Below, in pieces: positions 1 to 59,006 of a stretch of DNA of 59,006 bases. Made by a program: the position numbers and the translations under genes. This stretch comes from Oscillospiraceae bacterium. Lineage in GTDB: Bacteria; Bacillota; Clostridia; Oscillospirales; WRJC01. The stretch lies in assembly GCA_009780985.1 (NCBI GenBank), contig WQYZ01000005.1:1-59006 (forward strand). The letters are read 5' to 3'. The notes under the pieces were generated by a model. That model saw only the letters and a program-made list of their open reading frames with translations, searched no databases and was not told the DNA's origin. Each line of letters starts with the position of its first letter. Within the stretch, counting starts at the first letter, position 1.

Positions 1-121
1 ATTTTTATGCTTTTAATATTATCGTCAGGTATCGTATTTGCATCAATAAAATCTTTCAATAAAAGAAACAGATAAATAAAATACACATCTTCTTTACTTC
101 ATATTATCCATAAAACAAATA

Positions 122-988
122 TTAGGTAGAGTAATAAAAGAGTTTATCGACTAAAAAATGGGAATAAGAAAATTCAAAGAAATTTATGAATAGCCCAATA
201 ACAATATCGTGCATAATTTTAGACTTTGAAAAACAGATGGTCTTTCGTGCGAGCCTCTTGACACGAGTGCGTAAAGTGAGATTTTTGCGTTCAATAGCCT
301 GAGTGTTCTTCTTGGATACAGTATGATTTTCAGGCTCTATGTTGCGCTCATAGCTGCCCCAGTCATCAGTAAAAAACATTGATATGCCAAATGGCTCAGG
401 GAGAGCTTTTATCTCTCTGAACACTCTGTCTTTCCGCTGTCCGAAAGTGTAAGCCGAAACTATATGGGTATTATGGTCAATGGCAAGCGAAACTGAGCTT
501 CGCTCAGTATGCCAACGATGGGTTTTCTTTTTCTGAACGTAACTCCATTGCTCGTCCAGCTCTGCACCGTCCTCACTGTATTGTATTATCTCGACCTCAA
601 TGCCAGATATGTCGTCTATTTGTGTAAGGATACTTGCGATAAATCGACTTTTTCAAAGAAAAAGTCAGATCTATCTGCAAGTTCCTTAAAGGTACTCCAT
701 GTTTACGCGTTGGATGAATGGTTCTGTTTTTTTAAGTGTTCATCACCTTATATGTCGATATTTCCAATACTCTCGCTGTGTCGCGGATTCCGCTCGCGTT
801 GACTGACATTTTTATGATTTCCCGCTCCACTCCTCGCTTACAGCCCCGGTTTTTGTATTCTAACCGGAATATTGTCGTTTTACATTCGACGTTTCTACAG
901 TGATATCTTTGTTCGCCGCTTCTGCTTTTCCCGTATTTTACCACTTCGCTTCCTGCACAATCCGGCATTTCACTTCCATTTTTGCCAT
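122..988 (-). pseudogene. IS1-family transposase remnant (InsA and InsB parts)
   Basis: This is a decayed IS1-type transposase. The InsA-like part (988 to about 733) has a zinc-finger start, GKSRSGEQRYHC, and a helix-turn-helix-like end. The InsB-like part, in another frame, carries LDEQWSYV, HRW and FFTDDWGSY, which resemble the IS1 DDE catalytic region. A one-base loss appears near 970: restoring a C would join ATGGCAAAAATGGAAG to the PDCAGSEV frame and complete a KCPDC zinc motif. The two parts are separated by stops, and no start serves InsB. Two short palindromes lie inside (487-503 and 646-666), the second containing a stop in the InsB frame. I could not define the terminal inverted repeats. 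Family assignment is by motif recognition. Confidence 0.75.
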
Positions 989-1174
989 TTTCGTCACCGC
1001 CGTTTTTTATCTTCTATTATATCACTATTAACTCTTTTTCTTCTCTTCCCGCTTTTTTCTATATTATATGATTCTTACGAATTTATGGTGAAGTTTCACA
1101 TAATAACTGTTGAACTGATATTAATTTAAAGAAATAAACAAAAAATTTTAATTATGTTAAGGGAGAATAATATT

Positions 1175-1411
1175 ATGCCGCACATCGTAATCAAAACAAT
1201 AAGCGGTCCGTCGCCAAAACAGCTTCAGGAAGCCGCAGAACAAATCAGCAAAATCATCAACAAAACTATGGGAAAACCGGAAAAATATATTTCCGTATCG
1301 GTAGAGGAATATGGATTTGACGAATGGGAAGGCGTATATAATGAATTTATCAAGGACAAAGACAATGTTCTTGTCAAACCAGGCTATTCCAATCCAAAGA
1401 CATTCCAATAA
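1175..1411 (+). CDS. 4-oxalocrotonate tautomerase family protein
   Basis: This is a 78-residue tautomerase of the 4-OT/PptA type. Such enzymes use the N-terminal proline exposed after removal of Met as a general base in keto-enol conversions and work as small oligomers in the cytoplasm. The chosen start gives Met-Pro-His-Ile-Val-Ile, placing Pro at position 2 as the family requires, with GGGAG 10 bases upstream. An in-frame ATG at 1154 would bury the proline and is rejected. The length is slightly above the usual 60-75 residues. It lies 14 bases before a methyltransferase-like gene and may be cotranscribed with it. The substrate is unknown. Confidence 0.85.
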   Translation: MPHIVIKTISGPSPKQLQEAAEQISKIINKTMGKPEKYISVSVEEYGFDEWEGVYNEFIKDKDNVLVKPGYSNPKTFQ

Positions 1412-1425
1412 AGACACTGGGGTTA

Positions 1426-2007
1426 ATGATGAATCTTCAAAATATATTGAGTGTATGCGCTTTTATAGCGTTCGTCGGCATTGTATTGATACGGACGGCA
1501 ATCATGCGGAGGAAAGGAATAAAAGCCCTTGTTTTCGGAGTAACCGATAAAAGTGATTTTTTGTTGGTTCCTATGGTATTGATTATAGCATATACCGTAT
1601 TGGCGAACACTTTCGATCTGCCCATGTGGGAGCCGTTGATTAAACCCTTCTGGGAAACCATTATTCCCGGTTGGGGTAGACTTACGGTGTGCGGACTGGC
1701 AATCATTAGATTCGCATTGACGCTGGCGAGCTTCTGGGATTCATTCCGCGTCGGAATTTATGAACAAAGTCCTGATAAGCTGGTTACCACTGGTATGTTT
1801 TCGGTCAGCCGTAATCCGATATACGTATGTTTCCTGATGTTTTTCACGGGATTATTTCTCATTCATCGCAATATCGTTATTGCGGCGGCTGTAGTTTTAT
1901 CTGCTTTGGCGATTCATCGGCAGGTATTGAGGGAAGAAAGATTCTTAAAATCCCATTACGGAGCGGACTATGATGCGTATTGCAGAAAAGTAAGACGGTA
2001 TTTATAA
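1426..2007 (+). CDS. Isoprenylcysteine carboxyl methyltransferase-like membrane protein
   Basis: This 193-residue membrane protein has about five hydrophobic segments. Its C-terminal half carries SRNPIYVCFL, then LREERFLKSHYG and DYDAYCRKVRRYL, the pattern of the ICMT/phospholipid methyltransferase superfamily (SAM-binding R-x-P-x-Y, then E-x-x-L...Y-x-x-Y). In bacteria these proteins have varied or unknown substrates. Two adjacent ATG codons (1426, 1429) are possible starts behind a GGGG-type ribosome site. It follows the tautomerase closely and precedes a flavin reductase, so a small redox or detoxification operon is possible but unproven. Confidence 0.75.
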   Translation: MMNLQNILSVCAFIAFVGIVLIRTAIMRRKGIKALVFGVTDKSDFLLVPMVLIIAYTVLANTFDLPMWEPLIKPFWETIIPGWGRLTVCGLAIIRFALTLASFWDSFRVGIYEQSPDKLVTTGMFSVSRNPIYVCFLMFFTGLFLIHRNIVIAAAVVLSALAIHRQVLREERFLKSHYGADYDAYCRKVRRYL

Positions 2008-2034
2008 ATATTATTTCAGGAGGATTAATTAATA

Positions 2035-2604
2035 ATGATAAAAGTATTGGCAGTAAATGGCAGTCCGCGTCATGACGGGAACACTTCGCATATGCTGAGG
2101 ACAGTCTTGGAAATATGCAAAAACGCGGGTTTTGAAACAGAATTGTATCAAGCCGGCGGACGAAACGTCAAAGGTTGTACGGCGTGCGGCGGTTGCAGGA
2201 AACACGTCGGCAAATGCGTCACGGACGACTGGATAAACGAAGTGTATCAAAAGATGGTAGAAGCTGACGCAATCGTGCTCGGCTCGCCTACATATTTTTT
2301 CGATCTGACGCCGGAGACGAAAGCGGTGATAGACCGCTGCGGATTCATCGCGGGAGGCGCGGGCAAGTCATTGAGCCGCAAAATCGGCGCGGCGGTCAGC
2401 GCAGTCCGCAGGGCGGGAGGCGTTCCCACGCTTGACTCCATGCAGCACTTTTTCTATATCAACGATATGATAGTTGTCGGCAGCACATATGTTAACATGA
2501 GCCTGTCGCGCGACATCGGCGATTACGAAAATGATGCGGAGGGCGTTGCGACGATGAGACGGCTCGGCGAAAATATTGTGTGGCTGCTCGAAAAGTTAAA
2601 ATAG
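2035..2604 (+). CDS. NAD(P)H-dependent flavin reductase (flavodoxin-like fold)
   Basis: This is a 189-residue flavodoxin-fold oxidoreductase of the FMN-reductase/iron-sulfur flavoprotein type. The N-terminus VNGSPRHDGNTSHML is the FMN phosphate-binding loop. A CTACGGCRKHVGKC cluster at about residues 48-61 matches the compact cysteine motif of iron-sulfur flavoproteins. LGSPTYFFDLTPETKAVIDR is the second flavin contact region. AGGAGG stands about 10 bases before the ATG. It probably transfers electrons from NAD(P)H to small acceptors in the cytoplasm. Whether the cysteines bind a 4Fe-4S cluster is inference. Confidence 0.85.
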   Translation: MIKVLAVNGSPRHDGNTSHMLRTVLEICKNAGFETELYQAGGRNVKGCTACGGCRKHVGKCVTDDWINEVYQKMVEADAIVLGSPTYFFDLTPETKAVIDRCGFIAGGAGKSLSRKIGAAVSAVRRAGGVPTLDSMQHFFYINDMIVVGSTYVNMSLSRDIGDYENDAEGVATMRRLGENIVWLLEKLK

Positions 2605-2640
2605 TAACGATAAACATTATTTTTAATATGCGGGTAAAGA

Positions 2641-3477
2641 ATGAAAACGAAACTTATAATGATAGAAGGCATACCGGGTTCGGGAAAATCCACTTTCGCC
2701 AAAAGAATAGCTGATTATTACACTAATCATGGGGTGAAAGTAAATCTATACAATGAGGGTGGATTTCACCCCGCAGACCTTGCGTGGAATGCCTGTATCC
2801 CTGTCAAATCAATTAATGATGTCCTTGCGCCTTATGAAAGTTTTAGAAGTGAAATAGATAAAAATACTCATATTGAAGATGATTACGCGATTATTTCATA
2901 TACTCAGGTTAAGACGAATGATACTACTTTTTTCAAAGATATGGAGGCTCGCGAGGTATATGATAACCGCGTTCCCTTTGAGGTTTTTAACGAATTGCAC
3001 CGGAAAAGATGGAGTTCATTCAGCAGACAGGCAAAAGAGAAAAACGAGATGACAGTGTTTGAATGCGCTCTTTTGCAGAATCATGTATCTGAGCTGATGC
3101 ATTTTCATCTTGCAGATATTGAAAGAATTAAGGCGCATATTAATACATTGGTACAGGCAGTCGCGGATTTATCGCCAAGTCTGATTTATCTTCCCCAGCC
3201 AAATGTCAGGGAAACGATTGAGCGAATAGCTGAACAAAGAGTTTCTGAGAATGGAAATTGGATTGACGGAGTTATCAATTATTCAGAAATGACGCCATAC
3301 GGTAAATTACATTGTATAAAAGGTTTTGACGGCGCGGTACAAATCTTTGAAGAACGGAAACGTATCGAACTGGAAGTCATCAAATCCTTACCCATTAAAA
3401 CTATCGTCCTTGAAAATCCGAATTACGATTGGGAGGCTTTGTGGAAAGAAATTAAATCTTTTTTATGTACGTTATAA
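2641..3477 (+). CDS. P-loop kinase-like NTPase
   Basis: This 278-residue cytoplasmic protein opens with MIEGIPGSGKSTFAKRIADY, a Walker A motif (GxxGSGKS) at about residues 10-16, as in thymidylate-kinase-like and AAA_33 small-molecule kinases. No clear Walker B or lid motif can be named. The C-terminal half contains LSPSLIYLPQPNVRETIERI, which resembles the base-recognition region of nucleotide kinases. It probably phosphorylates or hydrolyses a nucleotide or small metabolite; the substrate is unknown. An 18-base identity with 10696-10713 lies inside it at 2818-2835. Confidence 0.65.
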   Translation: MKTKLIMIEGIPGSGKSTFAKRIADYYTNHGVKVNLYNEGGFHPADLAWNACIPVKSINDVLAPYESFRSEIDKNTHIEDDYAIISYTQVKTNDTTFFKDMEAREVYDNRVPFEVFNELHRKRWSSFSRQAKEKNEMTVFECALLQNHVSELMHFHLADIERIKAHINTLVQAVADLSPSLIYLPQPNVRETIERIAEQRVSENGNWIDGVINYSEMTPYGKLHCIKGFDGAVQIFEERKRIELEVIKSLPIKTIVLENPNYDWEALWKEIKSFLCTL

Positions 3478-3510
3478 CTATATTTTTATTTTTAACAAGG
3501 TGAACAAAGT

Positions 3511-3882
3511 ATGAGAACCGGTAGAAGCAATAACAAAAACTCAAGAATATATGAAGTGAATATTGAACAAGGAATGCCGACTGTTGATACAGCCATGAAA
3601 TATGTTGAACAGGCGTTTTCAAGGGCAAAAGCATACGGTTATCCGGTGATAAAATTCATTCACGGGTACGGTTCAAGCGGGAGCGGCGGCAAAATCAAAA
3701 TCGCAGTACATAAAGAACTCAATAAATATAAGAGCACGGGTAAAATCCGGGAGTTCGTTGCGGGCGAGAATTTCACGCCGTTTGATTCGGCAACTCAGCG
3801 TATCATAGCCGTATATCCAAATATCACCCGCGACAGCGATTACTTAAAAACTAATCAAGGCATTACAATCGTTTTGATTTAA
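3511..3882 (+). CDS. Smr-domain protein
   Basis: This 123-residue protein has a small MutS-related (Smr) domain. The core is a helix (PTVDTAMKYVEQAFSRA), a strand (YPVIKFIHGYGSSGSGGKI) and then VHKELN. The family motif is L-D-x-H...HGxGxGxLR; here HGYGSSGSGG is present but the DxH element is not obvious, so nuclease activity is doubtful. Smr domains bind nucleic acid and in some proteins cleave branched DNA or ribosome-bound mRNA. The gene begins 34 bases after the kinase-like gene. Confidence 0.7.
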   Translation: MRTGRSNNKNSRIYEVNIEQGMPTVDTAMKYVEQAFSRAKAYGYPVIKFIHGYGSSGSGGKIKIAVHKELNKYKSTGKIREFVAGENFTPFDSATQRIIAVYPNITRDSDYLKTNQGITIVLI

Positions 3883-3928
3883 AAATTATAACTGAAACAT
3901 TATTTATATTTTACGGAGAATTAAAAAT

Positions 3929-4411
3929 ATGCTGTTAGAAACAGAAAGACTGTATTTGCGCAAATATACATTGGACGATGTGGAAAAAAATTATTTGTAC
4001 AGTCAGGAAGAATCGAGAAAAAAAGGAATACCGAATGAAGTTTATGCGGATATACAGGCTTCGAGAAAAAATGTCGAATTTATTCTTTCTACATATGACA
4101 AAAGTGATTTCCCATATGTATATGCAGTCGTTCTGAAAAATACAGGTGAATACATAGGTCATGTCAGCTTAAGTGAAATTCCGGGAGGCATAGAAATTGG
4201 GTATGCCATTTGTGAAAAACATCAAGGAAAAGGATATGCGACCGAAATTGTAAAAGCATATGTCGCATGGGGTAAGAAAGAACTTGCGTTGGAGAAAATT
4301 TATGGTGAAATTTATCCTGATAATTCAGCGTCAAAGAAAGTTTTGGAGAACGCAGGATTTACTTTTATAAAAAACGATATAAAAAATAATTTTTCTATTT
4401 ACGTAGTATAA
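3929..4411 (+). CDS. GNAT acetyltransferase (RimJ/RimL-like)
   Basis: This 160-residue single-domain acetyltransferase has the acetyl-CoA loop HQGKGYATEIVKA (motif A, Q-x-x-G-x-G/A) at about residues 98-110. NSASKKVLENAGF follows as the typical motif B. The start LLETERLYLRKYTLDDVEK is that of the RimJ/RimL subgroup, which acetylates amino groups of proteins or small molecules. The acceptor cannot be predicted. CGGAG sits about 11 bases before the ATG. Confidence 0.85.
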   Translation: MLLETERLYLRKYTLDDVEKNYLYSQEESRKKGIPNEVYADIQASRKNVEFILSTYDKSDFPYVYAVVLKNTGEYIGHVSLSEIPGGIEIGYAICEKHQGKGYATEIVKAYVAWGKKELALEKIYGEIYPDNSASKKVLENAGFTFIKNDIKNNFSIYVV

Positions 4412-4453
4412 ACAAAAAGCGAAAAAAACAGTAAAGATAATGGGTGTTGATAT

Positions 4454-5131
4454 ATGATACCATACAAACTAATCCGCTCGCGGCGGAAAACCGTCGCCAT
4501 ACATATAACAAAAGACGCGGCTGTTGAAGTCCACGCTCCGCTGAAAATGGCAAAAGGCGATATAGATAAATTTGTTGCGTCGAAAGAAAAGTGGATAGAA
4601 ACGCACCTTACGCAACGGGAAAAGTTAAACACCGAAAAGAATTCGTTCGCTTTGAATTACGGCGATATGACGCTGTTACGCGGCAAAATGTACTATATCC
4701 GCTCCAGAGACAGTACAAACGCCGGTTTTGACGGCGAATGTTTTTATCTGCCGCAAAATCTGAACCCTGAGACTTTTAAACGGACAGTCGTTAAGATATA
4801 TAAAGATACGGCGAAACTTATCGTGAGAAATAAAGTCAGCGAATACGAAAAGCATATGAATGTCTCACCGGTTGCTGTAAAAATAACAAGCGCAAAAACG
4901 CGATGGGGTTCATGTTCAGGGCGAAACAGCATAAATTTTTCATGGCGGCTTGTCATGGCTGACGATGATGTAATAGATTATGTCGTGGTGCATGAATTGG
5001 CTCATATACGGGAGCATAACCATTCGTCCCGGTTTTGGGCGGTAGTTGAACAAGTTTTTCCGGATTATAAAGTCAGGCAAAACAAATTGAAACTGCTCCA
5101 AAAGCAGCTTGCGGTTCAGGATTGGGATTAG
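4454..5131 (+). CDS. YgjP-like zinc metallopeptidase (M48/SprT-like)
   Basis: This 225-residue cytoplasmic protein belongs to the YgjP (DUF45) family. It shows YKLIRSRRKTVAIHI at the start, KTRWGSCSGRNSINFSWRL in the middle and the zinc motif HELAHIREHNHSSRFW near residue 180 (HExxH plus a downstream His). The length matches the family. The fold is that of SprT/WSS1 metallopeptidases, but physiological substrates of YgjP proteins are largely unknown. It is preceded by a non-coding stretch with only a weak GGGTG ribosome site. Confidence 0.85.
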   Translation: MIPYKLIRSRRKTVAIHITKDAAVEVHAPLKMAKGDIDKFVASKEKWIETHLTQREKLNTEKNSFALNYGDMTLLRGKMYYIRSRDSTNAGFDGECFYLPQNLNPETFKRTVVKIYKDTAKLIVRNKVSEYEKHMNVSPVAVKITSAKTRWGSCSGRNSINFSWRLVMADDDVIDYVVVHELAHIREHNHSSRFWAVVEQVFPDYKVRQNKLKLLQKQLAVQDWD

Positions 5132-5183
5132 TAGTAAAAATATGATATTGATAACACAGTGGATTTAAAAGAGGAGCGAAAAA

Positions 5184-5588
5184 ATGGAATATACAAAAAC
5201 GGGGGAAAGAACACATTTCAACGATATAGTCGAAAATTATGATAAAATACGACCGGAATATGATAAATATTTTCGCAGTTATTATAATCAGAGCGAACGA
5301 CCGGTCAGAGATGTATACGGTGAACCCGCCCAAATATTACGCAGATTCAGATTCAATGACTTAAAAGACTACGGCTTTGAAGATATTAAGATGAAACTTT
5401 ACGAAACAACGATTACATATAATGCGGACGAATATATCGCGCTTCTTGATACTTTTTCAGACCACAGGCATTTGCCGGAAGAAAACAAGGCTGAGCTTTA
5501 CTCAGCTATAAAAGACGTCATACTACGGCATGGCGGACATTACACGGCTGAATATACTTTTCAGTTATATATGGGGAGAAAACTGTAA
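5184..5588 (+). pseudogene. Class I SAM methyltransferase lacking its SAM-binding domain
   Basis: This 134-residue frame keeps both ends of a class I methyltransferase family but not its middle. The start HFNDIVENYDKIRPEYD is the usual N-terminal cap. It joins directly to YFRSYYNQSERPV, FRFNDLKDYGFEDI and DEYIALLDTFSDHR, the C-terminal part of proteins normally about 250 residues long. The glycine-rich SAM loop (E/D-x-G-x-G-x-G) and acidic motif II are absent. About 110 residues appear to have been removed without changing frame. It has a good GAGG ribosome site and may be translated, but should not be catalytic. Confidence 0.75.
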
Positions 5589-5662
5589 AATCTAAGATTT
5601 TAAACGCCGAATCTTCCGGAATACCTGTTAATATTTTAAATCCAAATATCATTTTTCTTCCT

Positions 5663-6733
5663 TTACACCAACGCCCACTCTGTTTTTCGTATATCGTTAA
5701 AGGTTTCTTCCATAGCCGATTCGATATGCTTTTTATTTTGGGCTGAAATATCCTCAAACATTTCAAACGTCATTTTCGTATTTTTCTTTCGCCATCTTCC
5801 CGCTACAACGCCGTCAAGCAAAATCGGCGGCATTACTATTCCCGCAAGATTGAATATACCCCGAATATATTTCTGCGGCAGATAAATGCTGTCATTTTTC
5901 TGATACCCAAGCATAAGCGGGTCGAAACCCGCAAGCATTATGCAATGGGGAATATCAGGGTAATCGCTTTTTAACTCTTCCAAGTAAAAATAACTTTTAC
6001 CGTCAATCTCGATTTGCGTGAGCGGCAATTTTTTCATTATCTCCTTGATATATGTTTGCGTACAGCCGAAATAATACGCCGCGTCCCTGATTGTTGCGGG
6101 TGCGTAATGCGTAAAATAACGCTTTACTTGTTCAAGGATCGCTTCGTCCTCGGTCATAGGCACGAACGGCGAACACAATGCAAATGTCTTTTTCTCCTGT
6201 ACGACATAGTATATAAAACCGCGCAAACACAAATCCTGTATTCCGCCGCCCCATTGCTCGAACATCATGTCTAATTCAATCTCAGTTATACCATGTTGTA
6301 AGCATATTTTTTTCAATTCGTCGCGGGTGCGGCTGCCTTCTTTGAGCGAATTAATGATTATACGCGAAAAATGACGCTGACGCTCAGGGGTAAGAAGCCA
6401 TTGACCCGTTATCCTGTGGGCGTAACCTTTGAAATCATCGGAACGGTACGGATTATTGTCCATTTTTCTTTGATACCTGAATAATACCAAATCAGCGGCG
6501 GCAAAAGCGTGGATAGTCCCCCGTATGGTCCAATTTTTAACAAGACCGTCGCCAAAGTTATCTATGATTATTCCCTCGTTGCATCGTATTTTGAGCGAAT
6601 GAAACACATTCACCATGATTTGCGCCTGAAATCCGTTTAAATCATGGCATACCGTAATTTTATCCGACTTCGCCGTCAGATGCTGACGGCTTAATTGTAT
6701 TTGCTTTAATTCTTGTTTTGATAACATCATCAT
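5663..6733 (-). CDS. Winged-helix DNA-binding protein, AlkZ/YcaQ-like (HTH_42)
   Basis: This 356-residue protein resembles the HTH_42 family, which includes AlkZ and YcaQ, DNA glycosylases that unhook interstrand crosslinks. The N-terminal region has LNGFQAQIMVNVFHSLKIR, where Q-A-Q resembles the catalytic Q-x-Q/D of that family. It is followed by NWTIRGTIHAFAAADL (the W-x-x-R-G-T-x-H signature). Later sections (TIRDAAYYFGCTQTYIKEI) look like winged helices. It overlaps no neighbour and faces the truncated methyltransferase convergently. Glycosylase activity is inferred; many HTH_42 proteins are uncharacterised. Confidence 0.7.
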   Translation of the reverse strand: MMMLSKQELKQIQLSRQHLTAKSDKITVCHDLNGFQAQIMVNVFHSLKIRCNEGIIIDNFGDGLVKNWTIRGTIHAFAAADLVLFRYQRKMDNNPYRSDDFKGYAHRITGQWLLTPERQRHFSRIIINSLKEGSRTRDELKKICLQHGITEIELDMMFEQWGGGIQDLCLRGFIYYVVQEKKTFALCSPFVPMTEDEAILEQVKRYFTHYAPATIRDAAYYFGCTQTYIKEIMKKLPLTQIEIDGKSYFYLEELKSDYPDIPHCIMLAGFDPLMLGYQKNDSIYLPQKYIRGIFNLAGIVMPPILLDGVVAGRWRKKNTKMTFEMFEDISAQNKKHIESAMEETFNDIRKTEWALV

Positions 6734-6771
6734 TTACCATTTATATTCTAAAATATTAAATTGTTATAATT

Positions 6772-7548
6772 TCAAGACATTCTTAGCCACAACGCAGGGC
6801 GAACACCGTTTGTGTTATGGCTATCGTCCAATACTTCCGTAACCCATTTATCTGAAACATCATATAGAAAAAGCCTCTCAGTCGACAATTCCTCACCGCC
6901 GCCGCTCATGCCTATACCGCCGTGGTCAAATTCATCATCGCAGTTACCCATTACTATAGCGGCTAAACGCCCGGTTGCGCCGGGCGAGCGCAGCCTCCAT
7001 GCGACTACCATTCCGGTATCGTCCACGGCGCGGCGGTTGATGTCGTATTGGTCGTTTAACCATGGCCAGTATTCATCATTACACCAGCTATAATCATCGC
7101 TTTTAGGTCTGTTTTCGCACTGTCCGCTGTCGCCGAAATATTTCATGACTTCATCAATACTCAATAAAAATATCTTGTCTTTTGTTGGGTTACCGCCGCT
7201 TGTGCCAAACCATGGATTTTCGTTGTTTTCGTTTACTACTTCTATAATTCGTTCACGGTTGACTGCGCTGAACGAATTATAAAATTCCCCGTTCAAATAT
7301 TTACGCATATCGCACATCTCCCATGTGATTTCACATACTTGTTTGTGATATGCTCTTCGTTCGATGACTTTCTCGGTCAGTATGAGCGCACGGTCATCTT
7401 GTTTATCCAGTACATACCAATCGTATGCGCCGAACCGGATTTTACCGCCGGGTGGGATAGGTATCGGTTTTATGGGTATGTAACAATTGTTATTGGGGCA
7501 GATTTCCCTGTCGGAAGGGACTTCTTGACCGCATTTTAGACATTTCAT
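6772..7548 (-). CDS. Zinc-ribbon plus DUF6273-like protein
   Basis: This 258-residue protein starts with a small zinc ribbon (MKCLKCGQEVP, then CPNNNCYIP). A domain of the DUF6273 type follows, with IRFGAYDWYVLDKQDDRAL, the DMRKYLNGEFYNSF segment, KDKIFLLSIDEVMKYF and WRLRSPG. These features recur in Clostridia proteins of unknown function that have a fold like sulfatase-modifying or C-type-lectin domains. A GGAGG ribosome site precedes the ATG. It lies 39 bases after an unknown gene on the same strand, and both may be cotranscribed. No function can be given. Confidence 0.6.
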   Translation of the reverse strand: MKCLKCGQEVPSDREICPNNNCYIPIKPIPIPPGGKIRFGAYDWYVLDKQDDRALILTEKVIERRAYHKQVCEITWEMCDMRKYLNGEFYNSFSAVNRERIIEVVNENNENPWFGTSGGNPTKDKIFLLSIDEVMKYFGDSGQCENRPKSDDYSWCNDEYWPWLNDQYDINRRAVDDTGMVVAWRLRSPGATGRLAAIVMGNCDDEFDHGGIGMSGGGEELSTERLFLYDVSDKWVTEVLDDSHNTNGVRPALWLRMS

Positions 7549-7587
7549 ATCTATGACCTCCGTTATTTATAATTTTATTTTTGATTA

Positions 7588-8643
7588 TCATTTCTCCAAA
7601 ACTTCAATCATCTTACAAACAGACTTATAAATTACATCGTCATATTCCTTGATGAACCGTAACGCATCGGCGGCGCACTCGAATAAACCCCATTCAGTAT
7701 GTCCATCATGGCGTTCTGTCGGCGACTTTACGCATACTTTCGCCAGTGCGTGTATTTGCCATTGGCGCGTATGTGAGAGGTCGCACATTGTGCCGATTTC
7801 ATTGAAAGCAGGCAAAAAGGCAGGATTTTTCCATTCGTCCCATATTCGATTTTCTAATTGCTTCGGCACCCTTTCGTAGTTCCCTATGACCCCCATAGCC
7901 ATGCCGAAATTATGGCAGTTCCATACCATGGGGTCTCTTGCCGTGTTGAATCGGCGTTGTATATCTTCCGCGCTTTCAGTGTGACCGTGTTTATACTGAA
8001 AAGCGTTGATGTATTCATCCCATAGTTTTGTATCTCGGTTATATTCAAAAACCCGCTTGATACGCTTTAAGCCGTCGAGCAGGGTATATTTCCGTTCAGA
8101 TTTTCCGGTAACCTGATAAAAAGCAACTATCTTTTCGAGCGTCGGCTCTTCGTCGGGGGTTTTATGTCCTCCGGCAGGTCTGACTTGTATGAAATTATCG
8201 CCGTCATAGCCGGTAATGATTCTGAATGTATCATTACCCGAATCTTTAAGCCTGACGAGTGCCGGGATTCCGTCGTCGATACTTGCGCGGATTTTGCCGC
8301 CGATGTTTTCAGTATACTTTTCGTATCCATATCCGGTAAACCCGAAAATAAAGTCTACTGTTTCATCGGTTTCGTAAATTTCATTGAATATGTCGGTAGG
8401 TTTATTTTCCCATTTGTTTTGCGCCGCAGACCTGCCCGAAATGGTATCAAACAGGAAGAATAACCGTGTCTGGACTCCTGCCCAGGGGACATCGCACATT
8501 CCGCAGTAGCAGCAAAATTCTTTGCAGTTATGATCATATGATTCGGCGTATTTTTCTAAATACATATACAGACTTGTGAAGCAGTTGAGAAAATTCAGGC
8601 TGCTGAAACCTGTAAACGGGTAATCGAAATTTAATTTTTTCAT
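7588..8643 (-). CDS. Hypothetical protein with BtrH/peptidase-C39-like N-terminus
   Basis: This 351-residue protein is not firmly recognised. The first half has YPFTGFSSLNFLNCFTSLYMY, a cysteine-rich stretch (CKEFCCYCGMC), then GIPALVRLKDSGNDTFRIITGYDGDNF. This resembles butirosin-biosynthesis BtrH-type N-terminal domains (Cys early, then a G-x-P-V/A...G-Y-D segment). The C-terminal half is helical. A strong GGAGG precedes the ATG. It is the first gene of a minus-strand pair and faces a divergent promoter region. The resemblance to BtrH is weak. Confidence 0.55.
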   Translation of the reverse strand: MKKLNFDYPFTGFSSLNFLNCFTSLYMYLEKYAESYDHNCKEFCCYCGMCDVPWAGVQTRLFFLFDTISGRSAAQNKWENKPTDIFNEIYETDETVDFIFGFTGYGYEKYTENIGGKIRASIDDGIPALVRLKDSGNDTFRIITGYDGDNFIQVRPAGGHKTPDEEPTLEKIVAFYQVTGKSERKYTLLDGLKRIKRVFEYNRDTKLWDEYINAFQYKHGHTESAEDIQRRFNTARDPMVWNCHNFGMAMGVIGNYERVPKQLENRIWDEWKNPAFLPAFNEIGTMCDLSHTRQWQIHALAKVCVKSPTERHDGHTEWGLFECAADALRFIKEYDDVIYKSVCKMIEVLEK

Positions 8644-8696
8644 GACTTTCCTCCGTTAAATTAATTTTATTGTTTTACTTATTATTATACAACAAT

Positions 8697-8722
8697 AAAT
8701 ATGACGGCAGTATGTCATATTT
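8697..8722. promoter_or_regulatory. Inverted repeat in divergent intergenic region
   Basis: AAATATGAC and GTCATATTT form perfect 9-base arms around an 8-base spacer, between the divergent genes at 8643 and 8829. It is not followed by a T-run, so an operator is more likely than a terminator. The minus-strand -10 (TATAAT) of the 8643 gene lies just beside it. Confidence 0.4.
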
Positions 8723-8765
8723 ATATAGAACGTATTGTTAATTTTATATATTTAGCCGCATAATC

Positions 8766-8794
8766 TTGAAATATATATCTTTTTCGGTTATAAT
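8766..8794 (+). promoter_or_regulatory. Sigma-A type promoter for the 8829 gene
   Basis: TTGAAA (8766-8771), a 17-base spacer and TATAAT (8789-8794) stand 35 bases before the acetyltransferase start. Confidence 0.65.
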
Positions 8795-8828
8795 TATATT
8801 TATAAAATACATATAAGGTACAAGTAAA

Positions 8829-9605
8829 ATGAACATAAAAGAAATCATTGCCAAGGAAGAACAGGAATTCCCAGGATTATTCGCTTTTTCAGAAGAACGA
8901 CCATACGGCATATTATTCTTCAACCCGAATATAAAAGACCATCACGACAGCAACCACGCGATAATCTATCCAGAGAAAATAATTGATTTAGGCGACGTAT
9001 TGGACAATATAAGAGAATTCTACCAAGCCAGGGGAATTGTGCCGGCACTATATCACCCGAACGCTGAAGATTATTTTATACAAAACGCTCGGACACTGAA
9101 GGCGCACGGCTATGAATTTATGACCGCGTTGGACGCGCGTATAATGGTGTTGGAAAATACAGATATTAAGCCGCTTTCAGGTAAGCTGCAAATCAAACAA
9201 ATAAAAGAACTGGGCGCAATCAAGGAAGGCAGTTATTTCATTGAGCAGGATAAATACCTATCGGAAATATACAGAAACTGTATAAACAAAGAGAGCCATT
9301 ATTTATTTACAGGATTTTATGAAGATAAGCCCGTTTCCCTGCTGTCGTTTCACGTATCGAAATACGGCTGCACCAGATTTGACGAAATGCACACCGCAAA
9401 AGCATACATGGGCAATGGATTCGCCCGCGAGATGAACAAATATGCGGCAAATTTCTGCGTCGAGCATAACCTGCCCACAGCCTATCAATGGCCTGCCCAT
9501 AGAACATCGGAACGTATAACATCCGAAGCGGGATTTAAAGTTTCATTTACACTGCCTATCGGAGGATATGCCGCTTACGCCATAGTAGAGCATTACAGAG
9601 ATTAA
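8829..9605 (+). CDS. GNAT-fold acetyltransferase-like protein
   Basis: This 258-residue protein has a variable N-terminal half and a C-terminal half that looks like a GNAT domain. HYLFTGFYEDKPVSLLSFHV provides the central strands, AKAYMGNGFAREMNKYAA the acetyl-CoA loop (G-N-G-x-A), and TSERITSEAGFKVSF a late motif-B-like segment. The canonical Q-x-x-G-x-G is only partly kept, so cofactor binding is plausible rather than certain. A consensus promoter lies upstream. The next gene starts 36 bases on. Confidence 0.6.
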   Translation: MNIKEIIAKEEQEFPGLFAFSEERPYGILFFNPNIKDHHDSNHAIIYPEKIIDLGDVLDNIREFYQARGIVPALYHPNAEDYFIQNARTLKAHGYEFMTALDARIMVLENTDIKPLSGKLQIKQIKELGAIKEGSYFIEQDKYLSEIYRNCINKESHYLFTGFYEDKPVSLLSFHVSKYGCTRFDEMHTAKAYMGNGFAREMNKYAANFCVEHNLPTAYQWPAHRTSERITSEAGFKVSFTLPIGGYAAYAIVEHYRD

Positions 9606-9640
9606 GTTTATAAAAACCATCAAAAATGAGGATTAAAATA

Positions 9641-10036
9641 ATGTTTTACGAATATACTCTTTCCGCCAAGCGGGAGGATTTTTATAATATTACGCCGCAA
9701 ATCCGCGAAGCCATCGCCAAAAGCGGCATTATAAATGGCATCGCCGTGATTTACTGCCCGCACACCACAGCAGGCATTACTATAAATGAAAACGCCGCTC
9801 CAGACGTTGTGCATGATTTGCTTATCGGATTGAACAAAGCTTTCCCTGACCGCGCAGAATTTCGCCACGGCGAAGGCAACAGCACGGCGCACCTGAAAGC
9901 GTCGTTAATGGGTTCAAGCGCGACGATAATCATAGAAAACGGCAAACCTGTGCTCGGCACTTGGCAGGGTTTGTATTTATGCGAGTTTGATCCGCCAAGG
10001 AATCGGACATTTTATGTGAAGGTGATAAGCGAATGA
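9641..10036 (+). CDS. YjbQ-family protein (secondary thiamine-phosphate synthase)
   Basis: This 131-residue protein of the YjbQ/UPF0047 family has all its signatures: CPHTTAGITINENA, FRHGEGNSTAHLKASLMGSS and GTWQGLYLCEFD. In E. coli the homologue shows weak thiamine-phosphate synthase activity; the physiological role is unsettled. The ATG at 9641 follows a GAGGA site, while a start at 9626 would lie on that site, so 9641 is chosen. It overlaps the next gene by ATGA and is probably translationally coupled to it. Confidence 0.9.
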   Translation: MFYEYTLSAKREDFYNITPQIREAIAKSGIINGIAVIYCPHTTAGITINENAAPDVVHDLLIGLNKAFPDRAEFRHGEGNSTAHLKASLMGSSATIIIENGKPVLGTWQGLYLCEFDPPRNRTFYVKVISE

Positions 10037-10332
10037 AAGTACAGTTTACTGATGATGAAGTAAAAATCATGCAAACTGCTCTTGACCGTTGGGGCTTAAG
10101 CGCGCAGGTAGGGCAGACGGTAGAAGAATGCGCTGAATTAATCGTCGCCCTGCAAAAGCATATCAATCGTTCGCCGCAACCCAGAACTATTGATAACATA
10201 TTAGATGAAATCGCCGATGTTGAGATGATGCTCGCGCAAATGAGGATAAGTTTCGATATTGACGATGATATGCTCCGTAAGCAGATTGAATATAAGTTTG
10301 AAAAACTTAAAAAATATTTATCGGGAGAGTGA
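10033..10332 (+). CDS. MazG-like nucleotide pyrophosphohydrolase
   Basis: This 99-residue all-alpha protein has the metal-binding pattern of MazG/NTP-PPase folds: EECAELI near residue 32 (E-E-x-x-E) and DEIADVEMMLAQM near residue 62 (E-x-x-D). Such enzymes hydrolyse nucleoside triphosphates to monophosphate and pyrophosphate, often removing damaged nucleotides. It overlaps the YjbQ gene by four bases. Confidence 0.75.
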   Translation: MKVQFTDDEVKIMQTALDRWGLSAQVGQTVEECAELIVALQKHINRSPQPRTIDNILDEIADVEMMLAQMRISFDIDDDMLRKQIEYKFEKLKKYLSGE

Positions 10333-10339
10333 GGGCAAT

Positions 10340-10621
10340 ATGTACAGCAACAAAAACCGAGACAATGAATATATAAACAATCTGCGTGATTTCATACAAA
10401 GAGTTTATCAGATTACCCCGATAACTCTCAAACCCGCTAAACGAGGATATTACGGCGAAACGTGGAGGCTCGAAACTGCGGAGAATACCCGGTATTTTCT
10501 GAAAATGGTTTATCCCGCCGCGCATAAACTCGTCTATGAGCGCAGTTTCCCGATAATCCAACACCTCTGTGACCACGACATAGATTTCATCAGAAGGCGC
10601 TTGGTAATCCTTATTTTTTGA
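10340..10621 (+). pseudogene. N-terminal fragment of a phosphotransferase-type kinase
   Basis: The 93-residue frame looks like the start of an aminoglycoside/choline-kinase-type phosphotransferase. RGYYGETWRLETAENTRYFL is the nucleotide-loop region, and KMVYPAAHKLVYERSF includes the ATP-binding lysine. It then ends in an unrelated tail (RRRLVILIF) before the catalytic HxDxxxxN region. Full members have 270-350 residues. The ribosome site GAGGG is good, so the frame may be expressed, but it cannot be an active kinase. It lies 7 bases after the MazG-like gene. Confidence 0.65.
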
Positions 10622-10765
10622 AATAGAAAAATATATTTATTTGAATTGGAGTTTATTTATATGATAATCGCAAAATTCTATTATTTAGTAGCATTGATGT
10701 CCTTGCGCCTTATATAATGAATTTATAAAACAAAATTTAATTAAAATTTTTGGAGGAATTATTTA
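10622..10765. other. Intergenic stretch with an 18-base repeat of the kinase-like gene
   Basis: This spacer holds no credible gene. At 10696-10713 it repeats GATGTCCTTGCGCCTTAT exactly as at 2818-2835 inside the P-loop kinase gene, so it may be a remnant of a related sequence. The ribosome site of the next gene is at its end. Confidence 0.3.
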
Positions 10766-11572
10766 ATGGGACGGGGTTGGATTAAAGCGAAAGAAATTTC
10801 TTTTAACTGTTTTTTACTTTTTGAGCGTTTTCAGATACGCGGAATGTTCGGTTCATGGAAAAGCGAAGATAAAAAATGGCTGCAAAATATGTCTGTCGCA
10901 CTGAAATATAATCCCGCCGTCAAATGGTATTTGCAGTACAAATGTCCGGAATGTTCGAAATTTATCGAAGAAGTCGCGGCAAAATCCATAGGCGAAGTGC
11001 CGCCCGAAGAAGTTCGTAAAGCAGAAATTTTTGTAATAGACGGCGTAGAGGATTTTGTCACGTATACAAAGCCTGAAATTATGGATTCAAACTGCGATTT
11101 TATTTACGCTTGGGATAAATCGCGCCTGTTTGAACTTGTTGATTTCAAAGACAAAACTGTGCTTGACGTCGGAAGCGGTTCGGGGCGTCTCGCATTTGCC
11201 GCAGCCGAATTTGCCAAAGAAGTATATGCGAGCGAACCGGTCGATACTTTGCGCGAATATCTCAGAGATAAAATCGCGAGCGAAAATATTAAAAATATGC
11301 GCGTAGTTGACGGCATGGCGCATAGTCTGCCTTATCCCGACAATACGTTTGACATAGTGATGTCGGGTCATGTTGTCGGCGACGATTACGATAACGAAAT
11401 CGCGGAATTGTCAAGAGTGTGTAAATCCGGCGGCTGGCTGTTGGACTGTCCGGGAGAAATAATGGGCGGACCGCCTGATGAAGAAGCAGTAAACCGCGGT
11501 TGGGAAGAATTTGTATACACAGGAAAATTCGGCACAGATGTTTACAGATACAGGAAACAGGTTGTCAAATAA
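10766..11572 (+). CDS. Class I SAM-dependent methyltransferase
   Basis: This 268-residue methyltransferase has motif I TVLDVGSGSGRLAFAAAEFA at about residue 135, the acidic motif II YASEP, and motif IV-V DNTFDIVMSGHVVGDD. The layout is that of UbiE/Methyltransf_11 proteins. The first 90 residues contain YLQYKCPECSKFIEEV, a CxxC pair of unknown role. TGGAGGA about 12 bases upstream supports the start. The substrate cannot be predicted. The gene ends at a strong terminator shared with the convergent lipoprotein gene. Confidence 0.8.
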   Translation: MGRGWIKAKEISFNCFLLFERFQIRGMFGSWKSEDKKWLQNMSVALKYNPAVKWYLQYKCPECSKFIEEVAAKSIGEVPPEEVRKAEIFVIDGVEDFVTYTKPEIMDSNCDFIYAWDKSRLFELVDFKDKTVLDVGSGSGRLAFAAAEFAKEVYASEPVDTLREYLRDKIASENIKNMRVVDGMAHSLPYPDNTFDIVMSGHVVGDDYDNEIAELSRVCKSGGWLLDCPGEIMGGPPDEEAVNRGWEEFVYTGKFGTDVYRYRKQVVK

Positions 11573-11586
11573 ACCGCTCGAAAAGG

Positions 11587-11635
11587 CGAATATTAAACAT
11601 AGGCGGACAGTTTATCCGCCTATGTTTAATATTCG
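11587..11635. terminator. Bidirectional terminator with 21-base stem
   Basis: Arms 11587-11607 and 11615-11635 are perfectly complementary over 21 bases around a 7-base loop. The element lies between two convergent genes (11572 and 11640). No long T-run follows on either side, but position and stem strength fit a shared terminator. Confidence 0.7.
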
Positions 11636-11639
11636 AAAA

Positions 11640-13127
11640 TCAACTTAATTTTTGACTATATGCCACTAATTTATCTATAGCCGCTTGTATCGCATTGTCG
11701 TGTTTATCGCAGTATGACGCTAAATCGGTCGATTTTGCCGCAAGCAGAGTTTGTCCTATAAATCCTGCCCCGCCGATATTATATATATATCCCATATCAA
11801 AAGTAGCCGTTTTTCTTATGATGTTGAGCATATTTATCGTTTCTTCGTCGCGCGCAAACTTCTGCTGGAGCGTCGTTTCGTAGTATGCAGGGATTACAGT
11901 CAGAGAAGACTCGCGGGCAAGCGCCTCGCAGATTGTGCCTGTGAAATCAAAATCGGCGGTTTTGGGAAGCACAAGCACTGTCGCCGCGCCCTCGACACAT
12001 GAAATATAATCGGGCTGTGTCGAATCAAATTTAGGATACGGCAGTATGCCGTATTCGCTGTTCATATCCCTCAAAACCCTGAGATTTTTCAGATTTGTGC
12101 CCAGTATATACACTCTGTCGTTTTTGAACGCTATATGCGCCGTTTCCTGCGTATAGTCGTCGGTAAGATACGGCGTAATCGGACAGTTTCCGGTTATGAA
12201 CCACTGATATCCCGCATTTATTATATTTGCGTTTTTCTCGCTGTTCAAAACAAGCACAGGATAATCGTTGGCGTCTTTATCCACTATCTTCCCGCCGAAA
12301 TTATAAAAGTACATTGTGTCTGCGAAGTATGTCATTGTGGCAAATCCGAACATGTCGTTGTTTATATCCATTTTACCGTCGCCGTTTAAATCCCTGTTGC
12401 AGCTTTTTATCAGGTTTTGAAAAGCATCGAACGTCCATGTGCCGTTTTCCACCATATTATACGGGATTTCCATTCCGGCGTCGCCGAAAAGTTTCTTATT
12501 GAATATAAAAGCGTGATTCTGCGCTATATATAAATAGCCTATGTCGCCCGCTATGAAGAATGTTTTATTGCCTATCGACAAATCTTTTACCGCGCTTTGA
12601 TTCCACCACGGCTGAGTGAGATTTTCTTTTATAGTCGGTACATTATTCCAGTCCGCATATACTCCGTTTGTAAACATGCTTGTTGCGTCGACCGCGTGTA
12701 TTGCGGCGACATCGTATGCGCCGTCCCCTGCCATGACGCTTTTCGTAAACTCGTTATTTATATCGCCCAAAGGTTTCGTCACAAAATTCATATTTATGTT
12801 ATAGTCTGCCTCAATTTTTTGGTTCCGGTTGTAAACCGCATCGTTGAACACATCGCCTGTGAGTGTTTCTGCGTCGTGTTCTTCGGACAGATAATCGACA
12901 AGCAGCATGGTAAAATCCTTGCCACCGTAATCGGTTTTCGCGAACTGGTCGTAAATATTTTCCGTAGTCGCGGTGTTGCTTTCCGAAATATCCGCCGCAT
13001 TCCGACCGTTATTATTCTCGGTATTATTACTGTTCTGCGACGTATTATTGGAACATGAATACGATACGATTAACATACACAGAAATAAGACGATCGACAA
13101 TAATATTTTGTATTTTGTTTTTCTCAT
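11640..13127 (-). CDS. Extracellular solute-binding lipoprotein (paralogue 1)
   Basis: This 495-residue lipoprotein has a signal peptide with the lipobox VSYSC (Cys about residue 25) and an Asn/Ser-rich linker. The mature part is of the ABC solute-binding type: GDVFNDAVYNRNQKIEADYN, WWNQSAVKDL, GTWTFDAFQNLIK, then DLNGDGKMD, a calcium-loop-like insert. The ATG at 13127 with GGGAG upstream is preferred over an in-frame start at 13184. It is a clear paralogue of the two lipoproteins at 13310 and 14852 but faces away from them. No permease or ATPase gene accompanies it. Sugar or oligosaccharide binding is a guess. Confidence 0.8.
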   Translation of the reverse strand: MRKTKYKILLSIVLFLCMLIVSYSCSNNTSQNSNNTENNNGRNAADISESNTATTENIYDQFAKTDYGGKDFTMLLVDYLSEEHDAETLTGDVFNDAVYNRNQKIEADYNINMNFVTKPLGDINNEFTKSVMAGDGAYDVAAIHAVDATSMFTNGVYADWNNVPTIKENLTQPWWNQSAVKDLSIGNKTFFIAGDIGYLYIAQNHAFIFNKKLFGDAGMEIPYNMVENGTWTFDAFQNLIKSCNRDLNGDGKMDINNDMFGFATMTYFADTMYFYNFGGKIVDKDANDYPVLVLNSEKNANIINAGYQWFITGNCPITPYLTDDYTQETAHIAFKNDRVYILGTNLKNLRVLRDMNSEYGILPYPKFDSTQPDYISCVEGAATVLVLPKTADFDFTGTICEALARESSLTVIPAYYETTLQQKFARDEETINMLNIIRKTATFDMGYIYNIGGAGFIGQTLLAAKSTDLASYCDKHDNAIQAAIDKLVAYSQKLS

Positions 13128-13234
13128 AATAATTATAAATCTCCCGCTAAAATTATAAAAATATATTTTATTTAATATTAACAAAAAAACTCTGAAATGT
13201 CAAGAGTGATTTATCAAATAACGATAATAATATG

Positions 13235-13263
13235 TTGAAATAATATAATAAATATGTTATAAT
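13235..13263 (+). promoter_or_regulatory. Promoter for the 13310 lipoprotein gene
   Basis: TTGAAA (13235-13240), 17 bases, TATAAT (13258-13263), about 47 bases before the start codon. Confidence 0.65.
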
Positions 13264-13309
13264 AGCTTAATAAATATTATAATTTATAATGGAGAGGATT
13301 TATATTATC

Positions 13310-14809
13310 ATGAAAAAAATCAAAATTATATCTTTTGTTGTAGTTTTGTTAATGCTGTTTCCGTTGCAGATATTGACAGCCTGTTCAAAAAATGCAGATA
13401 ATACGCAGGGAAATGCCAATAATACGACACAACAGGATAATAGTCAGTCAGGGGCTTCGTCAGAGACGACGACTGAAAGCAAAATGCTGCCAAATGTTCC
13501 TGACAATCTGGATCTTAACGGATTTAATTTCCGTATTCTTTACGAATTGAGCCAGGGAGGAGACTGGGGAGTCCGCGGAATAGACGCAGAACAAGAGACG
13601 GGAGATGTAATCAACGACGCGACATACGCGCGCAATGCTTATGTAACTGATAAATATGACTTTAAAATAGACGGCATTACCTGTCAGGTTTATAATCTGC
13701 CCGCCTCCACAGTCAAAAAGACCGTTCAAGCCGGTTCGGACGAATATGATGCCATAATTATCAGGGAAAAAGAATTGCCTTCGCTTATTATTTCAAATTG
13801 TTTAGTAAATTTCAATACTGTGCCGGGGCTTAATTTTGACGGACCGTGGTGGGATAAATCTATAATGAATCAGATGTCAATCGCCGGGAAACAGTTTGCG
13901 GCATTCGGCGACTACATCATTTGCGCCAATGACGCCCTGAGAATAATGATGTTTAATAAAAAAATGCTTCAGGATAACGGACTTGAAGACCCGTATGCGC
14001 TCGTTAAAAACGGCGCGTGGACTCTTGATAAATTCTACAATATGAGCAAAGACGCCGCCGCAGACTTAAACGGCGACGGCAAAATGGACACAAACGACCG
14101 GTACGGACTTTTAATGCAACGGGGCAGCTCGGTATGTTTTTCATTCGGCGCAGGCGAAACCCTCACATCAAAAGACGCCGGCGATTTGCCGGTTTTAACA
14201 ACCGGAAGCGAACGCTCAATTCTTGTATTTCAAAAAATCTGGAATGTTCTCGGCACTCCGAATTTAGTTATATATGATTCCGCTTTCCCTAACACTTGGG
14301 CAGACTTGCAGGTCGCGTTTGAAAATAATCAGGGATTGTTTTTCGGCGAAGTTTTACAGCTTGCCGAACGTATGAGAGCAAGTGAAACGGATTTCGGCAT
14401 ACTGCCGTTTCCCAAATACGACGAATCGCAGGAAAACTATTATGCGTTTGGGGACAGTAACTGTATGAATGATATAATTATTCCGTCTACAAACCAAAAT
14501 CTTGAACAAACCGGTCAGATTCTTGAAATTCTGAGCGCAGAATCATATTACACATTACGTCCGGCATATTATGATAAGTCGCTCAACGGAAAGTATGTGC
14601 GCGACGAAGAATCGTCTGCAATGCTTGATATAGTTTTATCAAATAAACTCATATCGTTAGACGATATGTTCGGTTGGGGAATGTACAGTGCGATACAAAA
14701 TGCCCTTACTTCAAAAAGTTCGGATTTCGCCTCGGTTATAGATAAATATACAAACAAGGTTCAAACTTCAATTGATAAAACTGTCAGCATATTTCAAAGC
14801 CTGCAATAA
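13310..14809 (+). CDS. Extracellular solute-binding lipoprotein (paralogue 2)
   Basis: This 499-residue lipoprotein has the lipobox LTAC (Cys about residue 25) followed by an Asn/Gln/Thr-rich linker. The mature domain carries the family marks GDVINDATYARNAYV, WWDKSIMNQMSIAGK, GAWTLDKFYNMSKDAAA and DLNGDGKMDTNDRYG. It is probably anchored to the outer face of the membrane and binds a small solute or oligosaccharide. GGAGAGGA upstream supports the ATG at 13310 rather than 13289. A paralogue follows 42 bases downstream, suggesting duplication. No transporter partner is visible. Confidence 0.8.
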   Translation: MKKIKIISFVVVLLMLFPLQILTACSKNADNTQGNANNTTQQDNSQSGASSETTTESKMLPNVPDNLDLNGFNFRILYELSQGGDWGVRGIDAEQETGDVINDATYARNAYVTDKYDFKIDGITCQVYNLPASTVKKTVQAGSDEYDAIIIREKELPSLIISNCLVNFNTVPGLNFDGPWWDKSIMNQMSIAGKQFAAFGDYIICANDALRIMMFNKKMLQDNGLEDPYALVKNGAWTLDKFYNMSKDAAADLNGDGKMDTNDRYGLLMQRGSSVCFSFGAGETLTSKDAGDLPVLTTGSERSILVFQKIWNVLGTPNLVIYDSAFPNTWADLQVAFENNQGLFFGEVLQLAERMRASETDFGILPFPKYDESQENYYAFGDSNCMNDIIIPSTNQNLEQTGQILEILSAESYYTLRPAYYDKSLNGKYVRDEESSAMLDIVLSNKLISLDDMFGWGMYSAIQNALTSKSSDFASVIDKYTNKVQTSIDKTVSIFQSLQ

Positions 14810-14851
14810 TAAACTTATTATAATTTATATTTATAGGGAGAATTAAATAAT

Positions 14852-16330
14852 ATGAAAAAACGACGCCTTTTATTAATGTTCCTGATTATTTGCATCAGCA
14901 TTCTGCCGCTTTTATATTCCTGCGGAAATAATAACAGCAGCAATAACTCTAATACAGATGCCGCTTCCCAGAACCCTGATAATACATCTGATACATCTGC
15001 GCAGGCAGCCACTGAACCGCCCGTAACGCCCGACGTGACGTCGGGAGACTACAACGGCTACAAATTCCGTTTTTTAACAAGAGGCTCCTCGTGGAACGAA
15101 TGGAAAACGGCTGATATTTACGCCGAGAACGAAAACGGCGATACCATAAACGACGCCGTTTATAAAAGAAATTCGATTCTTGAGGATAAATTCAATATTA
15201 CAATCTCCGAAAACGGCGTAACAGACCCCGCAGGAGACGCAAGGAAAAGTATAAAATCGGGGGACGACGCATATGATTCCGTCGTCGGCAGCATGAACGA
15301 CCTGATAAAATTATCGCAGGAAGGTCTTGTTCTGGACTTAAATCAAATCCCCCATATGAATCTTTCGAATCCGTGGTGGGACCAGAAAGCCGTGAACGAA
15401 CTCACGTTAGGCGGCAAACTGTTCTGCGCCACCGGCGATTTGTTTATCGCAGACAAAGACGCGACATGGGTCATGATGTTCAACAAGAAACTCATTCAGG
15501 ATTTTCAGTTGGAAGACCCTTATTCGCTTGTCCGTTCGGGTCAGTGGACTATGGATAAATTCGACAGCATTATAAAAAACGTAGCCGTCGATGTAAACGG
15601 CGACGGCAAAATGGACCAAAATGATTTATACGGATTTTCAACTCACGAGTATTCCTCATGGGGATTTTTATACGGCGCGGGAATCAAAATCGCTGAAAAA
15701 GATTCGACAGGGTACCCCGCTTTGGTGATGAATACGCCTATAACCGGCACGGTCATGGAAAAAACGGTGCAGATTATGAAGAACGGTCTTTATACATATT
15801 GCGTGCCTGTCGGCGACTGGGCGAAAGTCCTTGACGTTTTTCAGAATGACAGAGCCGTATTTTACGGCGAGGTGCTTCAGTGCGCAATCCGTCTGAGACA
15901 GATGGAGACAAATTTTGGGCTTATTCCATACCCGAAATACGACGCTTCGCAGACGGAATACCCGTGTATGGTAAACGCCGCCGGCGAGGTTATGTCCGTG
16001 CCGACAACCTGCTCCGATACTGACCGCACCGGTACGGTTCTGGAAAATATGTCATATCTGTCGAGAATATATCTAAAACCGGCATATTATGACGTCGCTC
16101 TCAAAGGCAAATTTATGAGAGACGACGAATCAAGCGAAATGCTTGATTTAATTATGCAGCAGAGAGTATTTGATTTGGGATATATTTTTGACTGGGGAAC
16201 ATTAGGGTCGGCTTATGACGCCGCCGTTCTGAAAGGCAATTCCGATTTTACGTCTCTGTATGATAAATACGAGGCAAAAGCGCAGGACGCGATTTCAAAA
16301 CTTGTACAGACATATCAAAGTTTGAGTTAA
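14852..16330 (+). CDS. Extracellular solute-binding lipoprotein (paralogue 3)
   Basis: This 492-residue lipoprotein has the lipobox LLYSC (Cys about residue 24) and an Asn/Ser linker. GDTINDAVYKRNSILEDKFN, WWDQKAVNELTLGGK, GQWTMDKFDSIIKNVA and DVNGDGKMDQNDLYG align with the two other paralogues in the same order. GGGAG stands 12 bases before the ATG. It lies directly after paralogue 2 and probably shares its transcript. Codon use looks more GC-rich than the neighbour. The ligand is unknown. Confidence 0.8.
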   Translation: MKKRRLLLMFLIICISILPLLYSCGNNNSSNNSNTDAASQNPDNTSDTSAQAATEPPVTPDVTSGDYNGYKFRFLTRGSSWNEWKTADIYAENENGDTINDAVYKRNSILEDKFNITISENGVTDPAGDARKSIKSGDDAYDSVVGSMNDLIKLSQEGLVLDLNQIPHMNLSNPWWDQKAVNELTLGGKLFCATGDLFIADKDATWVMMFNKKLIQDFQLEDPYSLVRSGQWTMDKFDSIIKNVAVDVNGDGKMDQNDLYGFSTHEYSSWGFLYGAGIKIAEKDSTGYPALVMNTPITGTVMEKTVQIMKNGLYTYCVPVGDWAKVLDVFQNDRAVFYGEVLQCAIRLRQMETNFGLIPYPKYDASQTEYPCMVNAAGEVMSVPTTCSDTDRTGTVLENMSYLSRIYLKPAYYDVALKGKFMRDDESSEMLDLIMQQRVFDLGYIFDWGTLGSAYDAAVLKGNSDFTSLYDKYEAKAQDAISKLVQTYQSLS

Positions 16331-16370
16331 TCTGATTTTTTATGCGTAGGGGGCGTCCTTGCGGTCGCCC

Positions 16371-17288
16371 TTATGATTTTGCTGTAATTTCGCTGTCCGG
16401 CGTGAAATCGAAATACGTCCAAGTTGCGCCGTAATCGTTTGTTTTAAACGTCATTACGCCGTTTCGTTCAGCACTGTCACTCAGCGCCGTTATCATTTTT
16501 ATAGTTCCGTCTGCGTCGGTGAAAACTGGGGAAGCCGGCATAAATTTATAATTTTTATATTTGTTCGGAACTGGGAAATCAATACGGTTCCATGTTTCGC
16601 CGCCGTCGGTTGTGCGGTAAACTTCGGGACCGTTATCGTCATAATACCGGTAGCACAGAAATCCTATATCGGGCGTAACGAACGACGAACCGGTGAGCAA
16701 TCCTGTGTACGGAGCGTTTCCTGACGTTTCCGACCAGGTTTTTCCGCCATCTGCAGAATGATATATCTTTTTAAGAGACGAACCTGTCGCGGGGTCGCTT
16801 GTTTGAACAAGCCAACCATCCTGTTTTGACGTAAATCCTATCGATATATATGAAGTGGGCTCTGCGATATTAGATATATTCCAGGTTTTTCCTTTATCGC
16901 CACTTACGATTATATTTATATTACCGGAATAATTTATTGTGTTGTTCGTATCGGTTATATTTCCGTATGCTATAGCTATTATATTAGAAGTGATATAATA
17001 GCTTAACATATTACCGGTTAATTCGTTGGGATCAAAAGATGGGTCTGTTATATTACGCTTCGCACTTTCTACCCAATCGTCGGGCAGCCGGCAAAAATAT
17101 TCGATTTTTTCACTGTCCAATACCACATACGACTGTCCGCCGGAATTTTCGATATACCCGTACCCGCCGTTCGAAGTGTCTAACAATATATCGTTGTCAC
17201 TCGCAGAATCCGCAATTCCGCACCCTGTCGTTATACAAAACAATAATACTAATACCAAGATTAATGAACAAACTTTATATTTTTTCAT
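16371..17288 (-). CDS. Lipoprotein with Asp-box (BNR) beta-propeller repeats
   Basis: This 305-residue lipoprotein has a signal peptide ending in the lipobox TTGC (Cys near residue 23). The mature part has at least four Asp-box motifs: SGDKGKTW, SADGGKTW, TTDGGETW and TNDYGATW. Each marks a turn of a beta-propeller as in sialidases and the Ycf48/HCF136 family. Glycosidase residues are not recognisable, so binding or scaffolding is more likely than catalysis. It is convergent with the third solute-binding gene; 40 bases separate them, with a short GGGCG/CGCCC hairpin. Confidence 0.7.
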   Translation of the reverse strand: MKKYKVCSLILVLVLLFCITTGCGIADSASDNDILLDTSNGGYGYIENSGGQSYVVLDSEKIEYFCRLPDDWVESAKRNITDPSFDPNELTGNMLSYYITSNIIAIAYGNITDTNNTINYSGNINIIVSGDKGKTWNISNIAEPTSYISIGFTSKQDGWLVQTSDPATGSSLKKIYHSADGGKTWSETSGNAPYTGLLTGSSFVTPDIGFLCYRYYDDNGPEVYRTTDGGETWNRIDFPVPNKYKNYKFMPASPVFTDADGTIKMITALSDSAERNGVMTFKTNDYGATWTYFDFTPDSEITAKS

Positions 17289-17322
17289 ATTACTTTAGAT
17301 ATTTTCTCCTAATATGCGGCTT

Positions 17323-18222
17323 CTATTTTATATTTATATTGTGCGCTTTAAATAATTCCCTGAATCGTTTTATAAGTTCAGAATTTGCGTCCATATTTTT
17401 ATAATCTTCAAAATCGTTTTTTAAATTCATATCCTCGTATTTATGCGACGCAGTGGCGTGAAACGGCATAAATTCCGCATATTTTATCTGCGGGTAATCT
17501 TTCAAAAACAACGCAATATCCTCTATATTCTTTTCGTCCGCGTTAAAACCCGGTATAACCGGAATACGTACTATTAATGAATTTCTGCTTGTATTATATA
17601 ATTTGTTGAAATTTTCGAGAATCTGTTTATTTAACGAACCTGCGCCGTATTTGTGCAGGTTTTCGTCTATGCACTTTATGTCGAATAAAAATTTGTCGAT
17701 ATACGGCAATACGATTTCAAAATTTCCCCAGCGTACATTTCCCGCAGTTTCAATATCTATAGAAATTTTTTCTTCGCTGAGTTTCTTCATAACCGGAATG
17801 AGTTCAGAAGTCCGCAACAACGGCTCGCCGCCGGAAAAAGTCACCCCGCCGCCGGATTCCGCGTAAAATTCTCTGTCGCGGATAAGTGCGTCGTATAAAT
17901 CCTCGGACGAATATTCTCTGCCGATAATCTCAATCGCGCCCGACGGGCAGACTTCTGCGCATTTCAGGCAATTTGCACAGTTTTCGCATATATCCGGAAT
18001 ATTGTTCAGTATATTGAATTTTTTATTGATTCTTTCGCAGGTTTTTCTGCACATCATACATGATATGCACTTTGATTTATGAAATATAATCTGTCTATTT
18101 TTATTTATAGTCTCAGGATTGTGGCACCATCTGCATTTTAACGTACAGCCCTTTAAAAATGCGACAGTGCGTATCCCCTCTCCGTCATGTAAGGAAAACC
18201 TCTGTATGTTTGTTATTAACAT
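17323..18222 (-). CDS. Glycyl-radical enzyme activating protein (radical SAM)
   Basis: This 299-residue radical SAM enzyme is of the pyruvate-formate-lyase-activase type. It starts with IQRFSLHDGEGIRTVAFLKG and the cluster motif CTLKCRWC (CxxxCxxC). An inserted two-cluster ferredoxin domain follows (CISCMMCRKTC and CENCANCLKCAEVC), as in activators of choline lyase, glycerol dehydratase and hydroxyphenylacetate decarboxylase. FSGGEPL is the SAM-binding GGE segment. Such enzymes put a radical on a glycine of a partner enzyme, normally encoded next door, but no partner lies in this window. The protein acts only without oxygen. Confidence 0.9.
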   Translation of the reverse strand: MLITNIQRFSLHDGEGIRTVAFLKGCTLKCRWCHNPETINKNRQIIFHKSKCISCMMCRKTCERINKKFNILNNIPDICENCANCLKCAEVCPSGAIEIIGREYSSEDLYDALIRDREFYAESGGGVTFSGGEPLLRTSELIPVMKKLSEEKISIDIETAGNVRWGNFEIVLPYIDKFLFDIKCIDENLHKYGAGSLNKQILENFNKLYNTSRNSLIVRIPVIPGFNADEKNIEDIALFLKDYPQIKYAEFMPFHATASHKYEDMNLKNDFEDYKNMDANSELIKRFRELFKAHNINIK

Positions 18223-18255
18223 AATTTTTACTATATCTTTTACTTAAATTAAATC

Positions 18256-18278
18256 AAGGGCGGGAATGTCCCGCCCTT
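18256..18278 (-). terminator. Terminator hairpin after the 18310 lipoprotein gene
   Basis: AAGGGCGGGA and TCCCGCCCTT form a perfect 10-base stem with a 3-base loop. On the minus strand it is followed by GATTTAATTT, a weak T-rich tail. It lies between two minus-strand genes. Confidence 0.55.
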
Positions 18279-18309
18279 ACAAGTGGTTGTATCAGTTGCG
18301 GCAGTATCT

Positions 18310-19191
18310 TTATCGGGGAGGGATGTCCTGCTGTAATCCGCGGGGGACTATCTTTCCTGATTCGACGTCTGAGACAAGCTCGAAAAACCATTTCTGGTTG
18401 TTGGCTGTCCCGCCGCTCCACATATGGGCATATGCTCCGGCATCTACTGAAACGCCGTTGACATCTATTGCTTTCTGATTTTTTGAAATTACGTTCATAA
18501 CAGAGAATAACGGCAAATCAACATTCGCAAAATCGTCAATAACAGCATTATCGGCATCTTTTAGCGTTGTTTTCTTTTGCGCTTTCAAAGTAAATTCCTG
18601 GCTGCCGTCGCCTTCCGGTTTAGCGAGGGTTGTCAATAAAACAAGTTTTCCGTCCTCATTCCCAATGCCGTCTTCCGTGTCAAGATAACGTTCTTTTGTC
18701 CCCAATGCCCTGATTCTGTATACATTCGTAACTTTTGTGCCGTCCGCGCTTACATCTTCTCTTATTTTTTCGAATACAAACATCTGATCAGGTTTTCCGG
18801 TGTAATCATCCTGTGAAACTCCCGCATAGTCGTAATCTCCGTCGGCAGTCAGATATAGGTTGCTGTTGGGGGACCAAAGATAATATCTTGCGCCGGGAAT
18901 AATTTCATAACCGGGGTTTGTATCGGTCTTGCCGATTATATCCGGCGCGGGAAGGCTGGCCGGGTCCGTAGGCGGGTCCGTCGGAGGATCTGTAGGCTTT
19001 GCGGTGGTAGTCGGCGGTGTTGTGGTAGGCGCTGCGGTCGTTTCCGAGCTTGCAATTGTGTCTGCGGTACTTTCAGCCGGTTCCGTACTTCCCGTGTCAG
19101 TTTTGTTTCCGCATGACAGCATAAGGGGCAGCGCAATAATCAATACAAGAAGTATTGAAATGATTTTGCAGATTTTTTTTGTTAATTTCAT
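18310..19191 (-). CDS. Lipoprotein with Thr/Pro linker and ricin-like domain
   Basis: This 293-residue lipoprotein has a signal peptide with the lipobox LMLSC (Cys about residue 27). A Thr/Pro/Asp-rich linker (PTDPPTDPPTDP) runs to about residue 80. The remaining 200 residues contain YYLWSPNSNLYLTADGDYDY, QMFVFEKI, RYLDTEDG and NNQKWFFELV. The W/F-x-x-E/V pattern with repeated Y-L segments resembles ricin-type beta-trefoil carbohydrate-binding domains. It may bind a surface or dietary glycan; this is inference. A consensus promoter and AAGGAG lie upstream. Confidence 0.65.
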   Translation of the reverse strand: MKLTKKICKIISILLVLIIALPLMLSCGNKTDTGSTEPAESTADTIASSETTAAPTTTPPTTTAKPTDPPTDPPTDPASLPAPDIIGKTDTNPGYEIIPGARYYLWSPNSNLYLTADGDYDYAGVSQDDYTGKPDQMFVFEKIREDVSADGTKVTNVYRIRALGTKERYLDTEDGIGNEDGKLVLLTTLAKPEGDGSQEFTLKAQKKTTLKDADNAVIDDFANVDLPLFSVMNVISKNQKAIDVNGVSVDAGAYAHMWSGGTANNQKWFFELVSDVESGKIVPRGLQQDIPPR

Positions 19192-19250
19192 AAAATAACA
19201 CGCTCCTTTTTTGTTTTACTGTTTTTAACTATCGCCGGTGAATTTATTAT

Positions 19251-19279
19251 ATTATACTCTTTTTTATATAAAAATACAA
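19251..19279 (-). promoter_or_regulatory. Promoter for the 19191 lipoprotein gene
   Basis: On the minus strand, TTGTAT (19279-19274), 17 bases, then TATAAT (19256-19251), about 60 bases before the start codon. Confidence 0.6.
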
Positions 19280-19322
19280 GTGTTAAATTAAAATCATAAA
19301 ATTAATTTCATATAAATTTTTC

Positions 19323-19351
19323 TTGCAAAAATTCAAAAATTTTGGTATAAT
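19323..19351 (+). promoter_or_regulatory. Promoter for rmuC
   Basis: TTGCAA (19323-19328), 17 bases, TATAAT (19346-19351), about 30-45 bases before the start. It is divergent from the lipoprotein promoter at 19251-19279. Confidence 0.6.
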
Positions 19352-19394
19352 AGATAAAAATAAAATTACAAAATTATAGGAGTTGAAAAGTAAA

Positions 19395-20726
19395 TTGGAT
19401 TGGATTCAATATATAATACTGACAATAACAGCTATTAACCTGATTTGTATTGCCGCATTTTTTTTAAATATCAAAAAAAAGCTGGAAAAATCACAGGAAA
19501 ATGAAAAAGACGGTGATAAGGAACTTCAGATGCAGCATATAATAAACGCATCTGAAACTAATCTGAGAGAATCTATTTTCAGATTAAACAAAGAATTAAA
19601 CGCCGACATGTCAAATTTCAAAGACAAAATAACTGAAAATATGAGCGATAATTTTAATAAACTCAACGCTACGACAGAGTCGCGTTTGACGTCTGTCACA
19701 GCCGATTTAAATCTGTTTAAAGACAAAATATCAGGCGGACTTTCGCAGGATATAGAAAAATTAAACAACACCACCGAAACCCGTCTGCTTACTATCGAAA
19801 GCAAAGTAAATGAACGGCTTGAAAAAGGATTTAAAGAAACAAACGAGGCTTTTGTCAAAATGAGCAATAGTCTTGCGAGAATAGACGAAGCGCAGAAACA
19901 TATCGACAGCTTAAATAAAGAAGTCGTTTCTCTTCAAGAAATCCTCGGCGACAAAAAATCCCGCGGCAATTACGGGGAAATACAGTTAAACACATTGCTG
20001 TATTCAGTATTCGGCGAAAACAGCGGAGTTTATGACATCCAGCATCCGTTGGGCGACGGCAGCGTAAAAGTGGATGTGCTTTTAAAACTTCCGGAACCTT
20101 TGGGCAATATCAGCGTAGATTCCAAATTCCCTTTAGAAAACTATAAAAGAATGATAGATAAATCCGTAAGTCAGTCAGAATCGGAAGACGCCGCGCGCGC
20201 TTTCAGAAACGATGTTAAAAAGCATATAAACGATATAAGCTCTAAATACATAATTCCAAACGAAACAAGTTCGCACGCAATCATGTTTATACCTGCAGAA
20301 GCCGTATTTTCCCAGATACACGCTTATCATCACGACATACTCGAATATGCGAACGAAAAAAATATATGGATAGTCTCCCCCACTACTTTTATGGCTTTGC
20401 TGACAACAGTTCAGGTTGTGCTGCGCAATATTAAACGGGACGAGTACGCGCAGGAAATATACAGAGAATTGAATGTCCTCGGCAAGAACTTCAGGCTGTA
20501 CGGCGAACGCTGGACAAAACTCTCGAAAAATATCGAAACCGTATATAAAGACGTCAAAGACGTTTCAATAACCACAAACAGGATAAAGAAACATTTTGAC
20601 GCAATATCTAGCGCGGACATAACAACCATAGAAAACCTAAAAAACAGCGAAATTCTTATTGAAAATATCGAAAACATTGACGATTTTGAAAAGTCCGAAA
20701 ACGAAATCAACTTACTCTCTGAGTAG
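19395..20726 (+). CDS. rmuC: RmuC-family DNA recombination protein
   Basis: This protein of about 443 residues has an N-terminal membrane helix (YIILTITAINLICIAAFFL), a long coiled coil to about residue 185 and a C-terminal RmuC nuclease-like domain. The domain shows KKSRGNYGEIQLNTLL, DSKFPLENYKRM, AIMFIPAEAVFSQI and WIVSPTTFMALL. RmuC limits recombination at inverted repeats in E. coli. No ATG fits. A TTG at 19395 lies 12 bases after AGGAG; an in-frame TTG at 19383 directly abuts that site and is less likely. The 3' end overlaps the convergent queT gene by 15 bases. Confidence 0.85.
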   Translation: MDWIQYIILTITAINLICIAAFFLNIKKKLEKSQENEKDGDKELQMQHIINASETNLRESIFRLNKELNADMSNFKDKITENMSDNFNKLNATTESRLTSVTADLNLFKDKISGGLSQDIEKLNNTTETRLLTIESKVNERLEKGFKETNEAFVKMSNSLARIDEAQKHIDSLNKEVVSLQEILGDKKSRGNYGEIQLNTLLYSVFGENSGVYDIQHPLGDGSVKVDVLLKLPEPLGNISVDSKFPLENYKRMIDKSVSQSESEDAARAFRNDVKKHINDISSKYIIPNETSSHAIMFIPAEAVFSQIHAYHHDILEYANEKNIWIVSPTTFMALLTTVQVVLRNIKRDEYAQEIYRELNVLGKNFRLYGERWTKLSKNIETVYKDVKDVSITTNRIKKHFDAISSADITTIENLKNSEILIENIENIDDFEKSENEINLLSE

Positions 20727-21215
20727 ATTGATAAATTTCCGGTTTACTTTTTCAATTCCCGTAAACACTAACACTCCTATCAAAACAACAACAAATTCCC
20801 CGACTGCCACATATATCATAGATAAAATTAAATTGAGATTTAATACAAAATACAATTCCATACCGATTATAATTCCGTTTATTACACCTGCCGCTAAAGC
20901 TATAAATTTTTTATTTTTTAATTTAACTATAACTACGCAAACTAAAACTGACGCAACAGTCCCGAATATCATGTCATATATTCCCATAGGGCTGAAAATA
21001 TTCGCTATAAATGTCCCTAGAACAAGCGAAATACCGTATTTTTTATTATAAAAAGGCAGGACTAACATGATCTCGGAAATACGGAATTGAATCGCGCCGT
21101 AGCTTACCGGCGCAAGAGCAAGGCATAAAGCGACATAAACCGCCGCTATTATTGCTATTTTAGTCATCTGTCTGACGTCTTTAATCTGATTAATCAGTTC
21201 TTTAAGTTTTTTCAT
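20712..21215 (-). CDS. queT: Queuosine-precursor transporter QueT
   Basis: This 167-residue membrane protein has about five or six helices. It contains the QueT signature APVSYGAIQFRISEIMLVLP followed by GTFIANIFSPMGIYDMIFG. QueT proteins are the S components of energy-coupling-factor transporters for preQ1 or related queuosine precursors and work with a shared EcfA/A'/T module, not seen here. AAGGAG stands 5 bases before the ATG. A hairpin whose loop can pair with that site lies upstream (21221-21267), as expected for preQ1 control. It overlaps the end of rmuC. Confidence 0.85.
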   Translation of the reverse strand: MKKLKELINQIKDVRQMTKIAIIAAVYVALCLALAPVSYGAIQFRISEIMLVLPFYNKKYGISLVLGTFIANIFSPMGIYDMIFGTVASVLVCVVIVKLKNKKFIALAAGVINGIIIGMELYFVLNLNLILSMIYVAVGEFVVVLIGVLVFTGIEKVNRKFINLLRE

Positions 21216-21220
21216 TTTAA

Positions 21221-21267
21221 CTCCTTGTTTTAATTTAAATTTGCCGTGGTTATCAAGGAAACACGGC
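21221..21267 (-). promoter_or_regulatory. Candidate preQ1 riboswitch / structured leader of queT
   Basis: In the queT leader, GCCGTG (21267-21262) and CACGGC (21248-21243) form a 6-base stem. Its loop contains TCCTTG, which is complementary to CAAGGA of the ribosome site (21227-21222). A loop-to-Shine-Dalgarno pseudoknot is the logic of preQ1 riboswitches. I cannot assign a class without covariance models; the aptamer may extend to about 21330. Confidence 0.5.
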
Positions 21268-21337
21268 TTTTTGGTATATTCGGCTTAAAATGCAGCCACT
21301 TTATTTTTTTGTGTCTGCACACATATATGTCAGTTTA

Positions 21338-22204
21338 TTAATCTTTTTTATTTTCTTTATCATATGATTCCAATTTTGTTAATATCGTGTCTAATTTGTA
21401 TTCTAATTTATTCAGCTTTTCGTTGAGTTCTTCTAAATTTTCATTCTCTTTTTTATCATTATCCACCGATTCGATAAATCCTGCGCTTATAATACCCGTT
21501 GGAACTGCGACAAGTCCTATTCCGAGTAATGCGATTACCGCGCCCAATATTTTACCGAAAACCGTAACTGGATATATATCCCCGTAACCAACCGTAGTTA
21601 ATGTCACTATTGACCACCATATGCCCGAAAACGCATTTTGAAATACTTCGGGTTGAGCGTCGCACTCTATATTATACATTATAACCGACGCTATAATCAT
21701 CAATATAAATACAACGGCAAACGACGAAATAAGCGGAGCCGCTTTTTTCTTTATGACATTGCCGACGGTTCTCAATGCGTCAGTATACCGGTTTATTTTA
21801 AACAGTCTGAACAAGCGCAAAAGTCTTATCATCCTTAAAACACGCAAATCGAATGGGAATATAAACGGCAGATAAAACGGCAGTATTGACAATAAATCAA
21901 CAATCGACATAAAAGAAAAGGCATATTTTAACCGCGCTTTATATTTTATTGAGCTGGGGTATAATAAATCCGCAGTCCAAAGCCGCAATATGTATTCAAC
22001 CGTAAATATTGCGAGTGAAAATATATCTACTGCGCGAAATACATTTTTGAAAACGATAGGGATGGCGCTGAATGTGTCGGCAATAATTGTTACTACGTTT
22101 ACAATAATCAGGGCTATCATAAATAAATCAAATATTTTGCTTGCTAAATTACCGTTTTCGTCATGGTTTATTATATTAAAAATTCGGCGTTTTATTCTAT
22201 TCAT
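21338..22204 (-). CDS. Voltage-gated-type potassium channel
   Basis: This 288-residue ion channel has six membrane helices. An arginine-rich S4 (LRVLRMIRLLRLFRLFK) at about residues 100-116 is followed by the pore with the selectivity filter TLTTVGYGDIYP. A C-terminal coiled coil (ENLEELNEKLNKLEYKL) probably aids tetramer assembly. It resembles Kch/KvAP-type bacterial K+ channels. The start at 22204 (MNRIKRR) is preferred; an upstream in-frame TTG at 22234 would overlap the next gene. The 122-base gap downstream is the queT leader. Confidence 0.9.
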   Translation of the reverse strand: MNRIKRRIFNIINHDENGNLASKIFDLFMIALIIVNVVTIIADTFSAIPIVFKNVFRAVDIFSLAIFTVEYILRLWTADLLYPSSIKYKARLKYAFSFMSIVDLLSILPFYLPFIFPFDLRVLRMIRLLRLFRLFKINRYTDALRTVGNVIKKKAAPLISSFAVVFILMIIASVIMYNIECDAQPEVFQNAFSGIWWSIVTLTTVGYGDIYPVTVFGKILGAVIALLGIGLVAVPTGIISAGFIESVDNDKKENENLEELNEKLNKLEYKLDTILTKLESYDKENKKD

Positions 22205-22220
22205 TTTAATACACCGTTTT

Positions 22221-23321
22221 TTATAGTACAGCAATTTTATATGTGACTTCTTTCAAGCAATTGCTGTAATAGCAAAAGTTTTCCCACGATACGTCCGGCG
22301 GCACATGATGGTCGAGCGCGGGGATATATCTGCCGTACTTCAACATTTCGTCGATTATCCCGATTTGCTTATCTATATCTTTATGCGTCTTTGCGAGTTC
22401 GCGCTTGTCGATTCCGCCCATAATACCGAGTTCCGGGTATTGTTTCCTGAATTCCAGTATATCGCTTCCCGCCGCGACTTCAAACGGAAATATAAAATTC
22501 ACCCCGGCAGACATAAATAACGGAACTAATTCATCTACTCTGCCGTCCGTATCTACTGATAACACTTCTATTCCGTTGTCTTTACAAAACTGCGAAATCC
22601 TTCTGTAATTGGGCAGCATGAAATCTTTCACCATTGCGGGGGAAATAAGAGAGCCCTGTTTTCCCGACATATCTTCCCAGATATGAACCATATCGAATTT
22701 TATGTACTTCACTACTTTTGAATAGACTGACAGCCACAAATCCGTCAGATGATTCATCATATCCGCGACAAGCTCCGGCTCGTCGATAAAAGAGATAAGC
22801 AGTGCCTCGACGCCCATAAAATCCCTGCATGTCCCGAAAAGCCCGTACGGATAAGTTCCTAAAGACATAAAAGCGTCGTTATTATTCAAAAATTCCGCAG
22901 GTTCTTTTATATCTTCTGTAATTCTCGGCGGATTTTCAGGATTAAGCCGTTCTTCCTTGAATTTTTTCCATGTGTCCCAGTCTTTTACGGGATAATCCAA
23001 GAAATTGGGAATTGTCGCGCCGACTTTTGAATCTTCGCGCACTATGCCGTATATATCGCGATATATAACCGTGCGTTCTTTATCTTCTATGATTTTTTGT
23101 TCAAACCACGGATTTACTCCGAGCCTTATGCCGTCCCAGTCTCCTGTATACCGGATATTTTTATCGAATCCGAAATATTCTTCTAAATTTAACTTGGGAT
23201 TTCCGCATTCTTTTTTCCATCTTTCCAAAGTTTCGCCCCAGAACCCCATTCCGGATATATACGGCGATCTGTCTGTCTTTCTTCCCAATAAAGTCGCGAG
23301 TATTCTCTCTCTGCTTCTCAT
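22221..23321 (-). CDS. Uroporphyrinogen-decarboxylase-fold protein
   Basis: This 366-residue TIM-barrel protein of the URO-D/MtaA superfamily starts with MRSRERILATLLGRKTDRSP and contains IWEDMSGKQGSLISPAMV, DTDGRVDELVPLFM, FPFEVAAGSDI and GIMGGIDKRELAK. In anaerobes these enzymes are often corrinoid methyltransferases rather than heme enzymes, and no heme genes are near. GAGGG before the ATG at 23321 favours that start over 23354. It lies 34 bases after an acetyltransferase gene on the same strand. Confidence 0.8.
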   Translation of the reverse strand: MRSRERILATLLGRKTDRSPYISGMGFWGETLERWKKECGNPKLNLEEYFGFDKNIRYTGDWDGIRLGVNPWFEQKIIEDKERTVIYRDIYGIVREDSKVGATIPNFLDYPVKDWDTWKKFKEERLNPENPPRITEDIKEPAEFLNNNDAFMSLGTYPYGLFGTCRDFMGVEALLISFIDEPELVADMMNHLTDLWLSVYSKVVKYIKFDMVHIWEDMSGKQGSLISPAMVKDFMLPNYRRISQFCKDNGIEVLSVDTDGRVDELVPLFMSAGVNFIFPFEVAAGSDILEFRKQYPELGIMGGIDKRELAKTHKDIDKQIGIIDEMLKYGRYIPALDHHVPPDVSWENFCYYSNCLKEVTYKIAVL

Positions 23322-23354
23322 AAAATTAACCCTCTTTTTGTTATTTATACTCAT

Positions 23355-23972
23355 TTATATATCATACTCGATAAAATGTTCAGGATATTTATACCAATAT
23401 TTCATGAATACTTTTTCATCTGTTTCGTTAAAATTTAATTGGTACATTCTGAATGTCACCGATATGTCTTTAGGCTGCCACTGTTCTATGTAGGAATAGC
23501 AATATTTCATTCCTAATTTTTTCATTACTTCTCCGCTTCGGGAATTTTTTACATCATGCGTTGCAGTTATATAATCATATCCGGCATTTTTTAGACGTTC
23601 TACTACTGCCATACCTGCTTCCGTTACAATTCCTTTATGCCAGAAATTTTTCATAAGTCCGTACCCGAAGTCGTGATTGTCGGTATCGCCGGCAATATTG
23701 ATATATCCGATTGCACAGTTGTCTGATTTAAGACATACAGCATATCTATACGCGGACGGCTGATTGTAGTATTTAAGATAGTTCTGATGTAGATGCGTAT
23801 GCGCCTGTTCTAACGTTTCCAATGGAAACCAAGGTAAAAATGCGTTTACTTCTTTATCCTTTAAGATTAAAAATAAATCGTATATATCCGATTCAGAAAA
23901 AGGTCTGAGTATCAGTCTGTCCGTATAAATAATCGGCGTATTTTCTATGATTTTTAATTTATTATCAGACAT
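23355..23972 (-). CDS. GNAT acetyltransferase (RimJ/RimL-like)
   Basis: This 205-residue acetyltransferase starts with TPIIYTDRLILRPFSESDIY, the RimJ/RimL opening, followed by FGYGLMKNFWHKGIVTEAGM as acetyl-CoA loop and NSRSGEVMKKLGMKY as motif B. The acceptor is unknown. GGAGA lies about 8 bases before the ATG. It probably shares a transcript with the neighbouring URO-D-type gene. Confidence 0.85.
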   Translation of the reverse strand: MSDNKLKIIENTPIIYTDRLILRPFSESDIYDLFLILKDKEVNAFLPWFPLETLEQAHTHLHQNYLKYYNQPSAYRYAVCLKSDNCAIGYINIAGDTDNHDFGYGLMKNFWHKGIVTEAGMAVVERLKNAGYDYITATHDVKNSRSGEVMKKLGMKYCYSYIEQWQPKDISVTFRMYQLNFNETDEKVFMKYWYKYPEHFIEYDI

Positions 23973-23989
23973 ATTCTCTCCGTATATCT

Positions 23990-24706
23990 TTACATTCTTG
24001 TCACTTCTAAATTTTTCAGCCAGTTTTTTTTATATTTCAAAGATATATAGCCAATCGAAGACATTACAAACGCCCCTATTGCATCGACAATTATATCTTT
24101 CATCGTATCGGAAAGAGCGGCTTGGCCGATAAGTTTTTCACCTGATTCAAGCGCGTATTTCTGCATATTTGTGTGTAAAACGCCGTCCATTGAAAATTCA
24201 TAGATTTCCCACATCGCTCCAAGCGATAACGCAAAACAAAACGCAAATAGCGCGACAAAAACAGGACTCAGCGAAAAAGCGACAGCCTCCGATTTATTCA
24301 ATATATTGACAATAGAGAAACCTATAGAGCCTAAAGCCGCCGCGCTGAATACATGCAGTATAGTGTCCCAATTCGGCACAGTGTAATAAAATCTTCTCAC
24401 TTCCCCTAAATATATAGCGCCGAAAAGGAAAAGCGCATATGAAACCAGCATTATAGACGGAATATGCAAATGTATCCTGCGCTCCAATAATCCCGGCAGA
24501 AGCATGGCAATTACGCCGACAATGCTTTGCGCAAGCATCAGCGCGTAATCGCTTTTTACTCTGATAACAACATCAGTATTTGTATCAGGCGCGACAGTCG
24601 GAGCTAAAATAATTCTTACAGTAACATAGATTATCGAAGCCGCAAAAGTGAACAATACGAATCTCAGCAAATACTTTAATTTAAATATCCTCTTGATAAT
24701 TTTCAT
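23990..24706 (-). CDS. Integral membrane protein (DUF2238/YjdF-like)
   Basis: This 238-residue protein has about six membrane helices. NWDTILHVFSAAALGSIGFS and FALSLGAMWEIYEFSMD (a conserved Glu between helices), with DTMKDIIVDAIGAFV near the end, match the DUF2238/YjdF pattern. The function of the family is unknown. It lies 10 bases downstream of pyrE. Confidence 0.6.
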   Translation of the reverse strand: MKIIKRIFKLKYLLRFVLFTFAASIIYVTVRIILAPTVAPDTNTDVVIRVKSDYALMLAQSIVGVIAMLLPGLLERRIHLHIPSIMLVSYALFLFGAIYLGEVRRFYYTVPNWDTILHVFSAAALGSIGFSIVNILNKSEAVAFSLSPVFVALFAFCFALSLGAMWEIYEFSMDGVLHTNMQKYALESGEKLIGQAALSDTMKDIIVDAIGAFVMSSIGYISLKYKKNWLKNLEVTRM

Positions 24707-24716
24707 AGAATTATCC

Positions 24717-25397
24717 TCATTTCACGCAGTATATTTCAAGATAACGCTCCATTTTATCTTTTTCTTCGTCGCCTAATACCACTTTTCCGTCAACTTCGCG
24801 GTTGTATAAAAAATCTATTATCTCCCGCACATTTGCAATAGAGTGAACCGTTATGCCAAATTCCTCTTTTATTTCCTGCGGCGCAGTCTTGCCGTTATAT
24901 CCTATTTCCATACGGTCAACCAATATAAACTCGTCTTTTATTATCACATTTGCGTATTGCCTGATTAAAGGCACATTTTCTCTGATAGAAGTCCCTGCGC
25001 TCATAACGTCTTCGATTATAATAAGTTTATCCCCTTCCGAAAGAGACGCTCCGACAAACATTCCGCCTTCGCCGTGGTCTTTGACTTCTTTTCTGTTAAA
25101 ACAGTATTCTTTGTTAATATTATATTTTCTGTATAACGCGCAGGCTGTGGAAATGCACAACGGTATGCCTTTATATGCCGGCCCGAACAATATGTCAAAA
25201 TCGTTTTTTACATTCTCCGTATTCATAATGCAGTCCGCATAAAAATTGCCGAGAGTTTCAATGTGTTCGCCGCTTCTGAAACTGCCTGCATTGATAAAAT
25301 ACGGCGACTGTCTGCCGCTTTTTGTTGTGAATTCCCCAAACTTCAACGCTTTTGTCCTGACTAAAAACAAAATCAAATCTTCTTTGAATTTAAGCAT
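24717..25397 (-). CDS. pyrE: Orotate phosphoribosyltransferase
   Basis: This 226-residue enzyme converts orotate and PRPP to orotidine monophosphate in pyrimidine synthesis. It has GEFTTKSGRQSPYFINAG (orotate-binding), YKGIPLCISTA, NRKEVKDHGEGGMFVG (flexible catalytic loop) and the PRPP motif LIIIEDVMSAGTSIRE. The length matches the family. Other pyr genes are not in the window. An AGGAG site is close to the ATG. Confidence 0.95.
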   Translation of the reverse strand: MLKFKEDLILFLVRTKALKFGEFTTKSGRQSPYFINAGSFRSGEHIETLGNFYADCIMNTENVKNDFDILFGPAYKGIPLCISTACALYRKYNINKEYCFNRKEVKDHGEGGMFVGASLSEGDKLIIIEDVMSAGTSIRENVPLIRQYANVIIKDEFILVDRMEIGYNGKTAPQEIKEEFGITVHSIANVREIIDFLYNREVDGKVVLGDEEKDKMERYLEIYCVK

Positions 25398-25445
25398 AAT
25401 ATTTCTTCTCCTGTTTAAATTTATTTTAGGATTATAAATCGATAT

Positions 25446-26468
25446 TTATCCCTCGTCCTCTCTGTCGCCCTGCTCAGTAGTTTCTGTGACGTTACCACTT
25501 GTTTTGTCCGTACTGTAACTTACAGCGGTATCCCTGCCCTTTTTCACAGATAAATTTTGCCCATCCGATGTTATAACCACATCGCCGTCCAGATCCGTCC
25601 GATAAACTGTTGTTCCCATCGCTTCTATTCTCTGGACGACTTTTTGATTCGGGTGATTGTAACTGTTGTTCAATCCGCATGAAATAACTGCTATACTCGG
25701 TTTTACCAAATCTAAGAAACCCTGAGTGCTCGAAGTGGACGACCCGTGATGCGGAACTTTTAAAACGTCGGCGGAAATATCGAAATTATTTTCTTTGCAG
25801 TAATTTATTATTTCATTTTCGGCTTGTTTTTCTATGTCGCCGACAAACAAAAATTTATTTTCCCCGTATGTCATCTCCACAACGACGCTGTAATTGTTGA
25901 GATTATCATATTTTTCAGACTGCGGCGCGAGTATTGTAAATTCCGCTCCGCCGAACTGGTACGTCGTTCCGGGCACTGGAGGAGTTATCTGTAAATTTTT
26001 ATCCTCGATTGCTTTCGTAAGATTCTTGAATTCTTTTGAGTTATTTGTCGCCTGCGGCATTATGAGAGTCCCTATATCATAATTTTTAACTATTTTATCA
26101 GCCGAGCCTATATGATCCGAGTGCGGGTGAGTGAATATCACGTATTCAAAATTTTTTACTTTAAAATTGTCGAGATAAGCCGACAGTTTATTCCATTCGT
26201 CGCTTACTCCGGTGTCTATAAGCATGAACCCGCCGTCCGGACTTTGTATAAGTTCGCTGTCTCCCTGTCCTACGTCTATAAAATGTACGACAAACTGCCC
26301 GTTTATGTTTAAATCGCCGCCATTGTCGCCGAAAAGCCCGTTTTGTCTCGCTAAATAAAAGAAAACGAATAAGACTATTATAAAAATAATAGAAATAAAA
26401 GCCTGATTTTTGGTTACGCTCTGTCTTTTTGTTCTGTTTCCCGAGTTTTTATTATTACGTTTTGCCAT
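25446..26468 (-). CDS. ComEC/Rec2-like metallo-beta-lactamase-fold hydrolase
   Basis: This 340-residue protein has a basic N-terminus, one membrane anchor (AFISIIFIIVLFVFFYLA) and an extracytoplasmic MBL-fold domain. FIDVGQGDSELIQSPDG, the zinc motif THPHSDHIGS (HxHxDH), VGDIEKQAEN and VPHHGSSTSS are those of stand-alone ComEC C-terminal domain proteins. In ComEC this domain may degrade the non-imported DNA strand; the stand-alone form is likely a secreted nuclease or phosphodiesterase. AGGATG precedes the ATG at 26468. The C-terminus is Thr/Glu-rich. Confidence 0.8.
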   Translation of the reverse strand: MAKRNNKNSGNRTKRQSVTKNQAFISIIFIIVLFVFFYLARQNGLFGDNGGDLNINGQFVVHFIDVGQGDSELIQSPDGGFMLIDTGVSDEWNKLSAYLDNFKVKNFEYVIFTHPHSDHIGSADKIVKNYDIGTLIMPQATNNSKEFKNLTKAIEDKNLQITPPVPGTTYQFGGAEFTILAPQSEKYDNLNNYSVVVEMTYGENKFLFVGDIEKQAENEIINYCKENNFDISADVLKVPHHGSSTSSTQGFLDLVKPSIAVISCGLNNSYNHPNQKVVQRIEAMGTTVYRTDLDGDVVITSDGQNLSVKKGRDTAVSYSTDKTSGNVTETTEQGDREDEG

Positions 26469-26620
26469 AATTTTCACATCCTAATGTTAAAATAAATATA
26501 AAATTTATAATATTATAACGCCTGAACTAATTTTTTTCAATATATTTATTGTTAATTATTTCGTTATATAATTTTTATATAATTATATAAAAAATGAAAT
26601 ACTGTTTGGAGAGTAAAATA

Positions 26621-28078
26621 ATGTCCGGCATAAACAACACAGAAATCAGAAAAAACGGAACATATCAAGCCGAGGCGTGCGATTTGACAAGCGACGGCTC
26701 CGGAATATGTAAAATACGCGAAATAGGCGACACAAATGATACAGGCGGATTTACCGTATTTGTCGATGGAATGATTCCGGGCGACACTGCGGAAATAAAA
26801 ATTATAAAAACAAATAAAAATTACGGCTACGGAAAACTGATTAAATTAATTTCACCGTCCGAAAACAGAATAAAACCCAACTGCCCAGTATTTAAAAATT
26901 GCGGGGGCTGCGCATTACAGCACATGAATTATAACGCGCAGTTGAATTACAAACGCAAAACGGTTGAAAGTTGTTTGGTGAAAATCGGCGGAATAAAAAA
27001 TACGTCCGAACTCATATCTGAAACTATCGGCATGAATACTTCGCACAATCCGTATAATTACAGAAATAAAACGCAGTTTCCCGTGAATTTTGACATAAAA
27101 ACAGGAAAAGTAAATATGGGCTTTTTCTCAAAAAGAACACATGACATAATCAATATAGACAGCTGCAATATTTCATATCAGATAAACGATGAAATTATAA
27201 GCGTGTTCAGGAAGTTTTTTGACGGCATAAAAAATTCGCCAAAACTCGCGTATGACGAAATAACGCATACCGGGCTGATACGCCATATCTTTACGCGCGT
27301 CGGATTTCATACAGGCGAAATTATGGTCTGTATCGTGATAAACGGCGATAATCTTCCGAATGATATTTGCGATAAATTGATAGTCGGTTTAAAACGAATA
27401 AAAGGCATGACAGGCATTATACTAAATATAAATAAAGAAAAAACAAATGTAATTCTCGGCAAAACCAATAAAACCCTATGGGGCGCAGATTATATCACCG
27501 ATTATATAGGCGATAAAAAATTTAAAATTTCCGTTAATTCTTTTTATCAGGTAAATCCGGTGCAAACGGAAAAATTATATAATAAAGCCCTGGAATTTGC
27601 AGAAGTTAACCAGGATTATAACTGCGAGAGCACAATATGTATTGACGCATATTGCGGCATCGGTACAATATCTATTATGTTTGCGCCGTTTGTAAAAAAA
27701 ATATACGGCGTCGAAATTATCCCGCAAGCTGTGAATGACGCAGTAGAAAACGCCAGAATCAACAATATAACTAATGCAGAATTTATCGCCGGCAAATCGG
27801 AAAGAATTATTCCACAACTGCTTAAAATGAATAAATGCATAGATTTAATAATTGTAGATCCTCCTCGAAAGGGCTGCGATATCAGCCTTCTTGACGCGAT
27901 ATCAGACGCAAAAATAAAAAAAGTAATATATATATCATGCGACCCGGCAACACTTGCACGGGATTTAAAAATATTGTGTGGACATGGCGGTTATGAAGTA
28001 CAAAAAGTCCAGCCCATAGACATGTTTCCGCATACTATGCATGTGGAAGTAATATGTTGTCTAAAATTAAAAAAATAA
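26621..28078 (+). CDS. RNA (uracil-5-)-methyltransferase, RumA/RlmD type
   Basis: This 485-residue methyltransferase has a TRAM RNA-binding domain at the start. A cysteine cluster (CPVFKNCGGCALQHMNY) typical of RumA's 4Fe-4S site follows at about residues 85-101. The catalytic domain carries FYQVNPVQTEKLY, DAYCGIGTISIMFA (SAM loop), DPPRKGCD and the nucleophile region YISCDPATLARDL. It makes 5-methyluridine in 23S rRNA or tRNA; which target is unclear. GGAGAG before the ATG at 26621 favours this start over 26594. Confidence 0.9.
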   Translation: MSGINNTEIRKNGTYQAEACDLTSDGSGICKIREIGDTNDTGGFTVFVDGMIPGDTAEIKIIKTNKNYGYGKLIKLISPSENRIKPNCPVFKNCGGCALQHMNYNAQLNYKRKTVESCLVKIGGIKNTSELISETIGMNTSHNPYNYRNKTQFPVNFDIKTGKVNMGFFSKRTHDIINIDSCNISYQINDEIISVFRKFFDGIKNSPKLAYDEITHTGLIRHIFTRVGFHTGEIMVCIVINGDNLPNDICDKLIVGLKRIKGMTGIILNINKEKTNVILGKTNKTLWGADYITDYIGDKKFKISVNSFYQVNPVQTEKLYNKALEFAEVNQDYNCESTICIDAYCGIGTISIMFAPFVKKIYGVEIIPQAVNDAVENARINNITNAEFIAGKSERIIPQLLKMNKCIDLIIVDPPRKGCDISLLDAISDAKIKKVIYISCDPATLARDLKILCGHGGYEVQKVQPIDMFPHTMHVEVICCLKLKK

Positions 28079-28083
28079 AAAAC

Positions 28084-28124
28084 AAAAAAATACTCACGGG
28101 TTTTTATGCCGTTTGTATTTTTTT
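28084..28124. terminator. Bidirectional terminator-like hairpin
   Basis: AAAAAAATAC (28084-28093) and GTATTTTTTT (28115-28124) pair over 10 bases between convergent genes (28078 and 28129). The A and T runs on either side would serve both directions. Confidence 0.5.
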
Positions 28125-28128
28125 AAGG

Positions 28129-28491
28129 TCAACTAACTGAATCCGCTTCCACATATTTGAAGAATTCATCTGTCAGTACAATATTTTCGCTATCGTTCAC
28201 ATCCACAAAATGCAGACGTATCAACTCGACCAGACCATTCCCGAACCTGCTGAATTTTCGTTTGGTCATATATCTGTCAATATGATTAAACCCGCCGATT
28301 TCTTTAGCAAACTCTCGCCGAGCTTCGCTCGGCATATCTTTGTACCTTTCCATCCTGTCAAGATATATTTTGTACATAATCTGCACCAAAATATTTTCTT
28401 CCCGATTTAGTTTAACATCTGCAACTTGATTTTCCGCTACGTAAATGTTAATATTTCCGCCCCCTTCAAGTTTATATAATGAATTTCGCAT
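28129..28491 (-). CDS. Hypothetical protein with embedded palindrome peptide
   Basis: This is a 120-residue protein of unknown function, predicted soluble and mixed alpha/beta. The segment MPSEARRE near residue 53 is encoded by a palindrome (ccgagcttcgctcgg), a hairpin core also seen elsewhere in the window. It has its own consensus promoter (28567-28594). It sits just outside or at the left edge of the prophage, so it could be a host gene or a lysogenic-conversion gene. Confidence 0.5.
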   Translation of the reverse strand: MRNSLYKLEGGGNINIYVAENQVADVKLNREENILVQIMYKIYLDRMERYKDMPSEARREFAKEIGGFNHIDRYMTKRKFSRFGNGLVELIRLHFVDVNDSENIVLTDEFFKYVEADSVS

Positions 28492-28566
28492 ATATACTCA
28501 ATTCCCGCTCGCGCGGAATAGAGTGTTCACATTGAATAAGCAGAAATTCATTATTGTCCCTTTTAT

Positions 28567-28594
28567 ATTATAATAAATCCGAAAAGATTTTCAA
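28567..28594 (-). promoter_or_regulatory. Promoter for the 28491 gene, with repeats upstream
   Basis: On the minus strand, TTGAAA (28594-28589), 16 bases, TATAAT (28572-28567). Two direct copies of TTGTGAC with flanking A/T lie just upstream, near 28601 and 28622, about 21 bases (two helical turns) apart, as expected for an activator site. Confidence 0.55.
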
Positions 28595-28723
28595 TACATT
28601 TGTGACAAAATATCATTATTTTGTGACGAAAGATTTTCAGAGAACAACATTGTCAGAATACGACTGCGTCAGTATTCCAACGGACATCCTTGCGTATCAG
28701 ATTAGTAATAATATTTGCTGAAC

Positions 28724-29431
28724 TTACTCAACCTTGATAAACGCGCCCGCAAACCCTGCTTTCTTCACATTGGCGAGTGCGGCGTCTGCGTCTTTGCTAT
28801 CTGCATAAGGACCGTTCTGCACATAGAACAGCTTATCTGTTCCCATCGGAGTAACAAACACGTTGGCGAAGTTCGCCGCCCGGAGTCGTTCCGCCATAAC
28901 ATCAGCGTTGGACTTGACAGAATACGCGCCAACCTGCACTTTGTATTGTTTTCGAGGCGAAATATAAGACGCGGCAAAACCAATTTCGCCTTTGGCGAAA
29001 TTATAGAGGTCATCGTAAAGTTTGAGTATGTCCTGCCCGTATGTAGCGGTCATCGCCCATCTATTGCTTAGGTCAACCCAGTTCGGAGCGATTCCACGTG
29101 CGACATAACCGAAACGCGGGTCAACTATCAGTTCACCGACCGGAAGAATATCTTTACACGCATATGCGAACAAATGCTGTATCTGCGCTTTCACGCCGAG
29201 TTCGATTGTAGTGAACGAATTGCCTTTTACACCGAGTGAGGTAACGCCCATTCCACAGAAATTATTTTGGTCCGGTGTTACCGCGCTGCCAATGTATTTG
29301 AACCAGCCTGTTTCCTTGATAGACTGACAGAGCGCAACGTCTCCGCGGATACCGTATATCCTGCCCTGCTTCTCGAACTGCATGGCAATTTCACGGTTGA
29401 AAGTCGGATTATTTCTTTGAACGAACGCCAT
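28724..29431 (-). CDS. Phage lysin: glucosaminidase-like plus SPOR domain (lacks own start)
   Basis: This 235-residue lysin part has a GH73-like glucosaminidase domain (DVALCQSIKETGWFKYIGS with a catalytic-type Glu, then NNFCGMGVTSLGVKG). A C-terminal SPOR peptidoglycan-binding domain (YKVQVGAYSVKSNADVMAER) follows. The open frame continues upstream without a good start through IIGASAVSVDAI, residues that belong to this domain family, into the poly-A end of the amidase gene. It is probably translated as the C-terminal half of a fused amidase-glucosaminidase. ATG 29431 would cut into the domain. Confidence 0.75.
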   Translation of the reverse strand: MAFVQRNNPTFNREIAMQFEKQGRIYGIRGDVALCQSIKETGWFKYIGSAVTPDQNNFCGMGVTSLGVKGNSFTTIELGVKAQIQHLFAYACKDILPVGELIVDPRFGYVARGIAPNWVDLSNRWAMTATYGQDILKLYDDLYNFAKGEIGFAASYISPRKQYKVQVGAYSVKSNADVMAERLRAANFANVFVTPMGTDKLFYVQNGPYADSKDADAALANVKKAGFAGAFIKVE

Positions 29432-29478
29432 TATCGCGTCAACGCTTACAGCAGATGCACCTATTATTGATAAATTCG

Positions 29479-30060
29479 TTATGTTAGTTTTTTTTTAAGT
29501 CCGAGATATGATATACAAACGTTCGCCACAGCTTGAGCATATGCTCGCTGACCTTTTTCCGACGTTATAACAGAATAATCGGTTGTGCTGTCCATGAATC
29601 CGCCCTCACAAAGCACTGACGGCACTGTAGATTTCGTCTCGCGTATCATGTGGAAGTTTTCCTTTTTCGCTCCCCTGTTTCTGAGTCCCGTGAGCTTTGA
29701 TATTTCTGCAGCGAAACGAACCGCCAGTTCTTCATCTCGCTTATTCATGTGCGAATACGTCTCGACGCCGCCCCATATCCCCCATACGCCTGTGTTCGCG
29801 TTATGATGCATGCTGACGAACAGATCTGGGTGAATCTGATTGATTTTGTTTGTGCGTTCATATAACGGCACGTCTGTTTTGCCCGTGACATCGTCTACCC
29901 TGTAGACTTCTACGTCGTAATCCGCTAATATGGTTTTTGCGTAATTGCATACATTATTATTCATCGTCCATTCATTTACAACGCCGTTTGAGCCGTTCAA
30001 TGTACGTTTACCGCCAGTCGTAAGTCCGTGTCCGGCATCAAATACTATTTTTTTTGACAT
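29479..30060 (-). CDS. N-acetylmuramoyl-L-alanine amidase (phage endolysin)
   Basis: This 193-residue zinc amidase of the Amidase_3 type cleaves the bond between muramic acid and the peptide. Zinc ligands and catalytic residues are seen in VFDAGHGLTTGGKR, GVVNEWTMNN, SMHHNANTG and VLCEGGFMD. GGAGG before the ATG at 30060 decides that start over 30126, which lies inside the upstream gene. It ends LKKKLT at an A9 tract; a -1 slip there would continue into the glucosaminidase/SPOR frame. It lies beside the holin-side tail genes, as endolysins do. Confidence 0.9.
   Translation of the reverse strand: MSKKIVFDAGHGLTTGGKRTLNGSNGVVNEWTMNNNVCNYAKTILADYDVEVYRVDDVTGKTDVPLYERTNKINQIHPDLFVSMHHNANTGVWGIWGGVETYSHMNKRDEELAVRFAAEISKLTGLRNRGAKKENFHMIRETKSTVPSVLCEGGFMDSTTDYSVITSEKGQRAYAQAVANVCISYLGLKKKLT
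29488..29496 (-). other. A9 slippery tract at the amidase/glucosaminidase junction
   Basis: The minus strand reads CTT AAA AAA AAA CTA ACA TAA, so the heptamer A AAA AAA lies in the zero frame. A -1 shift gives ...LKKK TNITNLSIIGASAV, entering the downstream lysin domain. One extra A would fuse the two permanently. Confidence 0.6.
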
Positions 30061-30091
30061 ATATTTTTTTCCTCCGTATATTTTTATTTCA

Positions 30092-31342
30092 TCACCCGAC
30101 GATATTCCAGTTTTTGGAAGTGGCAATCGCCCGGTCGTCTGATGAGAGCTTCGACGCGCCGTAACACCCTGTAATGGTAATCGTCCCCGCTGTCAACCCG
30201 GTTCTATCGGCAAGGTCGCCGAACAACAACACCAGCGCGTCCCTGTCCATGTTGGAGTTTGAAATGTTCAGCGCAGTATGCACTGTGCCCATATTCAAGA
30301 GCCGTAAGCCCTTTTGCGCATAGTTCGCATTACTTATGAAATTTGTACCTATTGCTGATGTCCGACCTGACAAATCTACCGTCACAGTATGATTGAATGA
30401 AGAACAACTTAGCATAAAATATTCTGCCGCCTTGGGAAATATCACATTATTTGGGAACGGCTGATTATATGAAAAACAATTAGCCATAAAATTCATTGCC
30501 GCATTGCTGAATGTCACATTTTCAGAGAACGGCTGATTATATGAAGAACAGTTATTTATAAAATAATTTGTCACATTTTTAAACGTCACATTTTCAGGGA
30601 ATGGTTGGTTATACGTTCTACAGTTTTGCATAAAATATGATAACACGCTCGCTTTTTCTATATATAACTTTTCTATGATTTTTAGGTTTAAACAGGAAAT
30701 TAAAAGATAATCCATAGCCCCAGTAATATTGTTCACATCTAAGCTGAATATCTCTAATAAGCTGTACTGAGCCGTTGAAGGAACATTCGCTGTGGAAAAA
30801 GTAAGTCCTGTCATATAAGGGCATTGTATATACATTTCAAAAACCTGTGGGACAGAGTAAGTTCCTGCCCTCGACGAATGTTTCTGATACAGATTAACCG
30901 CGGAAATATTGCCGCTGTTCGGCGTAACAGTTATCCATACCATTTTGTAGCCGTTGCTATCAACAGCGGCGTTCACCGCACTATATGTGTAGATATGCTC
31001 GGCTTTGACATTGCTGTTATATGTATCGACAGTGCCGTCGCCCCAGTCCACCGAATAGCCGGCAGTAGTCGGGTTGGTTGTTATCAGAAACGCCATATCG
31101 TTCGGCGACATACTTCCCACGCCGAACAACATTAGTATGGTGTTGTCGGACATAGCAGGTTTTACAGGACGGTCAGCCGGACGCGTCCAGTTAGCACTGC
31201 CTCCGCCGCTCGACGACTGCGGGATATGGCTTGGGTAGTCTGTAAACGGCACGTCCGTCAAATCCGCTCCCATACCGGTAATTGTATCATGGAAATCCTG
31301 TTTGAGCGTCTGTAATGCTGTGAGATTTTCTGCCAGCGTCAT
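30092..31342 (-). CDS. Phage tail-associated protein with BspA-like repeats
   Basis: This protein of about 416 residues has an N-terminal coil (LTALQTLKQDFHDTITGMG) typical of short tail-fibre attachment regions. A PKD/Ig-like segment (YSVDWGDGTVDTYNS) comes next, then four imperfect repeats of about 26 residues around SYNQPFPENVTF. Such DUF285/BspA repeats occur on bacterial surface proteins and may bind glycans or host receptors. The DNA repeats have a period of about 78 bases. The start at 31342 follows GGGGGTGTG. It probably belongs to the adsorption apparatus. Confidence 0.65.
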   Translation of the reverse strand: MTLAENLTALQTLKQDFHDTITGMGADLTDVPFTDYPSHIPQSSSGGGSANWTRPADRPVKPAMSDNTILMLFGVGSMSPNDMAFLITTNPTTAGYSVDWGDGTVDTYNSNVKAEHIYTYSAVNAAVDSNGYKMVWITVTPNSGNISAVNLYQKHSSRAGTYSVPQVFEMYIQCPYMTGLTFSTANVPSTAQYSLLEIFSLDVNNITGAMDYLLISCLNLKIIEKLYIEKASVLSYFMQNCRTYNQPFPENVTFKNVTNYFINNCSSYNQPFSENVTFSNAAMNFMANCFSYNQPFPNNVIFPKAAEYFMLSCSSFNHTVTVDLSGRTSAIGTNFISNANYAQKGLRLLNMGTVHTALNISNSNMDRDALVLLFGDLADRTGLTAGTITITGCYGASKLSSDDRAIATSKNWNIVG

Positions 31343-31347
31343 ATAAA

Positions 31348-32280
31348 TCACACCCCCAGTATAACGGTAAGCGCGTCGTTGAGGTTCTGCACTCCCGCCA
31401 AATCAGAATAAAACTGTATTTCGTCTCCCGTATACCCACCTGTCTGTGCGGACGTAAATGCTGAGACTCCATCTACTCCCGCAACACCTTTTATGTTGAC
31501 TTGAAACGTCCATGTAGTTTCCGACGTTTTATTGTATACATCGTAAGTGTCTGTATTGATATACCAGTCGTTTACATCACCGATTGACGGGTTTGGAGTC
31601 ACCGCGCCTTTATGCCATCGCGAACCGTTTTCGCCGTCATCACCATCCGTGCCGTCTTTTCCTTTTATATTTTGCGTCTCCGGCGGTTCTGTTGTTGCCG
31701 AACGTTCCCATGACAGATTGCCGTCTGTATCGACAGACGGAAGCCATAATTCCCCGCTTGTTCCGTTCCCGGATTCGCCCCCTGCTGTATCGTTCCATGT
31801 CATCCCGCCGTCGTTGCTGTATTTTACCGCGCCGTCTATTTGCTTTATCTGCTTCATGCCCGTTTCATCAGCGGGTGTTGACACATACTCATACATATCA
31901 GGAGGCGGCAACGGCGGCACGCTGTCGTCGGAGTAACCGCTCGCGGCGACAGCGACCTGTTGCAAGCCTGTTGTGATTCGCTGTTCCAAATTCAGCTCCG
32001 CCGAATTTATATCTAAACAGTATAGTGATACATAGAAAAACGGCGTCTTGATAAGTTCCGGTGGAACGAAAACACCTTTGTTTTTGTCTAACGGTTTTTC
32101 TATGGGTATACTTGCCAAACCTTTAGAATCGTAAAACAACGCATATATACTGCCAGTCCATTTAGTTATGAACTTGAAAGCGACATAAAGATATTGCTTG
32201 CTGTCCGCGACGACTTGCCGACGGTCAACGAAAGATATACTCTGAGTCTTTACAGTGAAATTTAAGATTAAAGTGTTCAT
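31348..32280 (-). CDS. Phage baseplate/fibre protein with collagen-like stretch
   Basis: This 310-residue protein has an N-terminal beta-rich domain (ILNFTVKTQSISFVDRRQVV). A linker, an Asp/Gly collagen-like stretch (GKDGTDGDDGENGS) and a further GVAGVDGV section follow. It resembles baseplate upper or fibre proteins whose Gly-X-Y segments drive trimer formation. Its stop overlaps the region just before the next gene. The exact place in the virion is unknown. Confidence 0.6.
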   Translation of the reverse strand: MNTLILNFTVKTQSISFVDRRQVVADSKQYLYVAFKFITKWTGSIYALFYDSKGLASIPIEKPLDKNKGVFVPPELIKTPFFYVSLYCLDINSAELNLEQRITTGLQQVAVAASGYSDDSVPPLPPPDMYEYVSTPADETGMKQIKQIDGAVKYSNDGGMTWNDTAGGESGNGTSGELWLPSVDTDGNLSWERSATTEPPETQNIKGKDGTDGDDGENGSRWHKGAVTPNPSIGDVNDWYINTDTYDVYNKTSETTWTFQVNIKGVAGVDGVSAFTSAQTGGYTGDEIQFYSDLAGVQNLNDALTVILGV

Positions 32281-32282
32281 GT

Positions 32283-32726
32283 CTATTTTTCCCCCGTATC
32301 ATCATCTTTTTTGTCTTTTTTGCCTCTTAACTGAAGCAGAGCGTTTTTGAGTTGTTCGGGTATAACCACGCCAATAAGCGTGGCGTTTTCCAGTATAGAT
32401 ATACCCTCGTTCACGGCGAAAAGCAGTATCACCCCGTCGCGGATTATATTGCCGTCCGTTCGCGTAAGACTAATCAGGTTCAGAAAGTGATTGTCTATCA
32501 CGTTCGCCACCCCCACGATGAGGAACATGACGAACTTTTTAACGATACCTTTAAACCCTATTGAGCTTGAAACTTCTTTATTAACGAACGCTTGTATAAG
32601 TCCGGTGACATAATCGATTACGGCGAGTATGAGCAGAGCCTTAATCAACCCGTCGTACCCACCGAAAAACCAACCTATGAATCCGCCGACCGCCGTAGCC
32701 GTCGTTTCAATGTAAACCCACTTCAT
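32283..32726 (-). CDS. Phage holin (holin_4 / toxin-secretion type)
   Basis: This 147-residue holin has three or four hydrophobic segments: GGFIGWFFGGYDGLIKALLI, IDYVTGLIQAF (the family D-Y-x-T-G motif), FKGIVKKFVMFLIVGVANVI and a final helix. A charged tail ends KKDKKDDD. Holins of this family accumulate in the membrane and open pores at lysis so the endolysin can reach peptidoglycan. It lies among the fibre genes, upstream of the amidase on the same strand. Confidence 0.85.
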   Translation of the reverse strand: MKWVYIETTATAVGGFIGWFFGGYDGLIKALLILAVIDYVTGLIQAFVNKEVSSSIGFKGIVKKFVMFLIVGVANVIDNHFLNLISLTRTDGNIIRDGVILLFAVNEGISILENATLIGVVIPEQLKNALLQLRGKKDKKDDDTGEK

Positions 32727-32731
32727 AATTT

Positions 32732-33520
32732 TTATGTACTTCCTTTCGTGTATTTTATCTGAATGTCGTAAAGACCGTTCGTTATCGCCGACTGCGCATC
32801 TATGCCAAGCGACACATCAAAAGTAGCGGCTGACTGCCAGACATACGTCGAATATGTTCCCGGCTGAGCAGCTGCTATGTTTGAGCAGCCGAACGGCTCT
32901 GTATTCCCGCTTCCGGACACCGTCCAGAACCCTGTGTGATCTATAAAGTTGATTTTCTCCCCCGGATTCCATATCAATAAAGTCGCAGCCTGATTTGTCC
33001 CGGACGTTGTGAATGTCCCTTTTTTCCTGTATCCGTATGAACCGTCTCCCAAATCAATTTCTTTTTCGACAGACCACAAATGCGGCAAAAAGACAAGCGC
33101 GGGCTGCGGGATTGAAAAAAGGTCAGTCCATTCTGCGTCTCCCGCATAACGCCAGCGTAAGATTGTGTCTACTGCGGATAATTCTATTTCTTTGCCGTCT
33201 TTCCCTGGAAGTCCGTCCAAACCATCGTGTCCGTCTTTGCCTGGCGGTCCGGGTTCGCTGGTTTACGCGGCATTATTCTCTGTTGGTACATTCGCCGGTT
33301 TGACGCTGAATGTGTCCGAGGCGACGATGGGTTCAGATTGAAGTTTAATCCAGTCCCACCATACTTTGCCAGTTTCAATGTCGGCATATAACTGTGTCAA
33401 ATAACCAACACGGTCATATATACGTTCAGGTAATTCTTCGACTGCTAAATATTCTTTGTCATCAGGCTCAAATCCATATATGGACGCTTCCTTTTTTGCG
33501 TTAGGCACTAAATAATACAT
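32732..33520 (-). pseudogene. Collagen-like tail protein split by in-frame TAA
   Basis: Two open stretches lie in the same frame: 33520-33263 (85 residues, MYYLVPNAKKEASIYGFEP at the start) and 33262-32732. They are separated only by TAA at 33265-33263. After the stop the frame runs SEPGPPGKDGHDGLDGLPGK, a collagen-like section, then a 130-residue beta-rich domain. Without the stop a protein of about 262 residues would result. The second part has no ATG; TTG at 33220 is the only obvious start and lacks a good ribosome site. An AAGGAGG serves the first part. Stop readthrough, mutation and sequence error remain possible. Confidence 0.75.
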
Positions 33521-33521
33521 T

Positions 33522-35279
33522 CTATATATCCTCCTTTGCCTTTATGTAGGTGTATTGCATAATTTCGTTATAGCTCGGTAATATAGGTTTGTCTGTCATA
33601 GAATAAAAACGTCCAAATGGATTTTCTCCTACTAAAACAAACAGGCGTCTGTCCGGCGACCATGTTACTCCCAAAAGAGTGGCAACGCCTATCGTTGTGT
33701 TGCTAAGAGTCCAGTTTATACCGTCCGATGATGTGTAGATTATGGAAGTCCCTGTCGTTAGGTCTATACCAACGGCAACAAACAAATTTAATGTTGGAGA
33801 CCATGCTATTCGGTTTATAATATCTCGGGCTGTTTGACCTGTATTCAATCTCTGAGTCCATGTTGAGCCATCTGAGGAGGAATAAAATAATGTTCCCTGA
33901 TTAACTACTTGGCTCATTCCTGCCGCGACGAACAAATGCAATTCAGGAGACCATGTTACTGCATACATATATGAAATTGACGTGCCTGAATTAAGGTTTA
34001 ATGGACTATTCCACGTTGCAAAATCAGAAGTTGTAGCTATAACTCCAACAACATTAGACGAAAAACGACCCGCCAAAGCCCACTTATTCAAGGCAGGAGA
34101 CCATGCAATAGACTGGTAATATTCCTGTGCGGAAAAGGTTTTTGCGAGCGTCCACGTTGTTCCGTTTGGCGTAGTGTAAACTACCCCAACATTACTTGAG
34201 TTTATACCGGTAACAGCAAATAAATTCTGTTCAGGAGACCATGCAATATCATATATGACTTTTGAAGTTGTTATAGTTCCACCCGTCCAGTTTACACCAT
34301 CAGGAGATGTATAATATACTCCGTATGCTCCGCCTCCAACCGCCGCAAATAGATTTAATTGCGGAGACCAAGCTACAGACTGTATATTTGGCACTACTCC
34401 ACTTCCTCCAAGTGCAATAACATTACGCAATGACCACGTTATTCCGTCCGGCGAGGTGTAGAATAGGGCATAGTTAGTATAACCTGTGGATGTCGACCCG
34501 CTCCCTACCCCTCCGACTGCTACAAATATACCTAACTGCGGAGACCATCATACGCCGTTTATGCTGGAACCTGCAAATTCCGGCGTAATCTGGTTCATAA
34601 TCCACTGGTTAGGGTTATACAGCCCCAAAGTGCTCAACTTGGCATGTAAGTCGGGATATACAGTAGGGTCGTAATATCGTCCGTCACATAACAGGTCATT
34701 CGGGTTGGCTGACGGATAGCTCTGTATGAATATGTCCCCAATATTTCTTCTAGTCTTCCCGATTCTATAAACCGTGCCGCATAAATCTTCGTCTTTCCGT
34801 ATATCAGTTATATCGTCCTGTGTTATGCTGTACACATCGTCAGGTATATAAACCGATGCGAGAACCATGTCGTATATAATATTATTGCGTGTTAGTACCG
34901 GCATAACAGGGTCTGCGGATGGCGTGCCGCGTATTACTACCGGCGTGATTGCCCTGACTTCAATCGATGTGTCAAGCCGCATGGCTACCAGGTCTATTCT
35001 CGGAAGATCGTCGCCCGGGTCGAGAGTCAGGTATTCCGGCTCTTCGTAAATGTACCCGTGCCTCCCTCTGATATTTATCGCACCGTAGTTTATACGCACA
35101 CTCATGCCTCCGTTAGACGTTACCATCAAGGCATTATTGCCATGTTCGAGTACGCCGTCGGAAAAAATATCGGACACATACCTCGCCAGATCCTCCTCGC
35201 TGTAGTCGCGGTCGCTTCGCGGAAATCCGTTCTCGTCATAGCCCGTGAATATCCCCGCGAACGGAAAACTTTTTATCAT
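33522..35279 (-). pseudogene. Tail fibre/receptor protein split by in-frame TGA
   Basis: A 585-codon frame is interrupted once, by TGA at 34550-34548. The first part (243 residues) starts MIKSFPFAGIFTGYDENGFP, as in siphovirus fibre proteins, and ends PEFAGSSINGV. Directly after the stop comes WSPQLGIFVAVG, and the frame continues with WSPxLNLFVAVG-type repeats about 42-48 residues apart (SVAWSP, DIAWSP, SIAWSP, AVTWSP, RIAWSP, GVTWSP), a beta-propeller. The stop replaces the residue before a repeat's WSP, so the two parts were clearly one gene. A TTG at 34430 is the only later start. Confidence 0.8.
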
Positions 35280-35298
35280 TCTTTTTTCAACTCCTCAT

Positions 35299-36438
35299 TC
35301 ATATATTTTTAACTTCGGTTAGAATCTGTTTTATGTAGCTTTTTTCACCTGTGCCGAGCGTCATGGTTTCAGTTCGTCCGGAAGCGTCGTCGGATATTTC
35401 GACGGCGGTTATCTGAATGTCGGTTTCGATTCCCCAATCTTTATTTTGAACCGTGACAAAATCGCCGACGTCGTAATCGCGCTTATATTTCAAGTGGGTA
35501 AAGTTCGCATGTGCGGAGAGCGTATTTGTTTCCTCGTAGTTCAGCATATCATGAACCGCCTGCCGCCGCATTTCGTTGTATTCCTGCCCTGCGACCGGAG
35601 TGTTGACCGAAACATTAATATGTTCCTCACGCCGATCCAAATTGGCAGATTCGGTCTCGCCGTCGCGAACGTATAACATTGTCAGAGTTTCGTCGGCGAA
35701 CTGCGCGCCGCTTTGGGTTGCGTAGAAAGCATTGCGATAACCGCCAGCCTCCTGTATATGCTCAAGCTGTAACGCGGTTTGACGATCCAGCGATAATATG
35801 AGCGGCTGATCTGAATTATATGTTCTCATAGTCGGTAAAACAACGTCAAGCAGTATCGTCCCCGCTTCGATTTGCGGAGTTGCGCCCACGAGCTTGCTCG
35901 TGATAACTACGTTTGCATTGTTTGCGAGTTCGGCGGTAACATCGGACAGTTTCTCGAACCGCGCCATATATTTGTCGTCGGATGTGCCGATGTTTTTGTC
36001 CGCACCGATTATGATGAACGGGAAGCGGCGGTTCAGCTCCGCGTTTACGCTGATATTGTTGCGCCAGAAGTGTTTGATACACGCATCCGTCCAACCTGTA
36101 GCGATGTCATAACCCGCCGTGCCTTGGATGCCTGAGAAAGTGATAGGAATTATTATCCGTTGCGCGAGCAGTCCCTTTATATCTTTTCCGCTGATGCTCA
36201 TCATGTCGTTATTCGCGTCAGTGTTTCGCCTGATGTCCTCTATTACGCCGATAAAATCCTCAATCAATACAAACCGTCCGCGCTTGAACTCCCATGCTCC
36301 GTATTCGCCGAGCGGGAAATCGAAGCTGAAACCGGACGGCTCAAAAGCGTGGACTTTATACTTTTGATTCGACGCCTTATATGTGATAAAGCGTGTAATA
36401 AACTCGCCGTTTTCCCAATCAAATATTCTTATTTCCAT
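35299..36438 (-). CDS. Siphovirus Gp37-like tail protein
   Basis: This 379-residue protein resembles the ReqiPepy6 Gp37-like family of Firmicute siphoviruses. ENGEFITRFITYKASNQKYKV opens it, GVIEDIRRNTDANNDMMSIS and GKDIKGLLAQRII follow, and the end has DVGDFVTVQNKDWGIETDIQ with an EISDDASGRTETMTLG strand. It is in the usual position between Dit and the fibre genes. It probably forms the tail tip or baseplate hub. It starts 6 bases after the Dit gene. Confidence 0.75.
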   Translation of the reverse strand: MEIRIFDWENGEFITRFITYKASNQKYKVHAFEPSGFSFDFPLGEYGAWEFKRGRFVLIEDFIGVIEDIRRNTDANNDMMSISGKDIKGLLAQRIIIPITFSGIQGTAGYDIATGWTDACIKHFWRNNISVNAELNRRFPFIIIGADKNIGTSDDKYMARFEKLSDVTAELANNANVVITSKLVGATPQIEAGTILLDVVLPTMRTYNSDQPLILSLDRQTALQLEHIQEAGGYRNAFYATQSGAQFADETLTMLYVRDGETESANLDRREEHINVSVNTPVAGQEYNEMRRQAVHDMLNYEETNTLSAHANFTHLKYKRDYDVGDFVTVQNKDWGIETDIQITAVEISDDASGRTETMTLGTGEKSYIKQILTEVKNI

Positions 36439-36444
36439 ATAAAT

Positions 36445-37332
36445 TCATACCCCGATTATAGGCTCATGCGCCTGGATAACCAATATGGGAGTCTCATCCT
36501 CGCCGATTTCCATGATTTTGAACTCGTTTTCGCCAGGCGCGATTACAAAATTTGTTAAGTCGGAATCTAAAGTCAGGTAATGGATTACATTTTGTTTATA
36601 TACCCATTTGTTATTAATATACTGTTCAAGCACGGCGGTTGTGTTCTTAACGTCGGCTATCAGCCGATGACCTTTTCCCGTCGGGCATTTGAATTTGAGA
36701 AACGCGCCTGTGTTGACGTTTACCACATGCACCGGAACCGCGGAATTATATACCGTAACCACAGGCGATATATCGTACAAAGTAGAATTATATAACGCCG
36801 CTTTCGCGCTTACGAACGAGAATGCAGACGGAGCTCCTGTGAAATGCGGAAATCGGTAATTGTTGCCTTTCATGCCGAGCGAGGCGTATAAAGCGTCGAT
36901 TTTCTCCCACAGCGAATCATCGCTCTCGAACCCTAATCTAAACTTCACGAGGTTGTTGAAATCGTTCTCGAATGCCGGAACGCCAGTAGGTCTGCACCGT
37001 ATCTGTTTGCCGCGGTCGCCGGAGTATGCGTAATAGCAGAGCGTGCCAAAATATTTTGGATCGAAACATCGGGCAGCGTAGTCGCGGTTTTCAGATAACG
37101 TCTTTTTCATCAGCTTGATGTTATTACCCTTTACGGCAATAGAACAATTTATCTGAATATTCCTCTGCGAACGAGTCAGATTGTATGTAGTCTTGCCGTC
37201 TCTGCCCGGAGCTTTCACCGAGTTAGCTTCCCCGGTCAGTCCGTTGCCGTCTATGTTTTCTAAAATATACGGCTTTTTTTCGCTGAACTCTATACTATAT
37301 CCGTTGTCGCTTTCATACCTTATTTTTTTCAC
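36445..37332 (-). CDS. Distal tail protein (Dit)
   Basis: This 295-residue protein lies immediately after the tape measure gene and overlaps it by four bases. ENIDGNGLTGEANSVKAPGRD and TTYNLTRSQRNIQINCSI form the N-terminal ring domain typical of SPP1-type Dit proteins. The C-terminal half is beta-rich. Dit hexamers join tail tube and tip complex. Identification relies on position and N-terminal pattern. Confidence 0.8.
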   Translation of the reverse strand: MKKIRYESDNGYSIEFSEKKPYILENIDGNGLTGEANSVKAPGRDGKTTYNLTRSQRNIQINCSIAVKGNNIKLMKKTLSENRDYAARCFDPKYFGTLCYYAYSGDRGKQIRCRPTGVPAFENDFNNLVKFRLGFESDDSLWEKIDALYASLGMKGNNYRFPHFTGAPSAFSFVSAKAALYNSTLYDISPVVTVYNSAVPVHVVNVNTGAFLKFKCPTGKGHRLIADVKNTTAVLEQYINNKWVYKQNVIHYLTLDSDLTNFVIAPGENEFKIMEIGEDETPILVIQAHEPIIGV

Positions 37333-40300
37333 GGCATCGCCCCCATTGTCTTTTGTAACATTTTCTTAAAAAACGGTGACATACGGTCTTCCAACGTTTT
37401 TTCAAACTGTTCGGCAGTTTGCGAGTGTGTTATATTTACGTCAACCTCTACTTTATTATGCGTATGCTGAGGTAAATTCGTCTGCGGCGAATTTGGGTTC
37501 AGCGGTTCAGCCCATGGCTCCAGCTCCACTTCGCCCTCGCCGCGGGATTTACTCCAGTATGGAACCTCTCCGGTGTTTCCTCCGTTACCTCCGCCGCCGC
37601 TTGGCGCGGAGTTGATTGCCGACATTTCAGCCTGCGCTAAAGCCGCTAACTGTTCTTTCGCGGCTATGATCTCTTTTAACGCCGCCGCCTGTTTTTCGTA
37701 TAATGTCGTTTCTTCAGATAATTTGGGAATAAATTCAAGGAGCTTAGTGTCAAGATTTTTCACAGCTTCGGTCAACTCCTCTTTTTTCCCCGCCGCTTCC
37801 CCGGTTTTGCCTGACATCTCATCATACGCAGATACTACCATGCCCATTGTATTTACTTCCGCTGTTTGCGCGTTGAGCATTTCGTTTATGGCGGCGGTAT
37901 GTTGTTCGTACCTGTCGCGGATTTCGGCGAGTTTGTCGTCGAGCTCCTGAAGTCTGGCGTTCAGCTCGTCCGTGGCTTCAGCGGCTAAGAGAGCCGCTTC
38001 CATTTCGATTTTAGCCGCCTCTTTCGCAGATTTGGCATTATCCTCAAGCGTTTTTATTTGTTCTTGCACCGCGGTCTTTTCGGCTTCCTTGGCGCGGTTG
38101 AAGACAGTGTCATCCCGTTCCTGCAACAACTTGTCGAGCTCCTCGCGGCGACGTATGACTTCCTGCTCTAAGTTTTGTTTTGTGAAATCGTCGCGTTCGA
38201 ATTCCGCTTCAGCAACAGCCGCTTCAAGAGCCTTGCGCGCTCTGGCGATTTTGTCGTCCTGTCCCTCATCCTCGCGCAACTCACGACGTTTCTTGATTTC
38301 GTCGTTGATACCGGCTATAACGGTGCTGAGCCTGAATTTCTCCGCGTCGAGCTCTTTGTCTATCGCTTTCACGCGGTCGTCATACGCTTGTTTTATGGCG
38401 TCCTGCTTAGTCTTCAGCTCCTCCTTGTACCGACGCTCGATTTCCTTCTTCTGGTCCTCGATAGCTTTCTCTTCGGATTTGAGGTTATCGTCCAAAGCTT
38501 TCTGACGTTTGCGCAGGTCATCTTCATAGGCTTTACGCTCTTTTTCCGCTTCCGAGCGTTTGTAGCTATACTGGGCAAGCATGGCTTCACGCCACAGTTT
38601 GCTGTCCTTGTCAAGATATTCGGCGGCAAGTTTCAGCATATCGTCGTAATATTGTTTGTCGTCGATAACGCCCATACTCCGGAGCCAGTCCTTATATTCT
38701 TTTTCCTCGCGGTATTTCTGCTCTTTTGAATTGGTGACAGTCTGTTCAGCCTTTTTATACTGTTCGCTGTCGGCGCCGTACAACTCGGCAGCTTTTGCGA
38801 GGTACTGCCGTATATAGTCGTCGAAGCTGATAAGCTCGTCATTGTACATCTTCTGGATTTTCGACATTTCGTCGGTTGCATAACCGGCAGTGATTTTCGC
38901 GATGTCGTCGTATGCTTTTGTTAGAGTCTCCTCGTTGCCCGAATAAAACTCGTCCGCATATTCTTTATATTTTTGTATAAACTCTTGAAAATCTATAAGA
39001 CCGTCGGCGTAATTTTTTTTCAAAACGGTAATGATGTCTTTCTGCGATTCCGACAGAGCTTTTTCGATTTCTTTGTTTAGGCTCCGGGCGATGCGGTCAT
39101 TGTCCTCGCGGCTCAAATAATCGGCGTTATCCTGCTTGAGCTTCACCAAGCCGTCGTAATATTCCTGCCATGTAATCTTTCTGTCCTCAAGATCATCTTT
39201 GAATTGCTGGAGTCCCTTGTCGTAGTTATCTTTTTCGTTTTTTAATTTAATGTCAGCCGCCTTTTTATCGTCGTCCTCTTTCTTTTTTTCGAGAGCTGAC
39301 TGCATACTGTTTATTTCCGCCGTTGCTCTCAACCACTCGTCGCTGTCCTCCTGAAGATATTTATCACGGAGCTCAATACGGTTCTGCAAATGCTGTTCGT
39401 AATCTCTATCGCCCTCTTTCTGGGCGTTGAACACGAGGTCTTGCCGGTTTTTCTCGTCTTTATACAATTCTTCCGGCGTTTTTTCCTTTTCGGAAGTGGC
39501 AGTTTTATCAGACTTAGATGTGGACGATTTTTTTTGCTCGGACTTTTTATTTAAATTTTCTATACCTGTCAAATACTCGGTTTGAGCGTCAAGCAAGGCT
39601 TTTTCGTCGTCTTTGTAATATGCCTGTTTCAGTGCGTATATTTTGTCAAGTGATTCCCGCTCCGTCAATAAACCTTGTGTTTTCGAATTTTTTATTCCAG
39701 CCATTTCGATGTCGAAAGTGTCTTTTGCTGACTTTTCGCTTAGACTAATTTTTGTGGAATAATATTGTGTTTCAGCTCTGATAAGTTCGGTAGAACCCTT
39801 TTCGTAATATGCATTGTTTATTTTCCATATCTGTTCGTTGGCTTCCTCGGCGGATATGATTTTTTTCGCTTTTTCTTGTTCTATCAACGCTATTTTCTGG
39901 TCGTATTCTTTTTTAGCCATGTTTGCGGGGGCATTATCAACCCCACCGCCGCTATTTCCGCCAGTACCGCCAACCACGGCTTGTGTGTCAAAGCTGCTTT
40001 CCAGTAATTTGTCTATTTCGGCATTATTGTCATTAATTTTTTTTGCGGCATCTTTTATGGTGCTCTGCAGATTTATGATTTTATCAATCTGGGATACGCC
40101 ATAATTCTTTTCATCAAACGTGCCGTATTCATTTATAGGGGCTATATCGTAAATTTTGTTCCAGTCAAATTGTCCTGTAGCGATTAATCGCTTATCTTTT
40201 TCGGTTAGATAACCGCCGTATTTGCTTATATAATCTCTGATAGTTGTATCTAACTCAGATTGTGTTTCCGTTTGAGTAGTTTGAAGGTTTCTGTTATAAC

Positions 40301-42710
40301 TTATGAGAGCGGAAGCCTTGTCCTCATCCATTTTCGATTCTATGAGTTTTCGCTTATTTTTGATTAAATCCTGTATTGACAAATTCTGAGTGTCATAGGC
40401 TCCGGTTTCTTCGTTTATAAGTTTTATTGCGCCCGGAAGAATCCTGTTTATTTCCTCGACTATGATTTTAAGCCGCTCTTTTTCTTCCGATGTCTTATCA
40501 ACTTTTTTGTTGAGCTCTTCATATTGCGGAATCAGCCGCTCAACTTTGTCGAGTTCCGCTTCCTGAGCGTTTTTATTATCCTCTATGGATTTTTTCGCGG
40601 ATTCGTACACATTTTTATTTTCTTCGAGCTTTTTATTCAGCTCCGACGTCTTATCCGTCGCCGTAGTCAAAGCCCCGGCTAACCCCATCGCACCGAGTAC
40701 GCCGACAAGCACGCCTATAGCCGTGACAACTATCCCGATCGGATTCGCCGACATTGCGACGTTAAGGTTGGTTTGGGCGATTGTAGCCGCGTCCGTCGCG
40801 ACTTTTTGAGCTTCGTGAGCCGCGACTTGTATGCTTATCTGGGTTATGAGACTGCTTATGCCTTTCGTTATATTTCCCATTATAGTCAACGCCGGGGCGA
40901 GTGCGGCAACAAACAATCCGATGCGCAGGATATTATTTTTCGTGCTGTCGTCGAGGCTGTTGAGCCATTTCACAAAGTCGCTTACGCCTCCCGTGAGTTT
41001 CTGCACAGTCGGCAGTAATAACTCCCCGAACGACGCGCCGAGGTTCTCGATCTGATTTTTCAAAATCTGAAGCCGTCCCGTCGTCGTACCTGTCAGTTCC
41101 GCAGCCATTCCCGCCGCTTGTCCTATTCCGCCGAACGCCTCTGATGACTTTGAAAGTTCGTCGCTCAATTCCTTTACAGAATCAATGCCCTCGCCTGTAA
41201 TAACGTTCCATGCTTTTAATGAAACTGTATCAAAAATGACTGATTCCGCCGCGTTCCTTGACTCCTCGTCGAGTGTTGCGAGCTTTTTGGTAAGTTCATC
41301 CGCGACAGTCAGTATATCGCGCTGTTTTCCGCCTTCGTATAATTCTATGTTTAATGCGTTTAACTCATCTTTTGCTTTTTGGGTCGGAGTGGATAAATTA
41401 CGCAATACGCCGCTTAATTCAGTCCCAGCGGTCCCGCCCTTATGCCCGTTTTCGGATAACATTATGAGCAGGGCGTTTGTGTCGTTAATATCTAATCCGG
41501 CTTTTGCCGCGGAGTCGCCTATATTTTTATACGATTCGGCTAACTGCAGCAACTCAAGGTTTGCTTTTGTGGTAACTGTCGTTATACTGTCAACCGCCGC
41601 CCGAATATCTTCGGCGTCAACTTTGAATGATTTCACTGTGCTTCCCAAAAAATCAAGAGTCATTGCCAAATCGGACTGCGTCGCCGTCGCTAAATTCGCG
41701 CCCTGCTCAAGCTGCTCCATCATCAAATTGACGTCCCCGCCCGATTCTGCGACCATTTTTGCGCTGTTGGCAATATTTGTCGCAGAATATACAGTCACCT
41801 CGCTCATATCGCGGATTTTCGTTTTCAGGAGTTCCGTTTCTGCCCCGGTTGAGCCGATTATGCTTTCTACTTTTGACATAGCCTGCTCGAAATCAATCGC
41901 CGCCTTGACCCCGACGCCTATCGCGCCGGACACAGCGAGGGAAACCGGGGAGATAGCTTTGCCGATTCCGGCAATGTTATCTCCCGCTTTCTGGAACTGT
42001 TCGTTTATTTCGTCAAGCCGGATCTTGTTTACTTCTTTAATAGATTTTGCCGCTTGTACAACTTCATTTTCGAGGCTGATTACTTGATTTTCGAGTTCTT
42101 TGAATTCCTTGGTTGCCGCGGCGTTCGGGTCCGCACTCGCAATGTCCGCCATGACCTGCTTCATCTGCAGGAGTTTTTCGTTGGTTTTATCTATCTGTTC
42201 CTGTGCCGCTTTTTGAAATTCGGCGACAGTATTTTTATCGATTTTTATATCAAGCCGATCGCGTAAGAGTTCAGTCTTTTCTTTTGTAATGTCTATTTCT
42301 TTGTTGGTATCTTTGAAAGAATTCTGTATGCTGCCGAAACGGATTTTATTTAAATCATTAAGTTGATTTTCTGCACGTTTCGCGGCATTTTCAGCATATT
42401 GTAGTTCGGTATTCAGATATTGCAGCTGCTCATTCTTTTTCGGATCATTACCCTCTGATACCTGTTTTATGGCTTCTCTCAGATAATCGGCTTTTTTTCG
42501 CGTCTCTTCCAAATACCATTGAGCGGCATCCTGCGCCTGCTTGAATTTATCGTCGTCAAATTCCAATTTCAAAGACGATTTCAGCGCGCTGACTTCTTTA
42601 CCCGTAGCTGTGAGCGAACTGTTCACTTCTGAAATTGCCGAATTAAATGAAGTGGCATCCCCACCTATAGGTATTGTGATACCTTTTGTCAACTGACTTT
42701 TAGTTGCCAT
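37329..42710 (-). CDS. Tail tape measure protein
   Basis: This is the largest protein here, 1793 residues, mostly coiled coil. Early coils (to about residue 240) are followed by the TP901-type core with AAIDFEQAMSKVESIIGS, NGHKGGTAGTELSGVLRNL and ELTGTTTGRLQILKNQIENL. A hydrophobic part (IGIVVTAIGVLVGVLGAMGL, near residue 680) probably crosses the host membrane at DNA injection. Long Lys/Glu-rich coils follow to the end. Such proteins set tail length; by the usual 1.5 angstrom per residue this predicts a long tail. The gene follows the tail chaperone. Confidence 0.95.
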   Translation of the reverse strand: MATKSQLTKGITIPIGGDATSFNSAISEVNSSLTATGKEVSALKSSLKLEFDDDKFKQAQDAAQWYLEETRKKADYLREAIKQVSEGNDPKKNEQLQYLNTELQYAENAAKRAENQLNDLNKIRFGSIQNSFKDTNKEIDITKEKTELLRDRLDIKIDKNTVAEFQKAAQEQIDKTNEKLLQMKQVMADIASADPNAAATKEFKELENQVISLENEVVQAAKSIKEVNKIRLDEINEQFQKAGDNIAGIGKAISPVSLAVSGAIGVGVKAAIDFEQAMSKVESIIGSTGAETELLKTKIRDMSEVTVYSATNIANSAKMVAESGGDVNLMMEQLEQGANLATATQSDLAMTLDFLGSTVKSFKVDAEDIRAAVDSITTVTTKANLELLQLAESYKNIGDSAAKAGLDINDTNALLIMLSENGHKGGTAGTELSGVLRNLSTPTQKAKDELNALNIELYEGGKQRDILTVADELTKKLATLDEESRNAAESVIFDTVSLKAWNVITGEGIDSVKELSDELSKSSEAFGGIGQAAGMAAELTGTTTGRLQILKNQIENLGASFGELLLPTVQKLTGGVSDFVKWLNSLDDSTKNNILRIGLFVAALAPALTIMGNITKGISSLITQISIQVAAHEAQKVATDAATIAQTNLNVAMSANPIGIVVTAIGVLVGVLGAMGLAGALTTATDKTSELNKKLEENKNVYESAKKSIEDNKNAQEAELDKVERLIPQYEELNKKVDKTSEEKERLKIIVEEINRILPGAIKLINEETGAYDTQNLSIQDLIKNKRKLIESKMDEDKASALISYNRNLQTTQTETQSELDTTIRDYISKYGGYLTEKDKRLIATGQFDWNKIYDIAPINEYGTFDEKNYGVSQIDKIINLQSTIKDAAKKINDNNAEIDKLLESSFDTQAVVGGTGGNSGGGVDNAPANMAKKEYDQKIALIEQEKAKKIISAEEANEQIWKINNAYYEKGSTELIRAETQYYSTKISLSEKSAKDTFDIEMAGIKNSKTQGLLTERESLDKIYALKQAYYKDDEKALLDAQTEYLTGIENLNKKSEQKKSSTSKSDKTATSEKEKTPEELYKDEKNRQDLVFNAQKEGDRDYEQHLQNRIELRDKYLQEDSDEWLRATAEINSMQSALEKKKEDDDKKAADIKLKNEKDNYDKGLQQFKDDLEDRKITWQEYYDGLVKLKQDNADYLSREDNDRIARSLNKEIEKALSESQKDIITVLKKNYADGLIDFQEFIQKYKEYADEFYSGNEETLTKAYDDIAKITAGYATDEMSKIQKMYNDELISFDDYIRQYLAKAAELYGADSEQYKKAEQTVTNSKEQKYREEKEYKDWLRSMGVIDDKQYYDDMLKLAAEYLDKDSKLWREAMLAQYSYKRSEAEKERKAYEDDLRKRQKALDDNLKSEEKAIEDQKKEIERRYKEELKTKQDAIKQAYDDRVKAIDKELDAEKFRLSTVIAGINDEIKKRRELREDEGQDDKIARARKALEAAVAEAEFERDDFTKQNLEQEVIRRREELDKLLQERDDTVFNRAKEAEKTAVQEQIKTLEDNAKSAKEAAKIEMEAALLAAEATDELNARLQELDDKLAEIRDRYEQHTAAINEMLNAQTAEVNTMGMVVSAYDEMSGKTGEAAGKKEELTEAVKNLDTKLLEFIPKLSEETTLYEKQAAALKEIIAAKEQLAALAQAEMSAINSAPSGGGGNGGNTGEVPYWSKSRGEGEVELEPWAEPLNPNSPQTNLPQHTHNKVEVDVNITHSQTAEQFEKTLEDRMSPFFKKMLQKTMGAMP

Positions 42711-42714
42711 TATT

Positions 42715-43251
42715 TCACACCTCTATATCCTCTAAATCCGAAACATCAATCCCCCACGCTTCGAGTATCTCATCATCGGTCATAAACTCATCCTCTTTTT
42801 TCCCGTATTTCATTTCATAGGTCTGCGCGATTATATATATCAGCTGTATAATGCTGACCTCGCGGAGCAAATCAAACGACAGCCCGATATTTGTCATAAC
42901 AGCGACAATGCAGAACTCATCGTATATCGCGCTGTTGTCTATTTCTTGAATATCCTCATCCACTTTTTTTATAATATTATGCTTAACACCGGAGTCTTTC
43001 ATGATTTCCTTTAATACTACGGCGGCGGATACATATATATCCGCCGCATACTTTCTATTATTTTTATATCCGGTAAATTCCTCATATGACAACTCATCAT
43101 TAACCGCGGCATACAACAAATCAAGCGCGTCGCTTTCCGTAAAACCGTTAGTCAAAACGCTCCTGTTGAACGTCGCTCTGTACCGCAAAGCCGTCAAAGC
43201 TGACGCGTCAGCCATATAATAACCCTCGCCGATTTTTACTTTGATTTTCAT
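42715..43251 (-). CDS. Tail assembly chaperone (Gp15-like)
   Basis: This 178-residue protein lies between the major tail and tape measure genes, the position of tail assembly chaperones (lambda G/GT type). It has DASALTALRYRATFNRSVL, LDLLYAAVNDELSYEEFTGY and an acidic C-terminus with DDEILEAWGIDVSDLED. This pattern fits the Gp15 family. Chaperones of this kind bind the tape measure during tail assembly. I found no second overlapping frame that would give a frameshifted GT product. Confidence 0.75.
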   Translation of the reverse strand: MKIKVKIGEGYYMADASALTALRYRATFNRSVLTNGFTESDALDLLYAAVNDELSYEEFTGYKNNRKYAADIYVSAAVVLKEIMKDSGVKHNIIKKVDEDIQEIDNSAIYDEFCIVAVMTNIGLSFDLLREVSIIQLIYIIAQTYEMKYGKKEDEFMTDDEILEAWGIDVSDLEDIEV

Positions 43252-43254
43252 GGA

Positions 43255-43887
43255 TTAATCTTCTTCTTCCTGCGGTATAGGCGGAGCGTCGCCGAAAGTG
43301 TCGTAGTTGTCGTCACCAGGACGGCTGTGCGCCATTAGGGCAACCAGTTCGAAACCCTCTTCGTTCGTGAGCGGCTTGTCGTTTTCGTCAAGTACCATTT
43401 CGCCGTACACAGTGAGCGGGTACTGGTACTCTCCGATAGTAACGTTTTGCGTGTTGGTTGAGTGATTTATCGACGGTTTTCCCAATTCTACCCCATATAT
43501 CCATGTCTTCATTATGAACGGCTTTTTGCCTGCAGGATAAAACGTGTACTCGAAATATAAATCGAACCTGATCTGGCTTGTCAGCTTCAACGCTACCGTC
43601 AGCCCGCTATTCAGTTCCATAATCAAGCCCAGAGCCTCCTCAAAGTCTTCATCCTGTCCTGTACAGCCGTATGTTCCGGTGTATCCCTGATCCGATAATA
43701 TCGCTATTAATTTTGTATCGTCCGCGTATACATCCTGCGTGTTGACGACAGGGTTAAGCACAAGCGACTTCGCTTTGGGAAGCTCAACGGATTTTGCCGA
43801 ATCGCTTATTTTGCCGTCGTCATCTCTCAAGGCGTATTTTGCGTTTCTTACTCCCGCAAACGCATACGGTTTATCTTTTTTAGCCAT
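43255..43887 (-). CDS. Major tail protein (phi13-like)
   Basis: This 210-residue protein has VRNAKYALRDDDGKISDSAK, VVNTQDVYADDTKL, GYTGTYGCTGQDEDFEEALG and EYTFYPAGKKPFIMKTWIYG, the pattern of the phi13-type major tail protein. It forms the tail tube. The acidic C-terminus (PPIPQEEED) is typical. It lies 3 bases after the previous gene, in the standard siphovirus order. Confidence 0.85.
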   Translation of the reverse strand: MAKKDKPYAFAGVRNAKYALRDDDGKISDSAKSVELPKAKSLVLNPVVNTQDVYADDTKLIAILSDQGYTGTYGCTGQDEDFEEALGLIMELNSGLTVALKLTSQIRFDLYFEYTFYPAGKKPFIMKTWIYGVELGKPSINHSTNTQNVTIGEYQYPLTVYGEMVLDENDKPLTNEEGFELVALMAHSRPGDDNYDTFGDAPPIPQEEED

Positions 43888-43890
43888 AAA

Positions 43891-44307
43891 TTAATTTCCC
43901 CCTAATTTATTTTTTAATCTATTAATTAATACTGATTCCGTCTGCTCCACTGTAGGTCTGATATGCGGTCGCGCTCCGGCACGAAATATTTTTGTAGGTT
44001 TCCCTGACTTATTTTTATATGTACGCTCAAAACCGTATTCCAGCATATACGTCATATCCGGACGGTTTTTATTGCTTACTCTGAAATATTTGCTTTTCCC
44101 GTCCTTTTTCTTAATCCAGCCGTCGCGGTATTTGTTTTTCTTTTCCTTTGCTGACGCGGGAGAATTATATTTGAGTGTGGGAATAAAAGTATCGTCAATA
44201 AAACCGGATATTTCCTCATCGGCTTCGACTTGAATCTCCGTTCCGCGTAACCTAAGCTCTTGAAGCAAATCCGCGATTTGCTTATCAAAAATAATGATTT
44301 CACTCAT
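43891..44307 (-). CDS. HK97 gp10-family tail/head-joining protein
   Basis: This 138-residue protein fits the HK97 gp10 family of head-tail joining or tail-completion proteins. ELRLRGTEIQVEADEEISGF, YRDGWIKKKDGKSKYFRVSN, YMLEYGFE and ARPHIRPTVEQTE are in order. It overlaps the previous gene by eight bases, in tight head-tail operon style. Confidence 0.8.
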   Translation of the reverse strand: MSEIIIFDKQIADLLQELRLRGTEIQVEADEEISGFIDDTFIPTLKYNSPASAKEKKNKYRDGWIKKKDGKSKYFRVSNKNRPDMTYMLEYGFERTYKNKSGKPTKIFRAGARPHIRPTVEQTESVLINRLKNKLGGN

Positions 44308-44659
44308 GATCGAAATTCGCCTCCGGTGAATTTATGTCCTCGCATGATATTTCGATTATATTTTGTATGCGGTCGGTCTCCTCGTTGTAAACGCTGTGAC
44401 TGCTGACAATGGAAAACCCCGCGCCGCGCAGTTTTGTTTTCACGAGCTTCACTAAAGGTTTCGCCTCATCATCAGAATAAATACTCACCGTGATCATTGA
44501 TGCCGTACCGATCGGATCATCGTCGGCGTAAAATATATCATGTTCGTTCCAGATATAAAATACAATATATGTCGGGTCTTTAGTGACAGCTCTGTATTTA
44601 AAAACTCTGCAAGGTAAATCGTCCAATGTCTCCATAATCAATTCATCAACTTCAATCAA
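44300..44659 (-). CDS. Tail completion/neck protein with palindrome-encoded C-terminus
   Basis: This 119-residue protein is in the position of tail-completion/neck proteins. YIVFYIWNEHDIFYADDD and TVSIYSDDEAKPLVKLVKTK are typical small-neck-protein strands. Its last residues INSPEANF are encoded by a hairpin (44313-44333) of a type that recurs in the next gene upstream. Whether this peptide is functional is unknown. It overlaps both neighbours. Confidence 0.65.
   Translation of the reverse strand: MIEVDELIMETLDDLPCRVFKYRAVTKDPTYIVFYIWNEHDIFYADDDPIGTASMITVSIYSDDEAKPLVKLVKTKLRGAGFSIVSSHSVYNEETDRIQNIIEISCEDINSPEANFDHE
44313..44333. repeat. Short palindrome (type B), coding for INSPEANF
   Basis: AAATTCGCC and GGTGAATTT form a 9-base stem with one G.U and a 3-base loop. 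Flanks (a-A-A before, A-T after) match the copies at 44902-44922 and 57014-57034. Confidence 0.55.
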
Positions 44660-45050
44660 TCTGTACCACCCGCCTTAACTGTAATTCCAAATACCTGCTG
44701 CGCTCCTCAATATTCGTTATGTTGATAATATTATAAGGTATGTCCTCTCCGACCTTCCAGATGTCGCAGTCGTAATCGACTTTGTTGGTGTGATTTATAA
44801 GAGCGTAAATATAATCGCGGGACGCTTCAGCTCCGTCGACTAACCCGCTTAACTTATACGAGCGGTTGTACGGTTTATCGTCCCACTTACATGGGATAAA
44901 CAAACTCGTTTCTGACGAGTTTATACCCTCGCCGAATATATTTTCAGTGTCGGTTTTGTCGCGTTTTGCGAAACCCGAATCGGACGTTTTGACAATGGGC
45001 TTTTTTATTATTATCATAGTGCGGAATTCTCCGCCGTTTATCCTCTTCAT
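44652..45050 (-). CDS. Phage head closure protein
   Basis: This 132-residue protein resembles SPP1 gp16-like head closure (head-tail adaptor) proteins. It contains FRTMIIIKKPIVKTSDSGFA, LFIPCKWDDKPYNRSY and SRDYIYALINHTNKVDYDCD. It overlaps the connector gene by ATGA. It contains the peptide GINSSETSLF, encoded by a perfect hairpin (44902-44922), which looks like an inserted repeat. Confidence 0.65.
   Translation of the reverse strand: MKRINGGEFRTMIIIKKPIVKTSDSGFAKRDKTDTENIFGEGINSSETSLFIPCKWDDKPYNRSYKLSGLVDGAEASRDYIYALINHTNKVDYDCDIWKVGEDIPYNIINITNIEERSRYLELQLRRVVQID
44902..44922. repeat. Short palindrome (type B), coding for INSSETSL
   Basis: AAACTCGT and ACGAGTTT form a perfect 8-base stem with a 5-base loop. 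Compared with the other two type-B copies, stem bases differ on both sides so pairing is kept, while outer A/T flanks stay alike. Confidence 0.55.
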
Positions 45051-45343
45051 GCTTTATAATCACCGCCTCGAATTTGTGTCACCGCCATGAAAAACAGTCG
45101 GCTGAAACGATCGCCGTCCCACATATCTGATGCCCCGCGTATTATGGCAAAATCGGCGTCGCCGTTTGTTATCTGCTTCTCGCTTACTCCGGCATTGACA
45201 ATATATTTTATAGAACTTTCTATGTTGAACAGAATAACATCGTCGAAACTTTTGTCCTCTGCCGCGAACCCCTGATGTAATTTGTATTTTTTTATCAGAT
45301 TGGAAAGTATAACGTCATTAACACTGTTTCCTTTTCTTGCCAT
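45047..45343 (-). CDS. Head-tail connector protein (gp6-like)
   Basis: This 98-residue protein lies just after the capsid gene, in the usual gp6-like connector position. SNLIKKYKLHQGFAAEDKSF and FNIESSIKYIVNAGVSEKQI are helical, and DMWDGDRFSRLFFMAVTQIR is a C-terminal helix with a W-x-x-R pattern common to these proteins. A 112-base gap containing a palindromic element separates it from the capsid gene. Confidence 0.75.
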   Translation of the reverse strand: MARKGNSVNDVILSNLIKKYKLHQGFAAEDKSFDDVILFNIESSIKYIVNAGVSEKQITNGDADFAIIRGASDMWDGDRFSRLFFMAVTQIRGGDYKA

Positions 45344-45409
45344 AATAATCGCCGCCTTTATAAAAACTATTGATTGCTATTTATTTTTAGATTTTTCTAA
45401 TTAACCTAT

Positions 45410-45466
45410 GCGGAACTTTTTTAAAATTCAAGTACTACGTGCTTAGAATTTTCTATCAAGTTCCGC
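45410..45466. repeat. Palindromic element, 57 bp, overlapping capsid stop
   Basis: Arms GCGGAACTT and AAGTTCCGC enclose further pairs (AAAATTC/GAATTTT and AAG/CTT). The capsid stop codon (45456-45458) lies inside and the last Thr codon derives from it. A stretch TTTTTAGATTTTTCTAA at 45384-45400 is identical to part of the copy at 55595-55653. Confidence 0.65.
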
Positions 45467-46727
45467 TTGCCGCACCCTTTTTTATAAGCAATACAGAACC
45501 GACATCGCCCATCTTACCGTCGCATATCAATATAGCTTTGTCAACGTACTGATTTGTGTCCTCGTCGAGCCACCTGACCATACGCATTTCGAGGTTGCTG
45601 TTTATGACATAATCGGACGGCTTGAAATATATGCCGACAACATCGTCCGTGGCAGCTGTGTCATAATCCGGTATTATATCGTTTTCAACCAGAACAACCC
45701 GCGTGCCGCCGAAACTCATGCCGATTGTCGAACCGTCTATACCGTAGTTCACACGCCCGATAGGCTGACCGTTGTCATCGACCATGCCGTCGATATACCC
45801 GTCAAACGTGCCTTTCGAGAACACAAATATGCCGTTGGTATAAGATAACGGTATTTTCGCAAACACTTTCTTTTTCCATGCCGACCACGAAATAAAATCG
45901 GCGGGTATGACTGTTAATTTCTGTCCTGCCGACACGCGCGTCTCTTTCAGTATGCCGAGCGGCTGACCTGAACCCGTCCCGCTTATCACAGCCTTGTCTA
46001 TAGCGAACAGCATGGCTTCCACTATGATTGACGTGATTTCCATCTCGAACATCGTGAGCGAAGCGTACTGCGTGATGAGCGACTGCGCGACTTTGCACTC
46101 AAGCCCGAAATATGTGAACGTGATTTTTGTATTCGCCTGTAATTTCTGTCTGTCGCTGCCGACTCCTTCGCCTATCCACTTGGCTTCCGGCTTGACAGTC
46201 AGTATAGGAATCTGAACGCCGCCCGCAATGTTGAGTTTGCGCACCAATGAAAATATAGTGCCGCGCACTTTTATTTCTTTGATGATTTCGTTCAGAATCG
46301 TAGTAGGAATGACCGCGCTCGCGTCCGTGCTTGACGTGAACACGTCCGCTCTTGATTCTTTATCAGGCTTTAAAACGTCGCTGAGTTCTCCTGTCTGCAT
46401 AAATCTCATGAACGCTTGCCGATATTCGGCAGTGTCACGTTTATCAATAACCTCTGTATTTTTTGAATCGGCATTATTTCCTGTGAGAGCCGATTTAAAA
46501 TTTTGTGCTCTTTTTTCGCCATCCTGCGGATTCGGGTTATTGTCTTTGTCAGCCGGAGGTGTATTACCAGCCTGAGCAGCCGCCTCTAATGCTCTTGCCT
46601 CTGTTATTTGACGGTCGAGTTTTTCAATCTCGACATCGACGGCGCGGATTTCCTCGACCGTTTTGCAACCATCGTATTTCGCGAACGCCTGCGCCCGTAA
46701 TTCTAATAATTCTTTTAACGTTTTCAT
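45456..46727 (-). CDS. Major capsid protein (HK97 fold)
   Basis: This 423-residue protein has an N-terminal delta/scaffold coiled coil (LLELRAQAFAKYDGCKTVEE to about residue 105). The HK97-fold shell follows with ASAVIPTTILNEIIKEIKVR, VAQSLITQYASLTMFEMEIT, KAVISGTGSGQPLGILKETR and DEDTNQYVDKAILICDGK. The protease gene directly upstream should remove the delta domain during maturation, probably near residue 105-120. The last residues (SGT, stop) come from a palindromic element. Confidence 0.95.
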   Translation of the reverse strand: MKTLKELLELRAQAFAKYDGCKTVEEIRAVDVEIEKLDRQITEARALEAAAQAGNTPPADKDNNPNPQDGEKRAQNFKSALTGNNADSKNTEVIDKRDTAEYRQAFMRFMQTGELSDVLKPDKESRADVFTSSTDASAVIPTTILNEIIKEIKVRGTIFSLVRKLNIAGGVQIPILTVKPEAKWIGEGVGSDRQKLQANTKITFTYFGLECKVAQSLITQYASLTMFEMEITSIIVEAMLFAIDKAVISGTGSGQPLGILKETRVSAGQKLTVIPADFISWSAWKKKVFAKIPLSYTNGIFVFSKGTFDGYIDGMVDDNGQPIGRVNYGIDGSTIGMSFGGTRVVLVENDIIPDYDTAATDDVVGIYFKPSDYVINSNLEMRMVRWLDEDTNQYVDKAILICDGKMGDVGSVLLIKKGAASGT

Positions 46728-46743
46728 AAAAATTATATCTCCT

Positions 46744-47385
46744 CTAAATTTTATATTTCGCCTTACTTTTGGCGAGTTCTATACTCAAATCCAAACCGCT
46801 GTTTTGTCTGAAATCCTTTTTCGCTCTCTCCAGAACGTCCCTCATGGTATCCACCACTCCGGAAGAATCAGAAACAGAACTCGCCGCCTGAACGTCGGTA
46901 GCTTTGTATGCGGGGAAATTTACTGCGCTAACTTCGAAAACTTTTTCAATTTTCAGAATCGTGCGCTTGGGATAGTCAGTATTCAAATCCGACCACTTTT
47001 CCTCTTTAACCGAAAACATGAAAGACATTCCATTCATATCTCCGCGCTTTACGGAAGAGTAAACGGATTTGGATTCAAGATTGTTTTCTACATCCAGATT
47101 TGCGGATATATACAACCCCACTCCGTCAATTTTTATAGTCATAGTGCTGTTTCCGTTGTTACGGCGCGACCGAGCCAACGGCGTGCCTCTGGTATCGTGG
47201 TTTTTGAACAAAGGCACGTCAGACAAATCACTTTCGTCGAACGCGCCCCTCGCGATAGTTTCTTCCCACCAGCCGCCGATGTCCGCTTTACTGTCAAAAA
47301 CAGCGGCGTGTCCGGTGATAGTCCCGTTTTCTTCAGATTTTAAGTCCTGCATATTAAATGAACGCAATTCTTTATTACTGTTCAT
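46744..47385 (-). CDS. HK97-family prohead protease
   Basis: This 213-residue serine protease (U35 family) processes the capsid during prohead maturation. TGHAAVFDSKADIGGWWEET, IARGAFDESD, FKNHDTRGTPLARSR (catalytic His) and GDMNGMSFMFSV (catalytic Ser) are in order. FEVSAVNFPAYKAT near the end is also conserved. It overlaps the portal gene by 11 bases and precedes the capsid gene by 16 bases. Confidence 0.92.
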   Translation of the reverse strand: MNSNKELRSFNMQDLKSEENGTITGHAAVFDSKADIGGWWEETIARGAFDESDLSDVPLFKNHDTRGTPLARSRRNNGNSTMTIKIDGVGLYISANLDVENNLESKSVYSSVKRGDMNGMSFMFSVKEEKWSDLNTDYPKRTILKIEKVFEVSAVNFPAYKATDVQAASSVSDSSGVVDTMRDVLERAKKDFRQNSGLDLSIELAKSKAKYKI

Positions 47386-48556
47386 TTGGTGTAACCCCCT
47401 TTTTCGTTAATTGGTATTTATCTATAATATCTGTGCTGATATAATTCAAACTGATATAACGTTTCGCGCCGAGTTCCCCGCCTACCGGAGGATAGCCGAG
47501 AAGTTCAAGCTGCTGATCCACAGTCAGTAAACCCCGCTGCCCGGCAATATCAAGAATATTCACTCTTGTTTTCAAACTCGTCTGAAGCGTGAACCGACTG
47601 AAAAATTTTATTTTGTTCCCGTGATACAACTCGTTCGTCGTAAATAACACTTTCGTAAACGCGTTCGATAATGCAATCGCCAATGGTTCTATTGTAGCGT
47701 TGTAAAAAGCCTCGTGTTCCTCATCGGTAGCGGAGCCGTTTAAAACAGGTTCAGATAACCCATACCAGCGAATTATTTTTTTATCAATGTATTCGATTGT
47801 ATCTTTGTCGACGAGTTTCGGGTCCGGCTTCAGCTGCACATATGTCTCAGCAAGATCGGTGATTATGATACCGTTTGAATTTTTCAGTTGCTTTTCAAAC
47901 TCTTTCCGTCTCTCAGTTTTTTTATCCTCGTCAAGCAGATTATCTTCTTTCAGAAGCCCGTACACCTGTAATCCGACCTCGACAGCCTTTCCAAGTCCCC
48001 GCTCTATCTTCGACGATGTCTCCAGCGTCGATAACAATGGCTTGTTGTCAAGCGTACCAAGATAATCGTTGAGGGAATAATTCAGCCGCAGATGTATTAT
48101 ATTTTCATACGGTATTGTGATGTTATAATCCTTAAAATCTAAATAGACATACAAATACCCGCTCCCGTCCTCTTTAATATCAACTCCGGACGGATTCAGC
48201 GGGTATAATGCTTCAAGCCTGTTATTCTCATATAACGGATAAATATACACATTATTGTTTATCAGCAGATTATTTATAACCTTGTATATAAAGTCATTGG
48301 GAGTCATAATCGGACTGGGCGCGAACTCAAAAAGATAATTCAATCGGCTTTGTGGCGTGTACTGTATTCCGTCTTTGACAAAAATATGCTTAGGTATCAG
48401 CTTACTGCACTCCGTCGCTATTTTGTTTATGCAGGTTCGCACCGTTATATTAGCCATCGGATCAGAACCGAAAGATTTAATCCAATCGCCGAATTTAAAA
48501 TCTTTATATGTCTGCTTATGTATTTTTTTATTTTTCAGCTTGTCGAGCCACTTCAT
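47375..48556 (-). CDS. Phage portal protein
   Basis: This 393-residue portal protein of the HK97 type forms the 12-subunit channel for DNA entry. Signatures include VRTCINKIATECSKLIPKH, LNYLFEFAPSPIMTPNDFIY, NNLLINNNVYIYPLYENNRL, LYPLNPSGVDI and VPEPVLNG-type segment GLSEPVLNGSATDEEHEAFY. It starts 18 bases after TerL on the same strand. Confidence 0.92.
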   Translation of the reverse strand: MKWLDKLKNKKIHKQTYKDFKFGDWIKSFGSDPMANITVRTCINKIATECSKLIPKHIFVKDGIQYTPQSRLNYLFEFAPSPIMTPNDFIYKVINNLLINNNVYIYPLYENNRLEALYPLNPSGVDIKEDGSGYLYVYLDFKDYNITIPYENIIHLRLNYSLNDYLGTLDNKPLLSTLETSSKIERGLGKAVEVGLQVYGLLKEDNLLDEDKKTERRKEFEKQLKNSNGIIITDLAETYVQLKPDPKLVDKDTIEYIDKKIIRWYGLSEPVLNGSATDEEHEAFYNATIEPLAIALSNAFTKVLFTTNELYHGNKIKFFSRFTLQTSLKTRVNILDIAGQRGLLTVDQQLELLGYPPVGGELGAKRYISLNYISTDIIDKYQLTKKGVTPNEQ

Positions 48557-48574
48557 ATTTTTTTCCTCGAATTT

Positions 48575-50305
48575 TTATAAATAATTTCTGAATTCCATCT
48601 GATACTTCTCCATAAGCGCATAGCAAATAATAAGCGTCAGCGTGCCGTCGATTTTCAGATCAACCCTGCCGTTCGCTTTCACAGGCTTTATGTACCCGTC
48701 GCTGTCAACCTCAATAGCCGTGTTGCTGAAACAAAATTTGTCTATCGGGTGTCCGTTATAATTTATAAGCTGTGACTTGAAATCATTTTCCACGCTCGTC
48801 ATCGGGGAAGTCAAAACCCTCTTGTCCATCTGTACCGCTTCAAAATCGATTTTATATGTTTTCTTGAAAGACTCCATAAATCCCCTCGTATTGATTTGCC
48901 ACCTGTCGAATCCTATGCGGAACATTCGCAACCCGTATTTACGTATTTGATTGACAAACCAGTCCTCGATTTTCGACTGCTCGTTTTCGTTGCCCTCCGA
49001 TATTTCGAGAAGTCCCTGACTGTTCCATTCGGCGAACCGGGCTTTTTCCTCTTCCGTGCCCATCGACAGCCGTATGCGCGGAATGAAATATCTCTGTAAA
49101 ATATATTTATTATTGTCGTCCGGATGCATACATAAAATCTTTGCGCTTGCAAGGTCGCCCACAAGCGCAAAATCTATCGCCCCGACGCAGATACAGCCTT
49201 TTATAAATTCCGGAGCGAACGACGCTTCATAAGCAAAATCGTCAGTGTTAAGCCACGCTTCCGCACTGTTCATATGGAAGTTGAAATCTTTCGTGAGAAC
49301 CATAACGCGTTCCTTTTTGCTTTTTCGCGCAAGCTCTACCTGTTCGCGCATATACTGGAGCGACTTAACTTCACCGAGTGACGGATTACTTTTCTGCCAC
49401 GAATTTTCATCAGTCCATATTTCCTGTTCGCTGTCCTGCTCGTAGAGCCAAACAGAGTAGTACGGCTCGTCGCGTTCGCCGTCGAGTATCTCACGGCAAC
49501 GTTTCAGCTCCTCGTCGAGAAAACCGTCGTTGACATATCCTTCAGTAGTTATAATAGAAAGAAGCCGCTGCGGATTATTTGACATTGATTGTTCTATCGC
49601 TTTGACAAGCGTCGCGGTCATCATTTCGTGAACCTCATCCAAAACAGCCCAACCGATGACGCGTCCCTCTTTTTTACGCTGATTGTCGGTCATTTTCCGT
49701 ATGGTGTTATAATTAGTTTTATGCCATATACCGCGCAAATTAATATGTGTCAGCTCCTCCAGATCCCTGACCCAGCCGATCATAGACTTCACTTCCGTGT
49801 GTACTAAATCAGCCTGCGCCGCGTCGTTGGACGCGTTGAATATATCGATGCCTCCGGAGCCAAGAAAAAACTCCTCTGCTTCCTCAGCTGCCAGTTCTGT
49901 AGTTTTACCGTTTTTTCTCGCCACGAGAAGCAGGGACCGCGTGAATACTTTTTTGCCCGTATCCCTATACCGCATGGACAGCAGACATTCATACCGCGCT
50001 TTCTGCCATAGCATAGCCTCAAACGGCTGCCCGGTAAACGGAGCTTTTGTGTGCTTGATGAACCGTTTACGGAACGCGATTTTCAAATCGAATTCCGAAG
50101 TATCATAAATATATTTTTTATCGGCAATCATGTTCTGCATCCGCCGCAATTCTTTTCTAAGCGAATCGCAGACCAATATATTGCCAGATTTAATCTCGCT
50201 CATATACCGTTTAAGATAATTCGTCGGTATCGCCCGCCCTTTTTTTATTTTTCTTGAATTCGTCCAAAAATTTTTCGATATTATTTTTGTCCTTCTTATC
50301 GTCAC
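48575..50305 (-). CDS. terL: Terminase large subunit
   Basis: This protein of up to 576 residues packages phage DNA. The ATPase domain has a Walker-A-like ARKNGKT at residues 129-135 and AVLDEVHEMMTATLVKAIEQ (Walker B plus catalytic Glu). The C-terminal nuclease domain starts near CVGAIDFALVGDLASAKIL, with the metal-binding Asp. The start is uncertain. The only usable codon before the conserved YLKRYMSEI region is GTG 50305, deep inside terS; ATG 50203 would cut that region. It overlaps terS by about 95 bases if the long start is used. Confidence 0.93.
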   Translation of the reverse strand: MTIRRTKIISKNFWTNSRKIKKGRAIPTNYLKRYMSEIKSGNILVCDSLRKELRRMQNMIADKKYIYDTSEFDLKIAFRKRFIKHTKAPFTGQPFEAMLWQKARYECLLSMRYRDTGKKVFTRSLLLVARKNGKTTELAAEEAEEFFLGSGGIDIFNASNDAAQADLVHTEVKSMIGWVRDLEELTHINLRGIWHKTNYNTIRKMTDNQRKKEGRVIGWAVLDEVHEMMTATLVKAIEQSMSNNPQRLLSIITTEGYVNDGFLDEELKRCREILDGERDEPYYSVWLYEQDSEQEIWTDENSWQKSNPSLGEVKSLQYMREQVELARKSKKERVMVLTKDFNFHMNSAEAWLNTDDFAYEASFAPEFIKGCICVGAIDFALVGDLASAKILCMHPDDNNKYILQRYFIPRIRLSMGTEEEKARFAEWNSQGLLEISEGNENEQSKIEDWFVNQIRKYGLRMFRIGFDRWQINTRGFMESFKKTYKIDFEAVQMDKRVLTSPMTSVENDFKSQLINYNGHPIDKFCFSNTAIEVDSDGYIKPVKANGRVDLKIDGTLTLIICYALMEKYQMEFRNYL

Positions 50306-50606
50306 TTTTCATTTTCAGAACTATATTCATAAGCAGGGATGCGGTCTTGTTGCACCCGTCCGCCGCTTTGTGATATTCCGCGACTGCCGGATGAACATAT
50401 ATATTTTCACGTCCTTTTACATATTCTTTTGTGACTAAAATCCCTTCGTTTTCTATCACTTTTTTCAAATCGTTCAGAATATTCAGCTGCATCAGATAAT
50501 GCTCAAAAGTCGTGGTAAAAAGGAAGTTTTTCTCAACTCCGTATTTCTTTGCGAGCGTCACGAACCTTTTTGCCTGCGCATCCACTTTAGCCATGTTTGC
50601 TTCCAT
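50211..50606 (-). CDS. terS: Terminase small subunit (P27 family)
   Basis: This 131-residue protein of the P27-type small terminase group has AKRFVTLAKKYGVEKNFLF, TFEHYLMQLNILNDLKKVIE, GILVTKEYVKGRENIYVHPA and EYHKAADGCNKTASLLMNIV. Small terminases recognise the pac or cos site and recruit TerL. ATG 50606 with a GAGG site is preferred over 50654. The C-terminus is Lys/Asp-rich. It overlaps terL. Confidence 0.85.
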   Translation of the reverse strand: MEANMAKVDAQAKRFVTLAKKYGVEKNFLFTTTFEHYLMQLNILNDLKKVIENEGILVTKEYVKGRENIYVHPAVAEYHKAADGCNKTASLLMNIVLKMKSDDKKDKNNIEKFLDEFKKNKKRAGDTDELS

Positions 50607-50699
50607 TTTATCGCCTCTTTTTGCAAAACTTTTCCCTCGTTCGCCTCTTTCCAAAAAAACATAGAAATTTTCGTGCGCGTGGCATGACAGGATCCGCTA

Positions 50700-51473
50700 T
50701 CAGCATTCAGGGCTCTGTGCAAATTCTCGGTCGGGGGGTGGGTTTAAAGCATAATTTGTTTCGCAGATGAAATTTTTATTGACATTAAACCAATCCGAAA
50801 TAAATTTTTTCCACATATCTTTATCCCTTCCGCTTGTGTCTGACTTAAGCCGTGCAAGACATTCCTCTTCGCTCGATTCTATTATGACAAGCTCCGCCGA
50901 CATCTGTTTGGCTAATCGTTCAAGCTCCGCAATCGGTCGCCCGCTTATGATATAGCTGTCGTGATGTTTACCAGCTCGCGTCCGTATCATATCGTATAAC
51001 GTATCGCGGACCGCAAACACGGCGGCAGTAAGCTCTGCCGGCTTATCATATAACGGATTGACGCTTAACGCCTGAAATATTTTATCTAAATCTACTATCA
51101 AATCAAATCCGGTCGCAGCGTCTTGCACATATGTCGTCTTGCCGCTCATCGGCGCGCCCGCAATGATATATACTTTGCGTTCAAGTTTTATCTGCCTTTT
51201 TTCCTCAAGATAATTTTCAAATCGGTCGTGAACTTTATTGTGACAGTCCGCACATATAACCTGCAGATTATCCCTGCCATATACTATGTCAGGGTTGCTT
51301 ATATTAATCTCATTGAGTTCAGACTTATGATGTACCCGCAGATACGAGCTGTCACACATTTTCCCGCATAATTCGCAGATACCGTTTGCCTCATGAATAA
51401 GCTGTAATCTATACCGCTGCCATTTGCGTGAAGCATAAATTTGTTTGCCAGGCGTTTCATATATTTTTTCCAT
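50700..51473 (-). CDS. HNH endonuclease fused to a P-loop ATPase-like domain
   Basis: This 257-residue two-domain protein has an N-terminal HNH nuclease (ICELCGKMC, then LRVHHKSEL, NLQVICADCHNKVH), with two CxxC zinc pairs and the HH/H catalytic set at residues 36-83. A P-loop NTPase begins near residue 100 with IIAGAPMSGKTTYVQDAA (GxPxSGKT), and has a kinase-like end. Terminase-adjacent HNH nucleases act in DNA packaging of HK97-like phages; the role of the P-loop part is unknown. It lies between terS and the DNA methylase. Confidence 0.85.
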   Translation of the reverse strand: MEKIYETPGKQIYASRKWQRYRLQLIHEANGICELCGKMCDSSYLRVHHKSELNEINISNPDIVYGRDNLQVICADCHNKVHDRFENYLEEKRQIKLERKVYIIAGAPMSGKTTYVQDAATGFDLIVDLDKIFQALSVNPLYDKPAELTAAVFAVRDTLYDMIRTRAGKHHDSYIISGRPIAELERLAKQMSAELVIIESSEEECLARLKSDTSGRDKDMWKKFISDWFNVNKNFICETNYALNPPPDREFAQSPEC

Positions 51474-51474
51474 A

Positions 51475-52341
51475 TCAGAAATTTACCCAGACAAATTCTT
51501 GCTTTCTTATTCGACTTTCGCCGATTTTCATATTAAGCGTAACCGACACATTCCCTAAACTTATTTTTCTCCAGCCGGCGTCAACGAGTCTATTATACAA
51601 AACCGTATCATATCCGCTCAATATTACCTTGCCTTTTATGCCGATAAGTATATCCACAAGCTGTATATGATCGGTCTCGTTCATTTCATTTTTATAGATT
51701 TTTCTGCATGAACGATTATCCCACGCATACGGAGGATCTAAATAAAACAACGTATCAGGTCTGTCGTATCTTTTTATGATGTATCTGAAATCGCTGTTCT
51801 CTAACTGAATATTTTTCAGCCTGTCACAGGCGGCGTTCAACAATTCTTTTGAGTTGTGAAAAGAAGATGCGGTTTTACTACTTTTCAAATCCACGCCCCA
51901 TGTCTCGCCCATACTGCCGAATGATTGTCTGTTTACAACCGCGAAACAATATGCTCGTTCTATAGTTGAACTTGTTGAAATGCCGAACGCGTTCGGCGGG
52001 ACAACTTCGTTGTCAGAATTTTCTATCAAGTTCAACTTAGTTATGTCGTCACATGTGAGAAGATACAGGCATTTATTGAACGTATCCCTCGAATACGGAG
52101 TCGCCGCCAACATATCATAAATAATGCCGCATTTCGATTTGTCTTTGACCGATGAAAAGAAACATACAAGATTCCTGTCTATATCGTTATATATTTCACA
52201 GGCTGACACAGGTTTTTTAAATAGAATGTGTCCGGCGCCGCCGAACACTTCAACGTATAATGTATGCTCCGGAAATAAACTTATTATTTTATCCGCTAAG
52301 TGAAATTTCCCGCCCGGATAACTTATTGGTGATTTCGACAT
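51475..52341 (-). CDS. DNA adenine methylase (D12 class) with in-frame repeat insertion
   Basis: This 288-residue N6-adenine methyltransferase of the Dam/D12 class has SPISYPGGKFHLADKIISLF and YVEVFGGAGHILFKKP (SAM motif F-x-G-x-G), then YLDPPYAWDN (catalytic DPPY, about residue 201). FAVVNRQSFGSMGETWG is also typical. Between CLYLLTCDDIT and RAYCFAVVNRQ it carries about 24 extra residues (KLNLIENSDNEVVPP...AFGISTSSTI) encoded by a 72-bp palindromic element. Length is otherwise normal, so activity is plausible. No cognate restriction enzyme is seen; protection of phage DNA is likely. Confidence 0.88.
   Translation of the reverse strand: MSKSPISYPGGKFHLADKIISLFPEHTLYVEVFGGAGHILFKKPVSACEIYNDIDRNLVCFFSSVKDKSKCGIIYDMLAATPYSRDTFNKCLYLLTCDDITKLNLIENSDNEVVPPNAFGISTSSTIERAYCFAVVNRQSFGSMGETWGVDLKSSKTASSFHNSKELLNAACDRLKNIQLENSDFRYIIKRYDRPDTLFYLDPPYAWDNRSCRKIYKNEMNETDHIQLVDILIGIKGKVILSGYDTVLYNRLVDAGWRKISLGNVSVTLNMKIGESRIRKQEFVWVNF
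51965..52036. repeat. Palindromic element, 72 bp, inserted in frame in the DNA methylase
   Basis: Terminal arms GTTGAACTTG (51965-51974) and CAAGTTCAAC (52027-52036) are perfect. Two inner hairpins, GCCGAACGCGTTCGGC and GACAACTTCGTTGTC, lie between. The length of 72 bases keeps the frame and adds 24 codons. No clear target duplication was seen. Confidence 0.75.
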
Positions 52342-52410
52342 TTTTTATAACCTCCGAAATTTTTGACTTATTTTATTTATAATTCTTTTCTTTTGTTTCC
52401 TTGTTTTTAA

Positions 52411-52446
52411 AACGAAAACGGTCCTCACAACGAGAACCGCTTCGTT
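52411..52446 (-). terminator. Terminator-like hairpin after the sigma-like gene
   Basis: Arms 52411-52426 and 52431-52446 pair well (AACGAA...CGGTTCTC with GAGGACCG...TTCGTT on the minus strand) and are followed by TTTTAAAAAC. It lies in the gap 52342-52524 between the methylase and the regulator; the rest of the gap shows nothing. Confidence 0.55.
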
Positions 52447-52524
52447 TAATCTATTATTGACTTTACACATTATATCACAAAATATGGTCGCACTACTCCG
52501 AAGTTGATTGAAATAATAAAAATT

Positions 52525-52995
52525 CTATAATCTCAGTCCCCGCTCGATTGCGAAAATCATTCTCGCTTTCGAGAGATAAAGATAAACCGTGCTTTCCGCC
52601 GCCGGAATATATATCCCTGCTTTATGTACCCTATCCTGTATATCACCGCGCTCAATCGGTTTATCGACTTCACCGCCGAACTCGTTCGGCATATATACTA
52701 TCTCCAACGCCTTGCGAATATATGTGCCGTTGTCATACTTTGCGATTATATCGAGCGTGCGCTCAACCGCTTCTAAATCCGCGACAGCCGCATAAGCGTT
52801 GTCTATAGCACTCTGCGCCCGCATTATATCCGCTTCTACAGGATTCGAGATTCCAACGCTTTTTTCGCCGGAATATTTATGATTTGCCAGAGCGTCGTCC
52901 CACAATTTATCTTTATACTTTTTTACTCCGCCGACTGACTTATAAAATCTGAACGCCGCTATCGCATAGTCTCTAATATGGTCTTTCTTCCTCAT
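52525..52995 (-). CDS. Phage sigma-like/late regulator (ArpU-RinA type)
   Basis: This 156-residue protein resembles phage transcription regulators of the ArpU/RinA/DUF1492 group that turn on packaging and late genes. RDYAIAAFRFYKSVGGVKKY opens it. The end, AGIYIPAAESTVYLYLSKAR, is a sigma region-4-like helix-turn-helix. A palindrome in the middle encodes YMPNEFGGE and may be an insertion. ATG 52995 has GAGGGG 10 bases upstream; GTG 53013 is less likely. It stands where such regulators are expected, just before the packaging genes. Confidence 0.65.
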   Translation of the reverse strand: MRKKDHIRDYAIAAFRFYKSVGGVKKYKDKLWDDALANHKYSGEKSVGISNPVEADIMRAQSAIDNAYAAVADLEAVERTLDIIAKYDNGTYIRKALEIVYMPNEFGGEVDKPIERGDIQDRVHKAGIYIPAAESTVYLYLSKARMIFAIERGLRL

Positions 52996-53013
52996 TTTCG
53001 CACTTCCCCTCAC

Positions 53014-53042
53014 TTGATTTTTTTACCGGATTATATTATAAT
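53014..53042 (+). promoter_or_regulatory. Promoter TTGATT-17-TATAAT for a small RNA
   Basis: TTGATT (53014-53019) and TATAAT (53037-53042) with 17-base spacing face opposite to the lytic genes. A similar pattern precedes both RNAs at 55.1 and 55.4 kb. Confidence 0.5.
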
Positions 53043-53048
53043 ATGACA

Positions 53049-53108
53049 AACAATAGACATTTCAAGCGAGGATAAAAGATTGGAGCTGGGTATACTCCAG
53101 TCTTTTTA
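53049..53108 (+). ncRNA. Predicted small RNA of about 60 nt
   Basis: A consensus promoter at 53014-53042 is followed by a hairpin, GATTGGAG (53078-53085) and CTCCAGTC (53095-53102) with one mismatch, then TTTTT. The transcript would lie in the 5' region of the sigma-like gene on the opposite strand. No coding potential beyond a 10-codon frame is seen. Function unknown. Confidence 0.45.
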
Positions 53109-53312
53109 TTTTTCGCCATCCCCTTCATTCATCACTTCGATGTTTGCGAGCAAACAGTCCAGCCCGTCGTAGAAGCCATGCCAATACCGCCACTGGTATT
53201 CGTCCGCCGACATCGCATAATGATTTTTTCTTTTTTCTGCATAGTCTCTTTTGACTGTTATCAACTCCATTATTTTATCCGCAAAAGTATCAGGACTCTT
53301 TTCTGCTGCCAC
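53106..53312 (-). CDS. Hypothetical small phage protein
   Basis: This 68-residue protein is of unknown function. EKSPDTFADKIMELITVKRD and the Tyr/Trp-rich DEYQWRYWHGFYDGLDCLLA are predicted helical. It overlaps the preceding gene by 23 bases, as early phage genes often do. Confidence 0.55.
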   Translation of the reverse strand: MAAEKSPDTFADKIMELITVKRDYAEKRKNHYAMSADEYQWRYWHGFYDGLDCLLANIEVMNEGDGEK

Positions 53313-53559
53313 TTTTTACCACCCCCATATAATCCAGTATCGCCTCAACAGATTCGCGAACATCACGGAATACTCCTACTGCATACTTTTGCGCACGAAG
53401 ACTTTCTATGAGTAAAATTGTTTCGTAATCAATATTTCGGTTTTCAGTGAATATAATATACAGCCCGATATACGCCCCTGATATTTCCGGCAGATAGAAA
53501 AATGTCGTTCCGCTTATCTGTCGTTTTTCCAGATTTTTAAACACGTCCAAATCAACCAC
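53290..53559 (-). CDS. Small phage protein, possibly degenerate VRR-NUC type
   Basis: This 89-residue protein ends with IESLRAQKYAVGVFRDVRES and VEAILDYMG, like the C-terminal segment of VRR-NUC nucleases. The first part, GAYIGLYIIFTENRN, could be the core strand, but the catalytic Asp/Glu-x-Lys residues are not convincing. VRR-NUC proteins are common at this location in phage genomes. I regard the identity as tentative. It overlaps the replication gene by eight bases. Confidence 0.5.
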   Translation of the reverse strand: MVDLDVFKNLEKRQISGTTFFYLPEISGAYIGLYIIFTENRNIDYETILLIESLRAQKYAVGVFRDVRESVEAILDYMGVVKSGSRKES

Positions 53560-54577
53560 TGCTTTTTCTCGCCTCTCTTTTTACTTCTTTTTCAAAAAAA
53601 TTATCTACATCAAAATTTTCGTCGTTTTCTGAATCACCATTTGAACCGTTAGATAATTTATACCACCCGTTTTGTTGACATCTGTAAAACCAGCCGAATA
53701 TAAACTGTGTTATATCGTCAACTTTAAATACTCCTTTGACGTCGCTGTCAAGCCATTTTTGTATTTTTTTTATAACTTTGTTGAAATCCGTGTCCGGAAA
53801 TGACTCTCTCAATCCCGCCGCATATTTCTGTGTGAGGATAAAAGCCGACTCCTGCTTTCTGCCTCTGTTCAATATCAGTTCTCCTGCAGGGTCAAACCAG
53901 TTTAAAGTATTATTTTCATCTTCCGTTTTTTTATTAACCAGTTCTTTACTAATCAGCCCTCTTGAGTTTTCCACAGTTTCCACAGGGGTAGCGCCGCTAC
54001 TCTGCTCTACTATGCTATTCTCTACTATGCTATGCTCTTCTATTCTATTCTCTTCTATTCTATGCGTCCAAAACTCGGGTTTAATTTCATTTACCCCGTG
54101 TTTAATCAGATTTCCCTCGTGGTTTTCGGTAAAAAAAACGAGTTTATTAAGGACTTTCTCTGGTAATTCCTCAAAATCTTCATGACTGCATACAATATAT
54201 CTTTCGTCAATCAGAATTGTTTCCCTCTCGATACAAGCCCTCATATATGTTGTTTGTATTCGTCGCGACGTCAGGATTTTATCCCTGTTAAAAAGTGTGC
54301 CGTCAAACAGTGACCTCTTAACAAAGAGCCCCAGCATCTCCTTAATTGCTTCTTCCGTCAAACCGTATTCAGCGGCTAACGACAACTCCTTGTCTTCATT
54401 CCATTCACAGTAATATCCTTTTTCCTGATATATGAATACGCCTATAATATGTAGATATACGAGCTTCGGCATTTTATTTCCGATTTTATAACATACATAC
54501 TTAAGTTTTTCGTCTGTGAAAAAACCTACATCTAAGGGAAATCTGTCAAGCTTGCCCTGCTTTTTAATGTTTGCCAT
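53552..54577 (-). CDS. Phage replication protein with DUF4373/Lin1244-like N-terminus
   Basis: This 341-residue protein is probably a replisome organiser. The N-terminal domain (FPLDVGFFTDEKLKYVCYK, LHIIGVFIYQEKGYYCEW, LTEEAIKEMLGLFVKRSLFD) matches the Lin1244/Lin1753-like (DUF4373) pattern. A short repetitive linker follows (RIEENRIEEHSIVENSIVEQ) at about residues 168-190. The C-terminal part (KYAAGLRESFPDTDFNKVIK) is DnaD-like and helical. It lies early in the minus-strand operon, so recruiting host helicase to the phage origin is likely. Confidence 0.7.
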   Translation of the reverse strand: MANIKKQGKLDRFPLDVGFFTDEKLKYVCYKIGNKMPKLVYLHIIGVFIYQEKGYYCEWNEDKELSLAAEYGLTEEAIKEMLGLFVKRSLFDGTLFNRDKILTSRRIQTTYMRACIERETILIDERYIVCSHEDFEELPEKVLNKLVFFTENHEGNLIKHGVNEIKPEFWTHRIEENRIEEHSIVENSIVEQSSGATPVETVENSRGLISKELVNKKTEDENNTLNWFDPAGELILNRGRKQESAFILTQKYAAGLRESFPDTDFNKVIKKIQKWLDSDVKGVFKVDDITQFIFGWFYRCQQNGWYKLSNGSNGDSENDENFDVDNFFEKEVKREARKSSG

Positions 54578-54598
54578 ACGACAGACCTCACCTTTACT

Positions 54599-54672
54599 CT
54601 GAACTTGATAGAAAAATCTAAAAATTGAAAATATGCTGAGTACGCTCAGCGAGATTTTCTCAACAAGTTCAG
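54599..54672. repeat. Palindromic element, 74 bp, intergenic
   Basis: Ends CTGAACTTG (54599-54607) and CAAGTTCAG (54664-54672), followed inwards by ATAGAAAAATCT and with an inner hairpin GCTGAGTACGCTCAGC. Lies just upstream of the replication gene. Confidence 0.7.
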
Positions 54673-54711
54673 CTTTTATTAAATTTTTATGGAATCATAA
54701 ATAAATTAAAT

Positions 54712-54918
54712 TTATCGCGCTTCATCTTCATCTGAACTATAAACGTCTACAGAAATTATGCTCAATGGATTTATCCACGAAGCCGCTCTATTTTCGGGAT
54801 TATATATCTCGAAAAAATTATCTCCGTTGACAGTATTTCTGAATCGCTCCCTGTCCCCGTCGTATTCCCAGTTGCAGTAACAGTCTTTAACTGTGTTTAT
54901 CTGCTTGATTTTGTACAT
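54712..54918 (-). CDS. Hypothetical small phage protein
   Basis: This 68-residue protein is of unknown function, acidic at the end (DVYSSDEDEAR). CYCNWEYDGDRERFRNTVNG and ENRAASWINPLSIISVDVYS suggest a small beta domain. A GGTGAG ribosome site precedes it. It is flanked on both sides by palindromic elements. Confidence 0.5.
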   Translation of the reverse strand: MYKIKQINTVKDCYCNWEYDGDRERFRNTVNGDNFFEIYNPENRAASWINPLSIISVDVYSSDEDEAR

Positions 54919-54938
54919 TTTCTCACCTACTCTCCATG

Positions 54939-54996
54939 CTGAACTTGATAGAAAAATCTAAAAATTAAAAATTTTTGATTTTTCAACAAGTTCAGC
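54939..54996. repeat. Palindromic element, 58 bp, intergenic
   Basis: Ends GCTGAACTTG (54939-54948) and CAAGTTCAGC (54987-54996). The left arm and next 16 bases are identical to those of the copy at 54599, including GATAGAAAAATCTAAAAATT. Confidence 0.75.
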
Positions 54997-55032
54997 GTAT
55001 ATTAATTTTCTGTGAATTATTCATGCCTATAC

Positions 55033-55061
55033 TTGATTGTTTTTTCTTGATATGGTATAAT
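55033..55061 (+). promoter_or_regulatory. Promoter of small RNA 1
   Basis: TTGATT (55033-55038), 17 bases, TATAAT (55056-55061), plus strand, opposite to the lytic genes. Confidence 0.6.
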
Positions 55062-55067
55062 AAAATA

Positions 55068-55190
55068 ATGAAGGTAATAGGCGCAGCCTATTTTCATATG
55101 GCAATAAAAATAATATAATGCTGCTGCGTGTATGATGTTATTTATTTGCCGTCCGCTCCGTGATATGGTGGTACATGTCACGGAGCTTTT
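55068..55190 (+). ncRNA. Predicted small RNA 1 (about 120 nt)
   Basis: A consensus promoter is followed by a hairpin (AATAGGC gca GCCTATT, 55075-55091). A 12-base stem with one G.U comes next (GCTCCGTGATAT from 55155, closing at 55186), then TTTT. The 3' half is alike to that of small RNA 2 (GTTATTT..., CGTGATAT..., GGGGC/GGAGC then T's). Only a 16-codon frame starting at the predicted transcription start is present. Function unknown; antisense or leader roles are possible. Confidence 0.5.
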
Positions 55191-55192
55191 AT

Positions 55193-55270
55193 GTTGAACG
55201 CGCTGGTAAATTCCCAAACTATGCCGAGCACGCTCGGCGGTGAGTTTGTCGAATTTACCGCATATTCAAC
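55193..55270. repeat. Palindromic element, 78 bp, intergenic
   Basis: Ends GTTGAA (55193-55198) and TTCAAC (55265-55270), then GGTAAATTC/GAATTTACC, CAAACT/AGTTTG and the core GCCGAGCACGCTCGGC. It is a more diverged relative of the other elements, with base changes on both arms that keep pairing. Confidence 0.6.
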
Positions 55271-55348
55271 TTCCCCCTATCCACGCTTATATAAATTCTT
55301 CAAATTTGCTTAATTTACATTAACATTCTGTTAATTATGCAAATTTGC

Positions 55349-55378
55349 TTGATTTTTTGTGTGTAATTTTGATATAAT
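55349..55378 (+). promoter_or_regulatory. Promoter and operator-like sites of small RNA 2
   Basis: TTGATT (55349-55354), 18 bases, TATAAT (55373-55378). Just upstream are the perfect palindrome GCAAATTTGC (55339-55348), a second AAATTTGCTT at 55302-55311, and ATTAAC/GTTAAT (55319-55335), which look like regulator sites. Confidence 0.5.
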
Positions 55379-55384
55379 TTATGG

Positions 55385-55493
55385 TAGGGATTTTTTCCAA
55401 AAATGAGCTGTAGAAAATGATTCGCTTTCCGGGCATTTTGTTATTTGTCAGCTCTGCCTCGTGATATATCGTTAGTATATCATGGGGCTTTTT
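55385..55493 (+). ncRNA. Predicted small RNA 2 (about 110 nt)
   Basis: The transcript would end at a 13-base stem with two G.U pairs (GCCTCGTGATATA, 55456-55468; closing at 55488) and TTTTT, an intrinsic terminator. It is tandem to small RNA 1 and similar in its 3' half and promoter. No protein-coding frame beyond about 10 codons was seen. Confidence 0.5.
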
Positions 55494-55594
55494 CTATATT
55501 TGAGCCTTTTCATTTTTCTACAACCCGCTTTTTATTTATTTTATTTTTGTTTTTATATGAGATCCTGATTTTCTTTAAACAATTATTTTTTCCT

Positions 55595-55653
55595 GTTGAA
55601 CTTTTTGAAAAATCAAAAATCTTTGATTTTTAGATTTTTCTAACAAGTTCAAC
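55595..55653. repeat. Palindromic element, 59 bp, forming a gene's 3' end
   Basis: Ends GTTGAACTT and AAGTTCAAC. On the minus strand it reads GTTGAACTTGTTAGAAAAAT, encoding VELVRK, then Ile and the stop of the gene at 55630-55944. Confidence 0.7.
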
Positions 55654-55944
55654 CTGTTTATCCGAAATAATAATTATCTCACCTGAACGGTAATCGTAGG
55701 ATATTATTTCGCTATTTCCATTTTTGTGTTTTATCAGTCTGCAATATGTACCGTTTTCATAATATTCTTTTATAGTCTTAGCATACGGCGCATATTTACA
55801 TAAAAATTCTGCGGTCGCTTGCTGTCCTGTTTCCCAAATTTCAGAGGCTATTTCACGGATTTTCTCAAAAGCGAAAGTCCCGGCTTTAGTGTAGGGAATT
55901 ATTATTTTATTGGTTTCTATTTTTAAGTTTGCCGGTATTTCCAC
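55630..55944 (-). CDS. Hypothetical phage protein ending in a palindromic element
   Basis: This 104-residue protein follows the Cro-like regulator by 15 bases. IIPYTKAGTFAFEKIREIAS and ATAEFLCKYAPYAKTIKEYY are helical; RLIKHKNGNSEIISYDYRSG is strand-rich. The last residues VELVRKI and the stop codon come from the repeat at 55595-55653, so the original end was probably different. Function unknown. Confidence 0.6.
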   Translation of the reverse strand: MEIPANLKIETNKIIIPYTKAGTFAFEKIREIASEIWETGQQATAEFLCKYAPYAKTIKEYYENGTYCRLIKHKNGNSEIISYDYRSGEIIIISDKQVELVRKI

Positions 55945-55959
55945 GTCTTTTCGCCCCCT

Positions 55960-56184
55960 TCATGCGCTACCGTTCGATTCGCCGACATCGAGTATAATAT
56001 CGTCCACATTCAAATTGAAACAGTCGGCTAAAGACTTAGTAACGTTTAAACTCGGCTGTTTTTTCCCGTTGATAATATAAGACACCATTGCTTTGCCTAC
56101 GCCGCAACGTTTAGATATTTCTTCGTTGCTTATTCTTTGCGCTGTCATAAGCTGTTTAATTTTAGATACGTTCAATACAACCAT
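55960..56184 (-). CDS. Cro-like HTH regulator (XRE family)
   Basis: This 74-residue DNA-binding protein has a single helix-turn-helix (SNEEISKRCGVGKAMVSYII, then NGKKQPSLNVTKSLADCFNL). As the first gene on the lytic strand, opposite the CI-like repressor, it takes the position of Cro. A strong ribosome site (GGAGGC) precedes the ATG, and a consensus promoter lies at 56374-56402. Confidence 0.85.
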   Translation of the reverse strand: MVVLNVSKIKQLMTAQRISNEEISKRCGVGKAMVSYIINGKKQPSLNVTKSLADCFNLNVDDIILDVGESNGSA

Positions 56185-56232
56185 ATTTACATTTGCCTCC
56201 TTTTTTACTTTAAAAATTATTAACCTTGTTTA

Positions 56233-56261
56233 TTGACTTTTGCTTAAATATGGTGTATAAT
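56233..56261 (+). promoter_or_regulatory. Promoter toward the repressor gene
   Basis: TTGACT (56233-56238), 17 bases, TATAAT (56256-56261). Transcripts would run about 200 bases to the repressor, through the hairpins GGGTTATACTG/CAGTATTACCC and GTGAACGTG/CACGTTCAC. Confidence 0.55.
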
Positions 56262-56297
56262 AAAATTGTTGAGAAGTTATCATACACCATATCTAAG
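56243..56297. promoter_or_regulatory. Operator-like inverted repeat in the lysogeny switch
   Basis: Two 16-base arms, 56243-56258 and 56282-56297, match as inverted repeats with one mismatch (core ATATGGTGTAT/ATACACCATAT). The left arm overlaps the -10 of the plus-strand promoter, so binding there should repress it. Confidence 0.55.
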
Positions 56298-56373
56298 CGT
56301 CGGGGTTATACTGTTTTCAGTATTACCCTTGGTGAACGTGTGGTTTTTTGCGCTTCACGTTCACTCTGTTTAT

Positions 56374-56402
56374 ATTATAATACTTTAAAACGTAATTGTC
56401 AA
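56374..56402 (-). promoter_or_regulatory. Lytic-strand promoter (PR-like), full consensus
   Basis: On the minus strand, TTGACA (56402-56397), 17 bases, TATAAT (56379-56374). ACGTAATT (56390-56397) and AATTACGT (56418-56425) flank the -35 and may be repressor sites. Confidence 0.7.
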
Positions 56403-56472
56403 TAGCTTTTTTGAATAAATTACGTAAAAAAGTAAATTTGTGAAAAATATACAAAGAAAGGAGGTTACTTTT

Positions 56473-56895
56473 GTGTTTTATGAACAACTACAAAAATTAT
56501 GTAAGGAAAGAGGGATAAAATTATCTCCGTTGTTGCACAAATTGGGTATGAGTGCGAGCGGAGTAAATCGTTGGCAAAATGGAGTGTTGCCGAACGGCGA
56601 AACTTTGATAAAATTCGCGGAATATTTTGGCGTATCAACCGACTGTCTATTAGGTATGACAGGCGAAACAACTGAAACGGAAGTCAAAAGAGAGGAAAAT
56701 AATATTATGGACGAAGCCCAAAGCACAGAATCATCAAATGACGAGATACGAGAGTTAAAAAAAGAAATTGAAAATTTAAAAAAAAATGTCGCCACTAAAG
56801 ACGACATATCAAAAATCTTAGAAGCAATAAACGCACAAAAATCCGATACCGAATTTTCGGAAGAATATCCTGCTTTAAATTCTAAAAAAAATTAA
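56473..56895 (+). CDS. CI-like repressor (XRE HTH)
   Basis: This 140-residue protein has an N-terminal helix-turn-helix (KERGIKLSPLLHKLGMSASG, then VNRWQNGVLPNGETLIKFAE). A coiled coil (EIRELKKEIENLKKNV) replaces the S24 peptidase-like domain of classic CI proteins, so SOS-type self-cleavage is unlikely. GTG 56473 lies 9 bases after AGGAGG; GTG 56440 would precede the ribosome site. It stands divergent to the Cro-like gene, the layout of a lysogeny switch. Confidence 0.85.
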   Translation: MFYEQLQKLCKERGIKLSPLLHKLGMSASGVNRWQNGVLPNGETLIKFAEYFGVSTDCLLGMTGETTETEVKREENNIMDEAQSTESSNDEIRELKKEIENLKKNVATKDDISKILEAINAQKSDTEFSEEYPALNSKKN

Positions 56896-56935
56896 AAACA
56901 TAGTGTTTGTCCGACAATACGGGAAAATACTATAT

Positions 56936-56992
56936 ATGCCGGAAAACTTTTGGAATTATATACATCCGAAATTTATAGTCCGGCATATGCGA
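56936..56992. repeat. Imperfect inverted repeat after the repressor gene
   Basis: ATATGCCGG and CCGGCATAT form outer 9-base arms; inner TTTTGGA and TCCGAAA can also pair. It lies in the gap 56896-57109; a terminator or a mobile palindrome are both possible. Confidence 0.4.
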
Positions 56993-57005
56993 GAATAGAA
57001 TATCC

Positions 57006-57042
57006 CCGCCAACAAATTCACCTACGGTGAATTTATAGGCGG
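57006..57042. repeat. Short palindrome (type B), intergenic
   Basis: AAATTCACC and GGTGAATTT (57014-57022, 57026-57034) are perfect, with outer CCGCC/GGCGG. The same A/T flanks as in the coding copies at 44313 and 44902. Confidence 0.55.
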
Positions 57043-57058
57043 TTTATATAGAATACTG

Positions 57059-57096
57059 TTGACAAAATGGCGAAAATAGTATATACTTGTATATAC
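57059..57096 (+). promoter_or_regulatory. mazEF promoter with overlapping operator
   Basis: TTGACA (57059-57064), 17 bases, TATACT (57082-57087). Two copies of the self-complementary GTATATAC (57079-57086, 57089-57096) overlap the -10, as expected for autorepression by MazE. Confidence 0.65.
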
Positions 57097-57109
57097 GAGG
57101 TGATTTTAT

Positions 57110-57346
57110 ATGATAGTTACATTAGCAAAATGGGGAAACAGTCAAGCTGTAAGGCTTCCTCGAAATATTTTGAAAAAAGCAAAAATTTCAATGAATGATA
57201 ACTTTGAGATTATAGTTGAAGACAAAAAAATAACGCTGAAAGTTACCGACGAATTGCCGACACTTAAAGAATTGTTAGAAGATTGGGACGGAACTCCCCC
57301 CGAATCCTTTGACTGGGGCGAACCCGTAGGAAGGGAGTTGTTATAA
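57110..57346 (+). CDS. mazE: MazE-like antitoxin (AbrB fold)
   Basis: This 78-residue antitoxin has the swapped-hairpin DNA-binding domain VTLAKWGNSQAVRLPRNILK at residues 3-22 and FEIIVEDKKITLKV. The acidic C-terminal tail (LLEDWDGTPPESFDWGEP) should wrap and block the toxin. It represses its own promoter in known systems. GAGGTG stands before the ATG. Its stop overlaps the toxin ATG by one base (TAATG). Confidence 0.9.
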   Translation: MIVTLAKWGNSQAVRLPRNILKKAKISMNDNFEIIVEDKKITLKVTDELPTLKELLEDWDGTPPESFDWGEPVGRELL

Positions 57347-57732
57347 TGAGCAAAAAGAAATTACAGCAGGGCGATATAATAAAAACGAATTTTGACCCGA
57401 AATTAGGGCATGAGCAGGCGGGACAACGCCCTGCGCTTGTAGTGAGCTGTAAGCTATTTAACGATGCGGTAAATCAAATGCCAGTCTTATGCCCCATAAC
57501 GAACACGACGACGCCTTTTCCGTTTCATATTCCGCTTGACGACCGCACTAAAACAACAGGCGTTGTCATGTGCGAACAGATGAAAGCAACGGACATCAGA
57601 GAACGTGGGTATATATTTGTAGAACAGCTTCCTGATGATTTGCTTCGCCGCGTATTGAATATTGTCAGACAAGTATTTGATTTTGACGAGCCGGAAGAAA
57701 CCCCGACGAAAAAAGCTGAAAATTATGAATAG
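57346..57732 (+). CDS. mazF: MazF-like mRNA interferase toxin
   Basis: This 128-residue toxin of the MazF/PemK fold has GDIIKTNFDPKLGHEQAGQR and PALVVSCKLFN near the start, VLCPITNTTTPFPFHIPLDD with the conserved strands, and GVVMCEQMKATDIRERG with the catalytic region. MazF cuts specific mRNA sequences. In a prophage it may secure maintenance or act as a defence. A hairpin, ATCCCGC/GCGGGAT, follows. Confidence 0.9.
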   Translation: MSKKKLQQGDIIKTNFDPKLGHEQAGQRPALVVSCKLFNDAVNQMPVLCPITNTTTPFPFHIPLDDRTKTTGVVMCEQMKATDIRERGYIFVEQLPDDLLRRVLNIVRQVFDFDEPEETPTKKAENYE

Positions 57733-57741
57733 AATAAAAAA

Positions 57742-57759
57742 ATCCCGCTCCGGCGGGAT
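57742..57759 (-). terminator. Hairpin between mazF and the recombinase
   Basis: ATCCCGC (57742-57748) and GCGGGAT (57753-57759) with loop TCCG. The T-run needed for an intrinsic terminator is on the minus strand (TTTTTTT), so it would stop transcription coming from the right. Confidence 0.5.
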
Positions 57760-57785
57760 AATTTATTAGAAAGCGAGGTCGTGTT

Positions 57786-58904
57786 ATGAAAAAAGCGGCA
57801 TTATATATTCGCGTTTCCACACAAGAACAGGCTTTGGAGGGTTATTCCATCGGAGCGCAAAAAGACAGACTTATAAATTATTGCAAAGCTCACGATTGGA
57901 TAATATCTGACATATATGTAGACGGCGGTTATTCAGGGTCTAATTTAAACCGCCCAGGTATCCAAAAATTAATCGAAGAAATTGATAAAACAGACATAGT
58001 TCTTGTATATAAATTAGACAGACTCTCACGTTCTCAAAAAGATATGTTGCATTTAATTGAGGATATATTTCTACCGTCTAATGTGGATTTTGTTTCTATG
58101 AACGAGAGTTTTGATACAAGCACTCCGTTCGGTCGGGCTATGATTGGAATTTTGTCTGTATTTGCTCAACTCGAACGTGAACAGATAAAAGAACGCTCAC
58201 TCATGGGACGTAATGAACGGGCAAAAGAAGGGCTGTTTCATGGCGGACCGTTTTATCCTATCGGCTATGATTATATAGACGGTCGTCTTGTTATAAACGA
58301 GTACGAGGCGGCACAGATACGTAAAATTTATGATTGGTACATCGGGGGACTGTCCCCTCGCAAAATCTCGGAGCGGCTTCGTGCTGAGGGTTATACAAAC
58401 AAATACGGCAGTTGGAAAAGTGAATCTTCAATAATAAGCGTACTGACAACCGACGTTTATTTAGGAACGATAAAGTATAATGATGTCGTTAAAGAAAATG
58501 CCCACGAACCTATAATAAGCCATGAATTATTTGAAAAAGTTGCATTGGAAAGGAAAAAACGCCGTAAAAAATACGGCGATTCCGCTTATAAAAGTAATTA
58601 TTTGTTGCAGGGATTATTGTTTTGCGGAAAATGCGGGGCGCGATATTATATAAAACATAATTATGGAATTTATAAATATTATACCTGCTATTCGAGAGGA
58701 AAAACTGCGCCGCATCTTATAAAAGACCCGAATTGTAATAATAGAAACTGGCATATACCCGAATTAGAAAAAATAGTTGAAGATGAAATATGCCGTTTAG
58801 CGTTTGACCCTTTTTATTTTAAAAGCCTGACGCAAAAAAAAGAACTTTCGTCTAAAAATAAGTTAAAAGACGAGGAAACTATTATTAATCTAAATAACCA
58901 GTAA
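57786..58904 (+). CDS. Serine recombinase (prophage integrase), C-terminally short
   Basis: This 372-residue site-specific recombinase has the resolvase catalytic domain (AALYIRVSTQEQALEGYSIG with catalytic Ser, YKLDRLSRSQKDM, GILSVFAQLEREQIKERS). A recombinase domain (GGLSPRKISERLRAEGYTNK) and a zinc ribbon (LLFCGKCGARYYIKHNYGIY, with YTCYSR and NCNNRNWH) follow. Large serine integrases usually have 450-550 residues with a coiled coil and further C-terminal part; here the protein ends KLKDEETIINLNNQ, at the start of the coiled coil. It probably inserted this prophage, but may now be defective. GAGG precedes the ATG. Confidence 0.85.
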   Translation: MKKAALYIRVSTQEQALEGYSIGAQKDRLINYCKAHDWIISDIYVDGGYSGSNLNRPGIQKLIEEIDKTDIVLVYKLDRLSRSQKDMLHLIEDIFLPSNVDFVSMNESFDTSTPFGRAMIGILSVFAQLEREQIKERSLMGRNERAKEGLFHGGPFYPIGYDYIDGRLVINEYEAAQIRKIYDWYIGGLSPRKISERLRAEGYTNKYGSWKSESSIISVLTTDVYLGTIKYNDVVKENAHEPIISHELFEKVALERKKRRKKYGDSAYKSNYLLQGLLFCGKCGARYYIKHNYGIYKYYTCYSRGKTAPHLIKDPNCNNRNWHIPELEKIVEDEICRLAFDPFYFKSLTQKKELSSKNKLKDEETIINLNNQ

Positions 58905-59006
58905 AAAAATACCAATAGCAAACACGACGTTTATGTGTTAAAATTTTAAACATGAAACGAATAAAACTTTTTGCACTGAACCGCCGTGTCCGCAAGGTTT
59001 ACTATA
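58905..59006. other. Right end of window, no clear feature
   Basis: This stretch holds no complete gene. A frame starting ATG at about 58952 (MKRIKLFALNRRVRKV) runs off the end and may be the start of a gene or of another mobile element. No match to the left prophage edge was seen. Confidence 0.3.

Follow-up and report, generated by a model that had tools for sequence, protein, structure and literature searches.

The window analyzed here (the whole stretch of 59,006 bp, contig 5 of a 387-contig, 4.9-Mb assembly) includes a prophage in which six short palindromic elements lie dispersed, and their presence raises the question of whether they are a structure that the phage uses or mobile DNA that has spread into it. 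The preliminary description allowed for both. The six related elements are real, all of them lying at or within 1 bp of where it had placed them and sharing sequence and structure, but the family is not a prophage feature; it is genome-wide, with about 65 copies, and use by the phage is unlikely. The other half of that proposal, small non-autonomous mobile elements, is supported, as described below, by sites found empty, by copies inserted in frame or nested in one another, and by how widely the family is dispersed. The best explanation, to which we give a probability of about 0.86, is a selfish, non-autonomous family of mobile hairpins of about 60 bp that has dispersed over one Oscillospiraceae genome and the prophages in it.

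Covariance model R2, built from 12 sequences that all lie outside the window, recovered the six elements and a seventh in the 59-kb window with E values from 2.1e-13 to 0.003, and the best remaining match there had E = 0.46. A 57 bp subfamily 1 copy (45410–45466, minus strand; R1 65.6 bits, R2 21.2 bits) is located at the 3′ end of the phage capsid gene, whose TGA stop codon comes from its arm, and the relatives of this capsid protein finish in KKGAVSGT*. A 72 bp subfamily 1 copy (51965–52036, minus strand; R1 46.3 bits, R2 26.6 bits) lies in frame within the gene for a D12-class phage adenine methyltransferase (51475–52341, minus strand; PF02086, E 1.9e-19), and a 59 bp subfamily 1 copy (55595–55653, minus strand; R1 78.0 bits, R2 52.6 bits) overlaps the 3′ end of ORF 55630–55944(−). 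The copy at 55193–55270 (plus strand) is subfamily 2-like, GTTGAACGCGCTGGTAAATTC..GAATTTACCGCATATTCAAC; it was left out when R2 was built and scores 43.5 bits with that model (E 1.1e-9). Two subfamily 1 copies on the plus strand are intergenic: one of 76 bp (54598–54673; R1 41.3 bits, R2 31.3 bits) whose tip holds an additional hairpin, GCTGAGTACGCTCAGC, and a canonical one of 59 bp (54938–54996; R1 87.0 bits, R2 56.5 bits). The seventh, more diverged copy (626–687, minus strand; R1 31.5 bits, R2 25.8 bits) is within a 97-aa ORF, 509–802(+), that has no Pfam match; it sits in the host part of the window, where the preliminary description had seen no full copies. The window also encodes a large serine recombinase at 57786–58904(+) (PF00239, PF07508, PF13408), which is probably the prophage integrase and has no evident tie to the palindromes.

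A core GCCGArC..GyTCGGC had been thought to be common to several of the elements. It is present, but it is a distinct palindrome of 16–20 bp nested in the tips of the 51965 copy (as GCCGAACGCGTTCGGC, 51982–51997) and the 55193 copy (as GCCGAGCACGCTCGGC, 55223–55238). Its exact form GCCGARCNNGYTCGGC has 15 sites in the genome (reversed control, 0). This mini-palindrome also nests in the tips of unrelated hairpins beyond these two, as if loops were its preferred target; apart from the two window positions, its places are L046, L047, L050, L053, L054, L027:280 and L272:2830. The form ATGCCGAACnnGTTCGGCGG (16–20 bp) is found in several unrelated hairpin tips and has copies in two viral contigs, and the form GCCGAACTCGTTCGGC is also present at 52675–52690 of the window, inside ORF 52525–53013(−), which has no Pfam match.

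In its canonical form the main family is a hairpin of 59–61 bp. It has two stems that covary, an internal loop (ATA/AA) that is conserved and a bulged T; the majority of copies measure 59 or 61 bp. Subfamily 1 reads NNT-GAACTTG-ATA-GAAAAwTC-T-rA..tip..ty-GAwTTTTC-AA-CAAGTTC-ANN and has all of these parts; subfamily 2 reads GCTGAAyATGC-T-CGAAAAwTC..GAwTTTTCG-GCATrTTCAGC and has a single bulged T. The elements are under hairpin-structure constraint: in subfamily 1, 97.3% of 550 cells are paired, whereas shuffles reach 84.9% and slid versions no more than 57%, and there are 68 double-change cells where shuffles give 22.8. The outer three pairs are complementary in 60/65, 61/65 and 62/65 copies and the next position outward in only 13/65, so the ends of the element are sharp. 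Copies are found nested within one another. No two host copies are identical, so movement in this genome may not have been recent. The flanks are AT-rich, with an A at left position −2 in 41 of 65 copies.

Within the genome, the 18-mer GAACTTGATAGAAAANNC has 23 sites (reversed control, 0), and the places that covariance models R1 and R2 identify are mostly shared, at least about 65 among the best 150 candidates scored. On the phage side of the search that the preliminary description had advised, R1 gave nothing convincing in 79 related phage contigs. R1 also found no copy in 294 other genomes of the order (best 18 candidates per genome, stricter filters), neither R1 nor R2 matches over its full length in genus mates G001 and G002, where one partial R2 match was seen (G002, E = 0.0125), and the exact two-ended pattern has no match in 84,980 species genomes, a set that may exclude the window's own genome. 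Two other metagenomes supply independent copies outside this genome, in three viral contigs; contig 2820551407_000007, also viral, matches the prophage of the window at 100%, being the same one, and was kept out of the independent evidence. The host genome was covered by searches and by the stretches around elements. One such stretch, a VapE-domain region that is perhaps a phage satellite (L096, G000:C156:1-10000), has a FuFi-1 RNA at 776–987(−) and five copies of the family in 10 kb.

The closest named relatives of the host are Oscillospiraceae MAGs. Emb289 is a sample name in a termite-gut MAG study (PMC7024585), which makes a termite-gut origin of the lineage likely. The assembly is itself a MAG with an estimated contamination of 6.16%, and its 4.9 Mb, compared with 2.0 and 2.6 Mb in the two genus mates, may reflect genuine expansion of the genome or else a mixed bin. 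The copies in or beside prs, aroA and rplK are associated with genes that have close orthologs in the relatives, which argues that, in spite of the contamination estimate, these copies are native to the lineage.

That the elements are insertions is seen from sites that lack them. The preliminary description reasoned that ordinary terminators would be conserved at the same sites in all relatives, and it suggested looking for empty sites and target duplications. At every site examined, relatives or paralogs are without the element. The prs gene has a 60-bp in-frame insert (20 aa) that two relatives, 79% and 67% identical, do not have, and aroA has one of 57 bp (19 aa) that neither G295 nor genus mate G002 (74% identity) carries; both inserts are also missing in the PDB homologs of the two products. 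A DarG-like macro-domain gene (L108:1457-2602, minus strand; G000:C249) has a 20-aa in-frame insert that four homologs lack, the methyltransferase of the window has one of 24 aa that five phage methyltransferases lack, and an IS200-type transposase gene carries two in-frame copies that are missing in its paralogs. In the nusG-rplK spacer there is a copy here, and G001 and G002 have native spacers without a hairpin. The relatives are 67–89% identical at the compared sites, so the exact junctions are uncertain by a few bases. Target duplications were not found: direct repeats at the element ends are as frequent as expected from shuffling. Thus, the elements are genome-wide insertions into AT-rich targets that make no target duplication. 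The homologs of the macro-domain gene are encoded beside DUF4433 genes, and it therefore resembles the antitoxin component of a toxin-antitoxin pair of the DarTG type.

All six verified in-gene copies are in frame and free of stop codons. The route by which these copies were discovered favors open frames, and for this reason no probability is put on all six being in frame. The phase that reads xNLIE(N/K)S is open in 38 of 65 copies, compared with about 15% in shuffles, and two phases of the opposite strand are also often open. Four of the six (prs, the methyltransferase, the macro-domain gene and the second IS200 copy) have the same orientation and use the xNLIE(N/K)S phase, and the aroA copy and the other IS200 copy are read from the opposite strand. 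Translational bypassing was considered, but with none of the verified in-gene copies shifting the frame or containing a stop, it is not needed.

The outermost pairs behave differently from the core. They differ between copies by about 48% at every core distance and so vary independently of the core; in the cleanest case two viral contigs have an identical 53-nt core with ends AAT/ATT in one and ACT/AGT in the other. Insertion into the center of palindromic targets of 4 or 6 bp would produce paired ends, but the empty sites of prs and aroA contradict this origin; there the outer ends are part of the insert and not of the target. Each of these two inserts also seems to include an additional base on its 3′ side that pairs with the native base on the left, although two cases are a small basis for any conclusion.

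Could the same observations be had without mobility? Hairpins with an RNA function (terminators, attenuators or processing sites) that the host or the phage retains to regulate genes would show the strong covariation and would account for the many intergenic copies near gene ends, but this is very unlikely to be the explanation when six verified copies lie in frame within coding sequence and relatives have the same sites without elements; moreover, no Rfam family matches the elements, the copies have no conserved T-run at their 3′ ends, and no downstream site was found conserved at the same gene in relatives as for an intrinsic terminator. Least credible is local template switching at quasi-palindromes, which would create or perfect palindromes in place. 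Such maintenance has been proposed for the nematomorph mitochondrial coding palindromes (PMC6649704), which resemble the present family in being tolerated in coding sequence with arms kept complementary, but which are perfect repeats with no common sequence family and are not shown as mobile inserts. It fits a tip and outer pairs that vary freely yet remain complementary, and it may contribute to the paired ends; however, it cannot explain how one invariant 34-nt sequence came to lie at about 65 sites, the empty sites reveal whole inserts, and its correction would remove the internal loop and bulged T, yet both stay imperfect.

Among mobile elements, the bacterial MITEs RUP, Correia/NEMIS and ERIC (PMC2229807) are likewise small, non-autonomous and hairpin-forming and are sometimes in frame in genes, and the present elements are non-autonomous, dispersed inverted repeats as MITEs are. 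A classical MITE moved by a DDE transposase with target-site duplication, which the small size, terminal inverted repeats and AT-rich targets would suit, nevertheless has very little chance of being correct, given that duplications do not exceed the shuffled expectation and that all of the element forms one covarying hairpin, whose outermost pairs vary where the terminal inverted repeats of MITEs are fixed. REPs of the GTAG and CGTC families are also short imperfect hairpins in many copies, some of them within genes, that may be moved by tyrosine transposases (PMC3733652), and this genome has a RAYT-like gene (C67:20755; NF047646, 76.7 bits, just below the curated cut-off of 80). A REP family moved by that gene is improbable all the same: the flank composition of 65 copies shows no GTAG or CGTC tag beside the hairpin, the element is about twice as long as a REP, and no family copy or other RAYT association was found near the gene, which instead carries two GTAGGGGCGGATTC-type REPs of another family. 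These are two in-frame GTAGGGGCGGATTC..GAATCCGCCCCTAC hairpins at about 2710–2900 of L132 (G000:C67:18000-21223), and they are a separate GTAG-type REP family of this genome.

For the selfish hairpin family, the mobilizing enzyme would be supplied in trans. IS200/IS605 transposases, which are HUH-type enzymes, recognize single-stranded hairpins. The imperfect loop and bulge that have been kept, the AT-rich targets and the missing target duplication fit such recognition. A transposase acting in this way would recognize the hairpin, with its conserved internal loop and bulge, as single-stranded DNA and insert it into AT-rich sequence; our tentative best guess for the enzyme is an IS200/IS605-type Y1 transposase. 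The genome has seven Y1 transposase loci, and at three of these a family copy lies no more than 1.3 kb away, in one case inside the gene itself, but mobile regions may simply collect more insertions, and none of the seven has the clean flanks or arrangement of an autonomous element. More speculatively, and doubtful as it is, the movement could be single-stranded with the outer 2–3 bp appearing to be reset at each insertion and then transferred to the opposite end as the hairpin primes its own copying; renewal of one end followed by fill-in copying would explain ends that vary independently and are complementary without target duplication. Since some reading phases of the hairpin are open more often than not, a gene that receives a copy would merely gain about 20 residues, and the copy would persist there.

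Rickettsia offers the best-known examples of coding palindromes in frame, and some intragenic REPs are known elsewhere. The family described here resembles the Rickettsia palindromic elements (RPEs), as these are portrayed in two reviews (PMC2229807, PMC10969869, citing Ogata et al. 2000, 2002), in that both are palindromes dispersed between and within genes, both occur in frame in conserved housekeeping genes and are missing in orthologs (here in prs, aroA and the macro-domain, methyltransferase and IS200 genes), both carry an open frame, and neither has an identified transposase. On the other hand, RPEs are 105–150 bp long and the present elements about 60 bp (mostly 59–61 bp), the hosts are Rickettsia and an Oscillospiraceae-related bacterium, respectively, the present family has its own sequence and internal loop, and the arms of RPEs reportedly lose their identity with time (PMC6649704) whereas covariation is retained here. 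With gene-level behavior as in RPEs, another size, host and sequence, and no REP tag, the family is new and its kind is known; the best reading is a new family that is unrelated to RPEs and RPE-like in behavior, set apart from them on the basis of their published description.

An unrelated family in Clostridia that does the same as the Rickettsia elements points to a general way for proteins to acquire inserts of about 20 residues, one that reaches even essential genes, here prs and aroA, without a frame break. The paired, independently varying ends are a testable clue to how such hairpins move, including those of the Rickettsia type.
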